A stretch of 64,000 bases of DNA from Rikenellaceae bacterium (GTDB taxonomy: Bacteria > Bacteroidota > Bacteroidia > Bacteroidales > Rikenellaceae). Location: assembly GCA_017936385.1 (NCBI GenBank), contig JAGBFQ010000020.1, forward strand, positions 62,001-126,000. The letters are read 5' to 3'. Position numbers and translations under genes: made by a program. The notes beneath the pieces were generated by a model. It did not search any database. It saw only the letters and a list, made by a program, of their open reading frames with translations, and was not told the origin of the DNA. Each line of letters opens with the position of its first letter. Positions within the stretch are counted from its first letter, which is position 1. Shown piece after piece: positions 1 through 64,000 of the stretch.

Positions 1-327
1 ATTATGTTGATGGGCGAGGCAAATTATTCCAACGCTCACGGTACTCCGTGGGTGTACAAGCATCGCGGCATTGGCTCGCTGGTGGGTATGCCCGTACCGG
101 GAACCATGACCAGCGTAAGTTGGGAGACGTTGCAGGACCCGTCGCTTTACTTCGGCATTCCGATTATAGGTTACCGCACAGCCGAAGGTCCTTATCTCGA
201 AAACAGTCAGCTCGAACCCGACATCAAGGTTGCCAATTCGGCTGAGGAGGTTGTCCGTGGTCGTGACGAACAGTTGGAGGCCGCCGTTCGACAACTGCTC
301 AAGGAGATAGATGCCGAAAAGAGATAA
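1..327 (+). CDS. S41 (tricorn-like) peptidase, C-terminal fragment
   Basis: Only the last 108 codons are present; the frame is open to the window edge, so the gene starts upstream. The stretch GMPVPGTMTSVSWE followed by LQDPSLYFGIPIIGY and a terminal ENSQLEPDI resembles the C-terminal end of tricorn-protease-like S41 serine peptidases, in which a GTxTSVxWE segment lies near the end of the catalytic domain. The catalytic Ser region is outside the window, so activity cannot be judged. A strong terminator follows the stop codon, so this is the last gene of its transcript. Family call is by motif memory only. Confidence 0.7.
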   Translation: MMLMGEANYSNAHGTPWVYKHRGIGSLVGMPVPGTMTSVSWETLQDPSLYFGIPIIGYRTAEGPYLENSQLEPDIKVANSAEEVVRGRDEQLEAAVRQLLKEIDAEKR

Positions 328-349
328 GGCCTAAACTCTTTCAATGCAG

Positions 350-388
350 GAGGATATTTCATCGAAAACGAAATATCCTCTTTTTTTT
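350..388 (+). terminator. Rho-independent terminator after the S41 peptidase
   Basis: An 11-bp perfect stem (350-360 with 370-380), a 9-base loop and eight T residues directly after it. It lies 23 bases after the peptidase stop and ahead of the glnA promoter. Confidence 0.9.
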
Positions 389-397
389 GTTTGTGAG

Positions 398-428
398 TTG
401 ACGAATTCAAAATATATTGCTAACTTTG
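398..428 (+). promoter_or_regulatory. glnA promoter (Bacteroidetes type)
   Basis: TTG at 398-400, a 20-base spacer, then TAACTTTG at 421-428 matches the Bacteroidetes -33/-7 consensus. The predicted start is near 435, giving an untranslated leader of about 33 bases before the ATG at 468. Confidence 0.75.
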
Positions 429-467
429 TAAAGATATAAAGTTAAAACTAACTAAAACACAACCATA

Positions 468-1976
468 ATGAATACTAATCAAGAACTGAAACTCAATCCC
501 AACAAACTCGTCGCACACCTCGGCAAACTCCCCTCGGAGTTTACCAAAGCCGACATTGTGCGTTTTATCGAGGAGAACGAAATCCGTATGGTTAATTTTA
601 TGTACCCCGCGGGCGACGGACGACTCAAAACTCTGAATTTCGTAATCAACAACGCAGCCTATCTGGACGCTATTCTGACTTGTGGCGAACGTGTGGACGG
701 TTCGAGCCTTTTTCCGTTCATCGAGGCGGGCAGCAGTGACTTGTATGTGCTGCCGCGTTTCAGCACAGCTTTCCTCGACCCGTTTGCCGAGCTTCCCACC
801 CTGTCGATGCTCTGCTCCTACTTCAACAAGGATGGCGAACTGCTCGAAAGTTCGCCCGAGAACACTCTGCGCAAGGCTTGCAAGGCGTTTAACGAAGTGA
901 CCGGTATGGAGTTTCAGGCTATGGGAGAGCTGGAGTACTACGTGATTGCTCCCGATAGCGGAATGTTTGCCGCAACCGACCAAAAGGGCTACCACGAATC
1001 GGCACCCTACGCCAAATTCAACGAGTTCCGCACCCAGTGTATGGCCTACATCGCTCAAGCGGGCGGTCAAATCAAATACGGTCACTCGGAGGTTGGTAAT
1101 TTCACCATCGACGGAATGATTTATGAGCAGAACGAGATTGAATTCCTGCCCGTCAACGCGCTCAAAGCTGCCGACCAACTGATGATTGCCAAGTGGATTA
1201 TCCGCAACCTCGCTTATGAGTACGGCTACGACATCACCTTTGCGCCCAAGATTACCGCGGGCAAAGCGGGCTCGGGTCTGCACATACACATGCGTATCGT
1301 CAAGGATGGCGCAAACCAAATGCTGGACGGCGGAGTGCTGTCGGCCACCGCGCGAAAGGCTATTGCCGGTATGATGGAGGTCGCTCCTTCGATTACCGCC
1401 TTTGGTAATACCAACCCCACGTCGTACTTCCGCCTCGTGCCTCACCAAGAGGCTCCGACCAATATCTGCTGGGGCGACCGCAACCGCTCGGTGCTGGTTC
1501 GCGTGCCGTTGGGCTGGGCTGCCAAGAGCGATATGTGTCAGATTGCCAACCCGTTGGAGAGTGCAAGCAACTACGACACCACACAGAAACAGACCGTCGA
1601 GATGCGTTCGCCCGATGGCTCGGCCGACGTTTATCAACTTATTGCTGGTTTGGCTGTTGCGTGCCGCTATGGTTTCGAGCTGGAGAATGCTTTGGAGATT
1701 GCCGAGCGCACCTATGTTAATGTGAACATCCACCAAAAGGAGAACGAAGATAAACTCAAACAGCTGGCACAGCTGCCCGATAGCTGCGAGGCTTCGGCCG
1801 ACTGCCTTGAGAGCCAACGTGCAATCTTCGAGAAGTACAACGTGTTCAGTCCCGCGATGATTGACGGTATCATCCGCCGCCTGCGCTCCTATGGCGACCG
1901 CACACTGCGTAGCGAAATTGAGGGCAACCAAGAGGAGATGCTCCGCCTTGTTCAACGCTACTTCCACTGCGGATAG
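468..1976 (+). CDS. glnA: Glutamine synthetase
   Basis: 502-residue glutamine synthetase that condenses glutamate and ammonia with ATP hydrolysis, the main cytoplasmic ammonia-assimilation step. The N-terminal beta-grasp region contains MVNFMYPAGDGRLKTL. The catalytic domain holds MGELEYYVI and EQNEIEF metal-ligand motifs, the GSGLHIHM signature (GSGxHxH is the glutamate/metal-binding block of the family) and NRSVLVRVP plus VEMRSPDGSAD in the C-terminal half. The length fits the roughly 500-residue GlnA type common in Bacteroidales rather than the roughly 730-residue GlnN (GSIII). I see no E. coli-type adenylylation motif. It has its own promoter; the next lipoprotein gene starts 32 bases after the stop and may be read through. 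Confidence 0.93.
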   Translation: MNTNQELKLNPNKLVAHLGKLPSEFTKADIVRFIEENEIRMVNFMYPAGDGRLKTLNFVINNAAYLDAILTCGERVDGSSLFPFIEAGSSDLYVLPRFSTAFLDPFAELPTLSMLCSYFNKDGELLESSPENTLRKACKAFNEVTGMEFQAMGELEYYVIAPDSGMFAATDQKGYHESAPYAKFNEFRTQCMAYIAQAGGQIKYGHSEVGNFTIDGMIYEQNEIEFLPVNALKAADQLMIAKWIIRNLAYEYGYDITFAPKITAGKAGSGLHIHMRIVKDGANQMLDGGVLSATARKAIAGMMEVAPSITAFGNTNPTSYFRLVPHQEAPTNICWGDRNRSVLVRVPLGWAAKSDMCQIANPLESASNYDTTQKQTVEMRSPDGSADVYQLIAGLAVACRYGFELENALEIAERTYVNVNIHQKENEDKLKQLAQLPDSCEASADCLESQRAIFEKYNVFSPAMIDGIIRRLRSYGDRTLRSEIEGNQEEMLRLVQRYFHCG

Positions 1977-2008
1977 TCCTCGGGGCGAGTTACATAAAAA
2001 CACACAAT

Positions 2009-2416
2009 ATGAAGAAATTAATTTGGTGTGCAGTACTTTGCTGCTCCGTGCTATGTGTTGGATGTGGTGATTTTATAAATAAGTTACTTTTCGGTTACAC
2101 GACACAAAAACCTCAAGACCCCCAAGGTATACTTACCGTAAATCAAACGCAGGTAGTGTTGGGCCCGACGGGTGACGAAACTAAAGCAACCATAGAAGTC
2201 ACCTCAAACTGCGAGTGGGTAGCTACGAGTTATCAATGCCCGTGGTTGACGGTAACTCCACAAAAGGGAGCTGGAAATAAACAGATTGTTTTGCGAGCCA
2301 GAAATAACACTTCGACAGAGTCGCGTACCGCAGAAGTTATCATCACCATCTTCACTGGAGTAACTTCGCAGACAATAAATGTGATTCAGCAAGGTATCCC
2401 GAATCCCATAGAGTAA
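2009..2416 (+). CDS. Small BACON-domain lipoprotein
   Basis: 135 residues. The signal peptide ends in a lipobox (LCVGC, lipid-accepting Cys19), so the protein should be anchored in the envelope. Residues about 42-128 look like a single BACON domain: a beta-rich module with the hallmarks NCEWVAT, PWLTVTPQKGAGNKQI and TVIITI-like strands ending in INVIQQ. BACON domains are typical of Bacteroidetes surface proteins and are thought to help bind carbohydrate or mucin, but this one has no catalytic partner domain. It follows glnA closely yet has no functional link to it. A strong hairpin terminator follows. Confidence 0.75.
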   Translation: MKKLIWCAVLCCSVLCVGCGDFINKLLFGYTTQKPQDPQGILTVNQTQVVLGPTGDETKATIEVTSNCEWVATSYQCPWLTVTPQKGAGNKQIVLRARNNTSTESRTAEVIITIFTGVTSQTINVIQQGIPNPIE

Positions 2417-2439
2417 GGTGACTCCCCAAATATTTTGAT

Positions 2440-2476
2440 AGGCTGGCAACCCAAGCGGATTGCCAGCCTTTTAATT
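2440..2476. terminator. Bidirectional terminator between lipoprotein gene and tRNA-Gly array
   Basis: A 10-bp perfect stem (2440-2449 with 2460-2469) followed by a short T run on the plus strand. It terminates the BACON lipoprotein transcript. On the minus strand it sits immediately after tRNA-3'-end copy A, so it also occupies the terminator position of the outermost cassette of the array. Confidence 0.8.
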
Positions 2477-2477
2477 T

Positions 2478-2610
2478 GAGCGGGAAACGGGGTTCGAACT
2501 CACGGTGAGCGCGTTGCGCCCACCGCGAGTGAGGCCCGCGAATTGTTTATATTCCCCCTAAATCCCCCAATGGGGGACTTTCCACGGGTCGCGGATTCGA
2601 CCCCCCCCCC
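2478..2610 (-). repeat. Degenerate tRNA-Gly 3'-end cassette, copy A
   Basis: The minus strand reads a near copy of the last 25 bases of the tRNA-Gly (T-arm plus acceptor 3' strand), with a GC-rich hairpin upstream of it (CGGTG/CACCG arms with GCGC). On the plus strand a T-arm-like segment GGGTCGCGGATTCGACCC (2587-2604) lies in inverted orientation at the other end. Unlike copies B and C it carries an insert of about 40 bases (2541-2583) containing a CCCCC/GGGGG palindrome. The missing D- and anticodon arms rule out a functional tRNA. Confidence 0.75.
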
Positions 2611-2627
2611 AATTATCACACAAGAGT

Positions 2628-2661
2628 AAAGGGATGGTAATCAAACGATTACCATCCCTTT
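2628..2661 (-). terminator. Terminator-like hairpin H1 in the array
   Basis: 15-bp perfect stem with a 4-base loop, identical in sequence to the hairpin at 2927-2960. On the minus strand it directly follows tRNA-3'-end copy B, the position a terminator would have after a tRNA. Confidence 0.7.
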
Positions 2662-2664
2662 TTT

Positions 2665-2760
2665 TGGAGCGGAAAACGGGGTTCGAACTCGCGGTGAGCG
2701 CGTTGCGCCACCGTGAGTAGGGCCCGCGATTTTTTTATTATGGGTCGCGGATTCGAACCC
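2665..2760 (-). repeat. Degenerate tRNA-Gly 3'-end cassette, copy B
   Basis: Contains the tRNA-Gly acceptor 3' strand and T-arm on the minus strand (2665-2690), the GC hairpin (2692-2713), a T-rich spacer and an inverted T-arm-like segment on the plus strand (2742-2760). Together with hairpin H1 and the preceding 20 bases it is nearly identical to the sequence leading into the genuine tRNA, so copies B and C define a duplicated unit of about 299 bp. Confidence 0.75.
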
Positions 2761-2776
2761 TTCATACAGTCAAACA

Positions 2777-2811
2777 AAAAGAGTTGGTAATTAATGATTA
2801 CCAACTCTTTT
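2777..2811 (-). terminator. Terminator-like hairpin H2 in the array
   Basis: About 14-bp stem (2778-2791 with 2797-2810) flanked by A and T tracts, placed directly after copy C on the minus strand. It has the same design as H1 and H3 but a different sequence. Confidence 0.65.
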
Positions 2812-2813
2812 GT

Positions 2814-2908
2814 TGAGCGGAAAACGGGGTTCGAACTCACGGTGAGCGCGTTGCGCCACCGCGAGTAGGGCCCGCGATTTTTTATTATGGGTCGCAGGTT
2901 CGAACCCC
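2814..2908 (-). repeat. Degenerate tRNA-Gly 3'-end cassette, copy C
   Basis: Same arrangement as copy B: tRNA acceptor/T-arm 3' end on the minus strand, GC hairpin, T-rich spacer, inverted T-arm-like segment at 2890-2908. No anticodon arm is present, so it cannot be a tRNA. Confidence 0.75.
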
Positions 2909-2926
2909 CAATTATCACACAAGAGT

Positions 2927-2960
2927 AAAGGGATGGTAATCAAACGATTACCATCCCTTT
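2927..2960 (-). terminator. tRNA-Gly terminator (hairpin H3)
   Basis: 15-bp perfect stem with a 4-base loop located 4 bases beyond the 3' CCA of tRNA-Gly on the minus strand. Its sequence is identical to H1, evidence of segmental duplication. Confidence 0.75.
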
Positions 2961-2963
2961 CTC

Positions 2964-3038
2964 TGGAGCGGAAAACGGGGTTCGAACCCGCGACCCTCGG
3001 CTTGGGAAGCCGATGCTCTACCGCTGAGCTACTTCCGC
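2964..3038 (-). tRNA. tRNA-Gly (anticodon CCC)
   Basis: The minus strand folds as a complete cloverleaf: acceptor GCGGAAG pairing with TTTCCGC (last pair G-T), D-arm with AGCTCAGCGGTAGAGC, a 7-base anticodon loop TTCCCAA reading CCC, and a T-arm with GGTTCGAACC. The 3' CCA is encoded (complement of 2964-2966) after discriminator T. CCC decodes GGG glycine codons. It is the only intact tRNA in the repeat array that lies downstream of it. Confidence 0.95.
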
Positions 3039-3053
3039 AGAATTTGCCACCCA

Positions 3054-3061
3054 CAAAGGTA
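3054..3061 (-). promoter_or_regulatory. -7 element of tRNA-Gly promoter
   Basis: TACCTTTG on the minus strand, about 16 bases upstream of the tRNA 5' end; fits TAnnTTTG. No convincing -33 element was found. Confidence 0.55.
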
Positions 3062-3107
3062 GCAAAACTTTTATTATCTCACAGAGTTCCGACGCAAAAA
3101 ACGCGCA

Positions 3108-4763
3108 CTAACTATTCATCGTAGCCAGCAGTTCGTCATTATCCAGCGTGTTCTCCATATGTTTCTTAATCTCCTCCATTGCCTCGACCGAGGTCATGTC
3201 GGCCAAGTAACGGCGCAGAATCCATGTCTTTTGCAGCACATCCTTATTGAGCAACAAATCCTCGCGGCGAGTTCCCGAAGCAATCACGTCAACAGCCGGA
3301 TATACACGTTTATTAGCCAACTTGCGGTCGAGCTGCAACTCCATATTACCCGTACCCTTGAACTCCTCGAAAATAACCTCGTCCATCTTCGAACCAGTAT
3401 CAATCAGAGCCGTTGCAATGATTGTCAGCGAGCCGCGCTCTTCTGTATCACGAGCCGCACCAAAGAACCTCTTGGGTTTATGCAGTGCATTGGCATCCAC
3501 ACCACCCGACAGCACCTTACCCGAAGCGGGTTGAACGGTATTGTATGCACGTGCCAAGCGGGTAATCGAGTCCAAGAAAATCACAACATCGTGACCACAC
3601 TCAACCATTCGTTTTGCCTTCTCCAGCACCATCTCGGCAACCTTGACGTGGCGGCTTGCCTGCTCGTCAAAGGTCGACGCAATTACCTCGGCCTTGACAT
3701 TGCGCGCCATCTCGGTAACCTCCTCGGGGCGTTCGTCTATCAGCAGTACAATCATATACACTTCGGGGTGGTTGTCGGCAATGGCGTTGGCGATGTTTTG
3801 CAACAGCATGGTTTTACCCGTTTTGGGTTGTGCCACAATAAGTCCGCGCTGACCCTTGCCTATGGGCGAGAACAAATCCACCACTCGGGTCGAAAGATTG
3901 TTGTGGCCATTGCCCGTCAGACAGAACTTCTTGCTGGGGAACAGTGGCGTCATGTACTCAAACTGCACACGGTCACGAACCTGCTCGGGTGTCAAGCCGT
4001 TAATCATATTTGCTTTCAGCAGCGGAAAATATTTCTCTCCCTCCTTGGGCATGCGAATGGTTCCGCTCACGGTGTCACCCGGTTTAAGGCCGAAGTTCTT
4101 GATTTGCGATGGTGACACATAGATGTCATCGGGCGAGTTCAAGTAGTTGTAGTCGGCCGAGCGCAGGAAACCGTAGCCATCGGGCATAATCTCCAACACA
4201 CCCTCGCAGTCGATAACTCCCATGAAATCGTCACGCGTATCGCCCTGACCACGTGTTTGCTCCACTTCAACGGGCAGACCCTCGTCCATCATCATTTCGG
4301 GCACACTCTCCGAATCCAAGTTCGACATCTCCGACTTGACCACATTGGAGGACATATCATCTGTCGACTCGGATTGTACCTCAACCGGTTCTGTGACCTT
4401 AACCTTGGGTTTACGACCACGTTTCTTGGGTTGCGGTGCAGGGTTCTCGGCAGTTTGCTCCGAGGGTTGTTCTGTGGCTACGTCAGGTGAATTTAGTTGT
4501 TCGGAGGCGCTTGTGGCGGCTTGTTCGGCTGCGGCACGTTGCATCTTCTCGACCTCGCTTTTGGGACGGCGTCCACGGCGTTTGGGTGCGGGAGTTTCGG
4601 GTGTTGTTTCGGCTGCCGAAGGGGTTTGGCTATCGTCGGTTGTACCCATAATCAATTTTATGAGTTGAGCCTTGGTGTGCGAACCCTGAATATTCATTGC
4701 TTGAGCTATGGCCTCAAGTTCTTCTTTCGACTTGGATTTTAGTATCTCTATATCTGTCTGCAT
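3108..4763 (-). CDS. rho: Transcription termination factor Rho
   Basis: 551 residues; hexameric RNA-dependent ATPase that terminates transcription. N-terminal Rho-N helix-turn region (residues 1-40) is followed by a long, acidic and Ala/Pro/Glu-rich low-complexity segment (about 40-180) that E. coli Rho (419 aa) lacks. Two AT-hook-like basic motifs, KRRGRRPK and KKRGRKPK, lie inside it. The cold-shock-like RNA-binding domain begins near [14 protein letters not shown], and the ATPase core carries Walker [23 protein letters not shown] and [13 protein letters not shown]. Long disordered insertions are known in Bacteroides Rho. It has its own promoter, separate from kdsB upstream. Confidence 0.97.
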
Positions 4764-4831
4764 TTAAAAGTATGTTTTTCGGATGATTTGTAGGTGCGTC
4801 GAACAACACACCTCTGTGAACGATTACGCCA

Positions 4832-4862
4832 CAAAGGTAATTCAAACTTGCAAAAAAACAAA
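4832..4862 (-). promoter_or_regulatory. rho promoter
   Basis: On the minus strand TTTG (4862-4859), 19 bases, then TACCTTTG (4839-4832). The ATG is 69 bases from the -7 box, so rho has a leader of roughly 60 bases. Confidence 0.7.
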
Positions 4863-4874
4863 TTTTTCGCCAAA

Positions 4875-5621
4875 TTATTGCAGCGAGGCGCACAACTTTT
4901 CGAGGTCTTCGGGGGTATCCACCGAGATGGTCTCGACCGAAGTCACTCCCACTCTGACCGTGTAACCATTCTCCAACCAACGCAGTTGTTCCAAAGACTC
5001 TGCCAATTCGAGCGGACTTTGGGGCAGACGGGTGATTTCGCGCAACACTTCGGCCCGATAGGCATACATTCCGATATGTTTGTAGTATGTGTGCTGGGTT
5101 TGCCAACTTTCGGGTTCTGCTCCGCGCAGGTGGGGAATAACCGAACGACTGAAGTATAATGCACGGTTATCGGCCGTCATTACCACCTTCGGAGAGTTAG
5201 GGTTGAAAATATCCTCGCCTTGGGCAAACGGTTTTACGAGGGTTCCGATTTGGGTCGACGGTTGGTCGAACAACGCGGCAATGGTTTGCAGATGGTCGCC
5301 CGCAATGAGCGGTTCGTCACCCTGTACATTAATTACTACATCGTAGTGCGTATCGGTGATTCGTTCAATGGTTTCCAACGCTTCGGCTATTCGGTCGGTT
5401 CCGCTTCGGTGGCTGTCGGAGGTCATCACAACACGTCCGCCAAAAGCCTCAACGGCATTGTAGATTCGCTGGTCGTCGGTGGCTACCCATGTATCGGCAA
5501 AGTGAGCCGAGGTGCGTTCGTAGACCCATTGAATCATGGGCTTGCCGAGAATCTGTGCGAGGGGTTTGCCGGGGAAACGTGTGGACGCATAGCGCGCGGG
5601 GATAATTGAGAGAAATTTCAT
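4875..5621 (-). CDS. kdsB: 3-deoxy-manno-octulosonate cytidylyltransferase
   Basis: 248 residues from the preferred start MKFLSIIPARYAS; an in-frame ATG two codons earlier (5627) is an alternative. The enzyme couples CTP to Kdo, activating it for lipid A-core assembly in the cytoplasm. The N-terminal nucleotide-binding motif IIPARYASTRFPGKPL is diagnostic; VINVQGDEPLI and HIGMYAYR are further family blocks. Length matches KdsB (about 245-250 aa). It is divergent from the acyl-CoA reductase gene, with the two -7 boxes only about 10 bases apart. Confidence 0.96.
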   Translation of the reverse strand: MKFLSIIPARYASTRFPGKPLAQILGKPMIQWVYERTSAHFADTWVATDDQRIYNAVEAFGGRVVMTSDSHRSGTDRIAEALETIERITDTHYDVVINVQGDEPLIAGDHLQTIAALFDQPSTQIGTLVKPFAQGEDIFNPNSPKVVMTADNRALYFSRSVIPHLRGAEPESWQTQHTYYKHIGMYAYRAEVLREITRLPQSPLELAESLEQLRWLENGYTVRVGVTSVETISVDTPEDLEKLCASLQ

Positions 5622-5642
5622 GGTCATTCGCTGTTTTGATAC

Positions 5643-5651
5643 GCAAATTTA
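5643..5651 (-). promoter_or_regulatory. -7 element of kdsB promoter
   Basis: TAAATTTGC on the minus strand, fitting TAnnTTTGC, 22 bases before the preferred kdsB ATG. It lies back to back with the opposing promoter at 5662-5669. Confidence 0.65.
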
Positions 5652-5661
5652 GAAAATTTTG

Positions 5662-5669
5662 TACATTTG
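5662..5669 (+). promoter_or_regulatory. -7 element of the acyl-CoA reductase promoter
   Basis: TACATTTG ends four bases before the ATG at 5674. Initiation about 6-7 bases downstream would put the RNA start on or next to the start codon, predicting a leaderless or nearly leaderless mRNA. Confidence 0.65.
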
Positions 5670-5673
5670 TCCT

Positions 5674-6663
5674 ATGCAAACACTCGAAAAATTCATATCC
5701 TTGGGGCATACTCTTGCCCAATTCGGAACTGACGAGCCTTCGCAACGTGTGCTGCAACGCGCCGTGGCCGAGAATGAATGGTTCACCAGACGGGATGTAA
5801 TAACTGCCGTGCGAGCCATAGCCCAAGATATGCTTACGCCGCAAAATCTCGAACGCTGGCTGGCTCTCTACCCCACCCGTCCAGTAGCCGTACCGCGTCA
5901 AGTGTTGGTTTTCATGGCGGGTAATATCCCTGCTGTGGGATTTGCCGATTTGTTGTGCGTGCTTGCCGCGGGACATCGCGCGCTGGTGAAGTATTCGAGC
6001 CGCGACAGGGCTTTGATGGAGTACATCGTACAATTGCTGAATGAGGATTTTGATATTCGAGAATATGTGCCTGAGAGTCACAAGCCGGAGCTTCTTTTGG
6101 CTATGGGGAGTGACTCTACGGCAAGGATTCTTGAGGAGCGTTTTGGAGGTATTCCACGCCTTGTTCGCTCAACACGCACCTCGGTGGCTGTGCTCGACGG
6201 ACGCGAAAGTGAAAGCGAGTTGACGGCGTTGTGTTGTGATGTCGGAAGTTTTGACGGACGCGGCTGTCGCAGTGTGTCACACCTGCTGGTTCCCGAAGAG
6301 TATGATTTCAAACCACTTATCGAGGTGCTAAGCCGTATGGAAGTTTCGGATAAGTGGCGTGCTATATATACTCATAATCGTGCCATGGCCGTTATGATGG
6401 GTGCCGAGTTTATGGATTGCGGCGTGGTAACGCTCTCGGCAGGCGACCAACCGTCGATGAGTATTTCGGAACTGCGTTACACCACTTATGGAAGTGCAAC
6501 CGAGCTTGCGGATTGGATTGCAGAACGCGATTCCACCATCCAGTGTATCGTGTCGCACTCATTTGAACACCCGCGCAGCGTACCCTTTGGTCGGGCGCAA
6601 CACCCCTCGCTTACGGACTACCCGGACGGTATGGATACCATGTCGTGGCTGCTGTCGTATTGA
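5674..6663 (+). CDS. LuxC-like acyl-CoA reductase
   Basis: 329 residues related to the LuxC/acyl-CoA reductase branch of the aldehyde dehydrogenase superfamily, which reduces acyl-CoA to aldehyde with NAD(P)H. Visible landmarks are VLVFMAGNIPAVGFADLL (nucleotide-binding region), VKYSSRD, and SFDGRGCRSVSHLLVPE, where the Cys matches the catalytic thiolate of the family. I start at ATG 5674 because the longer TTG start (5659) lies inside the promoter -7 box. Its physiological substrate is unknown; no lux genes or fatty-aldehyde partner are nearby. A hairpin terminator follows. Confidence 0.75.
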   Translation: MQTLEKFISLGHTLAQFGTDEPSQRVLQRAVAENEWFTRRDVITAVRAIAQDMLTPQNLERWLALYPTRPVAVPRQVLVFMAGNIPAVGFADLLCVLAAGHRALVKYSSRDRALMEYIVQLLNEDFDIREYVPESHKPELLLAMGSDSTARILEERFGGIPRLVRSTRTSVAVLDGRESESELTALCCDVGSFDGRGCRSVSHLLVPEEYDFKPLIEVLSRMEVSDKWRAIYTHNRAMAVMMGAEFMDCGVVTLSAGDQPSMSISELRYTTYGSATELADWIAERDSTIQCIVSHSFEHPRSVPFGRAQHPSLTDYPDGMDTMSWLLSY

Positions 6664-6699
6664 GGTTCCAAGATTATTTTGTGTTAGAGGAAAAGCATA

Positions 6700-6733
6700 A
6701 AGGCGCTTCATAGTTACTTGTGAAGCGCTTTTT
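6700..6733. terminator. Terminator after the acyl-CoA reductase
   Basis: 8-bp stem (6703-6710 with 6721-6728), a 10-base loop and five T residues. On the minus strand it lies just beyond a duplicated tRNA-Cys 3' end, so it may also be a displaced tRNA terminator. Confidence 0.75.
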
Positions 6734-6734
6734 C

Positions 6735-6746
6735 GTGAGGTCTGAA
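6735..6746 (-). repeat. Duplicated tRNA-Cys 3' end
   Basis: Twelve bases identical to 6811-6822, the acceptor 3' end and first trailer bases of tRNA-Cys. As in the intact gene, the fragment lies next to a hairpin terminator on its 3' side. Confidence 0.55.
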
Positions 6747-6775
6747 ATGCGTATTACTTTAGGCGTAAAAAAATA

Positions 6776-6809
6776 AAAAGTGCGCTACAATCACTTGTAG
6801 CGCACTTTT
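6776..6809 (-). terminator. tRNA-Cys terminator
   Basis: 15-bp perfect stem (6776-6790 with 6795-6809), 4-base loop, followed on the minus strand by a long T-rich tract. It begins 4 bases after the tRNA-Cys 3' end. Confidence 0.85.
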
Positions 6810-6813
6810 GGTG

Positions 6814-6884
6814 AGGTCTGAAGCGGATTCGAACCGCTGTAAATGGTTTTGCAGACCAGTGCCTAACCCCTCGGCCATCAGACC
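6814..6884 (-). tRNA. tRNA-Cys (anticodon GCA)
   Basis: 71-base cloverleaf on the minus strand: acceptor GGTCTGA pairing with TCAGACC, D-arm region GGCCGAGGGGTTAGGC, anticodon loop CTGCAAA reading GCA, T-arm GCGGTTCGAATCCGC, discriminator T. The next bases are CAC, so CCA is not encoded and must be added after processing. Confidence 0.94.
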
Positions 6885-6917
6885 ATATCGCAGATGGATG
6901 TCCCATCTTTTCGGAGT

Positions 6918-6949
6918 GCAAAGATAGAGATTATTTTGTTAACTCCAAA
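6918..6949 (-). promoter_or_regulatory. tRNA-Cys promoter
   Basis: On the minus strand TTTG (6949-6946), exactly 19 bases, TATCTTTGC (6926-6918), ending 33 bases before the tRNA. The gene-free stretch 6885-7075 otherwise shows only AT-rich sequence. Confidence 0.8.
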
Positions 6950-7075
6950 TTTATTTTGAAGTTTTTTTTTGTTTGAAGGGTTTGTGCTGGCGAATTTCGG
7001 GAGTTTAGGGGAATTAGAGAATTTACTCTCTCGCAAGCTGAATTTTCTTATGCTCTTTAATTCCATATAAAACGC

Positions 7076-7108
7076 CAGCGCAGACACTCTCGAGAAGTGC
7101 CTGCGCTG
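7076..7108 (-). terminator. Terminator hairpin after the LRR lipoprotein
   Basis: Near-perfect 13-bp stem (CAGCGCAG arm) around a short loop, 34 bases beyond the LRR gene stop on the minus strand, followed by GCGTTTTAT. The T tract is short, so strength is uncertain. Confidence 0.65.
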
Positions 7109-7141
7109 CAGGATTATACAAATCGCTCGGGGTGACTCCTG

Positions 7142-8491
7142 TTAAATATCCCAGCTATCTGTTTCTTGGATAAAACCTTTATATTGTTGCCAATGTATTG
7201 CCCCTCTCAAATTTTCATTGTCATAGGTGAACTTGTCTGTAGATTCATAGCCCCTTAACCAAGTTAAATGTTTACGACCTCCTATGGGTACATAAATTTT
7301 CATTGTTTCATTTAGAGGAAATGAGCCTTTTATTCCATCTTCAAAAACTATAACGTTACCGTTTGTGTCTGATATAGTAGGTACGTAGTAAGAGATTTTT
7401 GTTATTGACCCCCCACTCATACACCCTTTATAAAGGATAGCTTTCAAATTGTCACATCCCCAAAATGCGCAATAACCTATGGTGTGTAGGTAGCCTTCAA
7501 TTGTTACTCTTTCCAATGCGGTGCAATCCTGGAATGCAAAGTCCTCGATGTTTTGGCTGTATGGTATTGTTATGTTTTTCAAACTACTACACCCACAGAA
7601 AGCTAATTTCCTGATTTGAGCATATTGGGGTAAGGTTATATCACTCAAACTTATACAGTTCCTAAATGCTTCATATCCTATATAGGCAAGAGATTCGTTT
7701 AAGTATACGTTTTTTAGCGAGGTACAGTCTCTGAATACCCCTGCAATGGTAGAAATATGTTCGGGTAGTGTGATTTCTTCAAGATTAGTACACCCTGCAA
7801 ATGTGTTATTCAAGGTGTTATTTAAACCAGTAAAGTATTTAAATTCATTAAATTTGCGAATTTCGGTAGCATAGAAGGGAGATGAACCTATACTGCTGGG
7901 GCTAAACATAACGGTTGCCGCTTCGTCGTATGATAATTCACCATCTCTATTGGTATCCCAATTGTCAATACAAATTTTCTTGACCAATTGGTCCTCAAAG
8001 ACAATTGGAGAGGCATTCATATCGGTTTGTTCAATCACAAGAGTTGACAGCACGTTAGTGTCACTATCAAGCAATTGTATTGTGGCACTTCTGCTTGCGT
8101 CACTCTCATTCTTGGTTACTTCTATCACTAATACATCTCCACTTGTCGTGTTTTCCGATTTAAGTTCAGTAACTTTCAGCCACTCCCAGGATTCTTTAGG
8201 AGAAACCTCCACACTATATTGAATATTGGTTTCTACCATAAATGTATCATAGCCACTCTGATAGGGATAAGTATATCCCTGATAATTTTCATCGTAGTAG
8301 AGATGATTTTCCCCATTGTGCTTGTGTTTGTTCTCATACCCTTCAGGTGTGGCATTTTGGTGATAAATATGGAGGTATGGTGATTGTGGTGGTTGCTCTG
8401 ATTCGGGTGGTGTTATGGGGGGATTTTCTTCGTTTGGATTGCAAGCAACAGCCAATATTCCCACCGCAAAGAATAATAATAGTTTTTTCAT
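7142..8491 (-). CDS. BspA-type leucine-rich-repeat lipoprotein with BACON-like domain and EF-hand
   Basis: 449 residues from MKKLLLFF (an upstream ATG at 8515 would bury the signal peptide). Lipobox LAVAC gives lipidated Cys17, then a Pro/Glu-rich linker. Residues about 80-156 resemble a BACON-like beta module ending in LVIEQTD. DTNRDGELSYDE at 179-190 fits a canonical 12-residue EF-hand calcium loop (D1, N3, D5, E7, S9, E12). Residues about 205-360 are BspA-type LRRs with the recurring FxxCxxLxxITLP pattern, as in LEEITLPEHI, LKNVYLNES, LSDITLPQY, LKNITIPYS. Such proteins are surface exposed and often adhesive. Nothing in the neighbourhood indicates a ligand. Confidence 0.8.
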   Translation of the reverse strand: MKKLLLFFAVGILAVACNPNEENPPITPPESEQPPQSPYLHIYHQNATPEGYENKHKHNGENHLYYDENYQGYTYPYQSGYDTFMVETNIQYSVEVSPKESWEWLKVTELKSENTTSGDVLVIEVTKNESDASRSATIQLLDSDTNVLSTLVIEQTDMNASPIVFEDQLVKKICIDNWDTNRDGELSYDEAATVMFSPSSIGSSPFYATEIRKFNEFKYFTGLNNTLNNTFAGCTNLEEITLPEHISTIAGVFRDCTSLKNVYLNESLAYIGYEAFRNCISLSDITLPQYAQIRKLAFCGCSSLKNITIPYSQNIEDFAFQDCTALERVTIEGYLHTIGYCAFWGCDNLKAILYKGCMSGGSITKISYYVPTISDTNGNVIVFEDGIKGSFPLNETMKIYVPIGGRKHLTWLRGYESTDKFTYDNENLRGAIHWQQYKGFIQETDSWDI

Positions 8492-8578
8492 AGTAATTTT
8501 TATAATTTTGGTCAAACAATAAATTGTCTAAAATCAAATTACTATCCGCTCCGCAATAGTGAATGTGTTTTAAAAACA

Positions 8579-8817
8579 GAAAGTGTGGAGCGATTAACGT
8601 TTATCTGAACGAAGGTTGTGGAAAGACCCGAACACAAATAAACATACCCCACACTCGTATTGAAAGGAGTATGGGGCACGGAAGCACCCTCTTAGAAACA
8701 ATCAATACAGAGTGACGAGTGCGTTGCTTAACCTTGTGTTCTGAAAACTTCCACATTTTCGTTCAAGGATAAAAGCGAATACACTTTCATCATTATATGT
8801 AAGTCGCACAAAACGAC
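8579..8817 (-). ncRNA. Candidate rod-shaped structured RNA
   Basis: This gene-free stretch folds into one long interrupted hairpin. Paired blocks in plus coordinates: 8579-8586 with 8781-8788 (8 bp), 8600-8605 with 8768-8773 (6 bp), 8607-8613 with 8758-8764 (7 bp), 8617-8623 with 8749-8755 (7 bp), 8630-8637 with 8734-8741 (8 bp), 8647-8656 with 8667-8676 (10 bp). The last helix has a G-U pair on the minus strand but an A-C mismatch on the plus strand, favouring minus transcription. A promoter on that strand lies at 8822-8852 and a small hairpin (8803-8817) opens the transcript. Size and rod shape recall 6S RNA, but I cannot identify a family. The 3' end is unresolved: an alternative CGCTCC/GGAGCG pairing extends toward 8546. 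Confidence 0.5.
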
Positions 8818-8821
8818 ACTG

Positions 8822-8852
8822 CAAATGTATGTTTTTTTTGGCAAATACACAA
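8822..8852 (-). promoter_or_regulatory. Promoter for the structured RNA
   Basis: On the minus strand TTG (8852-8850), 20 bases, TACATTTG (8829-8822), followed by C: a full match to the Bacteroidetes consensus, with no protein gene within 300 bases downstream. Confidence 0.7.
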
Positions 8853-8936
8853 TACATTCGGACAGAAGAGGAAGCACCAAAAATAAGTTTGGTGGAGTGT
8901 GAAGTGGTGATTTTTTAAAATAATTTACTCAAAGGG

Positions 8937-8967
8937 TTGGATTCTTTCAAAAATATTATTAACTTCG
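8937..8967 (+). promoter_or_regulatory. Promoter of the ROK regulator gene
   Basis: TTG at 8937-8939, 20 bases, TAACTTCG at 8960-8967 (one mismatch to TAnnTTTG), 23 bases upstream of the ATG. Confidence 0.55.
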
Positions 8968-8990
8968 CATAAACAAACCTTCCAAGAACT

Positions 8991-10223
8991 ATGACCTCAC
9001 TCAAAGAATTCTTCAATAAGCACGAAAACGATATCCAAAAAGGTATCACTCACAAAAATAACCTTATCAAACGCAATATCGTTGCATATATGGCTGTCAA
9101 CGGCTGCTCGACGCTGGCCGAATTGACTCAAAAACTGCACGTCAGCGTGCCCACGATGACCAAACTCGTTCATGAACTTGTCGAAGAGAAACTTGTGGTC
9201 GAAAACGGTAAAATCGAAACTACGGGCGGACGACGTCCCAATGTGTTCGGACTTACCAACTCGGCAATCTATTTCGCAGGTATCAACATCGGTCGTGACT
9301 CGATTCAGTTTGTGCTGACCGATGTGCAAAATAATGTGATTTTTGAACAGAACAACCCCAGTTTCGTATTGACTGATAGCGACCGCTGTCTGACGAGCAT
9401 TTGCCAACAGACCGACCTCTTTCTGGATAACTGCGGCGTGGAACGCAACAAGATTCTGGGTATCGGAGTCTGCATTGCGGGTCGTGTAAATCCCGACACG
9501 GGACGCAGTTACATGTACTTCACCTCGAGTGACAAATCGCTCCGACAGACCATCGAGGACCATACCAATATCCGTACGCTGGTTGAGAATGACACCCGCG
9601 CACGATGCTATGCCGAGTATTGCAATGACAATCAACAAGGTGGCAAAAACCTATTGTATCTCCACCTGGGACGTGGTGTGGCAATTGGAATCGTAACCAA
9701 TGGCAAACTGTATTATGGTAAGTCGGGATTTGCCGGAGAGTTTGGACACACACCTTTCTTCGACAACGAAATAATCTGCGCCTGTGGTAAAAAAGGTTGC
9801 CTTGAAACCGAAGTGTCGGGTATGGCTATCGAGCAGAAAATTGTGCGACGTATAGAGCAAGGTGTCAATACCATCCTTCGCGAAAAATATAATGCCGGTC
9901 AGAATATTCATATTGACGACGTGGTGGGTGCTGCCAAAAAGGACGATACACTGTCGATTGAACTGATTGAGGAGGCCGGCGAGAAGGTGGGCAAGAGTAT
10001 TGCTTTTCTGATTAACATCTTCAATCCCGAGACGGTGATTATCGGAGGAAATCTGGCTAAAGCGGGTGAATTTCTGATGCTGCCGCTCAAGTCGGCGACC
10101 AACAAATTCTCGCTTAACCTTGTGTATAAGGATACAAAATTCCGCTTCTCGCAGATGAATGAGAATGCCGCCGCGCTGGGTGCTGCAATGTTGATTCGCA
10201 ACCGAATTATCGGTGTGCAATAA
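8991..10223 (+). CDS. ROK-family transcriptional regulator (NagC/XylR-like)
   Basis: 410 residues. An N-terminal winged helix-turn-helix (about 25-85, CSTLAELTQKLHVSVPTMTKLVHEL) precedes a ROK sugar-kinase-like domain with GINIGRDS at its phosphate-1 position, ENDTRARCYAEY, GRGVAIGIV, and the zinc-binding block CACGKKGCLE. The HTH plus zinc cluster indicates a sugar- or sugar-phosphate-responsive repressor rather than a kinase. It is often seen near sugar-catabolic loci, but here the next genes are a GNAT acetyltransferase, an SDR and a thioredoxin-like protein, so its target is unclear. Confidence 0.88.
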   Translation: MTSLKEFFNKHENDIQKGITHKNNLIKRNIVAYMAVNGCSTLAELTQKLHVSVPTMTKLVHELVEEKLVVENGKIETTGGRRPNVFGLTNSAIYFAGINIGRDSIQFVLTDVQNNVIFEQNNPSFVLTDSDRCLTSICQQTDLFLDNCGVERNKILGIGVCIAGRVNPDTGRSYMYFTSSDKSLRQTIEDHTNIRTLVENDTRARCYAEYCNDNQQGGKNLLYLHLGRGVAIGIVTNGKLYYGKSGFAGEFGHTPFFDNEIICACGKKGCLETEVSGMAIEQKIVRRIEQGVNTILREKYNAGQNIHIDDVVGAAKKDDTLSIELIEEAGEKVGKSIAFLINIFNPETVIIGGNLAKAGEFLMLPLKSATNKFSLNLVYKDTKFRFSQMNENAAALGAAMLIRNRIIGVQ

Positions 10224-10244
10224 ATTAGTTTGCTTGTCCAATCA

Positions 10245-10724
10245 ATGAAACCCGATAGAGTGATACTTCGGACGGCCGGTCTTGAAGATGCTTTCATGTT
10301 GTATGAATGGGAGTGTTCGTGTGAGGCGCGTGATGTCACACTCTCCGAGCAGGAACTGACTTTGGATTTTGTGTGCAGTCACGTGTTGTCGTCGCAAAAT
10401 CTGGTTAGGGACCTGCAACAACGATGGGTGGTCGAGGATTCTGACCACTCCCCCATCGGAACTCTCGATATGTATGACTATGACCCATCAAGGGCCGTGG
10501 CACGGGTGGGAATATACATCGTTTCTGAAGCCCGTGGCTCGGGATATGCCACCGAGGCTCTGCGTATGGGCATAGAGAAGGCGCGTGGTTATGGCGTGAG
10601 GAGGTTGCTTGCAGAGGTTCATGCCGAGAATGTGGCAAGTCTTTCGCTGTTTGGCCGAGTCGGTTTCGAAACCTTGGAGTCAAACGGCTCACAATCAATT
10701 GTAAGAATGTCGTTGGAGCTGTAA
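10245..10724 (+). CDS. GNAT-family N-acetyltransferase
   Basis: 159 residues from ATG 10245; a TTG five codons earlier is possible. The fold is recognisable from LRTAGLEDAFMLYEWE at the N terminus (RimJ/RimL-like), the PIGTLDMYDYDPSRAVARVGIYI strand region, and the acetyl-CoA pyrophosphate-binding loop VSEARGSGYATEAL, then NVASLSLFGRVGFE. RimJ/RimL-like members acetylate protein N termini, antibiotics or small amines; the substrate is not predictable here. It follows the ROK gene by 21 bases and is probably cotranscribed. Confidence 0.85.
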   Translation: MKPDRVILRTAGLEDAFMLYEWECSCEARDVTLSEQELTLDFVCSHVLSSQNLVRDLQQRWVVEDSDHSPIGTLDMYDYDPSRAVARVGIYIVSEARGSGYATEALRMGIEKARGYGVRRLLAEVHAENVASLSLFGRVGFETLESNGSQSIVRMSLEL

Positions 10725-10757
10725 TAGCCGCTCAGACCGCCAAAAATGGAATAATTT

Positions 10758-10788
10758 TTGAATTACCTACCGACCAAGTGTAATCTTT
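10758..10788 (+). promoter_or_regulatory. Possible promoter of the SDR gene
   Basis: TTTTTG ending at 10760, a 20-base spacer, then TAATCTTT at 10781-10788. The -7 match is imperfect, but the spacing is canonical and the downstream ATG at 10806 leaves a leader of about 10 bases. Confidence 0.4.
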
Positions 10789-10805
10789 CTAACAAGCGAG
10801 TCGGT

Positions 10806-11756
10806 ATGGATACTGTTTTAGTGGTTGGTGGCGCCGGGGCTGTAGGCTCTCAGTTGTGTGAGGCGCTACATGAGTCGGGGTATGATGTGGTCTGCATGGA
10901 TATCGCGGACCCGTCGAATGCGCATGGCGTAAGGCATCTGATAGAGGAGCCTAATTTTCAATACGTTCGCCATAGTGCGACGCATCCTTTTAAGGTGAAT
11001 TGCAAATATATTTATCACTTTGCGTCGTTGACCGATTCGCTCTATTCGAACCTTGAACGCCCCGTTGAAGTCCTAAAAACTGAGTTGCTGGGAGTAATGA
11101 ACTCGCTTGGTGCCGCCATGCAGAACGGCGCGACGGTGATTTATGGCTCTTCGTCGAGCGTTTATGCCTACCGCAACGGCGAATTTGGCACGGCATTTCC
11201 GAGTGCGCATGTCAAGTCGGCTGCCGAGTCGCTGTGCTACTCCTACTTCAAGGAGTATGGTGTGGATGTCAAGGTGGCACGCATGTTCGAAACCTATGGA
11301 CGTGGCATGGGGCCCGATGACCAGCGTATAATTCCCCGCATGGTGGTGGCAGCACTGCAAAATAGTGATATTGTAATTCGCGACGCCCGAGGACAACTGC
11401 GTACGTTTTGTTGGGTGGGTGATGTGGTACGTGGTTTGATGGCTTTGGCCGAAAAAACGCGTGACCATGATTTCGAGGTGATGAATTTTGGCGGTAATGA
11501 ATCAATAACCCTCGAGGAGTTGGCACACAAGATTGTGAACATGACCCACAGTCACTCGCGCATAATCAATGAGCCGCGGCCATCACGCTACTCCTCGTCC
11601 AAAATTGCCGACACAACGCTTACCGAAAGACTACTTGGGTGGCAACCGCAAGTGTCGCTCGACCAGGGGCTTGGCTATATTATTGAGCACCTCGACAAAC
11701 GCTTGAAGGTTGAGTCGAGTATCTATAAATGCGAATCGTGGATTGAGTTTTATTAA
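10806..11756 (+). CDS. NAD-dependent epimerase/dehydratase-like SDR lacking the catalytic Tyr
   Basis: 316 residues from ATG 10806 (a longer TTG start would overlap the probable promoter). The extended-SDR Rossmann fold is clear: VLVVGGAGAVGSQL dinucleotide motif at 4-17, IYHFAS, IYGSSSSVYAY with the catalytic-triad Ser/Thr position, and a C-terminal region with RTFCWVGDVVRG resembling UDP-glucuronate decarboxylases. However, the YxxxK motif aligns as SAHVK: Lys137 is kept but the catalytic Tyr is Ser133 (PSAHVKSAAE against the usual PYGxSKxxAE). It may be inactive or have altered chemistry. Just ahead of a thioredoxin-like gene (16-base gap). Confidence 0.78.
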   Translation: MDTVLVVGGAGAVGSQLCEALHESGYDVVCMDIADPSNAHGVRHLIEEPNFQYVRHSATHPFKVNCKYIYHFASLTDSLYSNLERPVEVLKTELLGVMNSLGAAMQNGATVIYGSSSSVYAYRNGEFGTAFPSAHVKSAAESLCYSYFKEYGVDVKVARMFETYGRGMGPDDQRIIPRMVVAALQNSDIVIRDARGQLRTFCWVGDVVRGLMALAEKTRDHDFEVMNFGGNESITLEELAHKIVNMTHSHSRIINEPRPSRYSSSKIADTTLTERLLGWQPQVSLDQGLGYIIEHLDKRLKVESSIYKCESWIEFY

Positions 11757-11772
11757 TTGCACTTCTCGGGGT

Positions 11773-12126
11773 ATGACTTACAATGAATTTATGACTCTCA
11801 CGGACTCTGCCACACCGACCTTTGTGTATTTCTATGCGACATGGAGCTTTCCGTGTCGGGGTATGAGAGTGGAAGTGGATAAACTAAAGGTTCAGTTAGA
11901 CTCGCACATACAACTGTTGCACATCGACATAGACAAACCCGAAAATTATCGAATTACGCAGGCCTACAATATATACTCCGTGCCCACGGTGGTTATTTTT
12001 CGCTCGGGGGTTCCCGTATGGCGCATTAGTGGTGAGGCTTCAGCCGACCACATGCGACGTATTGTCGACAAACTCTTGGCTATGCCATTAGAGTCAACCG
12101 CCACTTCTCGAAATCGTCGAAGATAA
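11773..12126 (+). CDS. Thioredoxin-fold protein with degenerate active site
   Basis: 117 residues from ATG 11773; the longer frame would overlap the preceding gene by 47 bases. The thioredoxin fold is visible in TFVYFYATWSFPCRGM, a central LLHIDIDKPEN strand, and the cis-Pro loop YSVPTVVIF. The active site is WSFPC instead of WCGPC, so the N-terminal nucleophilic Cys is Ser25 and only the resolving Cys28 remains. Classical disulfide reduction is not expected; scaffolding, monothiol chemistry or metal/ligand binding are possible. No signal peptide. It converges with the AlkD-like gene, whose stop is 8 bases away. Confidence 0.8.
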   Translation: MTYNEFMTLTDSATPTFVYFYATWSFPCRGMRVEVDKLKVQLDSHIQLLHIDIDKPENYRITQAYNIYSVPTVVIFRSGVPVWRISGEASADHMRRIVDKLLAMPLESTATSRNRRR

Positions 12127-12134
12127 GAGAGGTG

Positions 12135-12749
12135 CTACTCGTCGTAGTATATTTCGTCGTTTAGCTGCTTGTGAATCAATCTGTTCGATTGTCTTATATG
12201 ATTGATTACTTCGGCCACTTGTTGTACGTTGTGGTGGGTTGATAGAACAGTTGCTGCAACGCGTATTTCGACCTCTCTCATCTCATCGACTTTTAAGACG
12301 TATTCCGCGACTCGTTCGGCCGCTACATCACTGTGCATCTTGGCGGCCGTCAGCAGGGCGCAATACCGAACCTGCGAGTTGTTGTCAGTAAGCCACTCTT
12401 CCACAAAACGTATATTATCGGTACAGCGTGCCAGCAACCACGAGAGCTGTTCTGCCATTTCGCCCGTAGTCAGCGCACTGCGCCAAAACTCCTCCTCTTG
12501 AAAAGTTACATCCTCCGGAGCGGCAGTGTAGCAAGCGATAATTTGCAAATCCCTAACTTGTTGGCTATAAAGCAGTCGTGCCAACTTTGTATTCGGAGCA
12601 TAGTCCTTTGCTATCTCCTTGAGAGTATGTATGGCGACACCATAATTAAGAGCATACTCTACCCCATGAGCCGCCATTCGTTCTGTCACCTCGCCATTCA
12701 TGTTTTTGCGCAGTCGGCCGAGGATTTCAATCATTTGCCCGGTGCTCAT
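12135..12749 (-). CDS. AlkD-like DNA alkylation repair (HEAT-repeat) protein
   Basis: 204 residues, almost entirely helical, with a repetitive HEAT-like pattern. Blocks such as YGVAIHTLKEIAKDYAPNTKLARLLY, VRDLQIIACYTA and FWRSALTTGEMAEQLSWLLAR recall the DNA alkylation repair family (PF08713), whose best known member, AlkD, removes positively charged alkylated bases without base flipping. I cannot confirm the catalytic Asp/Trp set by eye, so glycosylase activity is uncertain. Its start overlaps the end of the DUF4831 gene by 4 bases, so it is the last gene of that operon. Confidence 0.65.
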   Translation of the reverse strand: MSTGQMIEILGRLRKNMNGEVTERMAAHGVEYALNYGVAIHTLKEIAKDYAPNTKLARLLYSQQVRDLQIIACYTAAPEDVTFQEEEFWRSALTTGEMAEQLSWLLARCTDNIRFVEEWLTDNNSQVRYCALLTAAKMHSDVAAERVAEYVLKVDEMREVEIRVAATVLSTHHNVQQVAEVINHIRQSNRLIHKQLNDEIYYDE

Positions 12750-13645
12750 CTCTTGGCTTTGGGTTTTTCTATAATTGTGTAGCCTAATTGGAATACGGGG
12801 ATGATACGTTCGGCGTAGACGGTTTTATCCAATAAAATGGTGGTCTGCATCTTGTCGGCCACGGCGTATCTCTCGATTGGGCCTTTGATAGGCTCCGAAA
12901 GCGGCAATGAGTCGTTCTCGATAGGCGAGAACTTGACAATCAGTGGGTTGCCACTAAGATTATCATCGGCAAGCATACCGTCTGTTTCGCTGAATCGACA
13001 CACGATACTGTTGCGACGCGAGGCGTCAATTACGTAGCGTACGGTTTGCTGTTTTACCACTCGTTTTCCAAGGAACATTTCGAGCAATTGCTCCTCCATA
13101 TTGCGCAATTCATCGAGTGCGACACCGAGTCCTGCGCCATAGACATTTTCACCTAACTCTCCGGTAATCAAGTCGTAGCGGCATTTGCGAATATCAAATA
13201 TGCGTTTGGCGGCCAAGCGTGCCATCTGCTCTGTGGATAACATTTCGGAACTCAAGCGGTCGATGCCTAAGCGTGCAAAACCATTTTCGTCAAGCAACGT
13301 AGATTCGTTGGGAGCCGACTCTGTGTTTGCCGTGGCAAGAGGTTCTACGTCAGTCTGAAATTCGCTTAATTTGTAGTTCAGTTTCACATCGGTGATTTCC
13401 CAATGGCTTTTGTTTACCACGGGAACTGTGAGCCCCAACATTTTCTGGGCATAACGTGCATAGGGGCCTACGATTGTACGTGTTTCAACCACCTGTATAT
13501 CAGCCCATACGGCTGTTTCGGGCAGACAATAGAATACGTCGTCAGTCATTCGGATGACGCCCGATGATTTGACCTCTACATTATGTTGTGCCCACGCTTG
13601 GAGCGAGCACACACACAAAGCAATCATAAAAAGGAAACGTTTCAT
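12746..13645 (-). CDS. DUF4831 family exported protein
   Basis: 299 residues with a cleavable Sec signal peptide (about 1-19, ending AWA-Q). The segment FYCLPETAVWADIQVVET followed by GPYARYAQKMLG is, as I recall it, characteristic of the Bacteroidetes DUF4831 family. The function of the family is unknown; the protein is probably periplasmic, since no lipobox is seen. It lies 45 bases downstream of trmN6 and is coupled to the AlkD-like gene by a 4-base overlap. Confidence 0.7.
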   Translation of the reverse strand: MKRFLFMIALCVCSLQAWAQHNVEVKSSGVIRMTDDVFYCLPETAVWADIQVVETRTIVGPYARYAQKMLGLTVPVVNKSHWEITDVKLNYKLSEFQTDVEPLATANTESAPNESTLLDENGFARLGIDRLSSEMLSTEQMARLAAKRIFDIRKCRYDLITGELGENVYGAGLGVALDELRNMEEQLLEMFLGKRVVKQQTVRYVIDASRRNSIVCRFSETDGMLADDNLSGNPLIVKFSPIENDSLPLSEPIKGPIERYAVADKMQTTILLDKTVYAERIIPVFQLGYTIIEKPKAKR

Positions 13646-13690
13646 AACAAATTCGCATTTTAAGCAAATTTACACAAAATAGTCGGATTC

Positions 13691-14416
13691 TCAAAATTTA
13701 AGGTAAAAATCCTTGGTCAGTGCTTTATACTCTTCGGAATAGTCACTTCCGGCATGGATGCAAAGAGATGTGTTTCGGCACTCATGCCATGTCGAACTTT
13801 TGACAAGTTCTACAAGTCGTCGTATTTCATCCTTGCGCTCGGTAGACTTTACCGAACATATTCTGCTGGGATACATACCGTAAACTGCCGATAGTTCGAC
13901 TAATCGTTGAGCTTCGGCAGAAGGTAAAACAACCGCCAATACCCCACCCTCTGCAAGTAGTTTTGAACTGCATCGGAGCAACTCTTCATGACTCAGTGTA
14001 TCACAATGTCTGCTATTATTACGAGCCTTGTCTGGAGCCTTGAGCGAGTCGACAAAAAACGGCGGATTTGACACGATGAGGTCGAATAGTTGCTCATCGC
14101 GTTTGCTATACTCCTGCAACGAAACGCATTCGACCGACACACGTTCTGGCCAATCCGAGGTACCAACATTTTCGATGGCTTGCGCTACACTTTCGGGGTC
14201 GATGTCGATGGCTTTCACATAAGCCTTCGTTTGTTCGGTCCTCTGTGCCAACATTATGGAAATTAATCCGCTACCGCAGCCAATATCAAGTACTTGTTTA
14301 GTTCCGTCAGGGATGCTACACCACGCTCCAATCAACACTCCGTCAGTGCCTACTTTCATTGCGCTGCGCCCCTGTTGAATGCAGAATCGCTTGAATCTGA
14401 AATAGTCGTTACTCAT
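13691..14416 (-). CDS. trmN6: tRNA1(Val) A37 N6-methyltransferase TrmN6
   Basis: 241 residues, class I SAM-dependent methyltransferase. The N-terminal FKRFCIQQGRSAMKVGTDGVLIGAW is the TrmN6/YfiC hallmark, VLDIGCGSGLISIMLAQR is SAM motif I, and VSNPPFF is the N6-adenine NPPY-type catalytic motif. By homology it methylates N6 of A37 in tRNA-Val. The start overlaps the stop of the TIGR02757 gene by 4 bases (ATGA), indicating translational coupling. Confidence 0.88.
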   Translation of the reverse strand: MSNDYFRFKRFCIQQGRSAMKVGTDGVLIGAWCSIPDGTKQVLDIGCGSGLISIMLAQRTEQTKAYVKAIDIDPESVAQAIENVGTSDWPERVSVECVSLQEYSKRDEQLFDLIVSNPPFFVDSLKAPDKARNNSRHCDTLSHEELLRCSSKLLAEGGVLAVVLPSAEAQRLVELSAVYGMYPSRICSVKSTERKDEIRRLVELVKSSTWHECRNTSLCIHAGSDYSEEYKALTKDFYLKF

Positions 14417-15192
14417 CGTTCTGTCACTTTGAGATAACCGTCAATTCCTGCGCCAAAGAGCGCAAAATCGTACTTCACGGGGTCGTTTGCGTCAAATATT
14501 CTCAGCGCTGTGGTGATTTCCTCCACCGCCTTCCAGTCCGACGAACGGCGTGTCAGTAAACCTAAAGCGCGTCCCATGTTGCCGCTATGCACATCCAACG
14601 GCAAGTAAAGCGCTGATGCCGGAATGCTTTCCCAAAGGCCGAAATCGACGCCTCGAGCATCACTTCGCACCATCCATCGAACGAACATATTCAGTCGTTT
14701 ACACGCTGCACCTTTATCAATACTTGAAACATGTTTCTGGCTGTGCAGGGTGTGTTTTCCCTCGAAAAATTCGCGTCGAAACTCCGACAACACCGCGCGC
14801 ATATCGCCATTCATCCGATAACTCTCCTCAAAAAACTCTCCTATTGAACCATATTTTGTCATCACACTTCTCAGACAACGCACAAACGACACCAAATCGT
14901 CGCCGTTGAAAGTACGATGAACATATCCGCGCAGATGCTCCAACTCTCGTTCCGAAGCACCTCGAACAAAGTCGGCAGGCGAGTTGTCCAAGAACTCCAT
15001 CATTCGGCGAGCGCTACGCACAATAGCCTTGCGATTGCCCCACGCGATGGTCGATGCCAAGAAACCGCTGATTTCAATATCTTCGCGGCGCGAAAATGAG
15101 TGAGGAATCGAAATTGGGTCATCCTCGATGAATGCCTGGCAGTTGTACTTATCGTGCAGGTAATCGAGCGTATCTTTCAGTACCTCAGTCAT
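14413..15192 (-). CDS. TIGR02757 (DUF2400) family protein
   Basis: 259 residues matching the TIGR02757 family found mainly in Bacteroidetes, by its order of motifs: DPISIPHSF, ISGFLASTIAWGNRKAIV, LVSFVRCLR, KRLNMFVRWMVR, LPLDVHSGNMGRALGL and DPVKYDFALFGAG at the C terminus. The LDVHSGxxxRxLGL helix and DPxxYDFALxGxG end recall HhH-type DNA glycosylase-like folds, but no activity is established. It overlaps lolD by one base and trmN6 by four, so it belongs to this tightly coupled operon. Confidence 0.8.
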   Translation of the reverse strand: MTEVLKDTLDYLHDKYNCQAFIEDDPISIPHSFSRREDIEISGFLASTIAWGNRKAIVRSARRMMEFLDNSPADFVRGASERELEHLRGYVHRTFNGDDLVSFVRCLRSVMTKYGSIGEFFEESYRMNGDMRAVLSEFRREFFEGKHTLHSQKHVSSIDKGAACKRLNMFVRWMVRSDARGVDFGLWESIPASALYLPLDVHSGNMGRALGLLTRRSSDWKAVEEITTALRIFDANDPVKYDFALFGAGIDGYLKVTER

Positions 15193-15857
15193 TATTCCCC
15201 TACAATTTTACCGTCGCGCATGACTATTTTGCGGTCGGCCAAGGCGGCCAACTCCTCGTCATGGGTTACAATTATGAATGTCTGTCCGAACTTATCGCGC
15301 AGTTCGAAAAACAGCTTATGTATCTCATTTTTGGTGGCACTATCGAGGTTACCCGAAGGTTCGTCGGCCAAAACAACGGCAGGTGAGTTGATGAGTGCGC
15401 GAGCGATGGCAACGCGTTGTTGTTCGCCACCCGACAATTCGGCGGGTTTATGCTCCAAACGATGTCCCATACCTACGGCGCGAAGTAGTTCGACAGCTCG
15501 TGTTTCAACCTCTGTGCGGTCACGCTCGGCGATATATCCGGGCAATGCAACATTCTCGGTAGCAGTAAATTCACCCAACAAGTGATGGAATTGGAACACA
15601 AAACCGATTTTCTGATTACGCACCTCCGAGGTTTGTTTGTCATCTAACCCCTGCATATCTACCCCATCCAGCACGAGGGTTCCAGCATCGGCTTTTGACA
15701 ATGTTCCCAGAATTTGCAGCAGAGTGGTTTTGCCCGCACCGCTTGCTCCCACGATGGCTACTATTTCGGAGCGTCGAACCTCCAACGACACGTCGCTCAA
15801 CACCTGCAACGAACCGAAACTTTTACATATTCCGTTTGCTATAACGATTGGCTTCAT
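15192..15857 (-). CDS. lolD: LolD-like ABC transporter ATP-binding protein
   Basis: 221 residues (alternative ATG at 15866). Nucleotide-binding domain of the MacB/LolD branch: Walker [13 protein letters not shown]-loop region [24 protein letters not shown] signature [15 protein letters not shown], Walker [13 protein letters not shown]-loop ITHDEE. LolD energises release of outer-membrane lipoproteins from the inner membrane; no LolC/E permease gene is adjacent, so the partner must be elsewhere and the assignment within the MacB/LolD group is an inference. Its start lies inside the end of folP (35-base overlap). Confidence 0.85.
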
Positions 15858-16653
15858 AGATTTCAAAAAGTTTTATGGTTTGAACCGCCTCGCGGGTATC
15901 GTGAACTCTCAATATTTTGGCTCCGGCGCGCAGACACTCCCAATGTAAAGCGATTGTTCCGGTGAGCGCCTCTTGTTGATTAGTGTCAAGAGCTTTGTAT
16001 ATCATCGACTTACGTGAAATTCCAATCAATACGGGGCGTCCGAGTGCCATTAATCGAGGTAAACCGTGCAGCAGTTGGTAGTTCTGTTCGAGCGTCTTGG
16101 CGAATCCAAATCCGGGGTCGAGAATGATATTATTGACCCCCATACTCTTGAGCCATTCGGCGCGTCTGTCAAGATATTCGACCACTTCGGCTGTGATATC
16201 TTCGTACTCAGTGCAACTTTGCATTGTTTCGGGGCGTCCACGCATGTGCATGGCGATGTATGGAAGTTCATGTTTAGCAACCGTTTCTACCATCCGTACA
16301 TCCAATTCACCGGCCGAGATGTCATTTACCATCACTTCGCCAAAGTTACGTACAATATGACTCACCACCTCACTACGGAACGTATCAATCGAGATTGGCA
16401 GTTCGGAAGCTATACGGCGAGCACACTCAACACCCAAAGTCACGCGGCGAATCTCCTCCTCAATCGACACCTCGGCAGCTCCGGGACGTGACGAGTATCC
16501 CCCAATATCCACAATATCACAACCCTCGTCGACAACTTCGTGTATTCGTTGTTCAACAAGGTTGGCATCCATCGAACGGCACCCATCATAGAAGGAGTCA
16601 GGTGTGACGTTCACAATGCTCATTACCACGGGTTTGGAGAGGTTTATTTCCAT
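15823..16653 (-). CDS. folP: Dihydropteroate synthase
   Basis: 276 residues, TIM-barrel enzyme joining 6-hydroxymethyl-dihydropterin diphosphate to p-aminobenzoate in folate synthesis; the target of sulfonamides. Conserved blocks are [48 protein letters not shown] and LIGISRKS near the pterin-binding site, all intact. The start overlaps the end of coaE and the end overlaps lolD, so the three are translated from one mRNA. Confidence 0.96.
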
Positions 16654-17228
16654 AATCGATTTAGTTTAACGATTACTTCATCTACGGCACTTTTCAGGTC
16701 GTCATTACGGCTGTTATTGATTACAAAATCCGCCTTCGCACGTGCTTGGTCTGTTTGTTGTCTGGCGATGCGTTTTTCAACAGCGTCACGGTCACTCCCA
16801 TCCCTTTGCATTGTGCGGGCGATTCTAACTTCCGTAGGTGCATCTACAAAAAGAACGGCATCCACACGGCTGTCAAAACCACTCTCAAAGAGAATTGCGC
16901 TCTCCAGCACGACAAAAGGCACATCCTCGCCAAAACTCTCGCTCCATTGTTCGAAGTCTACGCCCACGGCAGGGTGCACCACTGCGTTCAGCTGTTTCAA
17001 CACGTCGGGGTTGTCAAATGCCACAGATGCAATATGCGCGCGATTCAACTCTCCGTTTATGTAAGCCTGCCTACCAAACAGTTCCTTAATGGGTTGGATG
17101 AGACTTGTATTCATGAGTTCTTTGGCTCGGGAGTCCGAATCATAAATCGGAATGCCGCGTCGGGCAAAACACTCACACACCGTGCTTTTGCCACTGCCAA
17201 TACCCCCTGTTATACCCAAACGTTTCAT
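16644..17228 (-). CDS. coaE: Dephospho-CoA kinase
   Basis: 194 residues; last step of coenzyme A synthesis, phosphorylating the ribose 3'-OH of dephospho-CoA. P-loop GITGGIGSGKSTV at the N terminus, YDSDSRAKELM with the substrate Asp, HPAV and VVLESAILFES lid region, and FVDAPTEVRIARTMQRDG are all present. It overlaps the upstream ybbR-like gene by 4 bases, a linkage common in Bacteroidetes. Confidence 0.95.
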   Translation of the reverse strand: MKRLGITGGIGSGKSTVCECFARRGIPIYDSDSRAKELMNTSLIQPIKELFGRQAYINGELNRAHIASVAFDNPDVLKQLNAVVHPAVGVDFEQWSESFGEDVPFVVLESAILFESGFDSRVDAVLFVDAPTEVRIARTMQRDGSDRDAVEKRIARQQTDQARAKADFVINNSRNDDLKSAVDEVIVKLNRLWK

Positions 17229-17647
17229 TCTTCGGAGTGCGTGATAGCAATTTCTGGAATTTCGAGTACGTCAATCACCCTCATCGAGCCGCTACGTTGC
17301 ATGATGGCATTACTAATAGACGAAGGAGTGATAGTGTAGTATGGGTTATTAGCCTCTTGTTTGGGAGATAGTTCAGTTAAAGGTATGTTGATGCGGCCAC
17401 CGATAGCGAAACGTTGCGCCCAAATTTCTGTGCCACGAGCTTCTATCATACATTTAACACGATAGCGTTCACCCTCGATTCGTACAGGTACCCAAACTTC
17501 GGTTGTGTAGATGTAGCTCAGTTTTTGCGCATACCACATAAGGAATGCCAAGACGAGCATAGTGAGGAATAGTGGTGATTTTACAGACAATACGAGTTGT
17601 CGTAGCACCTCTCCTATTCGGCTCCAATTTATTTTCTTACTCATCAT
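17225..17647 (-). CDS. YbbR-like membrane protein
   Basis: 140 residues starting MMSKKINW (ATG 17647 or 17644); the longer frame begins upstream of the promoter. One transmembrane helix (about 27-45, SPLFLTMLVLAFLMWYAQ) is followed by an extracytoplasmic beta segment with VWVPVRIEG and RVKCMIEARG, the pattern of a single YbbR domain. YbbR proteins in Firmicutes regulate diadenylate cyclase, but no dacA is here; in Bacteroidetes the gene usually precedes coaE, as seen. It is first in the ybbR-coaE-folP-lolD-TIGR02757-trmN6 operon. Confidence 0.7.
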   Translation of the reverse strand: MMSKKINWSRIGEVLRQLVLSVKSPLFLTMLVLAFLMWYAQKLSYIYTTEVWVPVRIEGERYRVKCMIEARGTEIWAQRFAIGGRINIPLTELSPKQEANNPYYTITPSSISNAIMQRSGSMRVIDVLEIPEIAITHSEE

Positions 17648-17662
17648 TCCAATAGATTTTAG

Positions 17663-17694
17663 GCAAAGATACGAATTCCAAAGAAACATCACAA
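17663..17694 (-). promoter_or_regulatory. Promoter of the ybbR-coaE-folP operon
   Basis: On the minus strand TTG (17694-17692), 20 bases, TATCTTTGC (17671-17663), 16 bases ahead of the first ATG. Confidence 0.75.
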
Positions 17695-17739
17695 GGTTCG
17701 TTGTCTAAATTATAAGGGGTGAGCTGAACTATTTTGTAT

Positions 17740-17780
17740 AAAAAACGACCGTCCGACATCTTGGGTGTGTCGGGCGGTCG
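17740..17780 (-). terminator. Terminator after secG
   Basis: 13-bp stem (17746-17758 with 17768-17780; one G-U type position) followed on the minus strand by a T6 run; 38 bases beyond the secG stop. It closes the HU-lptE-secG operon. Confidence 0.85.
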
Positions 17781-17818
17781 ACATGCTTGTGGCCTACATT
17801 GTGGCCGCAACCGTAGTT

Positions 17819-18166
17819 TTACTCGGCAACGGTCTCCTCGGCAGCCTCGGCAGGCAGCTCTACCTGATTGGGCATAGCGGCTTGCTCGGTAGCAGTTTGC
17901 TCGATGATGGCTTTGTCAAGCTCCGAAGTGGGAGTGCCTACGTTTTTCGAGGGCATAACCAAAGTAGCAACCAGGCTCAGAACGAGAATCGAGATAGCCA
18001 AACCCCAAGTCGATTTCTCGAGGAAGTCGGCGGTTTGACGAACGCCCATTACTTGGTTCGATGCTCCGAAGTTAGCAGCCATGCCGCTTTTGGGGTTTTG
18101 AGCCAAAACGGCGAGGATGAGCAAAATGCTCGCAATGATAATCAGTACAATGCAAAGAATATACAT
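17819..18166 (-). CDS. secG: Preprotein translocase subunit SecG
   Basis: 115 residues. Two hydrophobic segments (about 3-21 and 52-72) flank the conserved cytoplasmic loop LAQNPKSGMAANFGASNQVMGVRQTADFLEKSTW, which matches SecG (Q-x-x-K-G-x-G-x-x-F pattern). SecG assists SecYE-dependent export. The C-terminal tail is Glu/Ala-rich and low complexity. It is the last gene of its operon and is followed by a strong terminator. Confidence 0.88.
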   Translation of the reverse strand: MYILCIVLIIIASILLILAVLAQNPKSGMAANFGASNQVMGVRQTADFLEKSTWGLAISILVLSLVATLVMPSKNVGTPTSELDKAIIEQTATEQAAMPNQVELPAEAAEETVAE

Positions 18167-18187
18167 CTTGGTTTAATATTTAATTGT

Positions 18188-18685
18188 TTATAATTTTTCG
18201 TCCAATCGGGCAATTATTTCGGCAAAATAAACACTTTTTTTTGGTTCTCGCAAACTTAATTTCACATAAATATTACGTGCTTCAAGCCAAAGGCCTTGAT
18301 TTTCATATATTTGAGCCAATTCTTCGGTGAAAAAATCATCGTCGTCATCACTATTTTCGACCTCAGAAACCAGCGATTCGGCCTTCCCATCCTCCTCTGG
18401 GCGGGATATTGCGTACTTGCCGAGGGCCAGAAAATTGTCGACCACTTTGTTTTCAATCTCCTCGCGCAGTTCTTCTTGGTTATGGCGGTTTTCGGGCACG
18501 GGGAATAGTTGCGATAGGTAGACGCGTTCGTCTTCGTTCTCATATAATCTTACACGTACCTTACGCGCCGTTGTGAACCACGGGTACTTGTGTATGATGC
18601 GGAACAACTCCCAGCGTCCCACCTTGGGTTCTTTTGTGTCATCCGCCTCGCCGCGGGCTGTTATGTACTCCTTGAAACTTGCCAT
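18188..18685 (-). CDS. TPR-like cytoplasmic protein between lptE and secG
   Basis: 165 residues, hydrophilic, no signal peptide. The N-terminal half has FRIIHKYPWFTTARKVRVRLY. The C-terminal end (FFTEELAQIYENQGLWLEARNIYVKLSLREPKKSVYFAEII) reads as one or two TPR helices-turn-helices, preceded by an Asp-rich stretch (DDDDD). Homologues sit at this place in many Bacteroidales, but I know of no assigned function. Five bases separate it from lptE. Confidence 0.65.
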   Translation of the reverse strand: MASFKEYITARGEADDTKEPKVGRWELFRIIHKYPWFTTARKVRVRLYENEDERVYLSQLFPVPENRHNQEELREEIENKVVDNFLALGKYAISRPEEDGKAESLVSEVENSDDDDDFFTEELAQIYENQGLWLEARNIYVKLSLREPKKSVYFAEIIARLDEKL

Positions 18686-18690
18686 AATCT

Positions 18691-19242
18691 CTACCAGTTC
18701 GATACGCAGGCATTGAATATATCATCCACCAGGTCGCCCACAATTTCCTGAATCAGCGTACCTTCGACCTCTTGCAGCAGTTGGCTTGCGCTATAGTCAC
18801 GGTAGGCCGAGAACGATTTGTTGTAGTTCCATTGTGGTTCGATGGCATTGGTGAATCGCACCTGCACAGTGATGGTCAGGCGGTTTGTCTCAGCCACACC
18901 TCCATCGGCGCTCGAATATGATGACGGAGCACTTACGTAATTAGTGATTTCGCCCTCAACGGCCAGGTCACCACCCTCTTGCACTTGTGATAGACGGGTT
19001 TGGCGTTCGAAACGCTCGCGCATGGCGTCGGTAAGCGTTGAACTAAGAATTGGGGCCACCATCGAGGCGTTGTTGGGGAAGTATGCAACACTGAATGTGC
19101 GGGCGTTATCCGAAATCGAGGCACCTGTGAAGGTATAACCAAAAGTGGCCTTGCCGATACGGATGGTGCAACCTCCCAAAAGCAGTAGCACTGCCGTCAG
19201 TAGCGTTGTAATAAATATCTTATTCTTGGTCATGCGTTTCAT
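18691..19242 (-). CDS. lptE: LptE-family lipoprotein
   Basis: 183 residues with a lipoprotein signal (LLLLGGC, lipidated Cys25). The sequence IGKATFGYTFTGASI, PNNASMVAPILSSTLTDAMRERFERQTRL and a GDLAVEGEITNYV core fit the LptE/RlpB-like family of Bacteroidetes. LptE plugs the LptD outer-membrane channel that inserts LPS. lptB and kdsB elsewhere in the window belong to the same pathway. It lies 3 bases after the sigma54 activator gene. Confidence 0.8.
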   Translation of the reverse strand: MKRMTKNKIFITTLLTAVLLLLGGCTIRIGKATFGYTFTGASISDNARTFSVAYFPNNASMVAPILSSTLTDAMRERFERQTRLSQVQEGGDLAVEGEITNYVSAPSSYSSADGGVAETNRLTITVQVRFTNAIEPQWNYNKSFSAYRDYSASQLLQEVEGTLIQEIVGDLVDDIFNACVSNW

Positions 19243-19245
19243 CGT

Positions 19246-20457
19246 TTACAAATCATTCTCGTCGATACCGAACTCCTTGATACGTCTATACAGCGTTCGT
19301 TCCGACATATAGAGTAGCTTGGCAGCCTCTTTACGCTTGCCATTAGAACGTCTGAGAGCCGAAACTATTGCCTCGCGCATCATTTCGTCCTTGGTTTGCG
19401 GAATCGTCGAGGTGCTCATCTCGGTCACATCCTCCGATTCGGTGTCGGTTACCGTGTGCGGCATTGATGAGTGGTTGGGGAGCAGACCGAAAATTTCGCG
19501 TCCCGAGTGTGGCATCGGGCTAACTGAACTACCGTGCGACAACTCCGTCACCATTCGTTTCAATTCGGCAATATCGTTGCGCATATCAAACAGGATGCGA
19601 TAGAGAATTTCGCGTTCGTCGCCAAATGTAGCTCCTCCACTTGTATGTTCACCTGCCGCGATAGCCGGCGATGTTTGCATTGTAGGCAGGTAACGTTGGA
19701 TTATGTCGGCCGTGATAATACGTTGTTCCTCGATGGCCGAAATCTGTTCTGCCACGTTCTTAAGTTGGCGCACATTGCCAGGCCAAGCATATTGTTCGAT
19801 TACGGCGCGTGCCGACGGGTCGAGTGAGATGGCTGGCATGTGGTATTGGTTGGCGATGTCGGCGGCAAACTTGCGAAATAGCAGGTAAATATCCCCCACC
19901 CTTTCGCGCAATGGCGGAACTACGATGGGTACCGTATTGAGTCGATAGTAGAGGTCATCGCGGAAACGTCCCGAAGCAATAGCCTCCTGAAGGTTGACAT
20001 TTGTTGCAGCCACCACTCGGACGTTGGTTTTCTGTACCTTAGCCGAGCCTACGCGGATAAACTCGCCCGTTTGCAACACGCGCAACAGGCGCACCTGAGT
20101 CGAGTGTGGAAGTTCGGCCACCTCGTCCAAGAAGATAGTTCCTCCGTCGGCCTCCTCAAAATAGCCTTTGCGCGAGTCTACGGCTCCCGTGAAGGCGCCC
20201 TTTTCGTGGCCAAACAACTCCGAGTCGATGGTTCCTTCGGGGATTGCGCCGCAGTTGACGGCTATGTATTTATTGTGTTTGCGCGAACTATTGGCATGGA
20301 TTATTTGCGGAAAAAACTCCTTACCCACGCCGCTTTCGCCCGTAATCAGCACCGAAAGGTCAGTCGGGGCGACGCGCAGTGCTATTTCCAGTGCGCGCTC
20401 CATTCCATGGCTGGTGCCAATGATGCCGAATCGTTGTTTTATTGCAAGTATTTCCAT
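19246..20457 (-). CDS. Sigma54-dependent transcriptional activator without receiver domain
   Basis: 403 residues. The AAA+ domain starts almost at the N terminus (about 10-235): Walker A GESGVGKE, the sigma54-contact loop GAFTGA, Walker B GGTIFLDEVAEL, arginine-finger region FRDDLYYRLN and WPGNVRQL. A low-complexity linker leads to a Fis-type helix-turn-helix at the C terminus (RKEAAKLLYMSERTLYRRIKEF). There is no REC, GAF or PAS input domain, so activity is probably set by expression or a partner protein. Target promoters were not identified. It overlaps nothing and directly abuts the HU-like gene (stop at 20458). Confidence 0.9.
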   Translation of the reverse strand: MEILAIKQRFGIIGTSHGMERALEIALRVAPTDLSVLITGESGVGKEFFPQIIHANSSRKHNKYIAVNCGAIPEGTIDSELFGHEKGAFTGAVDSRKGYFEEADGGTIFLDEVAELPHSTQVRLLRVLQTGEFIRVGSAKVQKTNVRVVAATNVNLQEAIASGRFRDDLYYRLNTVPIVVPPLRERVGDIYLLFRKFAADIANQYHMPAISLDPSARAVIEQYAWPGNVRQLKNVAEQISAIEEQRIITADIIQRYLPTMQTSPAIAAGEHTSGGATFGDEREILYRILFDMRNDIAELKRMVTELSHGSSVSPMPHSGREIFGLLPNHSSMPHTVTDTESEDVTEMSTSTIPQTKDEMMREAIVSALRRSNGKRKEAAKLLYMSERTLYRRIKEFGIDENDL

Positions 20458-21111
20458 CTATTCAAGTATTATGGTCGAGGTCATGTCTGTACCAATCACT
20501 CCGTAGGCCATGACAGCCAGAGCAATCACGGCAGCTGCAACGGCTGCCAGCAACACCCAATCAATCTGTCGGCGAGGCTTCTCTGTCGAGAGTTGTTCTC
20601 TTCTCGGCGCGCTCGGACGGGGCTTTTGTACAGTAGTAACATCGACAAAGGGTTGTGCCGCGGGACTCTCCACCTTCTCCGGTGTGTCGTTTACTTGCGA
20701 TTGTTGCAACGGTGTGACGGGTGTTTCGAGTGTGGTTTGGACGCTCTCGGCAACAGGTTCGACAGTTATGGCAGTCGCAATCGGCGCACTTTCGAGGATT
20801 TCGACATGAGCCGTAAATGCGATTTTGCCGTCGGCACTTCGGCTCAAGGTTCCGAGTTCCGTCAGTTCGGCACACCACTTATCGGCAAGGTTTCGCTCCG
20901 TTTGTAATACGAAACGAGCGATTTCCTCCAAGGCTTGTTGCTCTGTTATCGCCATGGTGTTTGCCAAGGCATTCGCCAGCACGCCGTCGTTGTCCTTTAG
21001 CATATCCGTAAATAGGATTGCGCCATCGCCTCGTCGCATAAACGACCCGAGCGAGGGTACAGTCACGCGTTTTTGCGTTTGGAGCAGTTTTTTAATTTCA
21101 CGACTAATCAT
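20458..21111 (-). CDS. HU-like (CCDC81-type) domain membrane protein
   Basis: 217 residues from ATG 21111; the longer frame starts upstream of the promoter. Residues 1-125 carry the two prokaryotic CCDC81-like HU modules (MISREIKKLLQTQKRVTVPSLGSF; LADKWCAELTELGTLSRSADGKI). A Pro/Thr/Val-rich linker follows, then a transmembrane helix at about 188-208 (WVLLAAVAAAVIALAVMAYG) and a short tail. Related Bacteroidetes proteins usually end in a peptidoglycan-binding SPOR domain, absent here. The topology would put a HU-fold domain on the cytoplasmic side of the membrane. First gene of the sigma54 regulator-lptE-secG operon. Confidence 0.7.
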   Translation of the reverse strand: MISREIKKLLQTQKRVTVPSLGSFMRRGDGAILFTDMLKDNDGVLANALANTMAITEQQALEEIARFVLQTERNLADKWCAELTELGTLSRSADGKIAFTAHVEILESAPIATAITVEPVAESVQTTLETPVTPLQQSQVNDTPEKVESPAAQPFVDVTTVQKPRPSAPRREQLSTEKPRRQIDWVLLAAVAAAVIALAVMAYGVIGTDMTSTIILE

Positions 21112-21129
21112 AGTATCCTCTTTGGGGCT

Positions 21130-21137
21130 CAAAATTA
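21130..21137 (-). promoter_or_regulatory. -7 element of the HU-lptE-secG operon promoter
   Basis: TAATTTTG on the minus strand, 18 bases before the ATG at 21111. No clear -33 box. Confidence 0.5.
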
Positions 21138-21187
21138 CTACTTTTCTACGAAATTCTAAAATATGTGGCACTATTTTATATAAATAA

Positions 21188-21219
21188 TTGATAATCCGAA
21201 AAAGAATCACCATCTTTGC
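21188..21219 (+). promoter_or_regulatory. Arginine decarboxylase promoter
   Basis: TTG at 21188-21190, 20 bases, CATCTTTGC at 21211-21219 (one mismatch to TAnnTTTGC). The leader of about 85 bases contains the tRNA-like fragments listed next. Confidence 0.55.
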
Positions 21220-21230
21220 ATCGAGATTGA

Positions 21231-21283
21231 GCGGACAATCCGACTGAGCTACTTTGGCCGGCCGCGAGCAATCCGGCTAAGTT
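21231..21283 (-). repeat. Tandem tRNA D-arm-like fragments in the speA leader
   Basis: The minus strand reads AAAGTAGCTCAGTCGGA (21239-21255), the standard 5' tRNA sequence from acceptor end into D-arm. Two 20-base units (21231-21250 and 21264-21283) are 15/20 identical and all five differences are transitions. No anticodon or T-arm follows, so this is a remnant. Confidence 0.5.
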
Positions 21284-21309
21284 AAATATATCAAAACATA
21301 CCACAAGCG

Positions 21310-22704
21310 ATGAAGAATAAGTATGTAGACCTTATCGAACAAACTTTCGAGTTTCCTCAAGAGGGGTTCAGTGTTAACGACAATGAACTCAGTTTCTACG
21401 ACGTACCCTTGATGGATATTATCAAGCAGTACGGCACGCCGCTCAAGATTACTTACCTGCCCAAGATATCGTCTCAAATCAACCGAGCCAAACGTATGTT
21501 CAATGTGGCGATGGCAAAAGTTGACTATGAGGGTGACTACCACTATTGCTACTGTACCAAGAGTTCGCACTTCTCGTTTGTGCTTGAGGAGGCCATGAAG
21601 AATGACATCCATTTGGAGACTTCGTCGGCCTACGACATCCACATTATCAATGCGTTGTATGACTCGAGAATCATCGACAAAGACCGCTATATCATCTGCA
21701 ATGGTTACAAACGCCCGCAGTACATCGAAAATATAGCCAACCTGGTAAACTCGGGATTTTCGAACACAATCCCCGTGATTGATAATAAACAGGAAATCGA
21801 CCTGCTGAATGATGCAATCGACCGCAAATGCCTGCTCGGAATACGCATCGCTTCGGAGGAGGAACCTAAATTTGACTTTTATACCTCGCGTCTGGGTATT
21901 CGATACGCTGACATCGTGGACTTCTACAAAACCAAAATCAAGAATAACAAGAAGTTCAAACTCAAGATGTTGCACTTCTTTATCAATACGGGCATCAAAG
22001 ATACGGCCTATTATTGGAATGAGTTGAATAAGTGTATCAGCGTCTATATCGAACTGCGCAAGATTTGTCCCGACCTCGACTCTCTTAACATCGGTGGTGG
22101 CCTGCCCATCCGCTCGTCGCTCGACTTTAACTACGACTATGAGTACATGATTGAGGAGATTGTGGCGCAAATCAAACACAATTGCAATATGAACGATGTG
22201 CCCGAACCCAACATTTTTACCGAGTTTGGTTCGTTTACAGTGGGCGAGAGTGGCGCGGCTCTCTATTCGGTTGTCAACCAAAAGCAACAGAACGACCGCG
22301 AGTTGTGGTATATGATTGACAGCTCATTCATCACCACCCTGCCCGACACTTGGGGTATCAACCAACGCTTTATGATGTTGGCCATCAACAATTGGGATAA
22401 AGAGTATCAACGTGTGTTCTTGGGCGGTTTGACCTGCGATAGCGAGGACTATTATAGCGGCGAGGCTCACACCAACGCCATCTTCTTGCCCAAGTTGGAC
22501 CCCGACACACCGCAATATATCGGTTTTTTCCACACGGGAGCATACCAAGAGGCAATTGCAGGCTTCGGCGGCATACAACACTGCCTTACTCCCGCACCCA
22601 AACACATCATCATCGACCGCGAAAAGGGCGACACGGAGTACTATACTCGTCTGTTTGCCAAGGAGCAGAGCTATCGTTCGATGATGCGCGTGCTGGGTTA
22701 TTAA
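21310..22704 (+). CDS. speA: Arginine decarboxylase, alanine-racemase fold
   Basis: 464 residues, PLP-dependent decarboxylase of fold type III. YCTKSSHFSFV carries the PLP Lys in the barrel; FFINTGIKD, LNIGGGLPI (PLP phosphate loop), and FTEFGSFTVGESGA are further family blocks. It is shorter than E. coli SpeA (658 aa), as usual for the Bacteroidetes form. By homology it makes agmatine, the first step from arginine toward putrescine/spermidine; specificity between arginine and related diamino acids is inferred. Transcribed from a promoter with an 85-base leader. Confidence 0.82.
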   Translation: MKNKYVDLIEQTFEFPQEGFSVNDNELSFYDVPLMDIIKQYGTPLKITYLPKISSQINRAKRMFNVAMAKVDYEGDYHYCYCTKSSHFSFVLEEAMKNDIHLETSSAYDIHIINALYDSRIIDKDRYIICNGYKRPQYIENIANLVNSGFSNTIPVIDNKQEIDLLNDAIDRKCLLGIRIASEEEPKFDFYTSRLGIRYADIVDFYKTKIKNNKKFKLKMLHFFINTGIKDTAYYWNELNKCISVYIELRKICPDLDSLNIGGGLPIRSSLDFNYDYEYMIEEIVAQIKHNCNMNDVPEPNIFTEFGSFTVGESGAALYSVVNQKQQNDRELWYMIDSSFITTLPDTWGINQRFMMLAINNWDKEYQRVFLGGLTCDSEDYYSGEAHTNAIFLPKLDPDTPQYIGFFHTGAYQEAIAGFGGIQHCLTPAPKHIIIDREKGDTEYYTRLFAKEQSYRSMMRVLGY

Positions 22705-22724
22705 ACTCATTGAACGAAGGAGTC

Positions 22725-23504
22725 ATGACAAGGAGAGTGCGAAATACAATACGGTTGAGTGCTGTGTTGTATTTCGCACTTCTGTTTGGTGCGTGCCACC
22801 CAATGGAGCCACCATTGGCTAAGAATGTGAGCATCGCGCGAGTCAAGGAGTTGGGTGGCAACTATCCCGAGCGTATCACTCGTGCGTGGTACATTAATGG
22901 TCGTGTAACGAGTAGCGACTTGGATGGTAACTTCTATAAAAAGGTGGTCATTGAGGACGCCACGGGTGCTATTGAACTGAATGTCGATAGCCGTAAGTTA
23001 TTCCTTTCGGCGCCGTGGTGCAGTTTGGTTAAAATCTTTATAGAGGGATTGTGGGTAGGCTCCTATGGCCGTAGTTTCGTTCTGGGTGCGGAGCCACAAG
23101 GATATTTCCCGGTCGAGAATATCTCCAATCAAGATTTTGAACGCCGAGTGCAGATTATATCAACGTCGGATTCCACCTATCGCCCTACCACGCGCATGTT
23201 CAGCGACTTAACACTCCGAGATAATCAACGCTGGATTCGGTTTGACAGCGTACAATTCGCTGCCGAAGAGTTGTCTCTCTCGTGGGGATGTGCCGACTCC
23301 ACCGCTCGTCGCCATATTGTCACACCCACTGCCGACACACTTCGTGTTGTCACTTCGGCCTATGCATCATGGGCAAATTGCCTTGTGCCTTCGGGCTCAG
23401 GCGCCATCGACGGCATATTGTATTATCGTCGCGATGGTTGGGAGTTGTGGCCGACTTCGATTGTTCGCGTCCGCATGGATTCACCGCGTTTCGAAGTGAG
23501 GTGA
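22725..23504 (+). CDS. DUF5689-type lipoprotein
   Basis: 259 residues from ATG 22725, which is preceded by GAAGGAG, a good ribosome-binding site; the TTG at 22710 is less likely. Lipobox FGAC gives lipidated Cys24. IARVKELGG followed by WYINGRVTSSDLDGNFYKKVVIEDATGAIELNVD is the OB-like DUF5689 pattern common in Bacteroidetes surface lipoproteins. Function unknown. It lies 20 bases after speA and may share its transcript, though no functional tie is obvious. Confidence 0.75.
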   Translation: MTRRVRNTIRLSAVLYFALLFGACHPMEPPLAKNVSIARVKELGGNYPERITRAWYINGRVTSSDLDGNFYKKVVIEDATGAIELNVDSRKLFLSAPWCSLVKIFIEGLWVGSYGRSFVLGAEPQGYFPVENISNQDFERRVQIISTSDSTYRPTTRMFSDLTLRDNQRWIRFDSVQFAAEELSLSWGCADSTARRHIVTPTADTLRVVTSAYASWANCLVPSGSGAIDGILYYRRDGWELWPTSIVRVRMDSPRFEVR

Positions 23505-23529
23505 GTGTGCATAATCTCAAAATGTTTCT

Positions 23530-23538
23530 TATCTTTGC
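23530..23538 (+). promoter_or_regulatory. -7 element before the membrane protein gene
   Basis: TATCTTTGC, 20 bases upstream of the ATG at 23559; matches the consensus. Confidence 0.6.
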
Positions 23539-23558
23539 CTTACTAAAACACTTACATT

Positions 23559-24158
23559 ATGAAAAAACTCAACACGGCAGCCATCGCTACGGCGGCCATA
23601 TTCGGAGCTTGTGCGCTCGTCCACATCCCTTACAACATTCTCTCGCGTGTGGGAGTTATTGCCCGCACACCCGCTTGGAACACCGCCATAACCTTCATAG
23701 GTATAGCCATTTGCTTGGCCGAGGTGGTTTTCTTTGCGCTCATGTTGCGTAGCAAAGCACCCACCAAGTGCATCAAATGGCCCGTTGCAATGGTGATGAT
23801 TGTTCCTGCAATATCGGCTCTTGTGCGCATGGGTGGTTATTGGGCAAAAACCTGCGGCGGAGGTTTCGCCGAGTGGTGGAACTCTGGAGCCGATGTCGTT
23901 TCGACCATGTCGCTCGGTGCAAGTGCTTGGGCCGTTGTATGGTTGTTGGTGTTGGCCTTTTGCTTCGGACGTGGCTCTATGGCTCGAGTGATGAGCTTTG
24001 TGGCGGCTTACGAAACGCTGCTTAATTTGGTTGTGTGGAATATTGCAACCTTGGCCGCGATGGTTACTCCTACCATTTACACTCTGATTCTTGTGCAGTA
24101 TTACATTGTGTGGCCGTTGTTCTACATCGCCATCGGGCGTTATTACAAATCCAAATAA
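23559..24158 (+). CDS. Polytopic membrane protein, unknown function
   Basis: 199 residues with about five or six hydrophobic helices (roughly 5-25, 40-62, 73-93, 115-140, 145-165, 168-190) and short basic loops; the C terminus is YYKSK. I do not recognise the family. No catalytic motif stands out. It has its own promoter and is followed by a bidirectional terminator shared with recQ. Confidence 0.6.
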   Translation: MKKLNTAAIATAAIFGACALVHIPYNILSRVGVIARTPAWNTAITFIGIAICLAEVVFFALMLRSKAPTKCIKWPVAMVMIVPAISALVRMGGYWAKTCGGGFAEWWNSGADVVSTMSLGASAWAVVWLLVLAFCFGRGSMARVMSFVAAYETLLNLVVWNIATLAAMVTPTIYTLILVQYYIVWPLFYIAIGRYYKSK

Positions 24159-24179
24159 TCCAAGGTAACTCGCAAAATA

Positions 24180-24219
24180 ACGTGGGTGGTCAAAAACTCT
24201 TGACCACCCACGTTTTGTT
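24180..24219. terminator. Bidirectional terminator between the membrane protein gene and recQ
   Basis: 13-bp perfect stem (24180-24192 with 24201-24213) with T-rich flanks on both strands, between convergent genes. Confidence 0.88.
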
Positions 24220-24236
24220 TAACGTCGAATATGACA

Positions 24237-26438
24237 TTAGTTACCCTGTTCACAGATAAATTTGATGCGCACCAGACGTATTTCCTCTTCGGTGTATTCG
24301 CGTCCGAGTTCGTTAACAGCCTCCGCAAGCGAATCGGTTTCGGCATCCTCCTTAAAGTAGTCATAAATCTCCTCGGCCTTATCCTCGTCCATATATTCGT
24401 TGATGTAGTACGAAATATTGAGTTTGGTTCCCGAATTGACAATGGTTTCGATTTCGGTCAGAAGTTCCTCGAAATCAAGGTCTTTAGCGCGAGCAATGTC
24501 TTCGAAATCCATCTTGCGGTCGATGCTTTGGATAATGAAAATCTTGTTGGCACTCTTGCCACCCACGCTCTTGACCACCATATCCTGCGGGCGGATGATA
24601 TCTTTCTCCTCGACATAGGTCTTAATCAAGCTGACGAAGGGTGCACCGAAACGTTGCGCCTTTCCTGCGCCCACACCTTGAATGTTCTGCAACTCCTCAA
24701 TCGAAATGGGATACTGAATCGACATATCCTCCAATGACGGGTCTTGGAACACCACAAACGGAGGTAGCTGATGGTCACGTGCAACCTTTTTGCGCAGGTC
24801 TTTGAGCATTGCATACAACTCCTCGTCGGCAACCGCTCCGCCTTTACCCATGGCTGCAACGGCTTGTTCCTCTTTTTGTTCGGCGTCGTAGTTGTGGTCG
24901 AGCGTGATTTCGACTTTATGAGGCTTTTTCATGAACGCGCGGCCCTTGTCGTTGATTGAAATCAGACCGTAGTTTTCGATATTCTTGTCAATCATACCTT
25001 GAATCAGAGCTTGACGAATCACAGCGCCCCAATACTTGGCATCGTGTCCCTCGCCACAACCGAAATAGTCACATTTATTGTGGCCGTAGCTCTTAATCAT
25101 GGCTGTCACTTTGCCCAGCATCACGTTGATAAGGTAGTCAATTTTGAACTTATCGCCCACTTTGCTCAACACATCGAACATCAGCACCATATCCTTGGTA
25201 ACCTCAATCTTTGGTTTAGGATGCAGACAGTTGTCGCAACAGCCGCAATTATCTTGTGTGTACTCCTCGCCAAAGTAGTGCAGCAGAGTGCGTCGGCGAC
25301 ACATCGACGACTCGGCATATGAAACAGTTTCGAGCAACAGCAATTTACCGATTTCCTGCTCGGCCACCGGTTTGCCCTGCATGAACTTCTCGAGTTTTTG
25401 AATATCCTTATAACTATAAAAGGTGATACATTTACCCTCGCCGCCATCACGACCCGCACGTCCCGTCTCTTGGTAGTATCCCTCCAGACTCTTGGGAATG
25501 TCGTAGTGAATAACATAACGCACGTCGGGTTTGTCGATGCCCATACCAAATGCGATGGTTGCAACAATCACGTCCACCTTCTCCATCAAGAAGTCATCTT
25601 GATTCTGAGCACGTGTTGCGGCGTCCATACCTGCGTGATAGGCGTGTGCGCGAATGTGGTTGGCGCGTAACAATTCAGCCAACTCTTCCACTTTCTTGCG
25701 GCTCAAGCAATAGATGATACCCGATTTACCCTCGTTGGTTTTGATATATCGGATGATTTCGCGCTCGGCATCCACCTTGGGACGCAACTCATAGTAGAGG
25801 TTCGGACGGTTGAACGACGATTTGAACACCGTTGCGTCGCTCATACCCAAGTTCTTCTGAATATCCATCTGAACCTTCGGCGTGGCCGTAGCGGTAAGCG
25901 CAATCAGCGGCGCATTGCCAATATCATTGATAATAGGACGGATTCGGCGATACTCCGGACGGAAATCGTGTCCCCACTCCGAGATACAGTGCGCCTCGTC
26001 GATAGCGAAGAAAGAAATCTTGATTTTACGTAAAAAAGCAATGTTATCCTCTTTGGTCAGCGACTCGGGGGCAAAGTAAAGCAGTTTTGTCTTGCCGGCC
26101 AGCACATCTTCGCGCACCTGATTGATGGCAGCCTTGTTGAGTGACGAATTCAGGAAGTGAGCCACTCCTTCGTCGGTGCTGAATGCGCGCATGGCATCGA
26201 CCTGATTCTTCATCAAGGCAATCAGTGGCGAAATAACAATCGCCACACCCTCCATAATCATGGCGGGCAGTTGGTAGCAAAGCGACTTTCCACCACCGGT
26301 AGGCATAAGTACAAAAGTATCCTTGCCGGCGAGCAGATTTTTGATAACTGCTTCTTGATTTCCCTTGAAAGACGAGAAACCGAAATACTCTTTCAGTTTA
26401 TCGTATAACACTTTATCAGAGCACTGTTTTGTTGCCAT
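24237..26438 (-). CDS. recQ: ATP-dependent DNA helicase RecQ
   Basis: 733 residues from MATKQCSDK (an ATG six codons earlier, 26456, is possible). 3'-5' helicase of recombination and fork repair. Walker A MPTGGGKSLC, DEAH box FFAIDEAHCISEWGHDFRPEY, helicase motif VI QETGRAGRDG, then the RecQ-C-terminal zinc cluster CRRRTLLHYFGE plus CGCCDNC. An HRDC domain is seen at about 545-625 (LYAMLKDLRKKVARDHQLPPFVVF). A further roughly 100-residue acidic tail makes it longer than E. coli RecQ (609 aa). Confidence 0.95.
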   Translation of the reverse strand: MATKQCSDKVLYDKLKEYFGFSSFKGNQEAVIKNLLAGKDTFVLMPTGGGKSLCYQLPAMIMEGVAIVISPLIALMKNQVDAMRAFSTDEGVAHFLNSSLNKAAINQVREDVLAGKTKLLYFAPESLTKEDNIAFLRKIKISFFAIDEAHCISEWGHDFRPEYRRIRPIINDIGNAPLIALTATATPKVQMDIQKNLGMSDATVFKSSFNRPNLYYELRPKVDAEREIIRYIKTNEGKSGIIYCLSRKKVEELAELLRANHIRAHAYHAGMDAATRAQNQDDFLMEKVDVIVATIAFGMGIDKPDVRYVIHYDIPKSLEGYYQETGRAGRDGGEGKCITFYSYKDIQKLEKFMQGKPVAEQEIGKLLLLETVSYAESSMCRRRTLLHYFGEEYTQDNCGCCDNCLHPKPKIEVTKDMVLMFDVLSKVGDKFKIDYLINVMLGKVTAMIKSYGHNKCDYFGCGEGHDAKYWGAVIRQALIQGMIDKNIENYGLISINDKGRAFMKKPHKVEITLDHNYDAEQKEEQAVAAMGKGGAVADEELYAMLKDLRKKVARDHQLPPFVVFQDPSLEDMSIQYPISIEELQNIQGVGAGKAQRFGAPFVSLIKTYVEEKDIIRPQDMVVKSVGGKSANKIFIIQSIDRKMDFEDIARAKDLDFEELLTEIETIVNSGTKLNISYYINEYMDEDKAEEIYDYFKEDAETDSLAEAVNELGREYTEEEIRLVRIKFICEQGN

Positions 26439-26497
26439 AAGAATGATGTTACGCATTTTTTACAGAATAAAGATAGTGCTTTTTTTCGAAAAAACGC

Positions 26498-26505
26498 TAA
26501 CTTTG
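26498..26505 (+). promoter_or_regulatory. -7 element of the lptB promoter
   Basis: TAACTTTG, 19 bases before the ATG at 26525. Confidence 0.6.
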
Positions 26506-26524
26506 TCAAAAATATTTTTGAAAA

Positions 26525-27262
26525 ATGAGATTATACACTCGTGACCTGGTCAAAAAATACAAGTCGCGCACGGTCGTAAATAAAGTATCTATCGAAGTGA
26601 AACAAGGCGAGATAGTGGGTTTGCTCGGACCTAACGGTGCCGGTAAAACCACCTCGTTTTATATGATAGTGGGACTTATCAAACCAAACGAAGGAACAAT
26701 CTACCTTGAGGGCGATGATGGCACAATTGTCGATTTGAGTACCCAACCGGTATATAAACGCGCCCAAATGGGTGTGGGATACTTGGCACAGGAGGCTTCG
26801 GTGTTCCGCAACCTGAGTGTCGAAGATAATATCCGTGCCGTGCTCGAGATGACCGACTTTTCGAAGGAGTACCAAAAGCAACGCTTGGAGGAGCTGATTT
26901 CGGAGTTTAGTCTGACCAAAGTGCGCAAGAGCAAGGGTAATCAACTCTCGGGTGGCGAGCGTCGACGCACCGAAATTGCCCGTGCCGTGGCCATCAACCC
27001 CAAGTTCATTCTGTTGGACGAACCTTTTGCGGGTGTGGACCCCATCGCAGTGGAGGAGATTCAGAGCATTGTGCGTAAACTCAAGAGTATCAATATCGGT
27101 GTGATTATCACCGACCACAACGTGCGCGAAACTCTCTCTATCACCGACCGTACCTACCTGCTTTTCGAAGGTAAAATCCTTAAAGCGGGTACTGCCGAAG
27201 AGTTGGCTGCCGACGAACGTGTACGCGAAGTCTACCTCGGTAAGGACTTTACGTTGAAATAA
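26525..27262 (+). CDS. lptB: LPS export ABC transporter ATP-binding protein LptB
   Basis: 245 residues. Walker [19 protein letters not shown]-loop [20 protein letters not shown], signature [14 protein letters not shown], Walker [18 protein letters not shown] and H-loop [12 protein letters not shown] are all typical of LptB, including the TSFYM extension after Walker A. LptB powers LptFG extraction of LPS from the inner membrane. lptFG and lptC are not in the window, so the transport genes are scattered. aroA follows after 21 bases. Confidence 0.94.
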
Positions 27263-27283
27263 ACTTTACATTAATATAAATAG

Positions 27284-28534
27284 ATGGACAAAACCGTCAG
27301 ACGTGGGCGGGTAACAGGATGTGTTACGCCGCCAAGTTCAAAAAGCTACGCCCAAAGAGCCATTGCAGCAGCTCTGCTTGCCCAAGGTACCACCACACTG
27401 CGAGGTGTGGAGCTCTGTGACGATACCGAGGCCGCACTCGATGTGATTCAAACACTCGGTGCAACGGTCGAGAAAATTGACAACCATACCTATAAGATAG
27501 AAGGAGGTCTTGCACCACGAACCAATCTGCTCAACATCGGAGAGTCGGGACTTTCGACACGGCTCTTTACACCCATCGCATCGCTCTGCAATACCCCCAT
27601 CACACTTACGGGTCACGGCTCAATCATGCGCCGTCCGGTGGCTATGATGACCGGTCCACTGGAGAAATTGGGAGTCGAGGTGCACTGCAAGGATGGCCTG
27701 CTGCCCATTACTGTCAAAGGCCCGCTGCATGGTGGTGAAGTGGAAGTTGACGGCACGGTGAGTTCACAGTTCATCACGGGACTGCTCACTGCCCTGCCCT
27801 GCGCTGCGGAGGATACGGTGATACATGTGAATACGCTCAATAGCAAACCGTATATCGATATGACAATCTCGACGGCCGCGAGTTTCGGTGTGGATATTGT
27901 TCACCGCGACTACAAGGAGTTTTTTGTGAGTGGCGGTCAGAAGTATAAAGCTGTGGATTACAAGATTGAGGGAGATTGGAGCGGAGCATCATGCCTGCTG
28001 GTTGCGGGTGCCGTGGCCGGCGAAGTGACCGTCAATAACCTAAATCCGCTGTCGTTGCAGGCCGACAAAGCAATTATTGACGCACTTACCGATGCGGGTG
28101 CCGAAATAACAACCGACGGCGACTCGGTGCGTGTTGTGAGCCGCGAACTGCGAGCCTTTGAGTTCGATGCCACGGATTGCCCCGACCTGTTCCCTGCTCT
28201 GGCTACGCTGGCTGCGAATTGCAGTGGCGAGAGTGTGATTACGGGAACCAACCGCCTGCAAAGCAAAGAGAGCAATCGCGCCGAAACCATCGCTTCGGAG
28301 TTTGGTAAACTTGGCGTCGAAGTTGATATATCGGAGGAGAATGTGATGCGTATTCGCGGCGGTGTACCTCACGGAGGTACAGTCGATAGCCATGGCGACC
28401 ACCGTATAGCAATGACTCTGGCGGTGTTGGCCCTAAACGCCACCGAAGATGTGACGATTACGGGTGCCGAAAGCGTTCACAAGTCGTATAAGGATTTTTG
28501 GGAGGATTACGATAAGATTACCGCGTATGAATAG
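27284..28534 (+). CDS. aroA: EPSP synthase
   Basis: 416 residues; 5-enolpyruvylshikimate-3-phosphate synthase, sixth step of the shikimate pathway. Visible blocks: PPSSKSYAQRAIAAALLA (S3P/PEP contact), IGESGLSTRLFTPIAS, GSIMRRPVAMM, SSQFITGLLTALP, and DHRIAMTLAVLAL near the C terminus. The usual LxxGNAGTxxR glyphosate loop reads NIGESGLSTRLF, a Bacteroidetes variant. Its end overlaps the aroC start by 8 bases. Confidence 0.94.
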   Translation: MDKTVRRGRVTGCVTPPSSKSYAQRAIAAALLAQGTTTLRGVELCDDTEAALDVIQTLGATVEKIDNHTYKIEGGLAPRTNLLNIGESGLSTRLFTPIASLCNTPITLTGHGSIMRRPVAMMTGPLEKLGVEVHCKDGLLPITVKGPLHGGEVEVDGTVSSQFITGLLTALPCAAEDTVIHVNTLNSKPYIDMTISTAASFGVDIVHRDYKEFFVSGGQKYKAVDYKIEGDWSGASCLLVAGAVAGEVTVNNLNPLSLQADKAIIDALTDAGAEITTDGDSVRVVSRELRAFEFDATDCPDLFPALATLAANCSGESVITGTNRLQSKESNRAETIASEFGKLGVEVDISEENVMRIRGGVPHGGTVDSHGDHRIAMTLAVLALNATEDVTITGAESVHKSYKDFWEDYDKITAYE

Positions 28535-29510
28535 TTTTGGAAGAGTTTTCAGGGTTTCGATTTTCGGCGAATCACACGGCACATCGGTGGGTGTGACGCT
28601 GGACGGCGTACCCGCAGGTATTGAACTGTCGGAGAGTGACTTGATGACCGACCTTGCACGCCGCAAAAGCGGTGGTTTCGGAACAACCCCAAGAGTCGAA
28701 GCCGACCTGCCGCAAATCGTATCGGGCGTTTGGCAAGGACATACCACAGGAGCTCCGCTGACCATTCTTTTCAGTAATACAAATACTCGCTCGGGTGACT
28801 ACGCTAAATTGCAAAATCAACCCAGACCTTCGCATGCCGACTTTACGGGTGCGCAGAAATTCGACGGTTGGAACGACCCGCGAGGTGGAGGACACTTCTC
28901 GGGACGATTGACACTTGGCGTTGTAGCTGCGGGCGTTGTAGCTAAGAAGATTCTTGGCTCGACAGCGTTCCAAACCCAAATTGTGGAACTGGGAGGTAGC
29001 CGTAATGCCGACGAGTGGGACGGAATTGTTGCCGACGCCGTAGCCGATGGCGATTCGGTGGGCGGAGTGATTGAGTGCCGCGCGAATGGAGTGCCCATAG
29101 GGGTTGGCGAACCGTTTTGGGATTCGGTCGAGAGCGTTGTGGCTCACGCGCTGTTTGCAGTTCCGGCAGTCAAGGGCGTGGAGTTTGGCGCGGGCTTCGA
29201 ATGTGCGCGTATGCGTGGTTCGGAACACAATGACCCGATAATTGACGCAAAAGGCACAACTGCAACCAACCACGCAGGTGGTATTGCGGGCGGTATTTCG
29301 AATGGTAATGAGATTGTGGTCCGTGCGGCGGTGAAACCCACAGCCAGCATTGGCCGCGCCCAACAAACATATAATTTTGCTACGGGTCAGCTCGAAACAC
29401 TCGAGATTGGCGGCCGTCACGATGCGTGCATTGCCCTGCGCGCAGGTGTGGTTGTCGAGTGTGCCGTGGCGATTGCATTGGCCGATTTGGCATTGATTTT
29501 AAAGAGATAA
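28527..29510 (+). CDS. aroC: Chorismate synthase
   Basis: 327 residues from MNSFGRVFRVSIFGESHG. Makes chorismate from EPSP using reduced FMN without net redox change. FGESHGTSVGVTLDGVPAG is the N-terminal signature; DPRGGGHFSGRLTLGVVAAG replaces the common RGGGRxSARET block, and C-terminal SIGRAQQTYNFATG and RHDACIALRAGVVVECA are present. It is about 30 residues shorter than most AroC proteins, a form I believe occurs in other Bacteroidales. Translationally coupled to aroA. Confidence 0.92.
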   Translation: MNSFGRVFRVSIFGESHGTSVGVTLDGVPAGIELSESDLMTDLARRKSGGFGTTPRVEADLPQIVSGVWQGHTTGAPLTILFSNTNTRSGDYAKLQNQPRPSHADFTGAQKFDGWNDPRGGGHFSGRLTLGVVAAGVVAKKILGSTAFQTQIVELGGSRNADEWDGIVADAVADGDSVGGVIECRANGVPIGVGEPFWDSVESVVAHALFAVPAVKGVEFGAGFECARMRGSEHNDPIIDAKGTTATNHAGGIAGGISNGNEIVVRAAVKPTASIGRAQQTYNFATGQLETLEIGGRHDACIALRAGVVVECAVAIALADLALILKR

Positions 29511-29536
29511 ATTCGCACACTAAAAAACGCTGCGCA

Positions 29537-30808
29537 ATGAGTAATATTCCGTTGGCCGAGAGATTAAGGCCCAAAACATTGGATGATGTTGTCGGACAGA
29601 CCCATTTGGTTGGTCCGGGTGGTGTGTTGCGCCGTTTTGTGGAGGCGGGCAATGTGCCGTCGTTCATCCTTTGGGGACCTCCCGGAGTGGGCAAAACAAC
29701 TCTCGCACGGGTGATTGCCGCGCAGTTGGAGCGACCATTCTTTACACTGTCGGCCGTTACGTCGGGTGTGCGCGAGGTGCGCGAAGTGATTGATAAGGCC
29801 GCCAAACAGCAGTTCTTCAACTCACCCTCGCCCATTCTGTTTATCGACGAGATTCACCGCTTCAACAAGAGCCAGCAGGACTCGCTTTTGGGTGCGGTTG
29901 AGCAGGGTGTGGTAACGCTGATTGGAGCGACCACCGAGAACCCCTCGTTCGAGGTTATTACTCCCCTCTTGTCGCGCTGTCAGGTGTACACTCTCAAATC
30001 GCTGAATGAAGACGAATTACAGCAATTACTTGAACGAACGCTTTCGCTTGATTCGGAACTCAAAGAGCGCAACCCGCGAGTGGTCGAAACCGAGGCGTTA
30101 TTCCGCTTCTCGGGTGGTGACGCACGCAAATTTTTGAACATCATAGACATCGTGGCACGAGCAACGGATGGCGACATAATCATTGATGACAAAACCATAA
30201 CCGACTGTCTGCAACAGAACCTTGCGCTGTATGACAAGAATGGCGAACAACACTATGATGTGATTTCGGCGTTCATCAAGAGCGTGCGCGGTAGCGACCC
30301 CAATGCCGCAATCTACTACTTGGCACGTATGCTGGCCGGTGGCGAAGACCCGTTGTTCATTGCTCGCCGATTGGCGATTTTGGCCTCGGAGGATATTGGT
30401 TTGGCCAATCCGAATGCCATGTTGCTGGCAAATGCCTGTTTTGACACGGTTCATCGCATCGGAATGCCCGAGGCGCGTATCCCGTTGGCCGAAACAACCA
30501 TCTATCTTGCCACCTCGCCCAAAAGCAACTCGGCTTATGCGGCCATAAATGAGGCTATGGCATTCGTCGAACGCGACACAAACAACCGTCCCGTGCCGCT
30601 TGATATTCGCAATGGCGTCACCAAACTGATGCGCGATGAGGGTTATGGCAAAAGTTACAAATATGCGCACGACTTTGGCGGTTTTGCCGAGATGGAGTTT
30701 ATGCCCGAAGGGTTGCAAGGCAAGCGTTTCTACACGCCCAATACCTCGAATACCACCGAGGAACGCATCGCCGAGCGAATCCGAACACTTTGGAAGGGGA
30801 AGTATTAA
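29537..30808 (+). CDS. rarA: Replication-associated recombination protein RarA (MgsA)
   Basis: 423 residues from MSNIPLAERLRPKTLDDVVGQTHLVG; earlier in-frame starts lie inside aroC. Clamp-loader-like AAA+ ATPase acting at stalled forks. Walker A GPPGVGKTTLARVIA, Walker B FIDEIHRFNKSQQD, sensor 1 IGATTENPSFE, and the RarA/WRNIP1 C-terminal tetramerisation part YYLARMLAGGEDPLFIARRL. Start is 26 bases after aroC; a hairpin terminator follows. Confidence 0.94.
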   Translation: MSNIPLAERLRPKTLDDVVGQTHLVGPGGVLRRFVEAGNVPSFILWGPPGVGKTTLARVIAAQLERPFFTLSAVTSGVREVREVIDKAAKQQFFNSPSPILFIDEIHRFNKSQQDSLLGAVEQGVVTLIGATTENPSFEVITPLLSRCQVYTLKSLNEDELQQLLERTLSLDSELKERNPRVVETEALFRFSGGDARKFLNIIDIVARATDGDIIIDDKTITDCLQQNLALYDKNGEQHYDVISAFIKSVRGSDPNAAIYYLARMLAGGEDPLFIARRLAILASEDIGLANPNAMLLANACFDTVHRIGMPEARIPLAETTIYLATSPKSNSAYAAINEAMAFVERDTNNRPVPLDIRNGVTKLMRDEGYGKSYKYAHDFGGFAEMEFMPEGLQGKRFYTPNTSNTTEERIAERIRTLWKGKY

Positions 30809-30832
30809 TTCACAATATAAATTTACACAAAG

Positions 30833-30862
30833 AAAACGTCGCTGCAAAGTGGCGTTTTTTTA
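30833..30862 (+). terminator. Terminator after rarA
   Basis: AAAACGTCGC pairs with GTGGCGTTTT with two G-T wobbles, followed by a T run; 24 bases beyond the stop. Confidence 0.7.
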
Positions 30863-30897
30863 TATAGGTACATTAGTGAGTTATAACGAAAATTTAT

Positions 30898-30906
30898 TAT
30901 CTTTGC
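30898..30906 (+). promoter_or_regulatory. -7 element of the oxyR promoter
   Basis: TATCTTTGC, 19 bases upstream of the ATG. No obvious -33 element, which would suit a regulated promoter. Confidence 0.6.
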
Positions 30907-30925
30907 GGAGTTAATAAGAACTACG

Positions 30926-31819
30926 ATGACAATTATTCAACTCGAATACCTGCTGGCAGTTGCCAACTGCGGCAGTTTCTCGCAAGCCTCGGAGTTGTGT
31001 TTCGTCACACAGCCGTCGCTCAGTATGCAAATCAAGAACCTCGAGGAGGAACTTGGCGTGGTATTGCTCGACCGCTCCAAAAAGCCCGTAATACCCACCG
31101 AGGCGGGCGAAGTGGTGATTCGCAATGCCAAAGAGACACTGCGTGCCTACAACTACATCAAGGAGTCGGTCAACGAACTCAAAGGTGAAATTGCCGGCAC
31201 ACTGCGACTTGGCGTAATTCCGACCATATCGCCCTATCTGCTGCATAAGTTCATCCCAGAATTCCTCAAACGTTACCCCAAGGTAGATGTCAGTGTCACG
31301 GAGATGGAAACGGCAGAAATCTGCAAAGCACTCGAAAAGGATATGCTCGATGTGGCTATCATCGCAAGCGGAACCACACCTGAAGGCATCATGGAGTTTG
31401 AGATGTTCAACGACCGTTTCTTTGCCTACGTGTCGCCGCTCAACCCGCTTTACGAACGCAGCAATATTCGCATTGAAGATATTGACCCCAAGCAACTTGT
31501 GCTATTGTCGCAGGGTCACTGTCTGCGCGACCAAGTGGCTGAACTATGCCAAACTCGCAGACACGGTTCGTCACGTCACAACTTCGAAGGAGGTTCGCTC
31601 GAAACGCTGATGCACCTGGTGGATTGCACCTCCTACATCACGGTGATTCCGGAGATGGCTACTGAGTTTGTGCCCACCGAGCGACGTAACCAAGTCAAAA
31701 CCTTGGCCAAGGGTGCCGCCTCGCGTAAAATTGCTCTGGCCGTAAGGCGAACATACGTCAAGCACTCCATTATCGAAGCTCTCAGAAGCACCATAATCGA
31801 GATGGTGAAGGGTAAATAA
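30926..31819 (+). CDS. oxyR: LysR-type peroxide regulator OxyR
   Basis: 297 residues. LysR winged HTH at 1-60 (QLEYLLAVANCGSFSQASELCFVTQPSLSMQIKNLEEELG), then an inducer-binding domain. SQGHCLRDQVAELCQ places Cys at residues 199 and 208, the same numbers and spacing as the redox pair of E. coli OxyR, so a peroxide-driven disulfide switch is well supported. Target genes (catalase, Dps, AhpC) are not nearby. It is transcribed alone. Confidence 0.92.
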   Translation: MTIIQLEYLLAVANCGSFSQASELCFVTQPSLSMQIKNLEEELGVVLLDRSKKPVIPTEAGEVVIRNAKETLRAYNYIKESVNELKGEIAGTLRLGVIPTISPYLLHKFIPEFLKRYPKVDVSVTEMETAEICKALEKDMLDVAIIASGTTPEGIMEFEMFNDRFFAYVSPLNPLYERSNIRIEDIDPKQLVLLSQGHCLRDQVAELCQTRRHGSSRHNFEGGSLETLMHLVDCTSYITVIPEMATEFVPTERRNQVKTLAKGAASRKIALAVRRTYVKHSIIEALRSTIIEMVKGK

Positions 31820-31873
31820 TGATATAAAGGGGTATTAGCACAATTTTTTTGCAAGAAATTTGTTTATTGTTTG

Positions 31874-31881
31874 TATATTTG
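31874..31881 (+). promoter_or_regulatory. -7 element of the rsfS-ftsH promoter
   Basis: TATATTTG, 43 bases before the rsfS ATG, with TTG 22 bases upstream at 31849-31851. Confidence 0.6.
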
Positions 31882-31924
31882 TTGATTAATTGAAACAAAT
31901 ACCGAAAACAGAAGATATAACACT

Positions 31925-32275
31925 ATGGATAAACTTTTAGCTTCAATCGTAGAGGCCGCACAAAACCGTAAGGCAAAAAACATCATCTCACTCGACCTGC
32001 AACAGCTGGACGGGGCAATTTGTTCGCACTTTGTAATCTGTAATGCTGACTCAACGACACAGGTGAGTGCAATCGCCGACGCTATCGAGGAGGATGTTTT
32101 CAACTCGCTCGGACAAAAGGTGTGGAGAGTGGATGGCAAGATGAATTCGCTGTGGGTGGCAATGGACTATACCGACATCATTGTGCACATCTTCCAAACC
32201 GAGATGCGTGACTTCTATAAGCTCGAAGAACTTTGGGCTGATGCACCTTGCACCCGCTACGACTACGAGGAGTAA
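31925..32275 (+). CDS. rsfS: Ribosome silencing factor RsfS
   Basis: 116 residues. Binds uL14 on the 50S subunit and blocks subunit joining when nutrients are short. DLQQLDGAICSHFVICNADSTTQVSAIADAI, then GQKVWRVDGKMNSLWVAMDYTDIIVHIFQTEMRDFYKLEELWADA matches RsfS/Iojap throughout, including the WVxxDYxDxVVHxFxxxxRxxYxLExLW core. It leads the rsfS-ftsH-cdsA-psd run of genes. Confidence 0.95.
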   Translation: MDKLLASIVEAAQNRKAKNIISLDLQQLDGAICSHFVICNADSTTQVSAIADAIEEDVFNSLGQKVWRVDGKMNSLWVAMDYTDIIVHIFQTEMRDFYKLEELWADAPCTRYDYEE

Positions 32276-32307
32276 TACCCCAAAAACGCAAAACAAGACA
32301 ACACACT

Positions 32308-34293
32308 ATGGCAAAACAACAAAACAGTAAACCTAAAATGCCACGAAGAGGCTTGCCTTTCAATCCTTTCAATGTGATGTGGTTCATCATTGCCGCCGTG
32401 ATTATCGGTTGGTGGATGATGGGTGACGTCAATTCGCCTGCCGAAAGCTCGTGGACCGAAGTAGAGCAAATGGTCGAGAAGGGCGAGGTCGAAAAAATTG
32501 TGGTAGTTAATCGCGACGTGGCTCGTGTCTACCTTACACCCAAGGCTATTGAGGAGTATCGCACGCAGACAAAATACTCAACTTTACCCGACCATGATTG
32601 GCAGTTCCAATTCAATATTGGCTCGGTTGATTCGTTCCGCGAGGATTTGAAGAATGCCGAGGCCGAACACTCGCAAAGTATCCCCGTAAGCTACACCAAC
32701 GAAGGTGGCGGCTGGGGTGATGCGCTGATTACATTCCTGCCGTGGCTGATATTTATCGGCATCTGGATTTTCATGATGCGCAGCATGAGCGGCGGCGGTG
32801 GCGGTGGAGGCCAAGGCGTATTCAACGTCGGCAAGGCCAAAGCTCAAGTGTTTGACAAAAACAACGCCAATAAGGTGACCTTCAAGGATGTGGCTGGTCT
32901 GGAAGAGGCTAAGGTTGAAATCATGGAGATTGTCGACTTTCTGCGTACTCCGCAGAAATACCGCGACTTGGGCGGCAAAATTCCCAAAGGCGCACTGCTT
33001 GTAGGCCCTCCCGGAACGGGTAAAACTCTGTTGGCCAAGGCTGTGGCCGGAGAAGCGAACGTTCCGTTCTTGTCGATGAGCGGTTCTGACTTTGTCGAGA
33101 TGTTCGTGGGTGTGGGTGCGTCACGTGTGCGCGACTTGTTCCAACAAGCCAAGGAGAAAGCCCCCTGCATCGTGTTTATTGATGAGATTGACGCTATCGG
33201 CCGCGCACGTGGTAAAAATGCCGGTTTCTCGGGCAACGACGAACGCGAGAACACTCCGAACCAACTGCTTACCGAAATGGATGGCTTTGCAACCAACGCA
33301 GGAGTCATTGTGCTGGCAGCTACCAACCGCGTGGACATTCTGGATAAGGCTCTGACGCGTGCGGGACGTTTCGACCGCCAAATCGAGGTGGGACTGCCCG
33401 ACGTTGTGGAACGCCGTCAGATTTTTGATGTACACCTCAAGAACATCAAGACCGACAGCGATTTGGACCGCGAATTCTTGGCTAAACAGACCCCTGGCTT
33501 CTCGGGCGCAGACATCGCAAACGTATGTAATGAGGCCGCGCTGATTGCAGCTCGTCACGACAAGAAGAGCGTAGGTAAGGAGGATTTCTTGGCCGCTGTC
33601 GACCGCATCATTGGTGGATTGGAGAAACGAAACAAAATTATCACCCCCGAGGAGAAACGCAAAATCGCATTCCACGAGGCGGGACACGCCACCGTCAGCT
33701 GGCTGCTGGAGGAGGCTAACCCCCTCATTAAAGTGACAATAATCCCGAGAGGTAAGGCTCTGGGTGCAGCGTGGTATCTGCCCGAGGAGCGACAACTCAC
33801 CACCCGCCCGCAGTTGATGGACGAGATGGCTTCGTTGTTGGGTGGCCGTGTTTCGGAGGCTCTTAATTTTGGCGAGGTGTCGACGGGAGCACTCAATGAT
33901 TTGGAGCGTGCAACCAAGATGGCCTACTCGATGGTCGCTTATTATGGCATGGGCGAAGGCACGGGTAATATCAGTTTCTATGACTCGACAGGTCAGAGCG
34001 ATTTTGCGATGACCAAACCGTATAGCGAACAAACAGCCGAGAAGATTGATGCTGAGGCCAAAGCTCTGCTCGAAAAGGCTTATGCAATGGCCGAAAAGGT
34101 GCTGACCGAGAATAGCGAGGGACTCACCCGCTTGGCCGAACGCCTGCTTGAGAAAGAGGTTGTATTCACCGATGACTTGGTAGATATATTCGGTAAACGC
34201 AAAAAGGATATTGCCAAAGAGTTGGCCGAAGCGGCTCAAAATGCCGAGCCGACGATGGAAGAACCTACTGCCGACGAAGTTGCTGAAGCCTAA
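32308..34293 (+). CDS. ftsH: ATP-dependent zinc metalloprotease FtsH
   Basis: 661 residues from MAKQQNSKPK (earlier starts overlap rsfS). Two membrane segments (about 15-35 and 145-165) flank a periplasmic domain; a poly-Gly stretch follows the second. AAA domain: Walker A GPPGTGKTLLAKAVAGEA, Walker B IVFIDEIDAIGR, arginine-finger region TRAGRFDRQIEV. The zinc protease motif HEAGH is near residue 450. Degrades unassembled membrane proteins and regulators such as LpxC in other bacteria. 32 bases after rsfS. Confidence 0.97.
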   Translation: MAKQQNSKPKMPRRGLPFNPFNVMWFIIAAVIIGWWMMGDVNSPAESSWTEVEQMVEKGEVEKIVVVNRDVARVYLTPKAIEEYRTQTKYSTLPDHDWQFQFNIGSVDSFREDLKNAEAEHSQSIPVSYTNEGGGWGDALITFLPWLIFIGIWIFMMRSMSGGGGGGGQGVFNVGKAKAQVFDKNNANKVTFKDVAGLEEAKVEIMEIVDFLRTPQKYRDLGGKIPKGALLVGPPGTGKTLLAKAVAGEANVPFLSMSGSDFVEMFVGVGASRVRDLFQQAKEKAPCIVFIDEIDAIGRARGKNAGFSGNDERENTPNQLLTEMDGFATNAGVIVLAATNRVDILDKALTRAGRFDRQIEVGLPDVVERRQIFDVHLKNIKTDSDLDREFLAKQTPGFSGADIANVCNEAALIAARHDKKSVGKEDFLAAVDRIIGGLEKRNKIITPEEKRKIAFHEAGHATVSWLLEEANPLIKVTIIPRGKALGAAWYLPEERQLTTRPQLMDEMASLLGGRVSEALNFGEVSTGALNDLERATKMAYSMVAYYGMGEGTGNISFYDSTGQSDFAMTKPYSEQTAEKIDAEAKALLEKAYAMAEKVLTENSEGLTRLAERLLEKEVVFTDDLVDIFGKRKKDIAKELAEAAQNAEPTMEEPTADEVAEA

Positions 34294-34324
34294 AAATACA
34301 AGAATATTCAAGAAACCACAGATT

Positions 34325-35194
34325 ATGAACGACAAAACCAAAAACCTGCTAATCAGAACAGCAAGCGGTGCTGTGTTGTTTGCCGTAGTGCTCCTGGCAA
34401 CACTCACCAACATTCATTTCTATGCCCTTTTTGCACTTGGCCTTACCATTGGTTCTCTGTGGGAATTCTATGGTATGTGCCGCAAGGCGGGATACACGCC
34501 CAACAGAGTATTTGGACTGGCTATTGCGGTGTTGGTGGTGCTTATTGGCCTTTTGGCAAGTCACTCTTTGCCCTATCTCCCTTCGAGTACCCTACCTTAT
34601 ACAATACTCATTGCTGCTGCCGTTGTTTTCTTGTCGGTCATGGTGTTTGTGTCGCAACTTTGGCGAGGTGACCCAAAGCCCATCGCCAATATCAGTACTA
34701 CCTTTGCTGGAGTGACCTACATTGCCGTTCCCGTTGTGGCAATGACCCTGCTCGGACTTATGAACGAAAGTGAGTGGAACGGAGCAAATATTTTGGCCTA
34801 TATGATTATCGTGTGGGCAAACGACGTCTTTGCTTATCTGTTTGGGATGACCTTTGGTCGTCACAAGATGTGCCCTTCGATTTCGCCCAAGAAGTCGTGG
34901 GAGGGCTGTGTCGGTGGCGTTGTGTCGGCTTGCTTGGTGAGCGCAGCAATCGGAGCGTTGTGGCTGAATATCCCGCCTGTGTTGATGGGATTTTGGGGTG
35001 TGGTGATTGCCTTGTCGGGTGTCGCCGGCGACCTGGTGGAGTCGATGTTCAAACGCTCGCTCGGACTGAAGGATTCGGGCAATATTATGCCGGGGCACGG
35101 TGGCTTTTTGGACCGTTTCGACGCTCTGTTTTTGTCGGCACCTATGGCACTTGTGACGGTCATCATTTGGAATTTCATTATGAACTTACAATAA
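34325..35194 (+). CDS. cdsA: Phosphatidate cytidylyltransferase
   Basis: 289 residues from MNDKTKNLL. Polytopic inner-membrane enzyme making CDP-diacylglycerol from phosphatidate and CTP. Several transmembrane helices are evident; the CdsA signature near the C terminus is SPKKSWEGCVGGVVSA followed by GDLVESMFKRSLGLKDSGNIMPGHGGFLDRFDAL, the standard S-x-x-K-R-x-x-K-D-x-G/PGHGGxxDRxD pattern. psd follows 23 bases later, forming a phospholipid synthesis pair. Confidence 0.95.
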   Translation: MNDKTKNLLIRTASGAVLFAVVLLATLTNIHFYALFALGLTIGSLWEFYGMCRKAGYTPNRVFGLAIAVLVVLIGLLASHSLPYLPSSTLPYTILIAAAVVFLSVMVFVSQLWRGDPKPIANISTTFAGVTYIAVPVVAMTLLGLMNESEWNGANILAYMIIVWANDVFAYLFGMTFGRHKMCPSISPKKSWEGCVGGVVSACLVSAAIGALWLNIPPVLMGFWGVVIALSGVAGDLVESMFKRSLGLKDSGNIMPGHGGFLDRFDALFLSAPMALVTVIIWNFIMNLQ

Positions 35195-35217
35195 ACTAAA
35201 ACTCAACCATAAGAAAT

Positions 35218-35877
35218 ATGAAGATTAACAGAGAAGGTTCAGGAACAATCCTGTGTGTATCAAGCGTTTTGGCCGTAATAGCGGGACTGCTGACAGCCTT
35301 TGCCCCGTTGTCGCACGTGGGACTCGGTGTGCTGTGGGGAGTAACCCTTGTGTTGTTGGTCATTGTGGTAGCCTTTTTCCGCGAACCCCTGCGCCAGCAC
35401 GTTACCGCCCCCGATTTGGTCTATGCTCCCTGCGACGGCAAGGTTGTTGTGTGCGAGGATATTATGGAAACCGAGGTACGTGGTGAAAAGATGATGCAGA
35501 TATCCATCTTTATGAGTCTTTTCAATGTCCACATCAATTGGTTTCCCGTGGGAGGCAAGGTGGTCTACAAACAATACCATCCCGGTAAATTCCTTGTGGC
35601 TATGCACCCCAAATCGTCTGACGATAACGAGCGCATGACCGTGGGTGTAGAAACTGATAAGGGTGTGACCGTGATTTTCCGTCAAGTTGCAGGATTGATT
35701 GCCCGCCGTATTGTGTCGTATGCCAAGCAGGGCGAGATGGCAACCCAAAACTTCAAATCGGGATTCATCAAATTTGGTAGTCGCGTGGATATCTATCTGC
35801 CGCTGGATACCGAAATCCTGGTGGGACTCGGCCAAAAGGTGGTAGGTTCGCAAACCCCCATTGCACGACTCAAATAA
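35218..35877 (+). CDS. psd: Phosphatidylserine decarboxylase (short form)
   Basis: 219 residues; converts phosphatidylserine to phosphatidylethanolamine. Two N-terminal hydrophobic helices (about 8-50) anchor it. PCDGKVVVCEDI, ISIFMSLFNVHINWFPVGGKV and the C-terminal KFGSRVDIYLP are the landmarks; self-cleavage between Gly187 and Ser188 of the GS motif should create the pyruvoyl cofactor. This is the short, archaeal-type Psd common in Bacteroidetes rather than the roughly 320-residue E. coli form. Confidence 0.93.
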   Translation: MKINREGSGTILCVSSVLAVIAGLLTAFAPLSHVGLGVLWGVTLVLLVIVVAFFREPLRQHVTAPDLVYAPCDGKVVVCEDIMETEVRGEKMMQISIFMSLFNVHINWFPVGGKVVYKQYHPGKFLVAMHPKSSDDNERMTVGVETDKGVTVIFRQVAGLIARRIVSYAKQGEMATQNFKSGFIKFGSRVDIYLPLDTEILVGLGQKVVGSQTPIARLK

Positions 35878-35901
35878 TTAAACGCGCGTAAGAATAACGA
35901 A

Positions 35902-36993
35902 ATGAACTCCGTTCCGAAATACATAATCGGCCTTGTGACGATGTTGGCCATTGGTTTAGGTGTATGGTACTTTAGCGATATCGTGCTGTATATCATTGTG
36001 GCAGTGGTTATTAACATCGTAATGAGTCCGTTGATGAATCAGTTGTGCAAGCTGCACATCAAGAAGTATCAGATGCCTCGATGGTTGGCGGCAGCCGTTA
36101 CGCTGATTGTATTTTGTGTGGTATTTGGCGGCGTGTTCTTTTCGTTGATTCCGCTGCTGTTCAAAAAGTTGAATGAACTGTCGAAAATTGATATCAAAAC
36201 GCTGGCCGATTACATTGATGAACCGTTGACTAATCTCCAGCACTTTTTGATAGATAAACTTGGAATGGATGCCGACTTCTCACTGACGGAATCCCTCCTA
36301 ACCGCATTTAAAGAGATACTTAACATAGGAACCATTAACTCACTGTTAAGCGGAACGGTATCAATGGTCGGCAATACGGCAATCGCGCTGTTTTCAATCA
36401 TATTTATATCCTTCTTTTTCATCAAGGAAGAAGGGTTATTCCGAACCATCGTGCTGACTATCACACCACGCAAATACGAGCAGAATATCAACCGCGCCAT
36501 CGACTCGATTCAGCACTTGCTCAAACGCTACTTCACGGGAATACTCCTGGAGTCGACCATCATGTTTACATTCGTTTCGGTAGTTCTGCTGCTGTTCGGT
36601 ATGCCTACAACAGATGCGTTCACTATCGGAACATTCGTAGGAGTACTTAATGTAATTCCTTATATCGGTCCGCTGATTGGCTGGTGTTTGGGTGTGACTA
36701 TAGGTTTGATTACGCCCATTGCGGGGATGACCACTATGGGTATGCTGTTCATTGTGGGAGGAACAATCATGACAGCGCAGGTTGTCGACAATTTTGTGTT
36801 GCAGCCGGTGCTCTATTCCAATAGTGTACATGCCCACCCGTTGGAGATATTCTTGGTTATCTTAATTGCCGGAAGTGTGGGCGGTGTGTTGGGAATGTTG
36901 TTCGCCATTCCGAGTTACAACGTTATCCGAGTACTGGCCAAGGAGTTCTTTAACAACATTCGCGTGGTGCAGAAGTTAACCGAAAAGATGTAG
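35902..36993 (+). CDS. AI-2E (PerM/TqsA-like) family transporter
   Basis: 363 residues with about seven or eight transmembrane helices. The family pattern is a hydrophobic N-terminal pair, a central amphipathic soluble part (about 90-150), ISFFFIKEEGLFRTIVLTITP, and a C-terminal block PTTDAFTIGTFVGVLNVIPYIGPLIGWCLGV with the conserved NxIPYxGP. Despite the family name, substrates vary (signal molecules, ions) and none can be assigned here. It lies 24 bases after psd. Confidence 0.85.
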   Translation: MNSVPKYIIGLVTMLAIGLGVWYFSDIVLYIIVAVVINIVMSPLMNQLCKLHIKKYQMPRWLAAAVTLIVFCVVFGGVFFSLIPLLFKKLNELSKIDIKTLADYIDEPLTNLQHFLIDKLGMDADFSLTESLLTAFKEILNIGTINSLLSGTVSMVGNTAIALFSIIFISFFFIKEEGLFRTIVLTITPRKYEQNINRAIDSIQHLLKRYFTGILLESTIMFTFVSVVLLLFGMPTTDAFTIGTFVGVLNVIPYIGPLIGWCLGVTIGLITPIAGMTTMGMLFIVGGTIMTAQVVDNFVLQPVLYSNSVHAHPLEIFLVILIAGSVGGVLGMLFAIPSYNVIRVLAKEFFNNIRVVQKLTEKM

Positions 36994-37002
36994 CCAACCG
37001 TG

Positions 37003-37368
37003 ATGCGAATCGAAGGAGTAGTGATTAGAGGCAATGGTATAGGACGCAAACTGAACGTCCCGACGGCCAATATTGCATTGGCTCCCGACGCACCGATTAC
37101 AGATGGAGTATATGCAGCACGAGTCACCCTTGACGAAGGGGAGTTTGCGGCTGTTGTGAATGTGGGGTACAAACCGACTGTCGACAGCCATGCCGCTCGA
37201 GGAGCCGAGGTTCACCTTTTGGATTTCGTAGGGGACTTGTACGGTCGCCGAATAAGCGTTGAACTTGGCGAATACCTGCGTAGCGAGAGCCGTTTTGAGT
37301 CGGTGGAGGAGCTGCGTGCACAGATTCAAAAAGATATAGACAAAGTGAAAAACCAAATAAAAGAGTAA
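37003..37368 (+). CDS. Stand-alone riboflavin kinase domain protein
   Basis: 121 residues. It corresponds only to the C-terminal kinase half of bifunctional Rib[21 protein letters not shown] (the PTAN motif binding Mg-ATP), [22 protein letters not shown], and [20 protein letters not shown] with the probable catalytic Glu. No FAD synthetase (nucleotidyl transferase) domain precedes it and no frame remnant of one is seen; the AI-2E gene ends 9 bases upstream. It probably forms FMN from riboflavin; the organism may also hold a full ribF elsewhere. ATG 37003 follows directly after an in-frame GTG at 37000. Confidence 0.82.
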
Positions 37369-37375
37369 ACAAACT

Positions 37376-38794
37376 ATGTTTTTAGACACTACAAGGCCCT
37401 ACAAAGTGGCCGACATCTCGCTGGCCGAATGGGGACGCAAAGAGATTGAAGTTTCGGAACTCGAAATGCCCGGTTTGATGGCACTTCGCAAAAAGTATGG
37501 CGCGCAAAAACCTCTCAAAGGAGCACGAATTATGGGTTCGCTGCATATGACTATCCAAACTGCCGTGTTGATTGAGACCCTGGTGGAGTTGGGTGCCGAC
37601 GTGCGCTGGTGCAGTTGCAATATATTCTCAACCCAAGACCATGCTGCCGCAGCTATTGCAAAGGCTGGAGTTCCCGTATTCGCTTGGAAAGGCGAAACAC
37701 TGCCCGAATATTGGTGGTGTACGGCTATGGCTCTGTCGTTCCCCGGAGGTAAAGGTCCCAATTTGATTGTTGACGATGGTGGCGACGCTACTCTGCTGAT
37801 TCACAAAGGCTATGCTGCCGAGAATGATGCTACGACACTGGATTATGAGCCTTCGAGCTACGAGGAGTCGGTGATTTTGGACACCCTGCGAACACTGCTG
37901 GCCGAGGAGAACGGCAAATGGCACACAACGGTTGAAGAGTTGAAGGGTGTTTCGGAGGAGACTACCACGGGCGTTCACCGTCTGTATCAGATGATGGAGC
38001 GCGGCGAATTGCTGATTCCCGCAATCAATGTCAATGACTCTGTGACCAAGAGCAAATTCGACAACCTATATGGTTGCCGCGAGTCGCTGGCTGACGGTAT
38101 CAAACGTGCAACCGACGTAATGATTGCCGGCAAAGTGGCTGTTGTTTGTGGCTACGGTGACGTGGGTAAGGGTTGCGCACGCTCGCTCAAGAGCTACGGT
38201 GCACGTGTGATTGTCACCGAAATCGACCCAATCTGCGCACTTCAAGCAGCGATGGAGGGCTTCGAGGTTAAGACCATCGAGGAGGCTCTGCCCGAGGGTA
38301 ACATCTATGTAACCTGCACGGGTAACTGCGATATCATCACTCTGGAGCATATGAAGGGGATGCGCGACCAAGCCATTGTCTGCAACATCGGACACTTCGA
38401 CAACGAGATTCAAATGGCACAGCTGGAGGCTTGCGAAGGTATCGTCAAGACCACTATCAAACCTCAAGTTGACAAATACACCTTCACCGACGGTCACTCT
38501 ATCTTCGTATTGGCCGAGGGTCGCCTTGTGAACTTGGGATGTGCAACCGGTCACCCGTCGTTTGTGATGAGCAACTCGTTCACCAACCAGACTTTGGCTC
38601 AAATGGAGTTGTGGGAGAAACGCGGACAGATGGCCGTTGACGTTTATCGTCTGCCCAAGCACTTGGACGAGGAGGTTGCTCGCTTGCACCTCGAGAACAT
38701 CGGCGTTCACCTCACCACGTTGAGTCAAAAACAAGCCGACTACATTGGTGTTAAGGTCGAAGGTCCTTATAAGGCCGACCACTACCGCTATTAA
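37376..38794 (+). CDS. ahcY: Adenosylhomocysteinase
   Basis: 472 residues. Cleaves S-adenosylhomocysteine to adenosine and homocysteine, relieving product inhibition of methyltransferases. [32 protein letters not shown], and the NAD-binding [23 protein letters not shown] are clear; the C terminus [13 protein letters not shown] is the canonical end. It has the roughly 40-residue insert of the longer bacterial class. Starts 7 bases after the kinase gene. Confidence 0.97.
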
Positions 38795-38819
38795 TTGTTA
38801 TACAACTTCTTAAGAAATT

Positions 38820-38858
38820 GAGCCTGTCCTAACCCCACACGGTTAGACAGGCTCTTTT
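38820..38858. terminator. Terminator between ahcY and the DNA methyltransferase gene
   Basis: GAGCCTGTC-c-TAAC pairs with GTTAGACAGGCTC (13 bp, one bulge) around a short loop, followed by TTTT. The genes converge here, so it may serve both strands. Confidence 0.85.
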
Positions 38859-38902
38859 AATTCACAATGCACACTATTCACAATTAATGCGGAGTGGGCA
38901 CG

Positions 38903-39856
38903 TCATTTCTTTCGACACACTCTCTTTTGTTCGAGCATAGTGTTGCGTTCCCAAAACACGCCGCCCGAGTAACCCTGAATCGAGCGGTCCTCCAGGGCGC
39001 GTTGCAGGCGTTTTTCGGCCACCAAGCAATAGTGTTCGTCCAGTTCAATACCCACATAACGTCGGCCGAGTTTACGCGCCACAACCGAGCTTGTACCACT
39101 TCCAACAAACGGGTCCAACACCACTCCACCCTCGGGACACGACGCCAGAATAAGTTTTGCAACGAGCTTTTCGGGTTTCTGTGTGGGATGTTCCGTATTT
39201 TCGGGCATCGACCAATAGGGTACCGTTATGTCGTCCCAAAAGTTCGAAGGGCATGTGAGGCGGAATTTGCCCCCTTCCGTTTGTTGCCAACCCCGTGGCG
39301 TATCATCCGTTTTGTAGGGCGCCAACACTCGGCGTTTCTGTTTGACGGAGTCCAAATCGAAGTAGTACTGTTCGGGTGTGCGCACACCAAACCAAATATC
39401 CTCCATCGAGTTTTTCCAGTTTGACTTTGCTCCGCGTCCCTTTTCGCGTTGCCATGTTATGCGGTTAAGGATGGTCACATGGCGTGAAAGCACTCGTGAC
39501 ACAGCGCACGAACTCTTCCAATCGCAACACACGTAGATACTTCCCGTAGGCTTGAGTTTTGCACAAAGTTCTCCCATCCACCCCTCGAGCCACTGCTCGT
39601 AGGCGTCGTCACTCATCGAGCGGAAACGCACCTGTTTGAACCGTTTGTCAATATTGTATGGCGGGTCGACGACTATCAGGTCGGCAAATCCGTCGGGCAG
39701 TAGTGGTAGCACATGTGTGCAATCGCCGTGGATGGTCTTATCGAGCAGAGGTTCAATCTCCCCTACTCGCTCCGTGACTTTTTGCAGACCGTCACGCAGA
39801 CTACTCTCCTCCGCATGAAGAATTTGGATGGTTTTATTTCGTGGAGCGCGTGCCAT
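38903..39856 (-). CDS. Orphan site-specific DNA methyltransferase (beta class)
   Basis: 317 residues. The amino-methyltransferase motif IV VVDPPYNIDKRF precedes motif I DPFVGSGTSSVVARKLGRRYVGIELDE near the C terminus, the order of beta-class N6-adenine/N4-cytosine enzymes. THPTQKPEKLVAKLILASC is motif X. The gap between (about 95-215) should hold the target-recognition part. No restriction gene accompanies it. Its ATG overlaps the rodA TAA by one base, so it is translated as the last gene of the purH-mre-mrdA-rodA operon. Target sequence unknown. Confidence 0.88.
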   Translation of the reverse strand: MARAPRNKTIQILHAEESSLRDGLQKVTERVGEIEPLLDKTIHGDCTHVLPLLPDGFADLIVVDPPYNIDKRFKQVRFRSMSDDAYEQWLEGWMGELCAKLKPTGSIYVCCDWKSSCAVSRVLSRHVTILNRITWQREKGRGAKSNWKNSMEDIWFGVRTPEQYYFDLDSVKQKRRVLAPYKTDDTPRGWQQTEGGKFRLTCPSNFWDDITVPYWSMPENTEHPTQKPEKLVAKLILASCPEGGVVLDPFVGSGTSSVVARKLGRRYVGIELDEHYCLVAEKRLQRALEDRSIQGYSGGVFWERNTMLEQKRVCRKK

Positions 39857-41268
39857 TACACCGAGAAAGAGCTAAGTTCCCTATTGGCCTCGTCCAACCT
39901 CAGGGCTACAAAAAACAACAGCGAGAAGGCCAAAAAAGACGAGCCTCCGTAACTAAAAAACGGCAACGGAATACCGATTACCGGCATCAGACCGATGGTC
40001 ATACCGATATTAATCAACACGTGCATCAAGAACACTCCGGCCACCGAGTAGCAATAGACTCGTCCGAAGGTCTCTTGTTGTCGTTCGCCCATCCGCATTA
40101 GTCGCAGGATGAACATGGCAAAGAGCGAAACCACAAGCATTGTTCCCACAAATCCCCACTCCTCGCCCACGGTGCAGAATATAAAGTCGGTCTCCTGTTC
40201 GGGCACAAAGTTGAATTTGGTCTGTGTTCCATTCATAAAGCCCTTGCCCGCAAAGCCACCCGAACCGATGGCAATTTTGGATTGTACAACATTGTAACCC
40301 CAATTCGAAACATCGGATTCGATACCCAGCAGGTCGAGGATACGGTGTTGTTGATGAGGTTGCATCTTGTCGAAAACCACGTCTGTAACCTGTGCAAATC
40401 CCACCGAGAAAACGAACAGCAACAAGTACATAAATACTCCTGTCATCTGTCTGCGATAGGCATAGGTCACCAACACCGGCAAAGACAATCCCAAAGCTAT
40501 AATCACGCTCCAGAACATCGACACAGCGGCACCCACAGCAACAAACAGATAGTACACCGCAACCGAGGTCAGTGTTACGGCCGCCAGGTATTGCAGCGTT
40601 TGCTTCAAGTTGTCGTTTTGCAGAGCCTGTAACGCTGCGCACACAACGACAAGCAGAACCAACATAACCGTCGGTTCAATCCAAAACGAGAGCACAAACA
40701 GCGCTACAACAAACCCAATTACGATGTATATCCACACATTCAATCCCTCGCGGAAAAGCATGAAAAGGAATGAACAATAAACCAGCGCCGAGCCCGTATC
40801 GTTCTGCAACAAAATAGCCAACATCGGGATTCCAATCATCACGCCGAGTTTCACAACGTCCGACAGTTTCTTGGTACTGAACGTATAGGCACTCATAAAA
40901 CGCGCCACGGCCAGAGCAACGCCGATTTTCATAAACTCCGCAGGTTGAATCAGAATGGGTCCGAGTTTAATCCACGCGCGTGCACCGTTTGATTCGTGTC
41001 CCAAAGGTGTTAGCGTCACCAATACCAACAGCAGTGCTGCGATGTATATAGGATAGGCCAGGATGTGGTAATACTTATAATCGAGCAACATCATCACCAC
41101 TCCAATCAGCAGCGACCCTCCAATCCAAATCAACTGCATGCCATATCGGTCGGTGATATCGAATGGGCTATCGGCCGAACCGCTATTGGTTGCAGCATAG
41201 ATATTGACCCATCCGAACGCAATGAGTGCAAAGTAGAGCAACACCGCCACCCAATCGACATTGGACAT
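39856..41268 (-). CDS. rodA: Rod-shape peptidoglycan polymerase RodA
   Basis: 470 residues from MSNVDWVAV; an ATG 18 codons earlier would overlap mrdA. SEDS-family glycosyltransferase working with PBP2 in lateral wall growth. Blocks GARAWIKLGPILIQPAEFMKIGVALAVARF, LQNDTGSALVYCSFLFMLFREG, QSKIAIGSGGFAGKGFMNGTQTKFNFVPEQETDFIFC and GIPLPFFSYGGSSF are all present. It is about 100 residues longer than E. coli RodA because of extra hydrophobic segments in the middle (about 205-300), which I believe is usual in this phylum. Confidence 0.95.
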   Translation of the reverse strand: MSNVDWVAVLLYFALIAFGWVNIYAATNSGSADSPFDITDRYGMQLIWIGGSLLIGVVMMLLDYKYYHILAYPIYIAALLLVLVTLTPLGHESNGARAWIKLGPILIQPAEFMKIGVALAVARFMSAYTFSTKKLSDVVKLGVMIGIPMLAILLQNDTGSALVYCSFLFMLFREGLNVWIYIVIGFVVALFVLSFWIEPTVMLVLLVVVCAALQALQNDNLKQTLQYLAAVTLTSVAVYYLFVAVGAAVSMFWSVIIALGLSLPVLVTYAYRRQMTGVFMYLLLFVFSVGFAQVTDVVFDKMQPHQQHRILDLLGIESDVSNWGYNVVQSKIAIGSGGFAGKGFMNGTQTKFNFVPEQETDFIFCTVGEEWGFVGTMLVVSLFAMFILRLMRMGERQQETFGRVYCYSVAGVFLMHVLINIGMTIGLMPVIGIPLPFFSYGGSSFLAFSLLFFVALRLDEANRELSSFSV

Positions 41269-41284
41269 TGCGCCACGGCCCGAG

Positions 41285-43111
41285 TTATTTATGTTTCTTG
41301 TTATCATAGTACGGATAGGCAATTTTCATGTTTTTGACATAGTCCACAAGGTGCGGGCGTGTGATGGTGTCGGTCAGGTATTTCTCGACAATCAGCGAGG
41401 CGATGGGCACAGCAATGGTTCCACCAAAGCCTCCGTTTTCGACATATACCGAGATAGCAATTTTCGGGTCATCTTTGGGTGCAAAGCCAAGGAAAGTCGA
41501 GTGGTCCTTACCTTGCGGATTTTGGGCTGTTCCTGTTTTGCCGCACAACTCCAATCCCTGCAATCGACCCAAAGCCACAGCCGTACCTCCAGGCTCGTGT
41601 ACCGCCTTATACATACCCTCGACGATGGTTGAGAAGTGTTTGCGGTCAATCAATGTTGTGTGACGTTCGTAGAAACGGCGGTCAATGGAGTCACGTCCCT
41701 CGATATGTTTCACCACATGCGGAATGTAGTAGTAGCCACGGTTAGCAATGGTTGCCGCCAGATTTGCCATCTGCAAAGGCGTACAACCCAACTCACCTTG
41801 GCCTATTGACAACGAGATGACGGTCAGCGAGTTCCAATGCTTGTTATACACCTTGTCGTAGTACGCTCTTGTAGGCACATTACCGTTCAGCTCGCCCGTA
41901 AAGTCCGAATCCAACTTTCGGCCGAAACCAAAGCTGCGTACATACTCGTTCCACTGTTCCAGCGCATCACCAATTTCGGGATACTTTCGACGATTGTCCA
42001 AGATATTGCGGAATACATAACAGAAGTAGGCGTTACACGACATCTGCACCGCTTGTTCGAGTTTGATGGGTGACGGGTGGGCGTGACATGCAACACCTTT
42101 TCCTACCTTATAACCCATACTGCACGGGTAGTGTTGTTCGGTTGTCAGGACCCCTTCTTGCAGACCAATGAGTCCATTAACAAGTTTGAAGGTCGAACCG
42201 GGCGGATATTTCGACATCACAGCGCGGTTGAAGAGCGGTCTGCGCGAGTCACGCAACAGCTCCATGTAGTTGTTACCGCGTTCACGTCCCACCAATTGGT
42301 CGGGGTTATAGCTCGGGCTGCTGGCCATAATCAGAATTTCGCCCGTCGAAGGTTCGATGGCAACAATACTGCCTACCTTACCCGCCATAAGTTCCTCGCC
42401 AAACTCCTGCAAGCGTGCGTCGAGTGTGCTGGTGAGTGCCAAACCCGCCGTGGGAAGTGTATCGAAACGTCCGTCCTCATATTGTCCTTTAACAATACCG
42501 TGCACATCCACAAGGTTGATTTTTACGCCTTTTTCGCCACGCAGTTCCTTTTCGTAGGCAAGTTCGATTCCGCTCTTACCTATGTAGTCGCCACTGCGAT
42601 AGTAGTCGTCGCGTTCGATATCTCGTTCACCTACCTCGCCCACATATCCAAGCAGGTTGCCCGCAATGTTTCGCGGATAGGAACGTGCCGTACGCAACAC
42701 CACATAAAATCCGGGGTAATTCAATTCATCGAGTCGCAATTTCGCCTCCTTGCTGATTTGCGACAACAAAACCGACGGGCGTCGCCACGAGTAGTTGCGT
42801 GCCTTACGCAGTTCGCGTTTCAGTCGCTCCTTACTGACATTTACAATGCGGCACATGAGCATCGTGTCGAACGGTTCAACGTCGCCCGGGATAATCATCA
42901 AGTCGTAGATTTCCTTGCTCTGAATCAGATATTCGCCATTACGGTCATAGACCACACCACGCGGCGGATATTGCACCTCGTAGCGCAGACTATTGTTGGC
43001 CGAACTTCGTTTGTATGAGCCGTCAACAATCTGAATATAAAACAGTCGCAGTGCGATGATGCCAAACACCACCAACACCGCAAACCTCAGAATCCTGTAT
43101 TTGTTGTTCAT
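41285..43111 (-). CDS. mrdA: Penicillin-binding protein 2
   Basis: 608 residues from MNNKYRILRF; the longer frame starts inside mreD. Class B transpeptidase of the elongasome. One N-terminal membrane anchor (about 5-25), a pedestal domain with PPRGVVYDRNGEYL, and the transpeptidase domain with KYPPGSTFKLVNGL (SxxK nucleophile), SCNAYF (SxN) and LCGKTGTAQ (KTG). Overlaps the end of the rodA upstream region by spacing only: rodA starts 16 bases after its stop. Confidence 0.96.
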   Translation of the reverse strand: MNNKYRILRFAVLVVFGIIALRLFYIQIVDGSYKRSSANNSLRYEVQYPPRGVVYDRNGEYLIQSKEIYDLMIIPGDVEPFDTMLMCRIVNVSKERLKRELRKARNYSWRRPSVLLSQISKEAKLRLDELNYPGFYVVLRTARSYPRNIAGNLLGYVGEVGERDIERDDYYRSGDYIGKSGIELAYEKELRGEKGVKINLVDVHGIVKGQYEDGRFDTLPTAGLALTSTLDARLQEFGEELMAGKVGSIVAIEPSTGEILIMASSPSYNPDQLVGRERGNNYMELLRDSRRPLFNRAVMSKYPPGSTFKLVNGLIGLQEGVLTTEQHYPCSMGYKVGKGVACHAHPSPIKLEQAVQMSCNAYFCYVFRNILDNRRKYPEIGDALEQWNEYVRSFGFGRKLDSDFTGELNGNVPTRAYYDKVYNKHWNSLTVISLSIGQGELGCTPLQMANLAATIANRGYYYIPHVVKHIEGRDSIDRRFYERHTTLIDRKHFSTIVEGMYKAVHEPGGTAVALGRLQGLELCGKTGTAQNPQGKDHSTFLGFAPKDDPKIAISVYVENGGFGGTIAVPIASLIVEKYLTDTITRPHLVDYVKNMKIAYPYYDNKKHK

Positions 43112-43121
43112 TGCCTCTTTG

Positions 43122-43643
43122 TCAGAAACTGTTATTGTAATTGCGCGGAGCAAACACCGAGGCCACGCCCCATATCAATAGCACCGTAGCAATGGTATTA
43201 ATCACCACCTTCACTCCTATAAGCCAGATGTACTTCAGCGTCATAGCCTCCAGCGCAAAGAACACCATGCAGTGGACCGCCACAAACACCGTAGCATAAG
43301 CCAAAAACTTACCTACACCCACCTGCATCGGTGCTGGCACACCTCCATCTGTGGCGTTATCCTTACCCACGGCCAAGCGCAACATCAACGGTCGCACGTA
43401 GGCTGTCAGCAACGAGGCACAAGTATTGACGCCCACAAGTCCCATGGTAATATCCATCAGTATGCCTGCCAACAATCCGCACAGCAACACCACAATGGGT
43501 TTGGTACGCATCGGTAGCAGCAATACAAATGCCACATAAATCAGCGGGTTGAAGTAAATACTGATTTGCACCTGATTGAAAATCAGACTCTGCAATAGTG
43601 CAACAGCCGCCAACAGCAGTGTATATCGTAGTCCTTGATACAT
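43122..43643 (-). CDS. mreD: Rod-shape determining protein MreD
   Basis: 173 residues, about five transmembrane helices, no large soluble domain. LRYTLLLAAVALLQSLIFNQVQI, NPLIYVAFVLLLP and CGLLAGILMDITMGLVGVNTCASLLTAYVRP correspond to the MreD pattern, and its place between mreC and mrdA settles the assignment. It links MreC/MreB to the wall synthases. 43 bases separate it from mreC. Confidence 0.9.
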   Translation of the reverse strand: MYQGLRYTLLLAAVALLQSLIFNQVQISIYFNPLIYVAFVLLLPMRTKPIVVLLCGLLAGILMDITMGLVGVNTCASLLTAYVRPLMLRLAVGKDNATDGGVPAPMQVGVGKFLAYATVFVAVHCMVFFALEAMTLKYIWLIGVKVVINTIATVLLIWGVASVFAPRNYNNSF

Positions 43644-43686
43644 AAGGTTTTATTCTCTCTTCGGTTTGTTTTTTGCCCGACTCGCT

Positions 43687-44523
43687 CTACTTTACATATT
43701 TGACCGAGTCCTCGAGGTTCATAATAATCTCGGCATCTCGGTTCTCGACCAGCACCACCTTGTGGGTAGTCATAAAGTCGGCGCTTAGTCGAACACGAAT
43801 TGTACTCGACGGCGAGTTATCGCTATTGGTTATATTGTCGACCGTTCCGATTCTCACACCCTCGGGGAAGTAGAACGAATAGGCCGTCGACACAATCGTA
43901 TCACCCACCTCAATGGGCGTATATTTAGGGATTTCGGACAATGTGACAAAATGTCTGTCCTTGCCATCCCAACTAATCGAGCCGAACTCTCCACTATGGG
44001 TTGGTCGACCACTTGCGCGGAACTCCGTATTCAGCACCGACATACACACCGCATAGTGCTCTGCACACGAAACCACATAACCAAACATGCAACCGTCCGC
44101 AGTCAGCACCGCCATACCATCTCGCACACCATCACCCCAACCGCGGTCCACCGTGATGAAGTTCTGCTGATGCGATACCGTATTATTTATAACGCGCGCA
44201 GGGGTATGCAAATATTTCAAGTTAATGGTATCCAGATTGGCGTGCAATTCATACTCGTTGACTGCCGTCTGATATGCCTCCAACTCATTTTCCAGCTCAG
44301 CCACACGAGCGACCAGTCGTTCGTTCTCCGTAGCCAGGTGGAAGTATTTACCCACCGATGCAAACATAGAGTTCACACCACCCACAAATACATTTGAAGC
44401 CGTGAGCAGTTTGGCCTGTGCGTATGCCGACGAGTTGGCATAAAAGTGTAGGGAGAGCGATTCCAATATTATGAAAATCGCTCCCACATACACTTTACTT
44501 AGGAATAACAATAGTCTGTTCAT
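43687..44523 (-). CDS. mreC: Rod-shape determining protein MreC
   Basis: 278 residues from MNRLLLFLSKVY (alternative ATG four codons upstream). A membrane anchor (about 7-26) leads to a coiled-coil (ATENERLVARVAELENELEAYQTAVNEYE, about 65-95) and a periplasmic beta domain with NFITVDRGWGDGVRDGMAVLTADGCMFGYVV, the MreC core. It scaffolds PBP2 and RodA outside the membrane. Confidence 0.94.
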   Translation of the reverse strand: MNRLLLFLSKVYVGAIFIILESLSLHFYANSSAYAQAKLLTASNVFVGGVNSMFASVGKYFHLATENERLVARVAELENELEAYQTAVNEYELHANLDTINLKYLHTPARVINNTVSHQQNFITVDRGWGDGVRDGMAVLTADGCMFGYVVSCAEHYAVCMSVLNTEFRASGRPTHSGEFGSISWDGKDRHFVTLSEIPKYTPIEVGDTIVSTAYSFYFPEGVRIGTVDNITNSDNSPSSTIRVRLSADFMTTHKVVLVENRDAEIIMNLEDSVKYVK

Positions 44524-44604
44524 CTCTCTGCACAAGGCACACCCCTACCCTCATTTAACCAATGTCTGTCGGACTCGGGTGAGGCTTTTATGTGCCGCAA
44601 ACGA

Positions 44605-45624
44605 TTATCGCATCAAGAACGGCAGACGCTCCACATTCTTCAGAGCCAGACCTGCACCACGGGCAACGGCACGCAACGGGTCGTCAGCCACAACGAACGG
44701 GATACGACACTTGTCGCTCAAACGTTTGGCCAAGCCACGAATCAGAGCACCACCACCGGCCAAATACACGCCTGTCTTGTAGATGTCCGAATACAACTCA
44801 GGGGGCATCATCTCCAGCACCTTCATCACAGCGGCATCCACCTTGATGAGTGATTTCTCGAGTGCTTGAGCGATTTCGCCGTACGACAGCGTAACAGTTT
44901 TGGGCAACGAAGTGACAATATCCGGACCGGTAATCACATAGTCATCCGGTTCGTCATCAAGTTGAGTCAGTGCCGAACCGATAGCTATCTTAATATCCTC
45001 GGCAGTACGCTCGCCCACTTTCACGCCATGGCGTTGGCGCATGTAGTTGAGAATGTCTTCGGTGAACACGTCACCTGCAACATTGATACTTTCACTACAT
45101 ACGATACCGCCCAGCGATATACAAGCGATTTCGGTCGTACCACCACCGATGTCGATAATCATGTGTCCCTCGGGAGCCACAACGTCCAGACCGGCACCCA
45201 TAGCCGCAGCCATAGGCTCGTGAATCAGATATACTTCGCGTCCACCAGCATGTTCGGCCGAGTCGCGCACGGCGCGGATTTCGACGTTTGTCGAGCCGCT
45301 GGGGATGCAAATCACCATCTTAAGGCTGGGCGCAAAGAGTTTGTTTTTGGGAAACACTTTGCGAATCATTCCCTTGAGCATCAACTCCGTAGCAGTAAAG
45401 TCGGCTATCACACCATCTTTGAGCGGGCGGATAACCTTGATACCGTCGTGGGTACGTCCCTGCATTTGTCGTGCTTGGGTACCGATAGCCTCGGTATTAT
45501 TATTGTGGAGGTTGATGGCAACAATCGAAGGTTCGTCCACCACCACCTTGTTGTTATGGATAACCAGTGTATTGGCCGTACCGAGGTCGATAGCCAACTC
45601 CTGGGTAAGCGAGAAAAGTCCCAT
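44605..45624 (-). CDS. mreB: Actin-like cell-shape protein MreB
   Basis: 339 residues from MGLFSLTQELAIDLGTANTLV. Phosphate 1 DLGTANTLV, phosphate 2 MIIDIGGGTTEIACI, and the adenosine motif VYLAGGGALIRGL of actin-fold ATPases are intact. It polymerises on the inner membrane and positions the elongation machinery. Starts 29 bases after purH and 81 bases before mreC. Confidence 0.97.
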   Translation of the reverse strand: MGLFSLTQELAIDLGTANTLVIHNNKVVVDEPSIVAINLHNNNTEAIGTQARQMQGRTHDGIKVIRPLKDGVIADFTATELMLKGMIRKVFPKNKLFAPSLKMVICIPSGSTNVEIRAVRDSAEHAGGREVYLIHEPMAAAMGAGLDVVAPEGHMIIDIGGGTTEIACISLGGIVCSESINVAGDVFTEDILNYMRQRHGVKVGERTAEDIKIAIGSALTQLDDEPDDYVITGPDIVTSLPKTVTLSYGEIAQALEKSLIKVDAAVMKVLEMMPPELYSDIYKTGVYLAGGGALIRGLAKRLSDKCRIPFVVADDPLRAVARGAGLALKNVERLPFLMR

Positions 45625-45653
45625 TTTCTTGTCTTTGTGAGTCAGGTTTTCTA

Positions 45654-47177
45654 TTAGTGTTTGAAGTGGCGCAAGCCCGAGAACACCATTGCCAGGCCGT
45701 TGTTGTTGCAATACTCAATGCTGTCGGCATCGCGTACCGAGCCACCGGGTTGGATGAAGGTCTCGATACCTGCCTTGTGAGCTATCTCAACGCAGTCGGC
45801 AAACGGGAAGAATGCATCCGAAGCCAGAGCCGCACCCTTCAGGTCGAAACCAAACGATTTAGCCTTGTCGATTGCTTGGTTGAGTGCATCTACGCGCGAG
45901 GTTTGGCCCACGCCGCTGGCCAGCAGGCAACCGTTTTTAGCAATCACAATGGCGTTGCTCTTTGAGTTTTTGACAATCTTGTTGGCAAAAATCAAGTCAG
46001 CCTTTTCGGCGTCGGTGATTTTGCGCTCGGTAACAGCGGTCAGTTCGCTATCAACACCTCCTACCACGCTGTCACGGTCTTGAACCAAGGCACCGTTGAG
46101 AACCGAACGAACCAAACGGGGGTTGCGCTCAGTGCTTTTGAGTTTAAGCACGATGCGGTTCTTCTTGGTGAACAGGGTTTCGAGAGCAGCCTCCTCGTAA
46201 TCGGGAGCAATGATAACCTCAAAGAAGAGTTTATTAATCTCCTCAGCAGTTGCCGCGTCGATAGGTTTGTTGCAAATCAGCACACCACCAAATGCCGAAA
46301 CGGGGTCGCATGCCAAAGCTTTGGTCCACGCCTCAAGAACGGTATCGGCAGTTGCCACACCGCAAGCGTTGTTGTGTTTGAGAATAGCAAAAGCGGTGTC
46401 GCCCTCGAACTCCATAATCAAGTTGAGTGCGGCGTCGATGTCGAGCAGGTTGTTGTACGAAATCTCCTTGCCGTGCAGTTGGTCGAACATCTCGCCCAAG
46501 TTGCCATAGAACGAAGCTTTTTGGTGGGGGTTCTCACCATAGCGCAGCGATTGCTCTCCATCCAACGACAGACGCAACGATGCGGTTTTCTCCTCGCGGT
46601 TGAAGTAGTTGAAGATTGCGCTATCGTAGTGCGACGACACGCCGAATGCGTAGGCTGCAAAACGACGACGTTGCTCCAACGAGGTCGAGCACTCTTGCGA
46701 TTTAATCAAATCGTAGAGTTCGCCATATTGTGCTTGACTGCCTACGATAACCACGTCTTTGTAGTTTTTGGCCGCAGCACGGATGAGCGAGATACCGCCG
46801 ATGTCGATTTTCTCGATAATATCTTGTTCGGGAGCGCCCGAAGCAACGGTTTGCTCAAAGGGATAGAGGTCGACAATTACCAAGTCGATTTCGGGTATGT
46901 TATACTCAACGGTTTGAGCTTGGTCGGTGGTGTTATCACGACGGCAGAGGATTCCGCCGAAAACCGAGGGGTGCAGGGTCTTTACACGACCGCCCAGGAT
47001 TGAGGGGTAACCGGTGATAGACTCTACGGCAGTAGCCTCCAAGCCGAGGCTTTCGATGAACGACAATGTTCCGCCGGTCGAGTAGAGTTTTACTCCGCCT
47101 GCTGCCAACTCTTTGATAATAAGGTCAAGACCATCCTTGTGGAAAACCGAAATGAGTGCACTTTTAATCTTTTTCAC
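45654..47177 (-). CDS. purH: Bifunctional AICAR transformylase / IMP cyclohydrolase
   Basis: 507 residues; last two steps of purine nucleotide synthesis. N-terminal IMP cyclohydrolase (MGS-like) domain: KIKSALISVFHKDGLDLIIKELAAGGVKLYSTGGT and GRVKTLHPSVFGGIL. C-terminal transformylase: LRYGENPHQKASFYG, ILKHNNACGVA and SDAFFPFADCVE, with the C-terminal GLRHFKH. It leads the mreB-rodA operon from a good promoter, a linkage typical of Bacteroidetes. Confidence 0.97.
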   Translation of the reverse strand: MKKIKSALISVFHKDGLDLIIKELAAGGVKLYSTGGTLSFIESLGLEATAVESITGYPSILGGRVKTLHPSVFGGILCRRDNTTDQAQTVEYNIPEIDLVIVDLYPFEQTVASGAPEQDIIEKIDIGGISLIRAAAKNYKDVVIVGSQAQYGELYDLIKSQECSTSLEQRRRFAAYAFGVSSHYDSAIFNYFNREEKTASLRLSLDGEQSLRYGENPHQKASFYGNLGEMFDQLHGKEISYNNLLDIDAALNLIMEFEGDTAFAILKHNNACGVATADTVLEAWTKALACDPVSAFGGVLICNKPIDAATAEEINKLFFEVIIAPDYEEAALETLFTKKNRIVLKLKSTERNPRLVRSVLNGALVQDRDSVVGGVDSELTAVTERKITDAEKADLIFANKIVKNSKSNAIVIAKNGCLLASGVGQTSRVDALNQAIDKAKSFGFDLKGAALASDAFFPFADCVEIAHKAGIETFIQPGGSVRDADSIEYCNNNGLAMVFSGLRHFKH

Positions 47178-47233
47178 GACTGAAAATATTTTTTAATTAT
47201 TAATAATTGCATAAAATATATGGTATAACCCGC

Positions 47234-47242
47234 GCAAAGATA
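47234..47242 (-). promoter_or_regulatory. -7 element of the purH-mre operon promoter
   Basis: TATCTTTGC on the minus strand, 56 bases before the purH ATG, divergent from the gpsA promoter. Confidence 0.65.
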
Positions 47243-47286
47243 AAAAAAAGAGTTTGAATCCTTGCCATATATCCACAAATTTTACA

Positions 47287-47294
47287 TACTTTTG
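47287..47294 (+). promoter_or_regulatory. -7 element of the gpsA promoter
   Basis: TACTTTTG, with only 12 bases between it and the ATG at 47307, so the 5' leader should be about 6 bases long. Confidence 0.6.
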
Positions 47295-47306
47295 TACGGA
47301 AAAGTT

Positions 47307-48329
47307 ATGAACAATCTGTTAATGAATCCCAAAATATCCGCTTCATCGAAGTGTGCCGTCATTGGTTACGGTAGCTGGGCGACCGCCATCGTCAAGCTCT
47401 TGTGCGAAAACGAGAGTTGCGTATTGTGGTATGTTGCCAACCCCACCGTGCGCGAATCGCTGCAAAGTCGCGGCCACAACCACAAATATTTGCCTACGTT
47501 GACTTTCCGCAAGGAACAAATCGTGGTATCCGACCGTTTGGATGAAGTGGTAGAGGCGGCTGATATTATAATTCTGGCCACTCCGTCGGCTTTTTTGGCG
47601 AGTGTCCTTGAGCCGCTCACCGTATCACTCGAGGGCAAATTCGTAGTGTCAGCCATCAAGGGTATCATTTCAGATGGCTATCAGACCGTCACCGAATACA
47701 TACACGAACGCTACGGACTGCCTTACGACAATCTCGGAGTTATCACAGGTCCGAGCCACGCCGAGGAGGTTGCGCAGGAGCGACTTTCGTACCTTACCGT
47801 GGCATGCAAAAGCGTTGAGAATGCAGAGGAGTTGGCACGCAAATTCTCGACTCCATTCACCCTCACACGCCCATCGACCGATATCTATGGTTTGGAGTAT
47901 GTGGGTGTATTCAAGAATATTTACGCAATGATGGTGGGCGTAGCTCGCGGCGTGGGCTATGGCGACAACTTCACCGCAGTGTTGGTTGCCAATGCCGCTA
48001 TCGAAACCAAACGCTTTATGGACGAGACTTACCCGTTCGAACGCGACACAAATGTATCGGCTTTTCTGGGTGACCTGCTAGTGACTTCGTACTCGCAATT
48101 CGGCCGCAACCGAGCCTTCGGAATCATGATAGGAAAAGGCTACTCGGTGTTGAGTGCCAAGATGGAACTTAGAATGATTGCTGAGGGTTATTATTCAGCC
48201 GCTTGCATACACCACCTAAACAAAAACTTTAAGGTCGATTTACCCATTGCCGAGGCACTTTACAAGATTCTTTACGACGGTCGTTCGCCGCGTAATGTAC
48301 TGCGAGAATTGACCTCAAAACTGATTTAA
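47307..48329 (+). CDS. gpsA: Glycerol-3-phosphate dehydrogenase (NAD(P)+)
   Basis: 340 residues from ATG 47307; another ATG lies five codons on. Supplies sn-glycerol-3-phosphate for phospholipids. The Rossmann motif reads VIGYGSWATAIVKLL, where GxGxWGTA is usual. KGIISDGYQTVTEYI, VITGPSHAEEVAQ, and LEYVGVFKNIYAMMVGVARGVGYGDNFTAVLVANAAIE with the catalytic Lys (VFKN) are typical. The start lies just downstream of its promoter, and pgi follows after 39 bases. Confidence 0.92.
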   Translation: MNNLLMNPKISASSKCAVIGYGSWATAIVKLLCENESCVLWYVANPTVRESLQSRGHNHKYLPTLTFRKEQIVVSDRLDEVVEAADIIILATPSAFLASVLEPLTVSLEGKFVVSAIKGIISDGYQTVTEYIHERYGLPYDNLGVITGPSHAEEVAQERLSYLTVACKSVENAEELARKFSTPFTLTRPSTDIYGLEYVGVFKNIYAMMVGVARGVGYGDNFTAVLVANAAIETKRFMDETYPFERDTNVSAFLGDLLVTSYSQFGRNRAFGIMIGKGYSVLSAKMELRMIAEGYYSAACIHHLNKNFKVDLPIAEALYKILYDGRSPRNVLRELTSKLI

Positions 48330-48368
48330 TTTTAACACGAAATAAACACAAAACAACACATCTAAAAA

Positions 48369-49712
48369 ATGGCAAAAGTTACATTCGATAATTCGAACGC
48401 ACTGGCATTTGCAGGCGTTGACGCCGAAATGGTAAAGGCTGCTGATGCAGCCGCAGAACTTCTCTACAACGGACAAGGTGCCGGCAATGATTTCATCGGT
48501 TGGGTTAACCTGCCGAGCAGTATTTCGGCCGAGAGCTTGAACGACATTAAAGCTACTGCCGCACGTCTGCGTAGTAAAGCAGACGTAGTTGTAGTAATAG
48601 GTATCGGCGGTTCATATTTGGGCGCCAAGGCTGTTTACGACGCTTTGGGCAACACCTTCGAGGCTCTGCTCCCCAAACACGATAACCCTACCCTGGTTTT
48701 TGCAGGTAACAACATAAACGAGGACTATCTGGCCGAGATGATGGAGGCTTTGGAGGGTCACTCGATTGCGGCTATTGTGATTTCGAAATCGGGAACCACC
48801 ACCGAACCTGCCATCGCCTTCCGTGTAATTAAGGACACTATTGAGAAACGCTATGGCAAGGCTGAGGCTGCCGAGCGTATTGTGGCTGTTACCGACGGTG
48901 CACGTGGAGTGCTCAAATCGCTGGCTGACACCGAAGGCTACAAGAGCTACGTTATCCCCGACAATGTGGGTGGACGCTTCTCGGTTCTGACACCCGTGGG
49001 TTTGTTGCCGCTGGCTGTTGCAGGTGTTGACATCGAGGCTCTGGTTGCAGGCGCTGTCGAGATGGAGAAGGCCACCGCCGCAAACGTTCCTTTCGAGCAG
49101 AACGTTGCCAAACAATACGCCGCCGCACGTAACGCGCTCTATCGTAAGGGCTACAAGGTTGAAATTTTCGCAACCTACGAGCCTAAACTGCAATACGTTG
49201 CCGAGTGGTGGAAACAACTCTACGGCGAAAGCGAAGGCAAACAAGGTAAGGGTATATTCCCCGCAAGCGTGGTGTTCTCGACCGACCTCCACTCGATGGG
49301 TCAATACATCCAAGATGGCGAGCGCATGTTGTTCGAAACTGTTGTCAATGTCGAGAACCCTACTCGTACTATGACTCTCGAAGCAACGCCCGACAACGTC
49401 GACAAACTCAACTTCTTGGCCGGTCGCCGCATCGGTCAAATCAACCAGATGGCTCAACTCGGAACCATGTTGGCGCACGTCGACGGCGGTGTTCCCAACT
49501 TGAAGGTGAGCATCCCCGCTATTGATGCCGAGAACCTGGGTGCATTGCTCTACTTCTACGAGGCGGCTTGTGGTATCAGTGGTTACATTTTGGGTGTTAA
49601 CCCCTTCGACCAACCCGGCGTCGAGGCTTACAAACGCAATATGTTTGCTCTGCTTGGCAAACCCGGCTACGAGGCCGAGGGCGAGGAGTTGCGCAAACGT
49701 CTTGAGAAGTAA
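48369..49712 (+). CDS. pgi: Glucose-6-phosphate isomerase
   Basis: 447 residues, the shorter bacterial Pgi form. Interconverts glucose-6-P and fructose-6-P in glycolysis/gluconeogenesis. [37 protein letters not shown] (phosphate site), [20 protein letters not shown], and the C-terminal [20 protein letters not shown] (catalytic Lys region) are conserved. Probably cotranscribed with gpsA; followed by a perfect hairpin. Confidence 0.97.
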
Positions 49713-49730
49713 GAGTTTTTCTCTAAACAA

Positions 49731-49768
49731 AATAAATCCGTATGACCCGACGGTCATACGGATTTATT
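49731..49768. terminator. Bidirectional terminator between pgi and the oxidoreductase operon
   Basis: 17-bp perfect stem (49731-49747 with 49752-49768) with a 4-base loop between convergent genes, AT-rich at its base on both strands. Confidence 0.88.
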
Positions 49769-49771
49769 ATT

Positions 49772-50317
49772 TTAAGACAAGCGGTTGACTATTTCACCAC
49801 CATGCACCACCGCTTCGACATTTCGGTCGAGCATATCCAAAGCTCGTTCTGAGAGTGTGTGCAGAAGTCCTTCGCGCACACTCTCAATCGAAACCACGGG
49901 ACGCAAATGCAGATAAGCGCCCAATATCAGCATATTGAATAATTTGGAGTTTCCCATCTCGGCTGCACGCACCGCCGCATCGGTCGACCAGACCTCTATG
50001 TCTTTTCGAACGGGGCGCCGCGCCACTCCTCCCAAATCATAAATCAACACACCTCCTGGGCGAACCATCTGTTCGAATTTATCCAATGCCTGGCTATTCA
50101 ACACCACCGCTACGTCGCACTCCGTAACAATGGGCGAACTAATCGGGTGGTCGCTCATGACGACAGTCACATTGGCCGTTCCGCCACGCATTTCGGGACC
50201 ATACGAGGGCATCCAGCTCACCTCGTAACCCTCGGCCACTGCCGAGTGTGCCAAAATCTTACCCATCGACAACACTCCCTGCCCGCCAAAACCGGCTATA
50301 ATTACCTCCTCTTTCAT
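49772..50317 (-). CDS. 2-oxoacid:ferredoxin oxidoreductase, gamma subunit
   Basis: 181 residues from MKEEVIIAGFGGQGVLSMGKILA; the longer frame begins inside the beta gene. The gamma-type domain contains IIAGFGGQGVLS and YGPEMRGGTANVTVVMS, standard for KorC/VorC-like subunits. It completes a four-subunit enzyme that oxidatively decarboxylates 2-oxoacids to acyl-CoA, passing electrons to ferredoxin in anaerobes. Substrate (2-oxoglutarate versus branched-chain 2-oxoacids) cannot be told from sequence here. Starts 5 bases after the beta stop. Confidence 0.9.
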   Translation of the reverse strand: MKEEVIIAGFGGQGVLSMGKILAHSAVAEGYEVSWMPSYGPEMRGGTANVTVVMSDHPISSPIVTECDVAVVLNSQALDKFEQMVRPGGVLIYDLGGVARRPVRKDIEVWSTDAAVRAAEMGNSKLFNMLILGAYLHLRPVVSIESVREGLLHTLSERALDMLDRNVEAVVHGGEIVNRLS

Positions 50318-50322
50318 CTCAT

Positions 50323-51093
50323 TTATTCCTCCTTCACATTTTTGATGTCGCCCAACGGATAGAACGGCAACATATTTTCGACGAGCCACTTATTTGCCGC
50401 CACTGGCGACATCTTCCAACCACTATTGCACGTGGCAACAATCTCGACAAACGACACTCCGCGACCAGCCAAAGCATTTTCAAAGGCACAACGTATTGCC
50501 CGCTTTGCTCTACGTATATGCGTCACCGAAGCCACCGTCTGACGAGTCACATAACATACGCCGTCGAGGAGAGCCAACATCTCGGCAATCTTATAGGGAT
50601 AACCGTGCAGTTTAGGGTCACGTCCATCGGGCGATGTGGCCGTTTTCATTCCGCACAGCGTAGTAGGAGCCATTTGCCCACCCGTCATTCCATAGATTGC
50701 GTTATTGATATAGAACATCACGATACTCTCGCCGCGATTGCAGGCGTGAATTGCTTCACCCGTGCCGATGGCCGACAGGTCGCCGTCACCTTGATAGGTA
50801 AACACCACCTTGTCGGGTGCCAAACGTTTAATGGCCGTTGCCACGGCCGGAGCGCGACCATGAGCCGCTTCAGCCATATCGATATCGAGGTAGTTGTAGG
50901 CAAAGACGGCACAACCAACGGGACTGACGCCGATAGTCCTCTGCTGAAGTCCCATCTCTTCGATGGTTTCGGCAATCAGTTTGTGAACCACTCCGTGGCT
51001 GCAACCGGGACAATAGTGCATCGTCGCATCGGTCAATATTCGTGATTTGGAATAGACTTTATTCTGTTCGCAAATAATATCCTGCTCTCTCAT
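50323..51093 (-). CDS. 2-oxoacid:ferredoxin oxidoreductase, beta subunit (TPP-binding)
   Basis: 256 residues. The thiamine-diphosphate motif is GDGDLSAIGTGEAIHACNRGESIVMFYINNAIYGMTGGQMAPT (GDGD start, NN-x-x-Y-GMTGGQ end), with HYCPGCSHGVVHKLIAE and SPVGCAVFAYNYLDID upstream, the latter shared by KorB/VorB-type proteins. Pairs with the alpha subunit encoded 12 bases upstream. Confidence 0.92.
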   Translation of the reverse strand: MREQDIICEQNKVYSKSRILTDATMHYCPGCSHGVVHKLIAETIEEMGLQQRTIGVSPVGCAVFAYNYLDIDMAEAAHGRAPAVATAIKRLAPDKVVFTYQGDGDLSAIGTGEAIHACNRGESIVMFYINNAIYGMTGGQMAPTTLCGMKTATSPDGRDPKLHGYPYKIAEMLALLDGVCYVTRQTVASVTHIRRAKRAIRCAFENALAGRGVSFVEIVATCNSGWKMSPVAANKWLVENMLPFYPLGDIKNVKEE

Positions 51094-51105
51094 AATTTTC
51101 TCACA

Positions 51106-52194
51106 CTATTTGCTTTCGATTTGTTTTTTGAGGTTATCAAGCACCTCGTCGGGGGCGAAAATCACCCCACCCATGCGGCCATAGAACCAAACCGGTACAC
51201 GACCATTCACGGCCAAACGGACATCTTCGACCATCTGACCGGCGTTTAGTTCGACAGTCATCATAGCCTTGACTTTGGTAGCCAGCTCACCAATCCGTCC
51301 GCTTGGGAAGGGCCACAACGTAATGGGTCGCAAAAGACCTACGCGCAGACCCTCGCGGCGAGCCTTATCCACACTCTCTCGACAGATTCGGGCACTACAA
51401 CCAAAGGCCACCAGCAACCACTCGGCATCCTCGGTTCGGTACTCTTCCCAACGGGTTTCGCGGCTCTCTATTTGACGGTATTTTGCCTGAAGTTGCAGAT
51501 TGAAGGCCTCCTGCTCCGAGGCTTGGAGTTGCAGCGAAGTCACAATATTTCGCTGACGATGCGCTCCTCGTCCAGTAAGCGCCCAAGTGTCACACTCGGC
51601 AATGATTTCGTCTTGTGTTCGGCGTTGTCGTGGCGGCGTCAGTTTCACCTTTTCCATCATCTGGCCAACCATACCGTCGGCGAGCATTATCACAGGCACG
51701 CGATATCTGAATGCCACTTCGAATGCATCAAACACAAAGTCGTACATCTCCTGCACCGAACACGGAGCCAGCACCACACAATGATAATCGCCGTGTCCGC
51801 CACCCTTGACCGCTTGAAAATAATCCCCTTGCGAAGGTTGAATTGTTCCCAGACCCGGACCTCCGCGTTGCACATTCACAATCAGACATGGCAACGAAGC
51901 CGCAGCAATATAGCTCACGCCCTCACACATAAGACTTATGCCGGGGCTCGATGACGAAGTCATAACCCTACGTCTGATAGCCGCGCCACCGTAAACCATA
52001 TTTATGGCGGCCACTTCGCTCTCGGCCTGTACCACCTGCATACCCGAGGTCTCCCACGGGCGCAAGGCCATTAATGTTTCGAGAATTTCGCTTTGGGGCG
52101 TGATGGGATAGCCGAAATAGCCGTCGCATCCGCTTCGGACGGCAGCTTCGGCCACCGCCTCATTACCTTTCAAAAGGCGTACATCACTCTTCAT
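51106..52194 (-). CDS. 2-oxoacid:ferredoxin oxidoreductase, alpha subunit
   Basis: 362 residues from MKSDVRLLKGNEAVAEAAV; the long upstream extension is antisense to the divergent region and overlaps the ferredoxin gene. GCDGYFGYPITPQSEILE, RVMTSSSSPGISLMCEGVSYIAAASLP and NVQRGGPGLGTIQPSQGDYFQAVKGGGHGDYH are the pyrimidine-binding and alpha-subunit blocks of the family. Its start overlaps the ferredoxin-subunit stop by 11 bases, so the subunits are translationally coupled. Confidence 0.92.
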   Translation of the reverse strand: MKSDVRLLKGNEAVAEAAVRSGCDGYFGYPITPQSEILETLMALRPWETSGMQVVQAESEVAAINMVYGGAAIRRRVMTSSSSPGISLMCEGVSYIAAASLPCLIVNVQRGGPGLGTIQPSQGDYFQAVKGGGHGDYHCVVLAPCSVQEMYDFVFDAFEVAFRYRVPVIMLADGMVGQMMEKVKLTPPRQRRTQDEIIAECDTWALTGRGAHRQRNIVTSLQLQASEQEAFNLQLQAKYRQIESRETRWEEYRTEDAEWLLVAFGCSARICRESVDKARREGLRVGLLRPITLWPFPSGRIGELATKVKAMMTVELNAGQMVEDVRLAVNGRVPVWFYGRMGGVIFAPDEVLDNLKKQIESK

Positions 52195-52429
52195 CTCTCC
52201 TACTCTCCTCCTTTTGTCGATACACAGTGATACAACTGTCGGGGCAAACGACAGCACACGATGCGCATCCAATACATAGTTCGGGATTGAGAGCAAGGCA
52301 ATAGGTGTAACCTCTGCTATTGACATTAACCGACATGGTAAGCACGTTCGACACACAAGCCTCAACACACAATCCACAGCCCTTACACTGCTCGGTTTGT
52401 ATAACCACAGCACCTTTGATTTTTGTCAT
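52184..52429 (-). CDS. 2-oxoacid:ferredoxin oxidoreductase, delta (2x[4Fe-4S] ferredoxin) subunit
   Basis: 81 residues from MTKIKGAVVIQ; longer starts lie upstream of the promoter. Two [4Fe-4S] motifs, CKGCGLCVEAC and CIGCASCAVVCP, carry electrons from the catalytic subunits. First gene of the delta-alpha-beta-gamma operon. The gene is divergent from the MATE transporter. Confidence 0.9.
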   Translation of the reverse strand: MTKIKGAVVIQTEQCKGCGLCVEACVSNVLTMSVNVNSRGYTYCLALNPELCIGCASCAVVCPDSCITVYRQKEESRRDEE

Positions 52430-52459
52430 CACACAACAAATTTTGGTTCTCTGTGTACG

Positions 52460-52468
52460 GCAAAGGTA
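52460..52468 (-). promoter_or_regulatory. -7 element of the 2-oxoacid oxidoreductase operon
   Basis: TACCTTTGC on the minus strand, 30 bases ahead of the ATG at 52429. Confidence 0.65.
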
Positions 52469-52531
52469 GTAACATTTCGCGGAGTTTGTTCCAAAAAACG
52501 AACTTTTTTTTCGTTCGACACTCCACTCAGG

Positions 52532-52562
52532 TTGAGATTCTCTCAAATATCCGTATCTTTGC
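52532..52562 (+). promoter_or_regulatory. Promoter of the MATE transporter gene
   Basis: TTG at 52532-52534, 19 bases, TATCTTTGC at 52554-52562. The ATG at 52571 leaves a leader of only a few bases. Confidence 0.75.
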
Positions 52563-52570
52563 GCCTCGTT

Positions 52571-53923
52571 ATGAGAAAATTCTTCAATCTGAACAACGAA
52601 TATGGTGCCACGCTGCGCTTGGCCGTTCCCATCATCCTTTCGCAGGTGGGACAAATCATCACGCAGTTGGCCGACAATGTCATGGTCGGACAGCTGGGAG
52701 CACTCCCTTTGGCTGCTGTATCGTTCGGTGGTACCGTGTCATTCATCTTGTTCATAACATGCATGGGCATCACACTCGGTATCACTCCGATTGTGGGCGA
52801 AGCCTATGCACAAGGACGCCATCGCGACGCCTCGGCATATCTGCACAACGCAATATTCCTCTATATGGGTATAGGCTTGCTGATTTTTGGTGTGCAGATG
52901 GGAATCATACCACTGCTCGACAATATGGGGCAGCCCGAAGAGGTGGTCACACTCGCCATACCATATTATAAGTATTTGGTATGGTCCGTGCTACCGTTTA
53001 TGCTGTTTGCCGCCTTCAAACAGTTTCTGGAGGGTATCGGCAATACGACCATCTCGATGATAATCGTGGTATTCTCCAACCTGCTGAACGTGGTACTGAA
53101 CTACGTATTCATCTACGGCAATTGGGGCGCACCCGAGATGGGAGCCACGGGAGCCGGCTTGGCGACGTTCATTTCGAGGTTGATTACTCCGTTTCTTGTG
53201 ATTGGCTACTGCATTATTCATCATCGCGCAAGACGTTACTTGATATTGCTCCGACGCACACGACTGATGTGGGACAAGTTACGCGAACTGCTCAAAGTGG
53301 GCTTCCCCATTTGTGTGCAGATGTCGCTCGAGGGATGGACTTTTGCATTTTCGAGTATCATGATGGGTTGGCTGGGCACCGTTGCAATCGCCGCCAATCA
53401 GATTGCCAACACGCTGTGTAACATCGGATTCCTTTCACTGTTGGGTATCAGTTCGGCCACAACCATCAGGGTCAGTCACGCATACGGCGCCGGCGATTAT
53501 CAAGCCATTCGTCGCATTGGCTCGTCGTCATATCGTATCGGATTGGTGTGGAATGCTTTTACGGCCTTTACATTCATTTTATTGCGCGACCTTTTGCCCC
53601 AAGCCTTCACCAATAACGAAGAGGTTATCGCCATGACTGCCAATATATTGATTGTGGTGGCAATATTCCAATTCTCGGACGGCATGCAGTGCATCGGCAT
53701 GGGTCTGTTGCGTGGCTTGCAGGATGTGAAAATAACCATGAAAATAGCCTTCATATCGTACCTTGTAATCAATCTTCCCGTAGGCTATTTGTTTGGTTTC
53801 ACACTTGGTTTTGGCGAAATCGGCGTATGGCTCGGCTACATCTTCGGATTGTCGACCGCTGCAATCCTGCTGCGCCGCCGTTTCAACCTAAAAGTAGCTC
53901 TGCATTCCGCCCCCGAGCAATAA
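52571..53923 (+). CDS. MATE family efflux transporter
   Basis: 450 residues from MRKFFNLNNEYGATLRLAVP, about 12 transmembrane helices. AVPIILSQVGQIITQLADNVMVGQLGALPLAAVSFGGTV is the typical first-helix block of MATE exporters; the matching second-half start is LKVGFPICVQMSLEGWTFAFSSIMMGWLGTVAIAANQI, and LRGLQDVK follows a conserved loop. These antiporters extrude cationic drugs or metabolites with Na+ or H+. Substrate unknown. The next gene, ricT, has its own promoter. Confidence 0.93.
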   Translation: MRKFFNLNNEYGATLRLAVPIILSQVGQIITQLADNVMVGQLGALPLAAVSFGGTVSFILFITCMGITLGITPIVGEAYAQGRHRDASAYLHNAIFLYMGIGLLIFGVQMGIIPLLDNMGQPEEVVTLAIPYYKYLVWSVLPFMLFAAFKQFLEGIGNTTISMIIVVFSNLLNVVLNYVFIYGNWGAPEMGATGAGLATFISRLITPFLVIGYCIIHHRARRYLILLRRTRLMWDKLRELLKVGFPICVQMSLEGWTFAFSSIMMGWLGTVAIAANQIANTLCNIGFLSLLGISSATTIRVSHAYGAGDYQAIRRIGSSSYRIGLVWNAFTAFTFILLRDLLPQAFTNNEEVIAMTANILIVVAIFQFSDGMQCIGMGLLRGLQDVKITMKIAFISYLVINLPVGYLFGFTLGFGEIGVWLGYIFGLSTAAILLRRRFNLKVALHSAPEQ

Positions 53924-53960
53924 AATCGAAGGGGAAAGAGTGTACTCTCGTATTTTTTGC

Positions 53961-53969
53961 TAACTTTGC
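53961..53969 (+). promoter_or_regulatory. -7 element of the ricT promoter
   Basis: TAACTTTGC, 17 bases upstream of the ATG at 53987. Confidence 0.65.
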
Positions 53970-53986
53970 ACAAAATATGCTTACAC

Positions 53987-55414
53987 ATGAACAACAATCA
54001 TAAAAACGAACCTAACATCGGACGTGGCTGCGCCTTCTGCAACGACTGCGAAGGACAAGAGGCCGTCACCGTATGCGAGGGTTGCTTCAAATTCCACGCC
54101 TTTGATTGGCTGGCCGACTACCCCGACCGATACCCTACCGACATCATCGAGGTACGTTTCAAAAATACGCGCAAAGGGTACTACCGCAATGTCAATAATC
54201 TTGAGCTCAAAGTTGGCGACATCGTAGCCGTCGAAGCCGCTCCCGGACACGATATCGGGGTCGTTTCGATGTTGGGCGAAATGGTGCTCAAACAGATGAA
54301 ACGCACGGGATTCTCGCCCGTTGGCGGTGAATTCCGCAAGCTGTTCCGCAAAGCCAAACCCTACGACATCGAAAAGTGGCAGGAGGCTATCGCGCTCGAA
54401 CACGAAACCATGATTCGCAGCCGACAAATCGCCGCCGCCATGGGACTTAACATGAAAATCGGCGACGTGGAGTATCAAGGCGACAAAATCAAGGCTATAT
54501 TCTACTACATTGCCGACGGACGTGTCGACTTCCGCGAACTTATTAAGGTGTTTGCCGAGCAGTTCCGCATCAAAATCGAGATGAAACAAATTGGTGCACG
54601 ACAGGAGGCCGGACGTATCGGTGGCTTGGGTTCGTGTGGTAGGGAACTGTGTTGCGCCTCGTGGATTTCGAGTTTCACCTCGGTGACAACCAACGCGGCA
54701 AGAACTCAAGACTTGTCGCTCAATCCGCAGAAACTCGCCGGACAATGCGGTAAACTCAAATGCTGTCTGGTCTATGAACTCGACTCGTATATCGACGCTC
54801 GCAAGGCTATTCCTAAACTCCACGAACCGTTGCACGCTATGGATGGCGACTACTACCACATATCGACCGATGTGCTTTCGCGCGTGATGACCTTCAGCAC
54901 GGCACCCGATGCCAATGTGGGTAACATCAAACTTACGGCTGACAAAGTGCGCGAAATCATCAACCTGAACCGCGCAGGTAAGAAGGTTGACACCATTGTG
55001 GGTGAGGTGGATGTTATTGAGCCCGAAATCGCTTTTGCAAGTGGTAGCGAGGAGGATAGCATCACTCGTTTCGACCGCAAGAAAAAGAAGAACCGTTCGA
55101 AAAAACGTTCGGGCGACAAACCCCAAAACACATCACAAAATACCACTTCGGAAGATAATAATGGTGGTGAGGGCGATAAACAAAATCGTCAGCAACGTCG
55201 CGGTGGAGCTAATCGACGTGGTGACCGTCAACAACGTAAAGAGGTAAAAGGTGATTCACCTGCAACTTCGAACCAACCCAATGAGGAGGGCAACGCACCA
55301 AGCGAACGCCGCGAGAGTCGTGGTAACCGTGGTAATCGAGGCAATAACAACCGACGCACATACAAAGAGGGTAACCGCAATAACGAAGGCGAAAAACAGC
55401 CAAAATCGGAGTGA
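53987..55414 (+). CDS. ricT: RicT/YaaT (PSP1 family) protein with RG-rich tail
   Basis: 475 residues from MNNNHKNEPN. N-terminal Cys cluster CAFCNDC...CEGC (about 15-36). The PSP1 core (about 50-330) includes VRFKNTRKGYYRN, VAVEAAPGHDIGVVS, GSCGRELCCASW and GQCGKLKCCLVYE; the latter Cys residues are those of RicT proteins, which in Bacillus bind Fe-S clusters in the RicA-RicF-RicT complex controlling RNase Y. RicA and RicF are not seen here. The last 120 residues are disordered and Asn/Arg/Gly-rich with RGG/RGN repeats, a likely RNA-binding tail. gldH starts 3 bases later. Confidence 0.88.
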   Translation: MNNNHKNEPNIGRGCAFCNDCEGQEAVTVCEGCFKFHAFDWLADYPDRYPTDIIEVRFKNTRKGYYRNVNNLELKVGDIVAVEAAPGHDIGVVSMLGEMVLKQMKRTGFSPVGGEFRKLFRKAKPYDIEKWQEAIALEHETMIRSRQIAAAMGLNMKIGDVEYQGDKIKAIFYYIADGRVDFRELIKVFAEQFRIKIEMKQIGARQEAGRIGGLGSCGRELCCASWISSFTSVTTNAARTQDLSLNPQKLAGQCGKLKCCLVYELDSYIDARKAIPKLHEPLHAMDGDYYHISTDVLSRVMTFSTAPDANVGNIKLTADKVREIINLNRAGKKVDTIVGEVDVIEPEIAFASGSEEDSITRFDRKKKKNRSKKRSGDKPQNTSQNTTSEDNNGGEGDKQNRQQRRGGANRRGDRQQRKEVKGDSPATSNQPNEEGNAPSERRESRGNRGNRGNNNRRTYKEGNRNNEGEKQPKSE

Positions 55415-55417
55415 TGA

Positions 55418-55864
55418 ATGATGCGTAATGGTTGCAGTAGGTTGTTTTTGTGGGTTGTGACCGTGTGGATGATGTGTTCATGCATGTCGCACCACACCTC
55501 GGCTGTAGTCGATACCCCTCCCGAAAAGTGGTATTCAGCTGTGCAGTTGGACTACCCGAACTGCGATACACTCGAGAACCGCAACGTGAACCTGTTGACC
55601 TTCTACTCGACCGACTCCCCCAAAAGCATAACACTTGTGGTGGAGGTGACCTCCCCGGACGGTTACAAGGCCATCGACACGGTAACGTGCAATCTCCCCA
55701 AAGAGAAACACGGACGCAACTACTTCGAACAACAGACCACGTTTCGCACCGGGACCGTAATGCGCCACACAGGCAACTACAAAGTAACTATCACCCCGAC
55801 CGACACGCTCCGCGGAGTGTGGGCCGTCGGACTTAACACAATTTACGACAATGGGAAAAGATAA
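55418..55864 (+). CDS. gldH: GldH-like lipoprotein
   Basis: 148 residues. Signal peptide ends at a Cys-rich lipobox (WMMCSC; Cys20 or Cys22). The C-terminal half, with FRTGTVMRHTGNYKVTITPTDTLRGVWAVGL, matches the end of GldH, in which FxxxGxYxFxIxQxMRxxxLxGIxxVG is usual. GldH was found in Flavobacterium gliding, but the gene is kept in non-gliding Bacteroidales. The ricT-gldH-trmB order supports the call. It overlaps trmB by 14 bases. Confidence 0.62.
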   Translation: MMRNGCSRLFLWVVTVWMMCSCMSHHTSAVVDTPPEKWYSAVQLDYPNCDTLENRNVNLLTFYSTDSPKSITLVVEVTSPDGYKAIDTVTCNLPKEKHGRNYFEQQTTFRTGTVMRHTGNYKVTITPTDTLRGVWAVGLNTIYDNGKR

Positions 55865-56594
55865 AATACGCAGATTTGCCGAAAACCTGACATTCAAAAA
55901 TATGATTCAGGCCGATTTCGAGGACATCTTCCACAAAGACCACCCGCTGAAGGGACATTGGCATGAGGAGTTTTTCCACAACTCCAACCCCATCGTATTG
56001 GAGCTTGGTTGCGGTCGCGGCGAATATACCGTGGCATTGGGTCAGGCCAATCCCGATAAGAACTTCATAGGTGTGGATATTAAGGGCGCTCGCATGTGGA
56101 GAGGTGCAAAAACGGCAACCCAAGAGGGACTTTCGAACATCGGTTTTGTGCGTACCCGCATCGAGTTTATAAATTCGTTCTTTGCCGAGGGCGAGGTATC
56201 GGAGATTTGGATTACCTTCCCCGACCCGCAACTCAAAACACGACGCGCAAAAAAGCGTCTGACTTCACCCATCTTCTTGGAGTACTACGCCCAAATGTTG
56301 AAAGCGGATGGTCTGATTCACCTAAAGACCGACTCGCAACACCTCTATAACTACACCAACGCCGTGGTCGACAACTATGGCTTGACACGCAACGTAGCCA
56401 ACAACGACATCTATGGTTCGGGCTATGCCGACGAACGTCTGTCGATTAAAACGGCTTACGAGATGATGTTTCTGGATAGAGGTCTTCCGATTACCTACAC
56501 ACAGTTCACACTTGGTGGCCGCCGCAAATTCGAATGGTTCGATTGGGAGGGCGACGACGTACTCGAAAAAGACAACGAGCAGGAGCGTCAATAG
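55851..56594 (+). CDS. trmB: tRNA (guanine46-N7)-methyltransferase
   Basis: 247 residues. SAM motif I VLELGCGRGEYTVALGQ, FIGVDIKGARMWRGAK, the TrmB hallmark IWITFPDPQLKTRRAKKRLTSP, and the C-terminal GLPITYTQFTLGG correspond to TrmB. It methylates N7 of G46 in the tRNA variable loop. Starts within the last codons of gldH, implying coupled translation; a 20-bp palindromic terminator follows. Confidence 0.95.
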   Translation: MGKDKIRRFAENLTFKNMIQADFEDIFHKDHPLKGHWHEEFFHNSNPIVLELGCGRGEYTVALGQANPDKNFIGVDIKGARMWRGAKTATQEGLSNIGFVRTRIEFINSFFAEGEVSEIWITFPDPQLKTRRAKKRLTSPIFLEYYAQMLKADGLIHLKTDSQHLYNYTNAVVDNYGLTRNVANNDIYGSGYADERLSIKTAYEMMFLDRGLPITYTQFTLGGRRKFEWFDWEGDDVLEKDNEQERQ

Positions 56595-56603
56595 TCACAG
56601 TTG

Positions 56604-56654
56604 CATAAACGACGTGGGTGTCCTAAATAATTTGGGACACCCACGTCGTTTATG
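56604..56654. terminator. Bidirectional terminator between trmB and the ABM lipoprotein gene
   Basis: 20-bp perfect stem (56604-56623 with 56635-56654) and an AT-rich loop, between convergent genes. Confidence 0.88.
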
Positions 56655-56671
56655 TTCAGGCGCTACACACT

Positions 56672-57067
56672 CTAATATTTCACCTCGGTATAGTGCTTAA
56701 CATCCGAACCATTGCACATCGCGCCAAGCTGGGGCACCAAGCGAGTGAAGTGCTCCGAAGCATTATGCTCTTCGATAGCCTCAAGGTCGCGCCAAATTTC
56801 GATAAAGGTATAGGTCATCGGGTCCTCGGCACAACTATTGAGTGTATAGGAGATATTACCCGGTTCAGCCTGCGAAGCCTTGACCATTTCGCCTGCCATC
56901 GACACAAACTTTTGGATATACTCGGGTTTGACATCAAAGACGGCCACAATTTTCACAGCGTTCGAGGTATCAACGTCGGCGGCAGCTTGGGTTGCGGGTT
57001 GCGAATCACATGCGCTCACAGCCACGGCGGTGGTCAACAGAGCGAACAGGCGGGAAAAGATTTTCAT
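56672..57067 (-). CDS. ABM (quinol monooxygenase-like) domain lipoprotein
   Basis: 131 residues. Lipobox AVSAC gives lipidated Cys20 followed by a short Ala/Gln linker. Residues about 38-130 form an antibiotic biosynthesis monooxygenase (ABM/YgiN) ferredoxin-like barrel: KIVAVFDVKPEYIQKFVSMAGEMVKASQAEPGNISYTL, TYTFIEIWRDLEAIEEHNASEHFTRL. ABM proteins are cofactor-free oxygenases or heme-degrading enzymes; most are cytoplasmic, so lipid anchoring is unusual but known in Bacteroides. The substrate is unknown. Confidence 0.82.
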   Translation of the reverse strand: MKIFSRLFALLTTAVAVSACDSQPATQAAADVDTSNAVKIVAVFDVKPEYIQKFVSMAGEMVKASQAEPGNISYTLNSCAEDPMTYTFIEIWRDLEAIEEHNASEHFTRLVPQLGAMCNGSDVKHYTEVKY

Positions 57068-57098
57068 AACTGAGAATTATTTAATGTGTTTGTTTAGT

Positions 57099-57107
57099 GC
57101 AAATATA
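57099..57107 (-). promoter_or_regulatory. -7 element of the ABM lipoprotein promoter
   Basis: TATATTTGC on the minus strand, 31 bases ahead of the ATG at 57067. The stretch 57108-57244 up to the repeat shows nothing further. Confidence 0.65.
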
Positions 57108-57244
57108 CGAAACATTTTGTAATCATCTGCTTTGTACTCCAACTTTTCGCTCTTCTATCCCGCCTTTGGTCGCAAAAATCCTCTCGAAGGGCACAAAACT
57201 GTTTCGGCAGAATTTTGGCACGTGCTTTGTAATTTTTCGGGCAA

Positions 57245-57640
57245 GGTTTCTTCATTTATTTAAGTTTGGGTTAGTAGTTTTAGAAGGGGCAACCCTTCGG
57301 GGACGGAGGACTATCGTGAGATACTCCTCCGATTCTTTTTTTTGTACCCCTTCTAAAACTTCTTTCAGCTTGTGCGCCTCGGGTGACTTGTCTTTATTCG
57401 GGTGTGGTTTGCTGCGCAAATTGTTGGATTTGGCAGATGTTTTGCTTTGAAAATAAATTTTCAGCAACCATCTGACAAATCCAACAATCTTCGATTGCCA
57501 CACCCTCGCGTCGGTCACCTCTCGGCTGCGGCCGCCGTTAGTAGTTTATTATTAGGTGCTTTGCAATTTGTTTTAGAGGGGGCAACCCTTCGGGGACGGG
57601 CGGTAGCCACAGAAAACTCCCGCCTAATTCTTCGTTTTTG
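57245..57640 (+). repeat. Structured intergenic repeat, copy 1 (two hairpin modules plus a long palindrome)
   Basis: Module 1 (57275-57342): hairpin I GAAGGG-GCAA-CCCTTC, then hairpin II GGAGGA-TATC-GTGA-GATA-TCCTCC (one unpaired base on each side), then a T tract ending in TTTG. A 13-base inverted repeat (GTTTTAGAAGGGG with CCCCTTCTAAAAC) brackets it. Next is a palindrome of about 105 bases (57400-57505) with a 19-bp arm pair 57421-57439/57469-57487. A degenerate second module (57570-57640) ends in TTTTTG. The 35 bases at 57245-57279 recur at 61281-61315. A minus-strand open frame (57252-57518) crosses it but tracks the repeat, so I do not call a gene. Confidence 0.8.
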
Positions 57641-57667
57641 ATATCTAAAATATTTTGCTTAACTTTG
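57638..57667 (+). promoter_or_regulatory. Promoter of the DUF2807 gene, -33 inside the repeat
   Basis: TTG at 57638-57640 is the last part of the repeat T tract; 19 bases later comes TAACTTTG (57660-57667), 30 bases before the ATG at 57698. Confidence 0.7.
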
Positions 57668-57697
57668 TACTATTGAACAAAACCTTATCAGTTGACT

Positions 57698-58345
57698 ATG
57701 AGAACTATTTTTACCCTATTAGTTGGCGTTATTGCTATGGTGTGTACGGGATGTGAAGTTGATGACACCTTGCTTAAGAATCACAAAACATATACTCTTT
57801 ATGAGGAGATATCAGCCCTTGTGATATCAGATGGCGTGGATGTTATCGTGGACGATGCTCTGCCTCATAACCAAGTATATGTCTTGACAAATGCTAAAAA
57901 TTTCAATAGGTTGAACATTGAGGTTATTGACGGCACACTACATATTGGAGGAGTATTAATATCTATATTTGGCTATAATCGTTGTTTGGTATATGTACCT
58001 TCAGTTGCGTATGAGCGTGTTGAGATGGGAGGCGGTAGCGATTTCTCGTGGGACAGCTGCAATAGTGATGTATTATCTGTCACAGTATCAGGTGGTAGCG
58101 ACTGTTATATTAAGGGTGTCGCACAGAAACTAAGCATTGATAGCTCCGGAGGTGCAGATGCCGAGTGCGGCGAGCTGGAGGCTGAGTATGTCACCATCAA
58201 CGCATCTGGAGGCTCTGATGTTGATGCTGTAGCTAACAGTACACTCTCATTAACAGCATCGGGTGGTGCGGATGTACACATCAAAGGCAATCCCCAAATT
58301 GTACATTGGGATGTATCAGGCGGCGCGGATGTGAAGTTTAATTAG
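57698..58345 (+). CDS. DUF2807 (GIN domain) lipoprotein
   Basis: 215 residues from ATG 57698 (TTG 57692 also in frame). Lipobox VCTGC gives lipidated Cys19. The rest is a DUF2807-type beta-helix: after ALVISDGVDVIVDD, short turns recur as GGGSD, SGGSD, SSGGAD, SGGSD, SGGAD and SGGAD about every 20 residues, giving a regular right-handed solenoid. DUF2807 proteins are presumed cell-surface or adhesin-like in Bacteroidetes; function is not established. It lies between two copies of the intergenic repeat. Confidence 0.82.
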   Translation: MRTIFTLLVGVIAMVCTGCEVDDTLLKNHKTYTLYEEISALVISDGVDVIVDDALPHNQVYVLTNAKNFNRLNIEVIDGTLHIGGVLISIFGYNRCLVYVPSVAYERVEMGGGSDFSWDSCNSDVLSVTVSGGSDCYIKGVAQKLSIDSSGGADAECGELEAEYVTINASGGSDVDAVANSTLSLTASGGADVHIKGNPQIVHWDVSGGADVKFN

Positions 58346-58370
58346 GTTATACATTAAAGTTATACAACCC

Positions 58371-58740
58371 TTGGGTTAGTAGTTTTAGAAGGGGCAACCC
58401 TTCGGGGACGGAGGACTATCGTGAGATATTCCTCCGATTCTTTTTTTGTACCCCTTCTAAAACTTCTTTCAGCTTGTGCGCCTCGGATGACTTGTCTTTG
58501 TTCGGGTGTGGTTTGCTGTGCAAATAGTTGTCTTTGTCAGATGTCTTGCTTTGAAAATTAATTTTCAGCAACCATCTGACAAATCCAACAATCTTCGATT
58601 GCCACACCCTCGCGTCGGTCCCCTCTCGGCTTCTGCCGCCGTTAGTAGTTTATTATAGGTGATTCGCTATTTGTTTTAGAAGGGGCAACACTTCGGGGAC
58701 GGAGGACTATCGTGAGATACTCCTCCGATTATTTTTTTTG
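58371..58740 (+). repeat. Structured intergenic repeat, copy 2
   Basis: Same plan as copy 1: module 1 (58381-58449) with hairpins I and II and a TTTTTTTG tract, bracketing inverted repeat, long palindrome (58504-58609; here 11 bp CATCTGACAAA pairs perfectly where copy 1 has a mismatch), and a second intact hairpin II module (58673-58740) ending in TTTTTTTTG. In the second module hairpin I is disrupted (CACTTC for CCCTTC). A minus-strand open frame (58416-58607) is homologous to the one in copy 1 but follows the DNA repeat. Confidence 0.8.
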
Positions 58741-58767
58741 TGGTTAGGGAAAGATTACGTATATTTG
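58737..58767 (+). promoter_or_regulatory. Promoter of the GH92 gene, -33 inside the repeat
   Basis: TTTG at 58737-58740 ends the hairpin T tract of repeat copy 2; 19 bases later TATATTTG (58760-58767), 28 bases before the ATG at 58796. Confidence 0.7.
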
Positions 58768-58795
58768 TAAAAATACCACAAAACTCGCAACTATT

Positions 58796-61039
58796 ATGAA
58801 AATTTCACATTATGTGGCAGTGGTGGGAGTGTTATGCTTGGCCACAGCCTGCAATCGAGGCAACCTCGCGCAATATGTCAATCCGATGATTGGCACCGAT
58901 TTTCACGCGCACTGCTATCCAGGCTCCACCCTACCCTTTGCTATGGTACAACTCAGCCCCGACAATGGTCCCGGAGGTTGGGATTGGTGTGGCGGCTACC
59001 ACGCCTCCGATACCACAATCGTAGGTTTCTCGCACACCCACATCAGTGGTACGGGAGTTCGCGACCTGGGCGATATTATGCTGATGCCTGCCGTGGGTGT
59101 CGTGCAGTGGAGTGAGGGCCCCAAGGAGAGCCCCGAGCAGGGTTATCGTTCGCCATTTGACAAGCAGAGCGAGAAGGCTTCGCCTGCATACTATTCGGTG
59201 CGCTTGACCGAGCCGCAAGTTACCGCCGAGTTGACAAGCACGCTACGCTGTGGTGTGCATCGCTATCGTTTCGACAACCCCAAGGAGCAATACATAATGC
59301 TGGACCTTGACCACGGAATCGGCAATCGCACAACCGGAGCAATGTTGCGTCGCGTAGATGAGCGCACTGTCGAGGGTGTTCGCCGTGTTACGGGTTGGGC
59401 CAAACAGCGTGAGGTGTGGTTCCGTGCCGAGTTTTCGGAACCCTTTGGCGAAATTGCAACAATGGTTGATGGTACCGAAGGAGTGCTTGATGAGTGTGCC
59501 AAGGGTATAAAAGTTGCCGCAGCAATACGTTTTGCGCAACCCGCACGCGAGATTGAAGTGCGTGTGGCATTGTCAATGACCTCGACCGAGGGTGCTGAGC
59601 GCAACTTCGACGCTGAGGTTGCGGGTGTAAGTTTTGAAGAGGTTCATCGCCGTGGTGTGGCTGCCTGGAACGAGCAGTTGCAGAAAGTGCAAATCGCGCC
59701 ACAGACCCCCGAACGCGATAAACGCATATTCTACACCTCGATGTATCACGCAATGGTAACTCCCAACCTATTCAGCGATGTGGACGGAGCGTACGTTAAT
59801 ATGAAACGCGAGCAAGCCAATGCCGGTAACGACGAGCACTACACGCTATTCTCGCTGTGGGATACTTATCGTGCAACCCACCCGTTGTACACCATCATTG
59901 CACCCAAACACAATCAGGCTTTTGTGCGTTCGATGATTGACAAGTGGCGCAGTTCGGGTCTGCTTCCCATTTGGGAGTCACACAGCAACGAGAACTTCTG
60001 TATGATTGGCTACCACTCGGTGGCGGTCATTGCAGACTCCTATATGAAGGGGCAGCGAGATTTCGATGCACAGGCCGCCCTGCAAGGTATGATTGAGACC
60101 TCGCAATATGGTCCTTATGGCGGACTTGACCAACTTATGAGTTGCGGCTACCTACCTTACGACAAGGTTTCGCAATCGGTATCCAAAGGTGTGGAGTACG
60201 CCTTTGACGATTGGTGTATAGCACAGATGGCTGCCGCGTTGGGCGACACCGCCACAGCAGCACTTTACACCAATCGCGCAGGCTTATATCGCCACTATTT
60301 CGACCCTGAGGACGGATTCCTCAAAGGTCGTGACAGTGAGGGTAACCTGCGCCCCGAATTTGACCCCGCCATTGTACCACACTACGGCGGTGGTGACTTT
60401 ATCGAGGGCAATGGCTGGCACTATGCCTTCTATGTTCCGCACGATGTCCCTGCTCATATCGCTATGATTGGCGGCGACGAGGCCTATATCGCCAAACTCG
60501 ACGCGATGTTCGAGGCTCCCGATTTGGATGACCACTCGGGCGCAGTGATGGATGTCACCGGCTCCATCGGTCAATATACCCACGGTAACGAACCCTCGCA
60601 CCAAGTACCCTATCTGTACGCCTATGCAGGCTGCCCGTGGAAGACCCAACTTCGCGTGCATCAGATTATGGATGAGATGTATAACGACACACCTGATGGT
60701 CTGTGTGGTAATGAGGATTGCGGACAACTTTCGGCCTGGTATATATTTAGCGCACTGGGCTTCTATCCCGTGACACCCGCATCGAATATCTATGTGCTTG
60801 GAACTCCACGTTTCGATAGTGCCGAGATTGCTGTGGGCGACAACATCACCTTTAAGATTGTGGCCGAAGGTCTGTCCGAGGAGAACTTCTATGTTGCCGA
60901 AGTATTGTGGAATGGAGAGCCATACGCCCGCTCCTATATTACACACGATATGGTGATGGGCGGCGGTCAGTTGACATTCCGTATGAGCAACGAGCCGAAC
61001 CGCAACTTCGCCAGCGAACCAGACAATCGCCCCCACTAA
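58796..61039 (+). CDS. GH92 family alpha-mannosidase lipoprotein
   Basis: 747 residues. Lipobox ATAC gives Cys19, so it is probably envelope anchored. Family GH92 (exo-acting, Ca2+-dependent, inverting alpha-1,2/1,3/1,4/1,6-mannosidases): YVNPMIGTDFHAHCYPGSTLPFAMVQLSPD and GFSHTHISGTGVRDLGDIMLMP at the N-terminal beta-sandwich, ESHSNENFCMIGYHSV, GNEPSHQVPYLYAYAG and EDCGQLSAWYIFSALGFYP in the catalytic (alpha/alpha)6 domain, and ITHDMVMGGGQLTFRMS at the end. It likely trims host N-glycan or yeast mannan side chains. No SusC/D pair is nearby, so it is not in a typical PUL. Preceded by a repeat that supplies part of the promoter. Confidence 0.95.
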   Translation: MKISHYVAVVGVLCLATACNRGNLAQYVNPMIGTDFHAHCYPGSTLPFAMVQLSPDNGPGGWDWCGGYHASDTTIVGFSHTHISGTGVRDLGDIMLMPAVGVVQWSEGPKESPEQGYRSPFDKQSEKASPAYYSVRLTEPQVTAELTSTLRCGVHRYRFDNPKEQYIMLDLDHGIGNRTTGAMLRRVDERTVEGVRRVTGWAKQREVWFRAEFSEPFGEIATMVDGTEGVLDECAKGIKVAAAIRFAQPAREIEVRVALSMTSTEGAERNFDAEVAGVSFEEVHRRGVAAWNEQLQKVQIAPQTPERDKRIFYTSMYHAMVTPNLFSDVDGAYVNMKREQANAGNDEHYTLFSLWDTYRATHPLYTIIAPKHNQAFVRSMIDKWRSSGLLPIWESHSNENFCMIGYHSVAVIADSYMKGQRDFDAQAALQGMIETSQYGPYGGLDQLMSCGYLPYDKVSQSVSKGVEYAFDDWCIAQMAAALGDTATAALYTNRAGLYRHYFDPEDGFLKGRDSEGNLRPEFDPAIVPHYGGGDFIEGNGWHYAFYVPHDVPAHIAMIGGDEAYIAKLDAMFEAPDLDDHSGAVMDVTGSIGQYTHGNEPSHQVPYLYAYAGCPWKTQLRVHQIMDEMYNDTPDGLCGNEDCGQLSAWYIFSALGFYPVTPASNIYVLGTPRFDSAEIAVGDNITFKIVAEGLSEENFYVAEVLWNGEPYARSYITHDMVMGGGQLTFRMSNEPNRNFASEPDNRPH

Positions 61040-61280
61040 AACCACAAAAAAGTGTGGTGAGTTTTGATGTTTTTAAATTATCTACAAAACCCACCAGACA
61101 AAACACTATACATAATAAAATATTTTAATATTAATTGTAAGCAAAATAGGGCTAAAATGGAAAAAATCTAATAAAAAGCCACCAAGCAACACTTAAACGT
61201 AAAAAAAATGCCCAAAAAAGTTCCAATTTGTTTGCAATTAAAAAATATATTACTACATTTGTATTGTGAAACACAACAAA

Positions 61281-61380
61281 GGTTTCTTCATTTATTTAAG
61301 TTTGGGTTAGTAGTTAAGGGACACTTAAATCCCTGCTTCAGCGGGACCATCGAGAGATGCTCCCGCTTGATGTTTTTTTG
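61281..61380 (+). repeat. Structured intergenic repeat, short copy 3
   Basis: The first 35 bases equal 57245-57279. It then holds an AGGGA/TCCCT hairpin and hairpin II GCGGGA-CATC-GAGA-GATG-TCCCGC followed by TTTTTTTG. Relative to copies 1 and 2, both arms of hairpin II have changed in a pairing-preserving way and the loop stays GNRA (GAGA for GTGA). The long palindrome is absent. The rest of 61040-61487 is AT-rich without other features, apart from a weak 6-bp hairpin (61041-61058) after the GH92 stop. Confidence 0.75.
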
Positions 61381-61456
61381 GCAGTTTCCTCAGCACGTTA
61401 ATTTGCACCGAATAATAAACCTATACCTATTTATACTAAATTACGCACAAGTTTCG

Positions 61457-61464
61457 TATATTTG
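61457..61464 (+). promoter_or_regulatory. -7 element of the uvrB promoter
   Basis: TATATTTG, followed by C, 23 bases before the ATG at 61488. No -33 match at the expected spacing. Confidence 0.6.
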
Positions 61465-61487
61465 CCGAGTTATTTGACTTTTGCAAG

Positions 61488-63503
<2,016 letters not shown>

Positions 63504-63509
63504 ACGAAG

Positions 63510-63998
63510 ATGACCCTTGCACAAATTATAAAAAACGTAATAGATTTCTTCTACCGAAAGCCCATCAGCCTGCTCATGCCGCGACAAACATTCCGCTATG
63601 CAATGTGTGGCGGCGGTAATTTGGTGCTGAATTGGGTGCTATATTTTGTGATTTTTCACTTTGTGCTTCAAAAGCGCAATATAGACCTGGGATTCTACCT
63701 TATCTCGTCGCACATCGCAACGTTGTGCATCGTATTTGTGATTACCTTTTTTACGGGCTTTTGGCTCAATCGCAATGTGGCTTTCTCGGGCTCTCCTCTG
63801 CGCACGTTTCGTCAGTTGTGGCGTTATGCGGTGTCGGTTGCCGGGTCGTTTGTGATAAGCTACCTTTTGATGAAACTATTTGTGGAGGTATGCGAGTTCT
63901 ACCCCACCCCGTCCAATGTGCTGACCTCGCTACTATGTACGATTTATAGTTACACAATGGGAAAATTCTACTCGTTCCGAGGCGCTCAAAACGACTAA
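63510..63998 (+). CDS. GtrA-family membrane protein
   Basis: 162 residues with four transmembrane helices (about 30-52, 62-84, 105-125, 135-155). TFRYAMCGGGNLVLNWVLYFVIF, FVITFFTGFWLNRNVAFSGSP and a C-terminal YSYTMGKFYSFRG fit GtrA, where F-x-N-R-x-x-x-F follows the second helix pair. GtrA proteins are thought to flip undecaprenyl-linked sugars for O-antigen or wall polymers. Likely cotranscribed with uvrB. The stop lies 2 bases inside the window end. Confidence 0.88.
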   Translation: MTLAQIIKNVIDFFYRKPISLLMPRQTFRYAMCGGGNLVLNWVLYFVIFHFVLQKRNIDLGFYLISSHIATLCIVFVITFFTGFWLNRNVAFSGSPLRTFRQLWRYAVSVAGSFVISYLLMKLFVEVCEFYPTPSNVLTSLLCTIYSYTMGKFYSFRGAQND

Positions 63999-64000
63999 AA

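Follow-up and report, generated by a model that had tools for sequence, protein, structure and literature searches.

A candidate regulatory small RNA family of Rikenellaceae with predicted sigma-54 promoters

Gene copies in the window

The window (the whole stretch of 64,000 nucleotides analysed here, from a Rikenellaceae bacterium) carries on its forward strand two complete copies of a repeat which, judged by sequence comparison, both belong to a single family of genes for an sRNA of about 100 nt. Copy 1 (57243..57343, +) matched the R1 model with 98.2 bits (E 1.6e-13), and its predicted transcript spans ~57241-57343. It begins with a near-invariant, single-stranded 5' block, AAGGTTTCTTCATTTATTTAAGTTTGGGTTAGTAGTTTT (57243..57281, +), which is the putative pairing region and whose complement is AAATAAATGAAGAAACC. 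This is followed by hairpin I (GAAGGG-GCAA-CCCTTC, 57283..57298, +) and hairpin II (57304..57331, +), the latter with 7 bp, a C.C mismatch, 4 bp and a GTGA loop, both assigned by folding and covariation. The T tract at 57336..57343 (+), kept in nearly all homologues, forms with hairpin II a predicted intrinsic terminator. Copy 2 (61279..61379, +) scored 91.6 bits with the same model and presents the same parts: block (61279-61315), hairpin I (61317-61334), hairpin II (61340-61367) and T tract (61373-61379). A repeat comparison found the complete 37-nt block only in these 57.24- and 61.28-kb copies, and it is identical in both.

The three remaining copies (57.57, 58.37 and 58.66 kb) are, on the same kind of evidence, partial local duplicates in which most or all of the block is missing. 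The first (57553..57640, +) is degenerate: hairpin I is present, the inner stem of hairpin II is lost and there is no 5' block. The second (58371..58447, +; 50 bits) keeps the 3' part of the block, the hairpins and the T tract without a promoter, and the third (58662..58738, +; 33 bits) has hairpins and T tract only. A DUF2807 gene lies upstream of the second. The copies listed in the initial annotation are real, and the T tracts that it placed after them are seen in the sequence, but the degenerate copy at 57553-57640 was absent from its list. Nor did it note the single-stranded 5' block, although no other part is as well conserved, the sigma-54 promoter, the spread through the family or the partial nature of three copies.

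Covarying hairpins and the invariant 5' block

Hairpin II reads CGGAGGA C TATC GTGA GATA C TCCTCCG at 57304-57331, ~58409-58436 and ~58700-58727 (with C.T in place of the C.C mismatch in the 58.4-kb copy), and AGCGGGA C CATC GAGA GATG C TCCCGCT at 61340-61367. In the family it is made of two stems separated by a 1x1 C.C mismatch and capped by a GNGA loop. The initial annotation had described this hairpin at four sites and it is present at all of them, but the strings given omitted the conserved mismatch. The GCAA loop attributed to hairpin I occurs at 57283-57298 but not at 61317-61334, where the loop is CACTTAAA, and it is not conserved in the family.

Minimum free energy z-scores were about -4.5 for the 57.3- and 58.4-kb stretches, values to which an outer, local inverted repeat (57277-57289/57348-57360) contributes, and -2.8 for the 61.3-kb copy. 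The decisive test that the predicted structure exceeds chance is comparative covariation, which was assessed on 106 aligned copies and 16 model pairs with shuffled controls. Paired cells amounted to 95.3%, versus 41-57% when one arm was slid by 1-3 columns. Double-change cells numbered 467 versus 115 in the shuffles, the covariation score was 0.764 versus 0.272, and double changes were found at all 16 pairs. Concerning the individual hairpins, all five model pairs of hairpin I covary (87.5% of cells paired), and hairpin II shows both-side changes at 11/11 pairs. Non-compensatory stem changes in further genomic copies, which would speak against selection on structure, were also looked for, and the outcome favours such selection, with 98.7% of the hairpin II cells paired. 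With about 100 homologues and compensatory changes at every pair, the earlier proposals of selection on RNA structure, of a small RNA or terminator, and of something other than a decaying coding sequence are all supported. A coding reading of the repeats was rejected given the stops inside the block and the compensatory stem changes.

In an alignment of 44 diverse copies (A1), positions 5-25 and 27-35 of the 5' block are invariant. In some copies of the family (L080, L142 and L183), an insert splits the block in two pieces. Taken together, the alignments show a unit of ~100 nt with an invariant 5' region of ~35 nt, predicted to be unpaired, two covarying hairpins and an intrinsic terminator.

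Distribution and promoters

A covariance-model search detected the sRNA in 217 of 250 Rikenellaceae genomes, including 102/110 high-quality ones, and in 20 of the 22 genera. The genes flanking it vary among genera, and the search for a conserved neighbour as a functional clue was dropped for that reason; only the proximity of rpoN recurs, this gene being at most 20 kb away in 19 genomes, which represent six genera. The Rfam search of the window and of the sRNA loci left the sRNA unmatched, and the literature search found no paper on an Alistipes or Rikenellaceae sRNA. Alistipes and its relatives are common gut bacteria, and the gene is present in cultured members such as Alistipes sp. dk3624 and A. 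montrealensis.

The local tandem partial duplicates, together with the clustered copies of some genomes (L100, L083 and L183), could point to a repetitive or mobile element (a REP/BIME, a MITE or the end of a transposon) that has been dispersed through the genome. We regard this as extremely improbable, since BLAST against the own genome found copies confined to the 4-kb neighbourhood, each genome listed has 1-3 model matches and the promoter is conserved, unlike the many dispersed promoterless copies of such elements. The sRNA was not found in the plasmid and phage records searched; the 5' block is present on one uncultivated viral contig.

A -24/-12 promoter of the sigma-54 (stress) type, TGGCACGTGCTTTGTA, was predicted for copy 1 at 57216..57231 (+), 11 nt upstream of the conserved block. 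In the upstream sequences of 148 distinct homologous copies, this motif (score >=12) was found in 131, versus 5.4 in shuffled upstream sequence. The leader between promoter and block measures 11-121 nt and often bears a further covarying 5' hairpin. Upstream of the 61.28-kb copy and its orthologues L046 and L048, the sigma-54 motif is absent. Copy 2 presents a housekeeping-type promoter instead, TTTG-N19-TACATTTG (61231..61261, +), whose N19 spacing and TAnnTTTG element are shared with both orthologues and which is clear only in these three.

The sigma factor gene rpoN is present in 113/120 genomes, and the own genome yielded a single convincing sigma-54 activator (bEBP), encoded at 19246..20457 (-); it has AAA+ and HTH_8 domains, no N-terminal sensor domain, and adjoins lptE. 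Sequence features expected of a sigma-54 regulon member are found: a GG-N10-GC -24/-12 element at a conserved upstream place, with RpoN and a bEBP encoded. It should be noted that a genome-wide scan with the motif alone gave 100 sites versus 94 in the control; as this is not above control, the scan was rejected as a regulon finder and the motif is convincing by its conservation only. A strong sigma-54 motif also precedes hsp20 in the own genome and in at least six relatives, in agreement with the sigma-54 chaperone regulon published in Bacteroidota (PMC12316311).

These promoters also bear on whether the repeats are terminators only, with hairpins that end neighbouring transcripts and the remaining sequence conserved as part of a leader or 3' UTR. 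The layout is that of an intrinsic terminator, the 58.37- and 58.66-kb copies have no promoter, and the 58.37-kb copy lies behind a gene. Nevertheless, a terminator needs neither a 35-nt invariant unpaired block nor a sigma-54 promoter at a set place, and the variation of the flanking genes across genera is also contrary to this reading, which is very unlikely.

Relationship to FopS RNAs and proposed function

The FopS sRNAs of Bacteroides (Rfam RF04319) were described by Ruttiger et al. in 2025; experiments in B. thetaiotaomicron showed that FopS uses its single-stranded 5' end to repress the translation of SusC at the start codon (PMC11697453). With RF04319, whose gathering cut-off is 56 bits, no match was obtained for window positions 57200-57360 (E up to 10) or for five loci of Rikenellaceae (E up to 5), and by this model the sRNA is not classed as FopS. 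On the other hand, a model built from Rikenellaceae alone, applied to 247 genomes, retrieved remote members in other Bacteroidales families with E 9e-5 to 9e-4, where about 0.2 false genomes in 247 would be expected. These have the same layout and nearly always TTTTCAT, TTTCTCAT or TTTCTTCAT. Some of them match Rfam FopS at the exact position, with scores of 29-38 bits that stay below the cut-off, and intermediates in these families bear both signatures. From sequence, the Rikenellaceae sRNA appears distantly related to FopS, the RNAs by which Bacteroides turns off the translation of genes for surface proteins. That the same anatomy arose without common descent, from similar constraints on start-codon antisense RNAs, is somewhat doubtful: the window copy is below any FopS match and the bridging scores are sub-threshold, but the Rikenellaceae-only model reaches other families with few false genomes expected, and the same kinds of sequences meet both models.

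The searches for pairing targets gave negative results. A search for long antisense matches, which covered ~1.44 Mb of own-genome sequence, gave only sRNA loci and chance-level sites; one tryptophanase-like gene has a 13-nt match in its leader, which is within chance. No enrichment was observed for duplex energies at start regions (378 versus 336+-56) or for 8-mer seeds (106 versus 124+-41 with shuffled targets), and pairing in the subset of signal-peptide genes was at chance. SusC-like genes number at most one or two in the part of the own genome read. The lack of targets in these searches, the invariance of the block over ~35 nt and the one or few RNA copies per genome would suit an RNA that acts by binding a protein, as a 6S- or CsrB-like sequestering RNA or a scaffold, with the block as the binding site. 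This is improbable, since the block changes of remote members retain the antisense of AUG-AAA (TTTTTCAT), inserts split the block in some copies, and the FopS relatives work by pairing (PMC11697453).

The reading that we prefer, with a probability of roughly 0.6, is a family of regulatory sRNAs that act in trans, are conserved throughout Rikenellaceae and remotely related to FopS, and are controlled by sigma-54 independently of Hfq, which was found in 0/41 genomes. Stress would lead the AAA+ activator and RpoN to switch on the sRNA together with genes for chaperones, hsp20 among them. Through its open 5' region, the RNA could then pair with the start-codon region of mRNAs (TTTCTTCAT being antisense to ATGAAGAAA) and block translation of exported or outer-membrane proteins. 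Hairpin I and the hairpin II/terminator would keep the 5' region open and stabilise and terminate the RNA. In the genus of the window, the second copy may have moved to a housekeeping promoter, giving one basal and one inducible copy. The sRNA probably serves as the noncoding arm of a regulon for chaperones and envelope stress; its link to heat shock is based on a few genes. Possible as well, with the odds somewhat against it, is a broader scheme: an ancient Bacteroidales superfamily of start-codon-antisense sRNAs (FopS, GibS and BTnc231), placed in Rikenellaceae under RpoN and, in this genome, under the single lptE-adjoining AAA+ activator. A single sigma-54 stress regulon would in this way both produce chaperones and stop the translation of exported proteins.

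These results describe a near-universal candidate sRNA of Rikenellaceae that is well bounded and has a defined promoter class. The sigma-54 regulon of Bacteroidota, about which little is known, would gain a noncoding member, and an sRNA group known from Bacteroidaceae would extend to other Bacteroidales families.

The closest known systems are FopS, GibS and BTnc231 (RF04180). FopS resembles the Rikenellaceae sRNA in its U-rich, unpaired 5' end containing a UUCAU core, in a GGUUA stretch, an intrinsic terminator hairpin, paralogous copies and the absence of Hfq. It differs in its sigma-ABfr promoters, where those of the Rikenellaceae sRNA are mostly sigma-54, and in its 12-15 copies versus 1-3; the Rikenellaceae sRNA has a longer, nearly invariant block, hairpin I as an additional element and, frequently, a 5' hairpin. 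Moreover, FopS is bound by the RRM protein RbpB, whereas PF00076 was not found in the own genome or in most Rikenellaceae searched.

The Qrr sRNAs of Vibrio are also sigma-54-dependent paralogues with an invariant pairing region (~32 nt) and a terminator; they need Hfq, which none of the 41 genomes has, and belong to quorum sensing, and no sequence relation is claimed. Finally, RybB and MicA of enterobacteria are made by a stress sigma factor (sigma-E) and halt new envelope-protein synthesis. The logic proposed here, from stress sigma factor to envelope-protein repression, would be similar, but the sigma factor is another one, the enterobacterial RNAs depend on Hfq and the sequences are unrelated. 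If the broader scheme is true, Rikenellaceae would hold a counterpart of the sigma-E/RybB logic built from unrelated parts and working without Hfq.

Hairpins and 5' block in the window

The hairpin repeats are a real sRNA family, with a unit of about 100 nt formed by a single-stranded 5' block, hairpin I, hairpin II and a T tract, and with two complete copies at 57.24 kb (57243-57343, +) and 61.28 kb (61279-61379, +). Direct reading of the sequence, repeat search and folding located the hairpins where the initial annotation had placed them. The stems that it described for hairpin II are present, with a conserved 1x1 mismatch between them that it had omitted (C.C; C.T in the 58.4-kb copy), and its GCAA loop for hairpin I is not general, since the 61.3-kb copy has CACTTAAA. 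The longest identical part of the two complete copies is a 37-nt stretch 5' of the hairpins (AAGGTTTCTTCATTTATTTAAGTTTGGGTTAGTAGTT), not the hairpin itself. The 57.24-kb hairpins are flanked by an outer inverted repeat (GTTTTAGAAGGGG/CCCCTTCTAAAAC, 57277-57289 and 57348-57360) that would compete with hairpin I; it was not seen immediately 3' in the close relative L008.

A fifth, degenerate copy was found at 57553-57640. The copies at 57.55, 58.37 and 58.66 kb are fragments that stem from a local duplication around a DUF2807 gene. The block is largely or wholly missing from them, and any role that they have is probably limited to termination. A 775-bp piece (57599-58373) that contains the DUF2807 gene together with some of the sRNA hairpin sequence (hairpin II) is 93% identical to positions 1563-2337 of L229, a stretch from another Bacteroidales family, which suggests horizontal transfer or MAG contamination. 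Moreover, a 216-bp spacer is repeated at 57337-57552 and 58441-58656 (94% identical), with no further copies in the source genome; within it are a sigma-54-like site (57431) and an inverted repeat that is long but imperfect (57415-57442/57466-57493). Between trmB-like and convergent ABM-domain genes, a 25-bp inverted repeat, nearly perfect and interrupted by just 1 nt (56604-56654), is probably a bidirectional terminator.

Covariation and distribution in Rikenellaceae

Covariation was tested in 106 copies aligned to R1, the Rikenellaceae covariance model. Paired cells reached 95.3% (69.5% shuffled, 41-57% slid), both-side changes occurred in 467 cells (115 shuffled) and the covariation score was 0.764 (0.272 shuffled), in a set fitted to the model, so that the structure is favoured by the alignment. 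The compensatory stem changes with pairing kept that had been annotated were borne out by double changes at all 16 model pairs (11/11 in hairpin II, 5/5 in hairpin I), and an independent RNAalifold prediction on a MAFFT alignment showed them at 12 of 13 pairs. Furthermore, among 99 copies whose leader is of middle length, about 80 have an extra hairpin directly 5' of the block (score at least 9 in 78, versus 1.8 shuffled), with varying stems such as CTGCGG/CCGCAG and CTACGTTG/CAACGTAG; it is absent from the window's copies.

In the source genome, BLAST confined the copies to the neighbourhood of the window loci. Sequence search gave matches in 62 of 120 related genomes, nearly all of the same family, many covering the block alone at 95-100% identity. 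Exact matches to 32 nt of the block were found in at least 117 stretches of GTDB genomes, and the titles of the matches listed were all Alistipes, Tidjanibacter, Candidatus Avirikenella or Rikenellaceae, with one labelled just Bacteroidales. Positions 5-25 and 27-35 are invariant in an alignment of 44 diverse copies. R1 matched 217 of 250 family genomes, including 102 of 110 of high quality and 20 of 22 genera, with one to three matches in each genome listed. The sRNA was not detected with R1 in genus g8 (G017, G036, G048, G055, G062, G067, G072, G123), which has rpoN and, in two genomes, a sigma-54 hsp20 promoter; this appears to be natural loss or strong divergence.

Tandem copies in which an insert splits the block in two (L142 6187-6294, L183 6868-6981, L080 1541-1651) suggest that it is built of two functional sub-blocks. 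At another locus (L100 2490-6409), four sRNA-like copies lie in a 4-kb stretch; one is complete, and the other three have a shortened or changed 5' end. The exact 31-nt block core was also found in a 48-kb viral contig (IMGVR_UViG_3300032167_000198; L377 5585-5615, -), followed by hairpin-I- and hairpin-II-like stems and flanked by small viral-type genes, with no T tract or sigma-54 element. This copy could be a mimic of the host sRNA that a phage carries; FopS, an sRNA of Bacteroides, has also been reported from a phage (PMC11697453).

Sigma-54 promoters and their context

The 57.24-kb copy is preceded by a sigma-54 -24/-12 element (TTTTGGCACGTGCTTTGTA). Among 148 distinct copies, which are related and not independent events, 131 score at least 12 of 15.5 (5.4 in shuffled sequence) and 115 at least 13 (0.5 shuffled). 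Because the leader from the -12 element to the block measures anywhere from 11 to 121 nt, sequence similarity alone does not explain why the element is kept. No sigma-54 element precedes the 61.28-kb copy or its orthologues L046 and L048, which instead carry TTTG-N19-TAnnTTTG; by its sequence, this is a Bacteroidota housekeeping-type promoter, and the window thus has one copy of each kind.

The rpoN gene is present in 113 of 120 genomes. In 19 genomes, belonging to six genera, it shares a contig with the sRNA gene at a distance of no more than 20 kb (for example G049, 0.9 kb; G056, 1.0 kb; G018, 3 kb); by a rough estimate, chance would give about one such case in 60 genomes of such size. The single convincing sigma-54 activator of the source genome is within the window (19246-20457, -), in a row of genes that also includes lptE and codes for HU-like and SecG-like proteins. 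It has the sigma-54 interaction domain from residue 12, an AAA lid and HTH_8, without an N-terminal sensor; family relatives have one to seven activators. Elsewhere in the sequence read, the top-ranking intergenic sigma-54 site is a strong promoter 49 nt before hsp20 (L273 17474-17535, G000:C2:57474). This site is common to relatives (strong in G004, G012, G017, G028, G031 and G036), and one also precedes dnaK. Sigma-54 control of GroEL, IbpA, DnaK and GrpE has been described, with enrichment in Bacteroidota (PMC12316311).

Remote relatives and FopS

Outside Rikenellaceae, R1 gave several low-scoring matches, and R2, the model extended with these remote members, added others in about a dozen Bacteroidales families. 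Common to most of them are TTTTTCAT (or TTTCTCAT), a stretch resembling TTTAAG/GTTTAGGTTAGTAG and a terminator hairpin, in many cases with a GNGA loop and the internal mismatch seen in Rikenellaceae. A clear sigma-54 promoter precedes two (L232 and L356); TAnnTTTG-type promoters precede many others. Matches to Rfam FopS (RF04319) coincide in position with several members, at 29-38 bits, below the cut-off of 56, and others match BTnc231.

In B. thetaiotaomicron, FopS is present in 14 copies with sigma-ABfr promoters and is made up of a single-stranded 5' end and a terminator. It responds to bile, pairs at the start codon, repressing SusC translation, and is antagonised by the RRM protein RbpB (PMC11697453). 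The complement of the Rikenellaceae block, AAATAAATGAAGAAACC, resembles the start of a signal-peptide gene, and the idea of start-codon pairing came from it before FopS was matched. The block would likewise pair with mRNA at the start codon. Four computational target tests over about 1.44 Mb of the source genome were all negative, and neither Hfq nor an RRM protein was found in it. Our inference of this pairing is therefore drawn from the anatomy and from FopS.

The Rikenellaceae copies themselves give no RF04319 match and are therefore not classed as FopS; they are alike in anatomy and probably its remote relatives. The family, absent from the sequence libraries and literature searched, is a variant of the FopS-like kind, and its main novelty is sigma-54 control.
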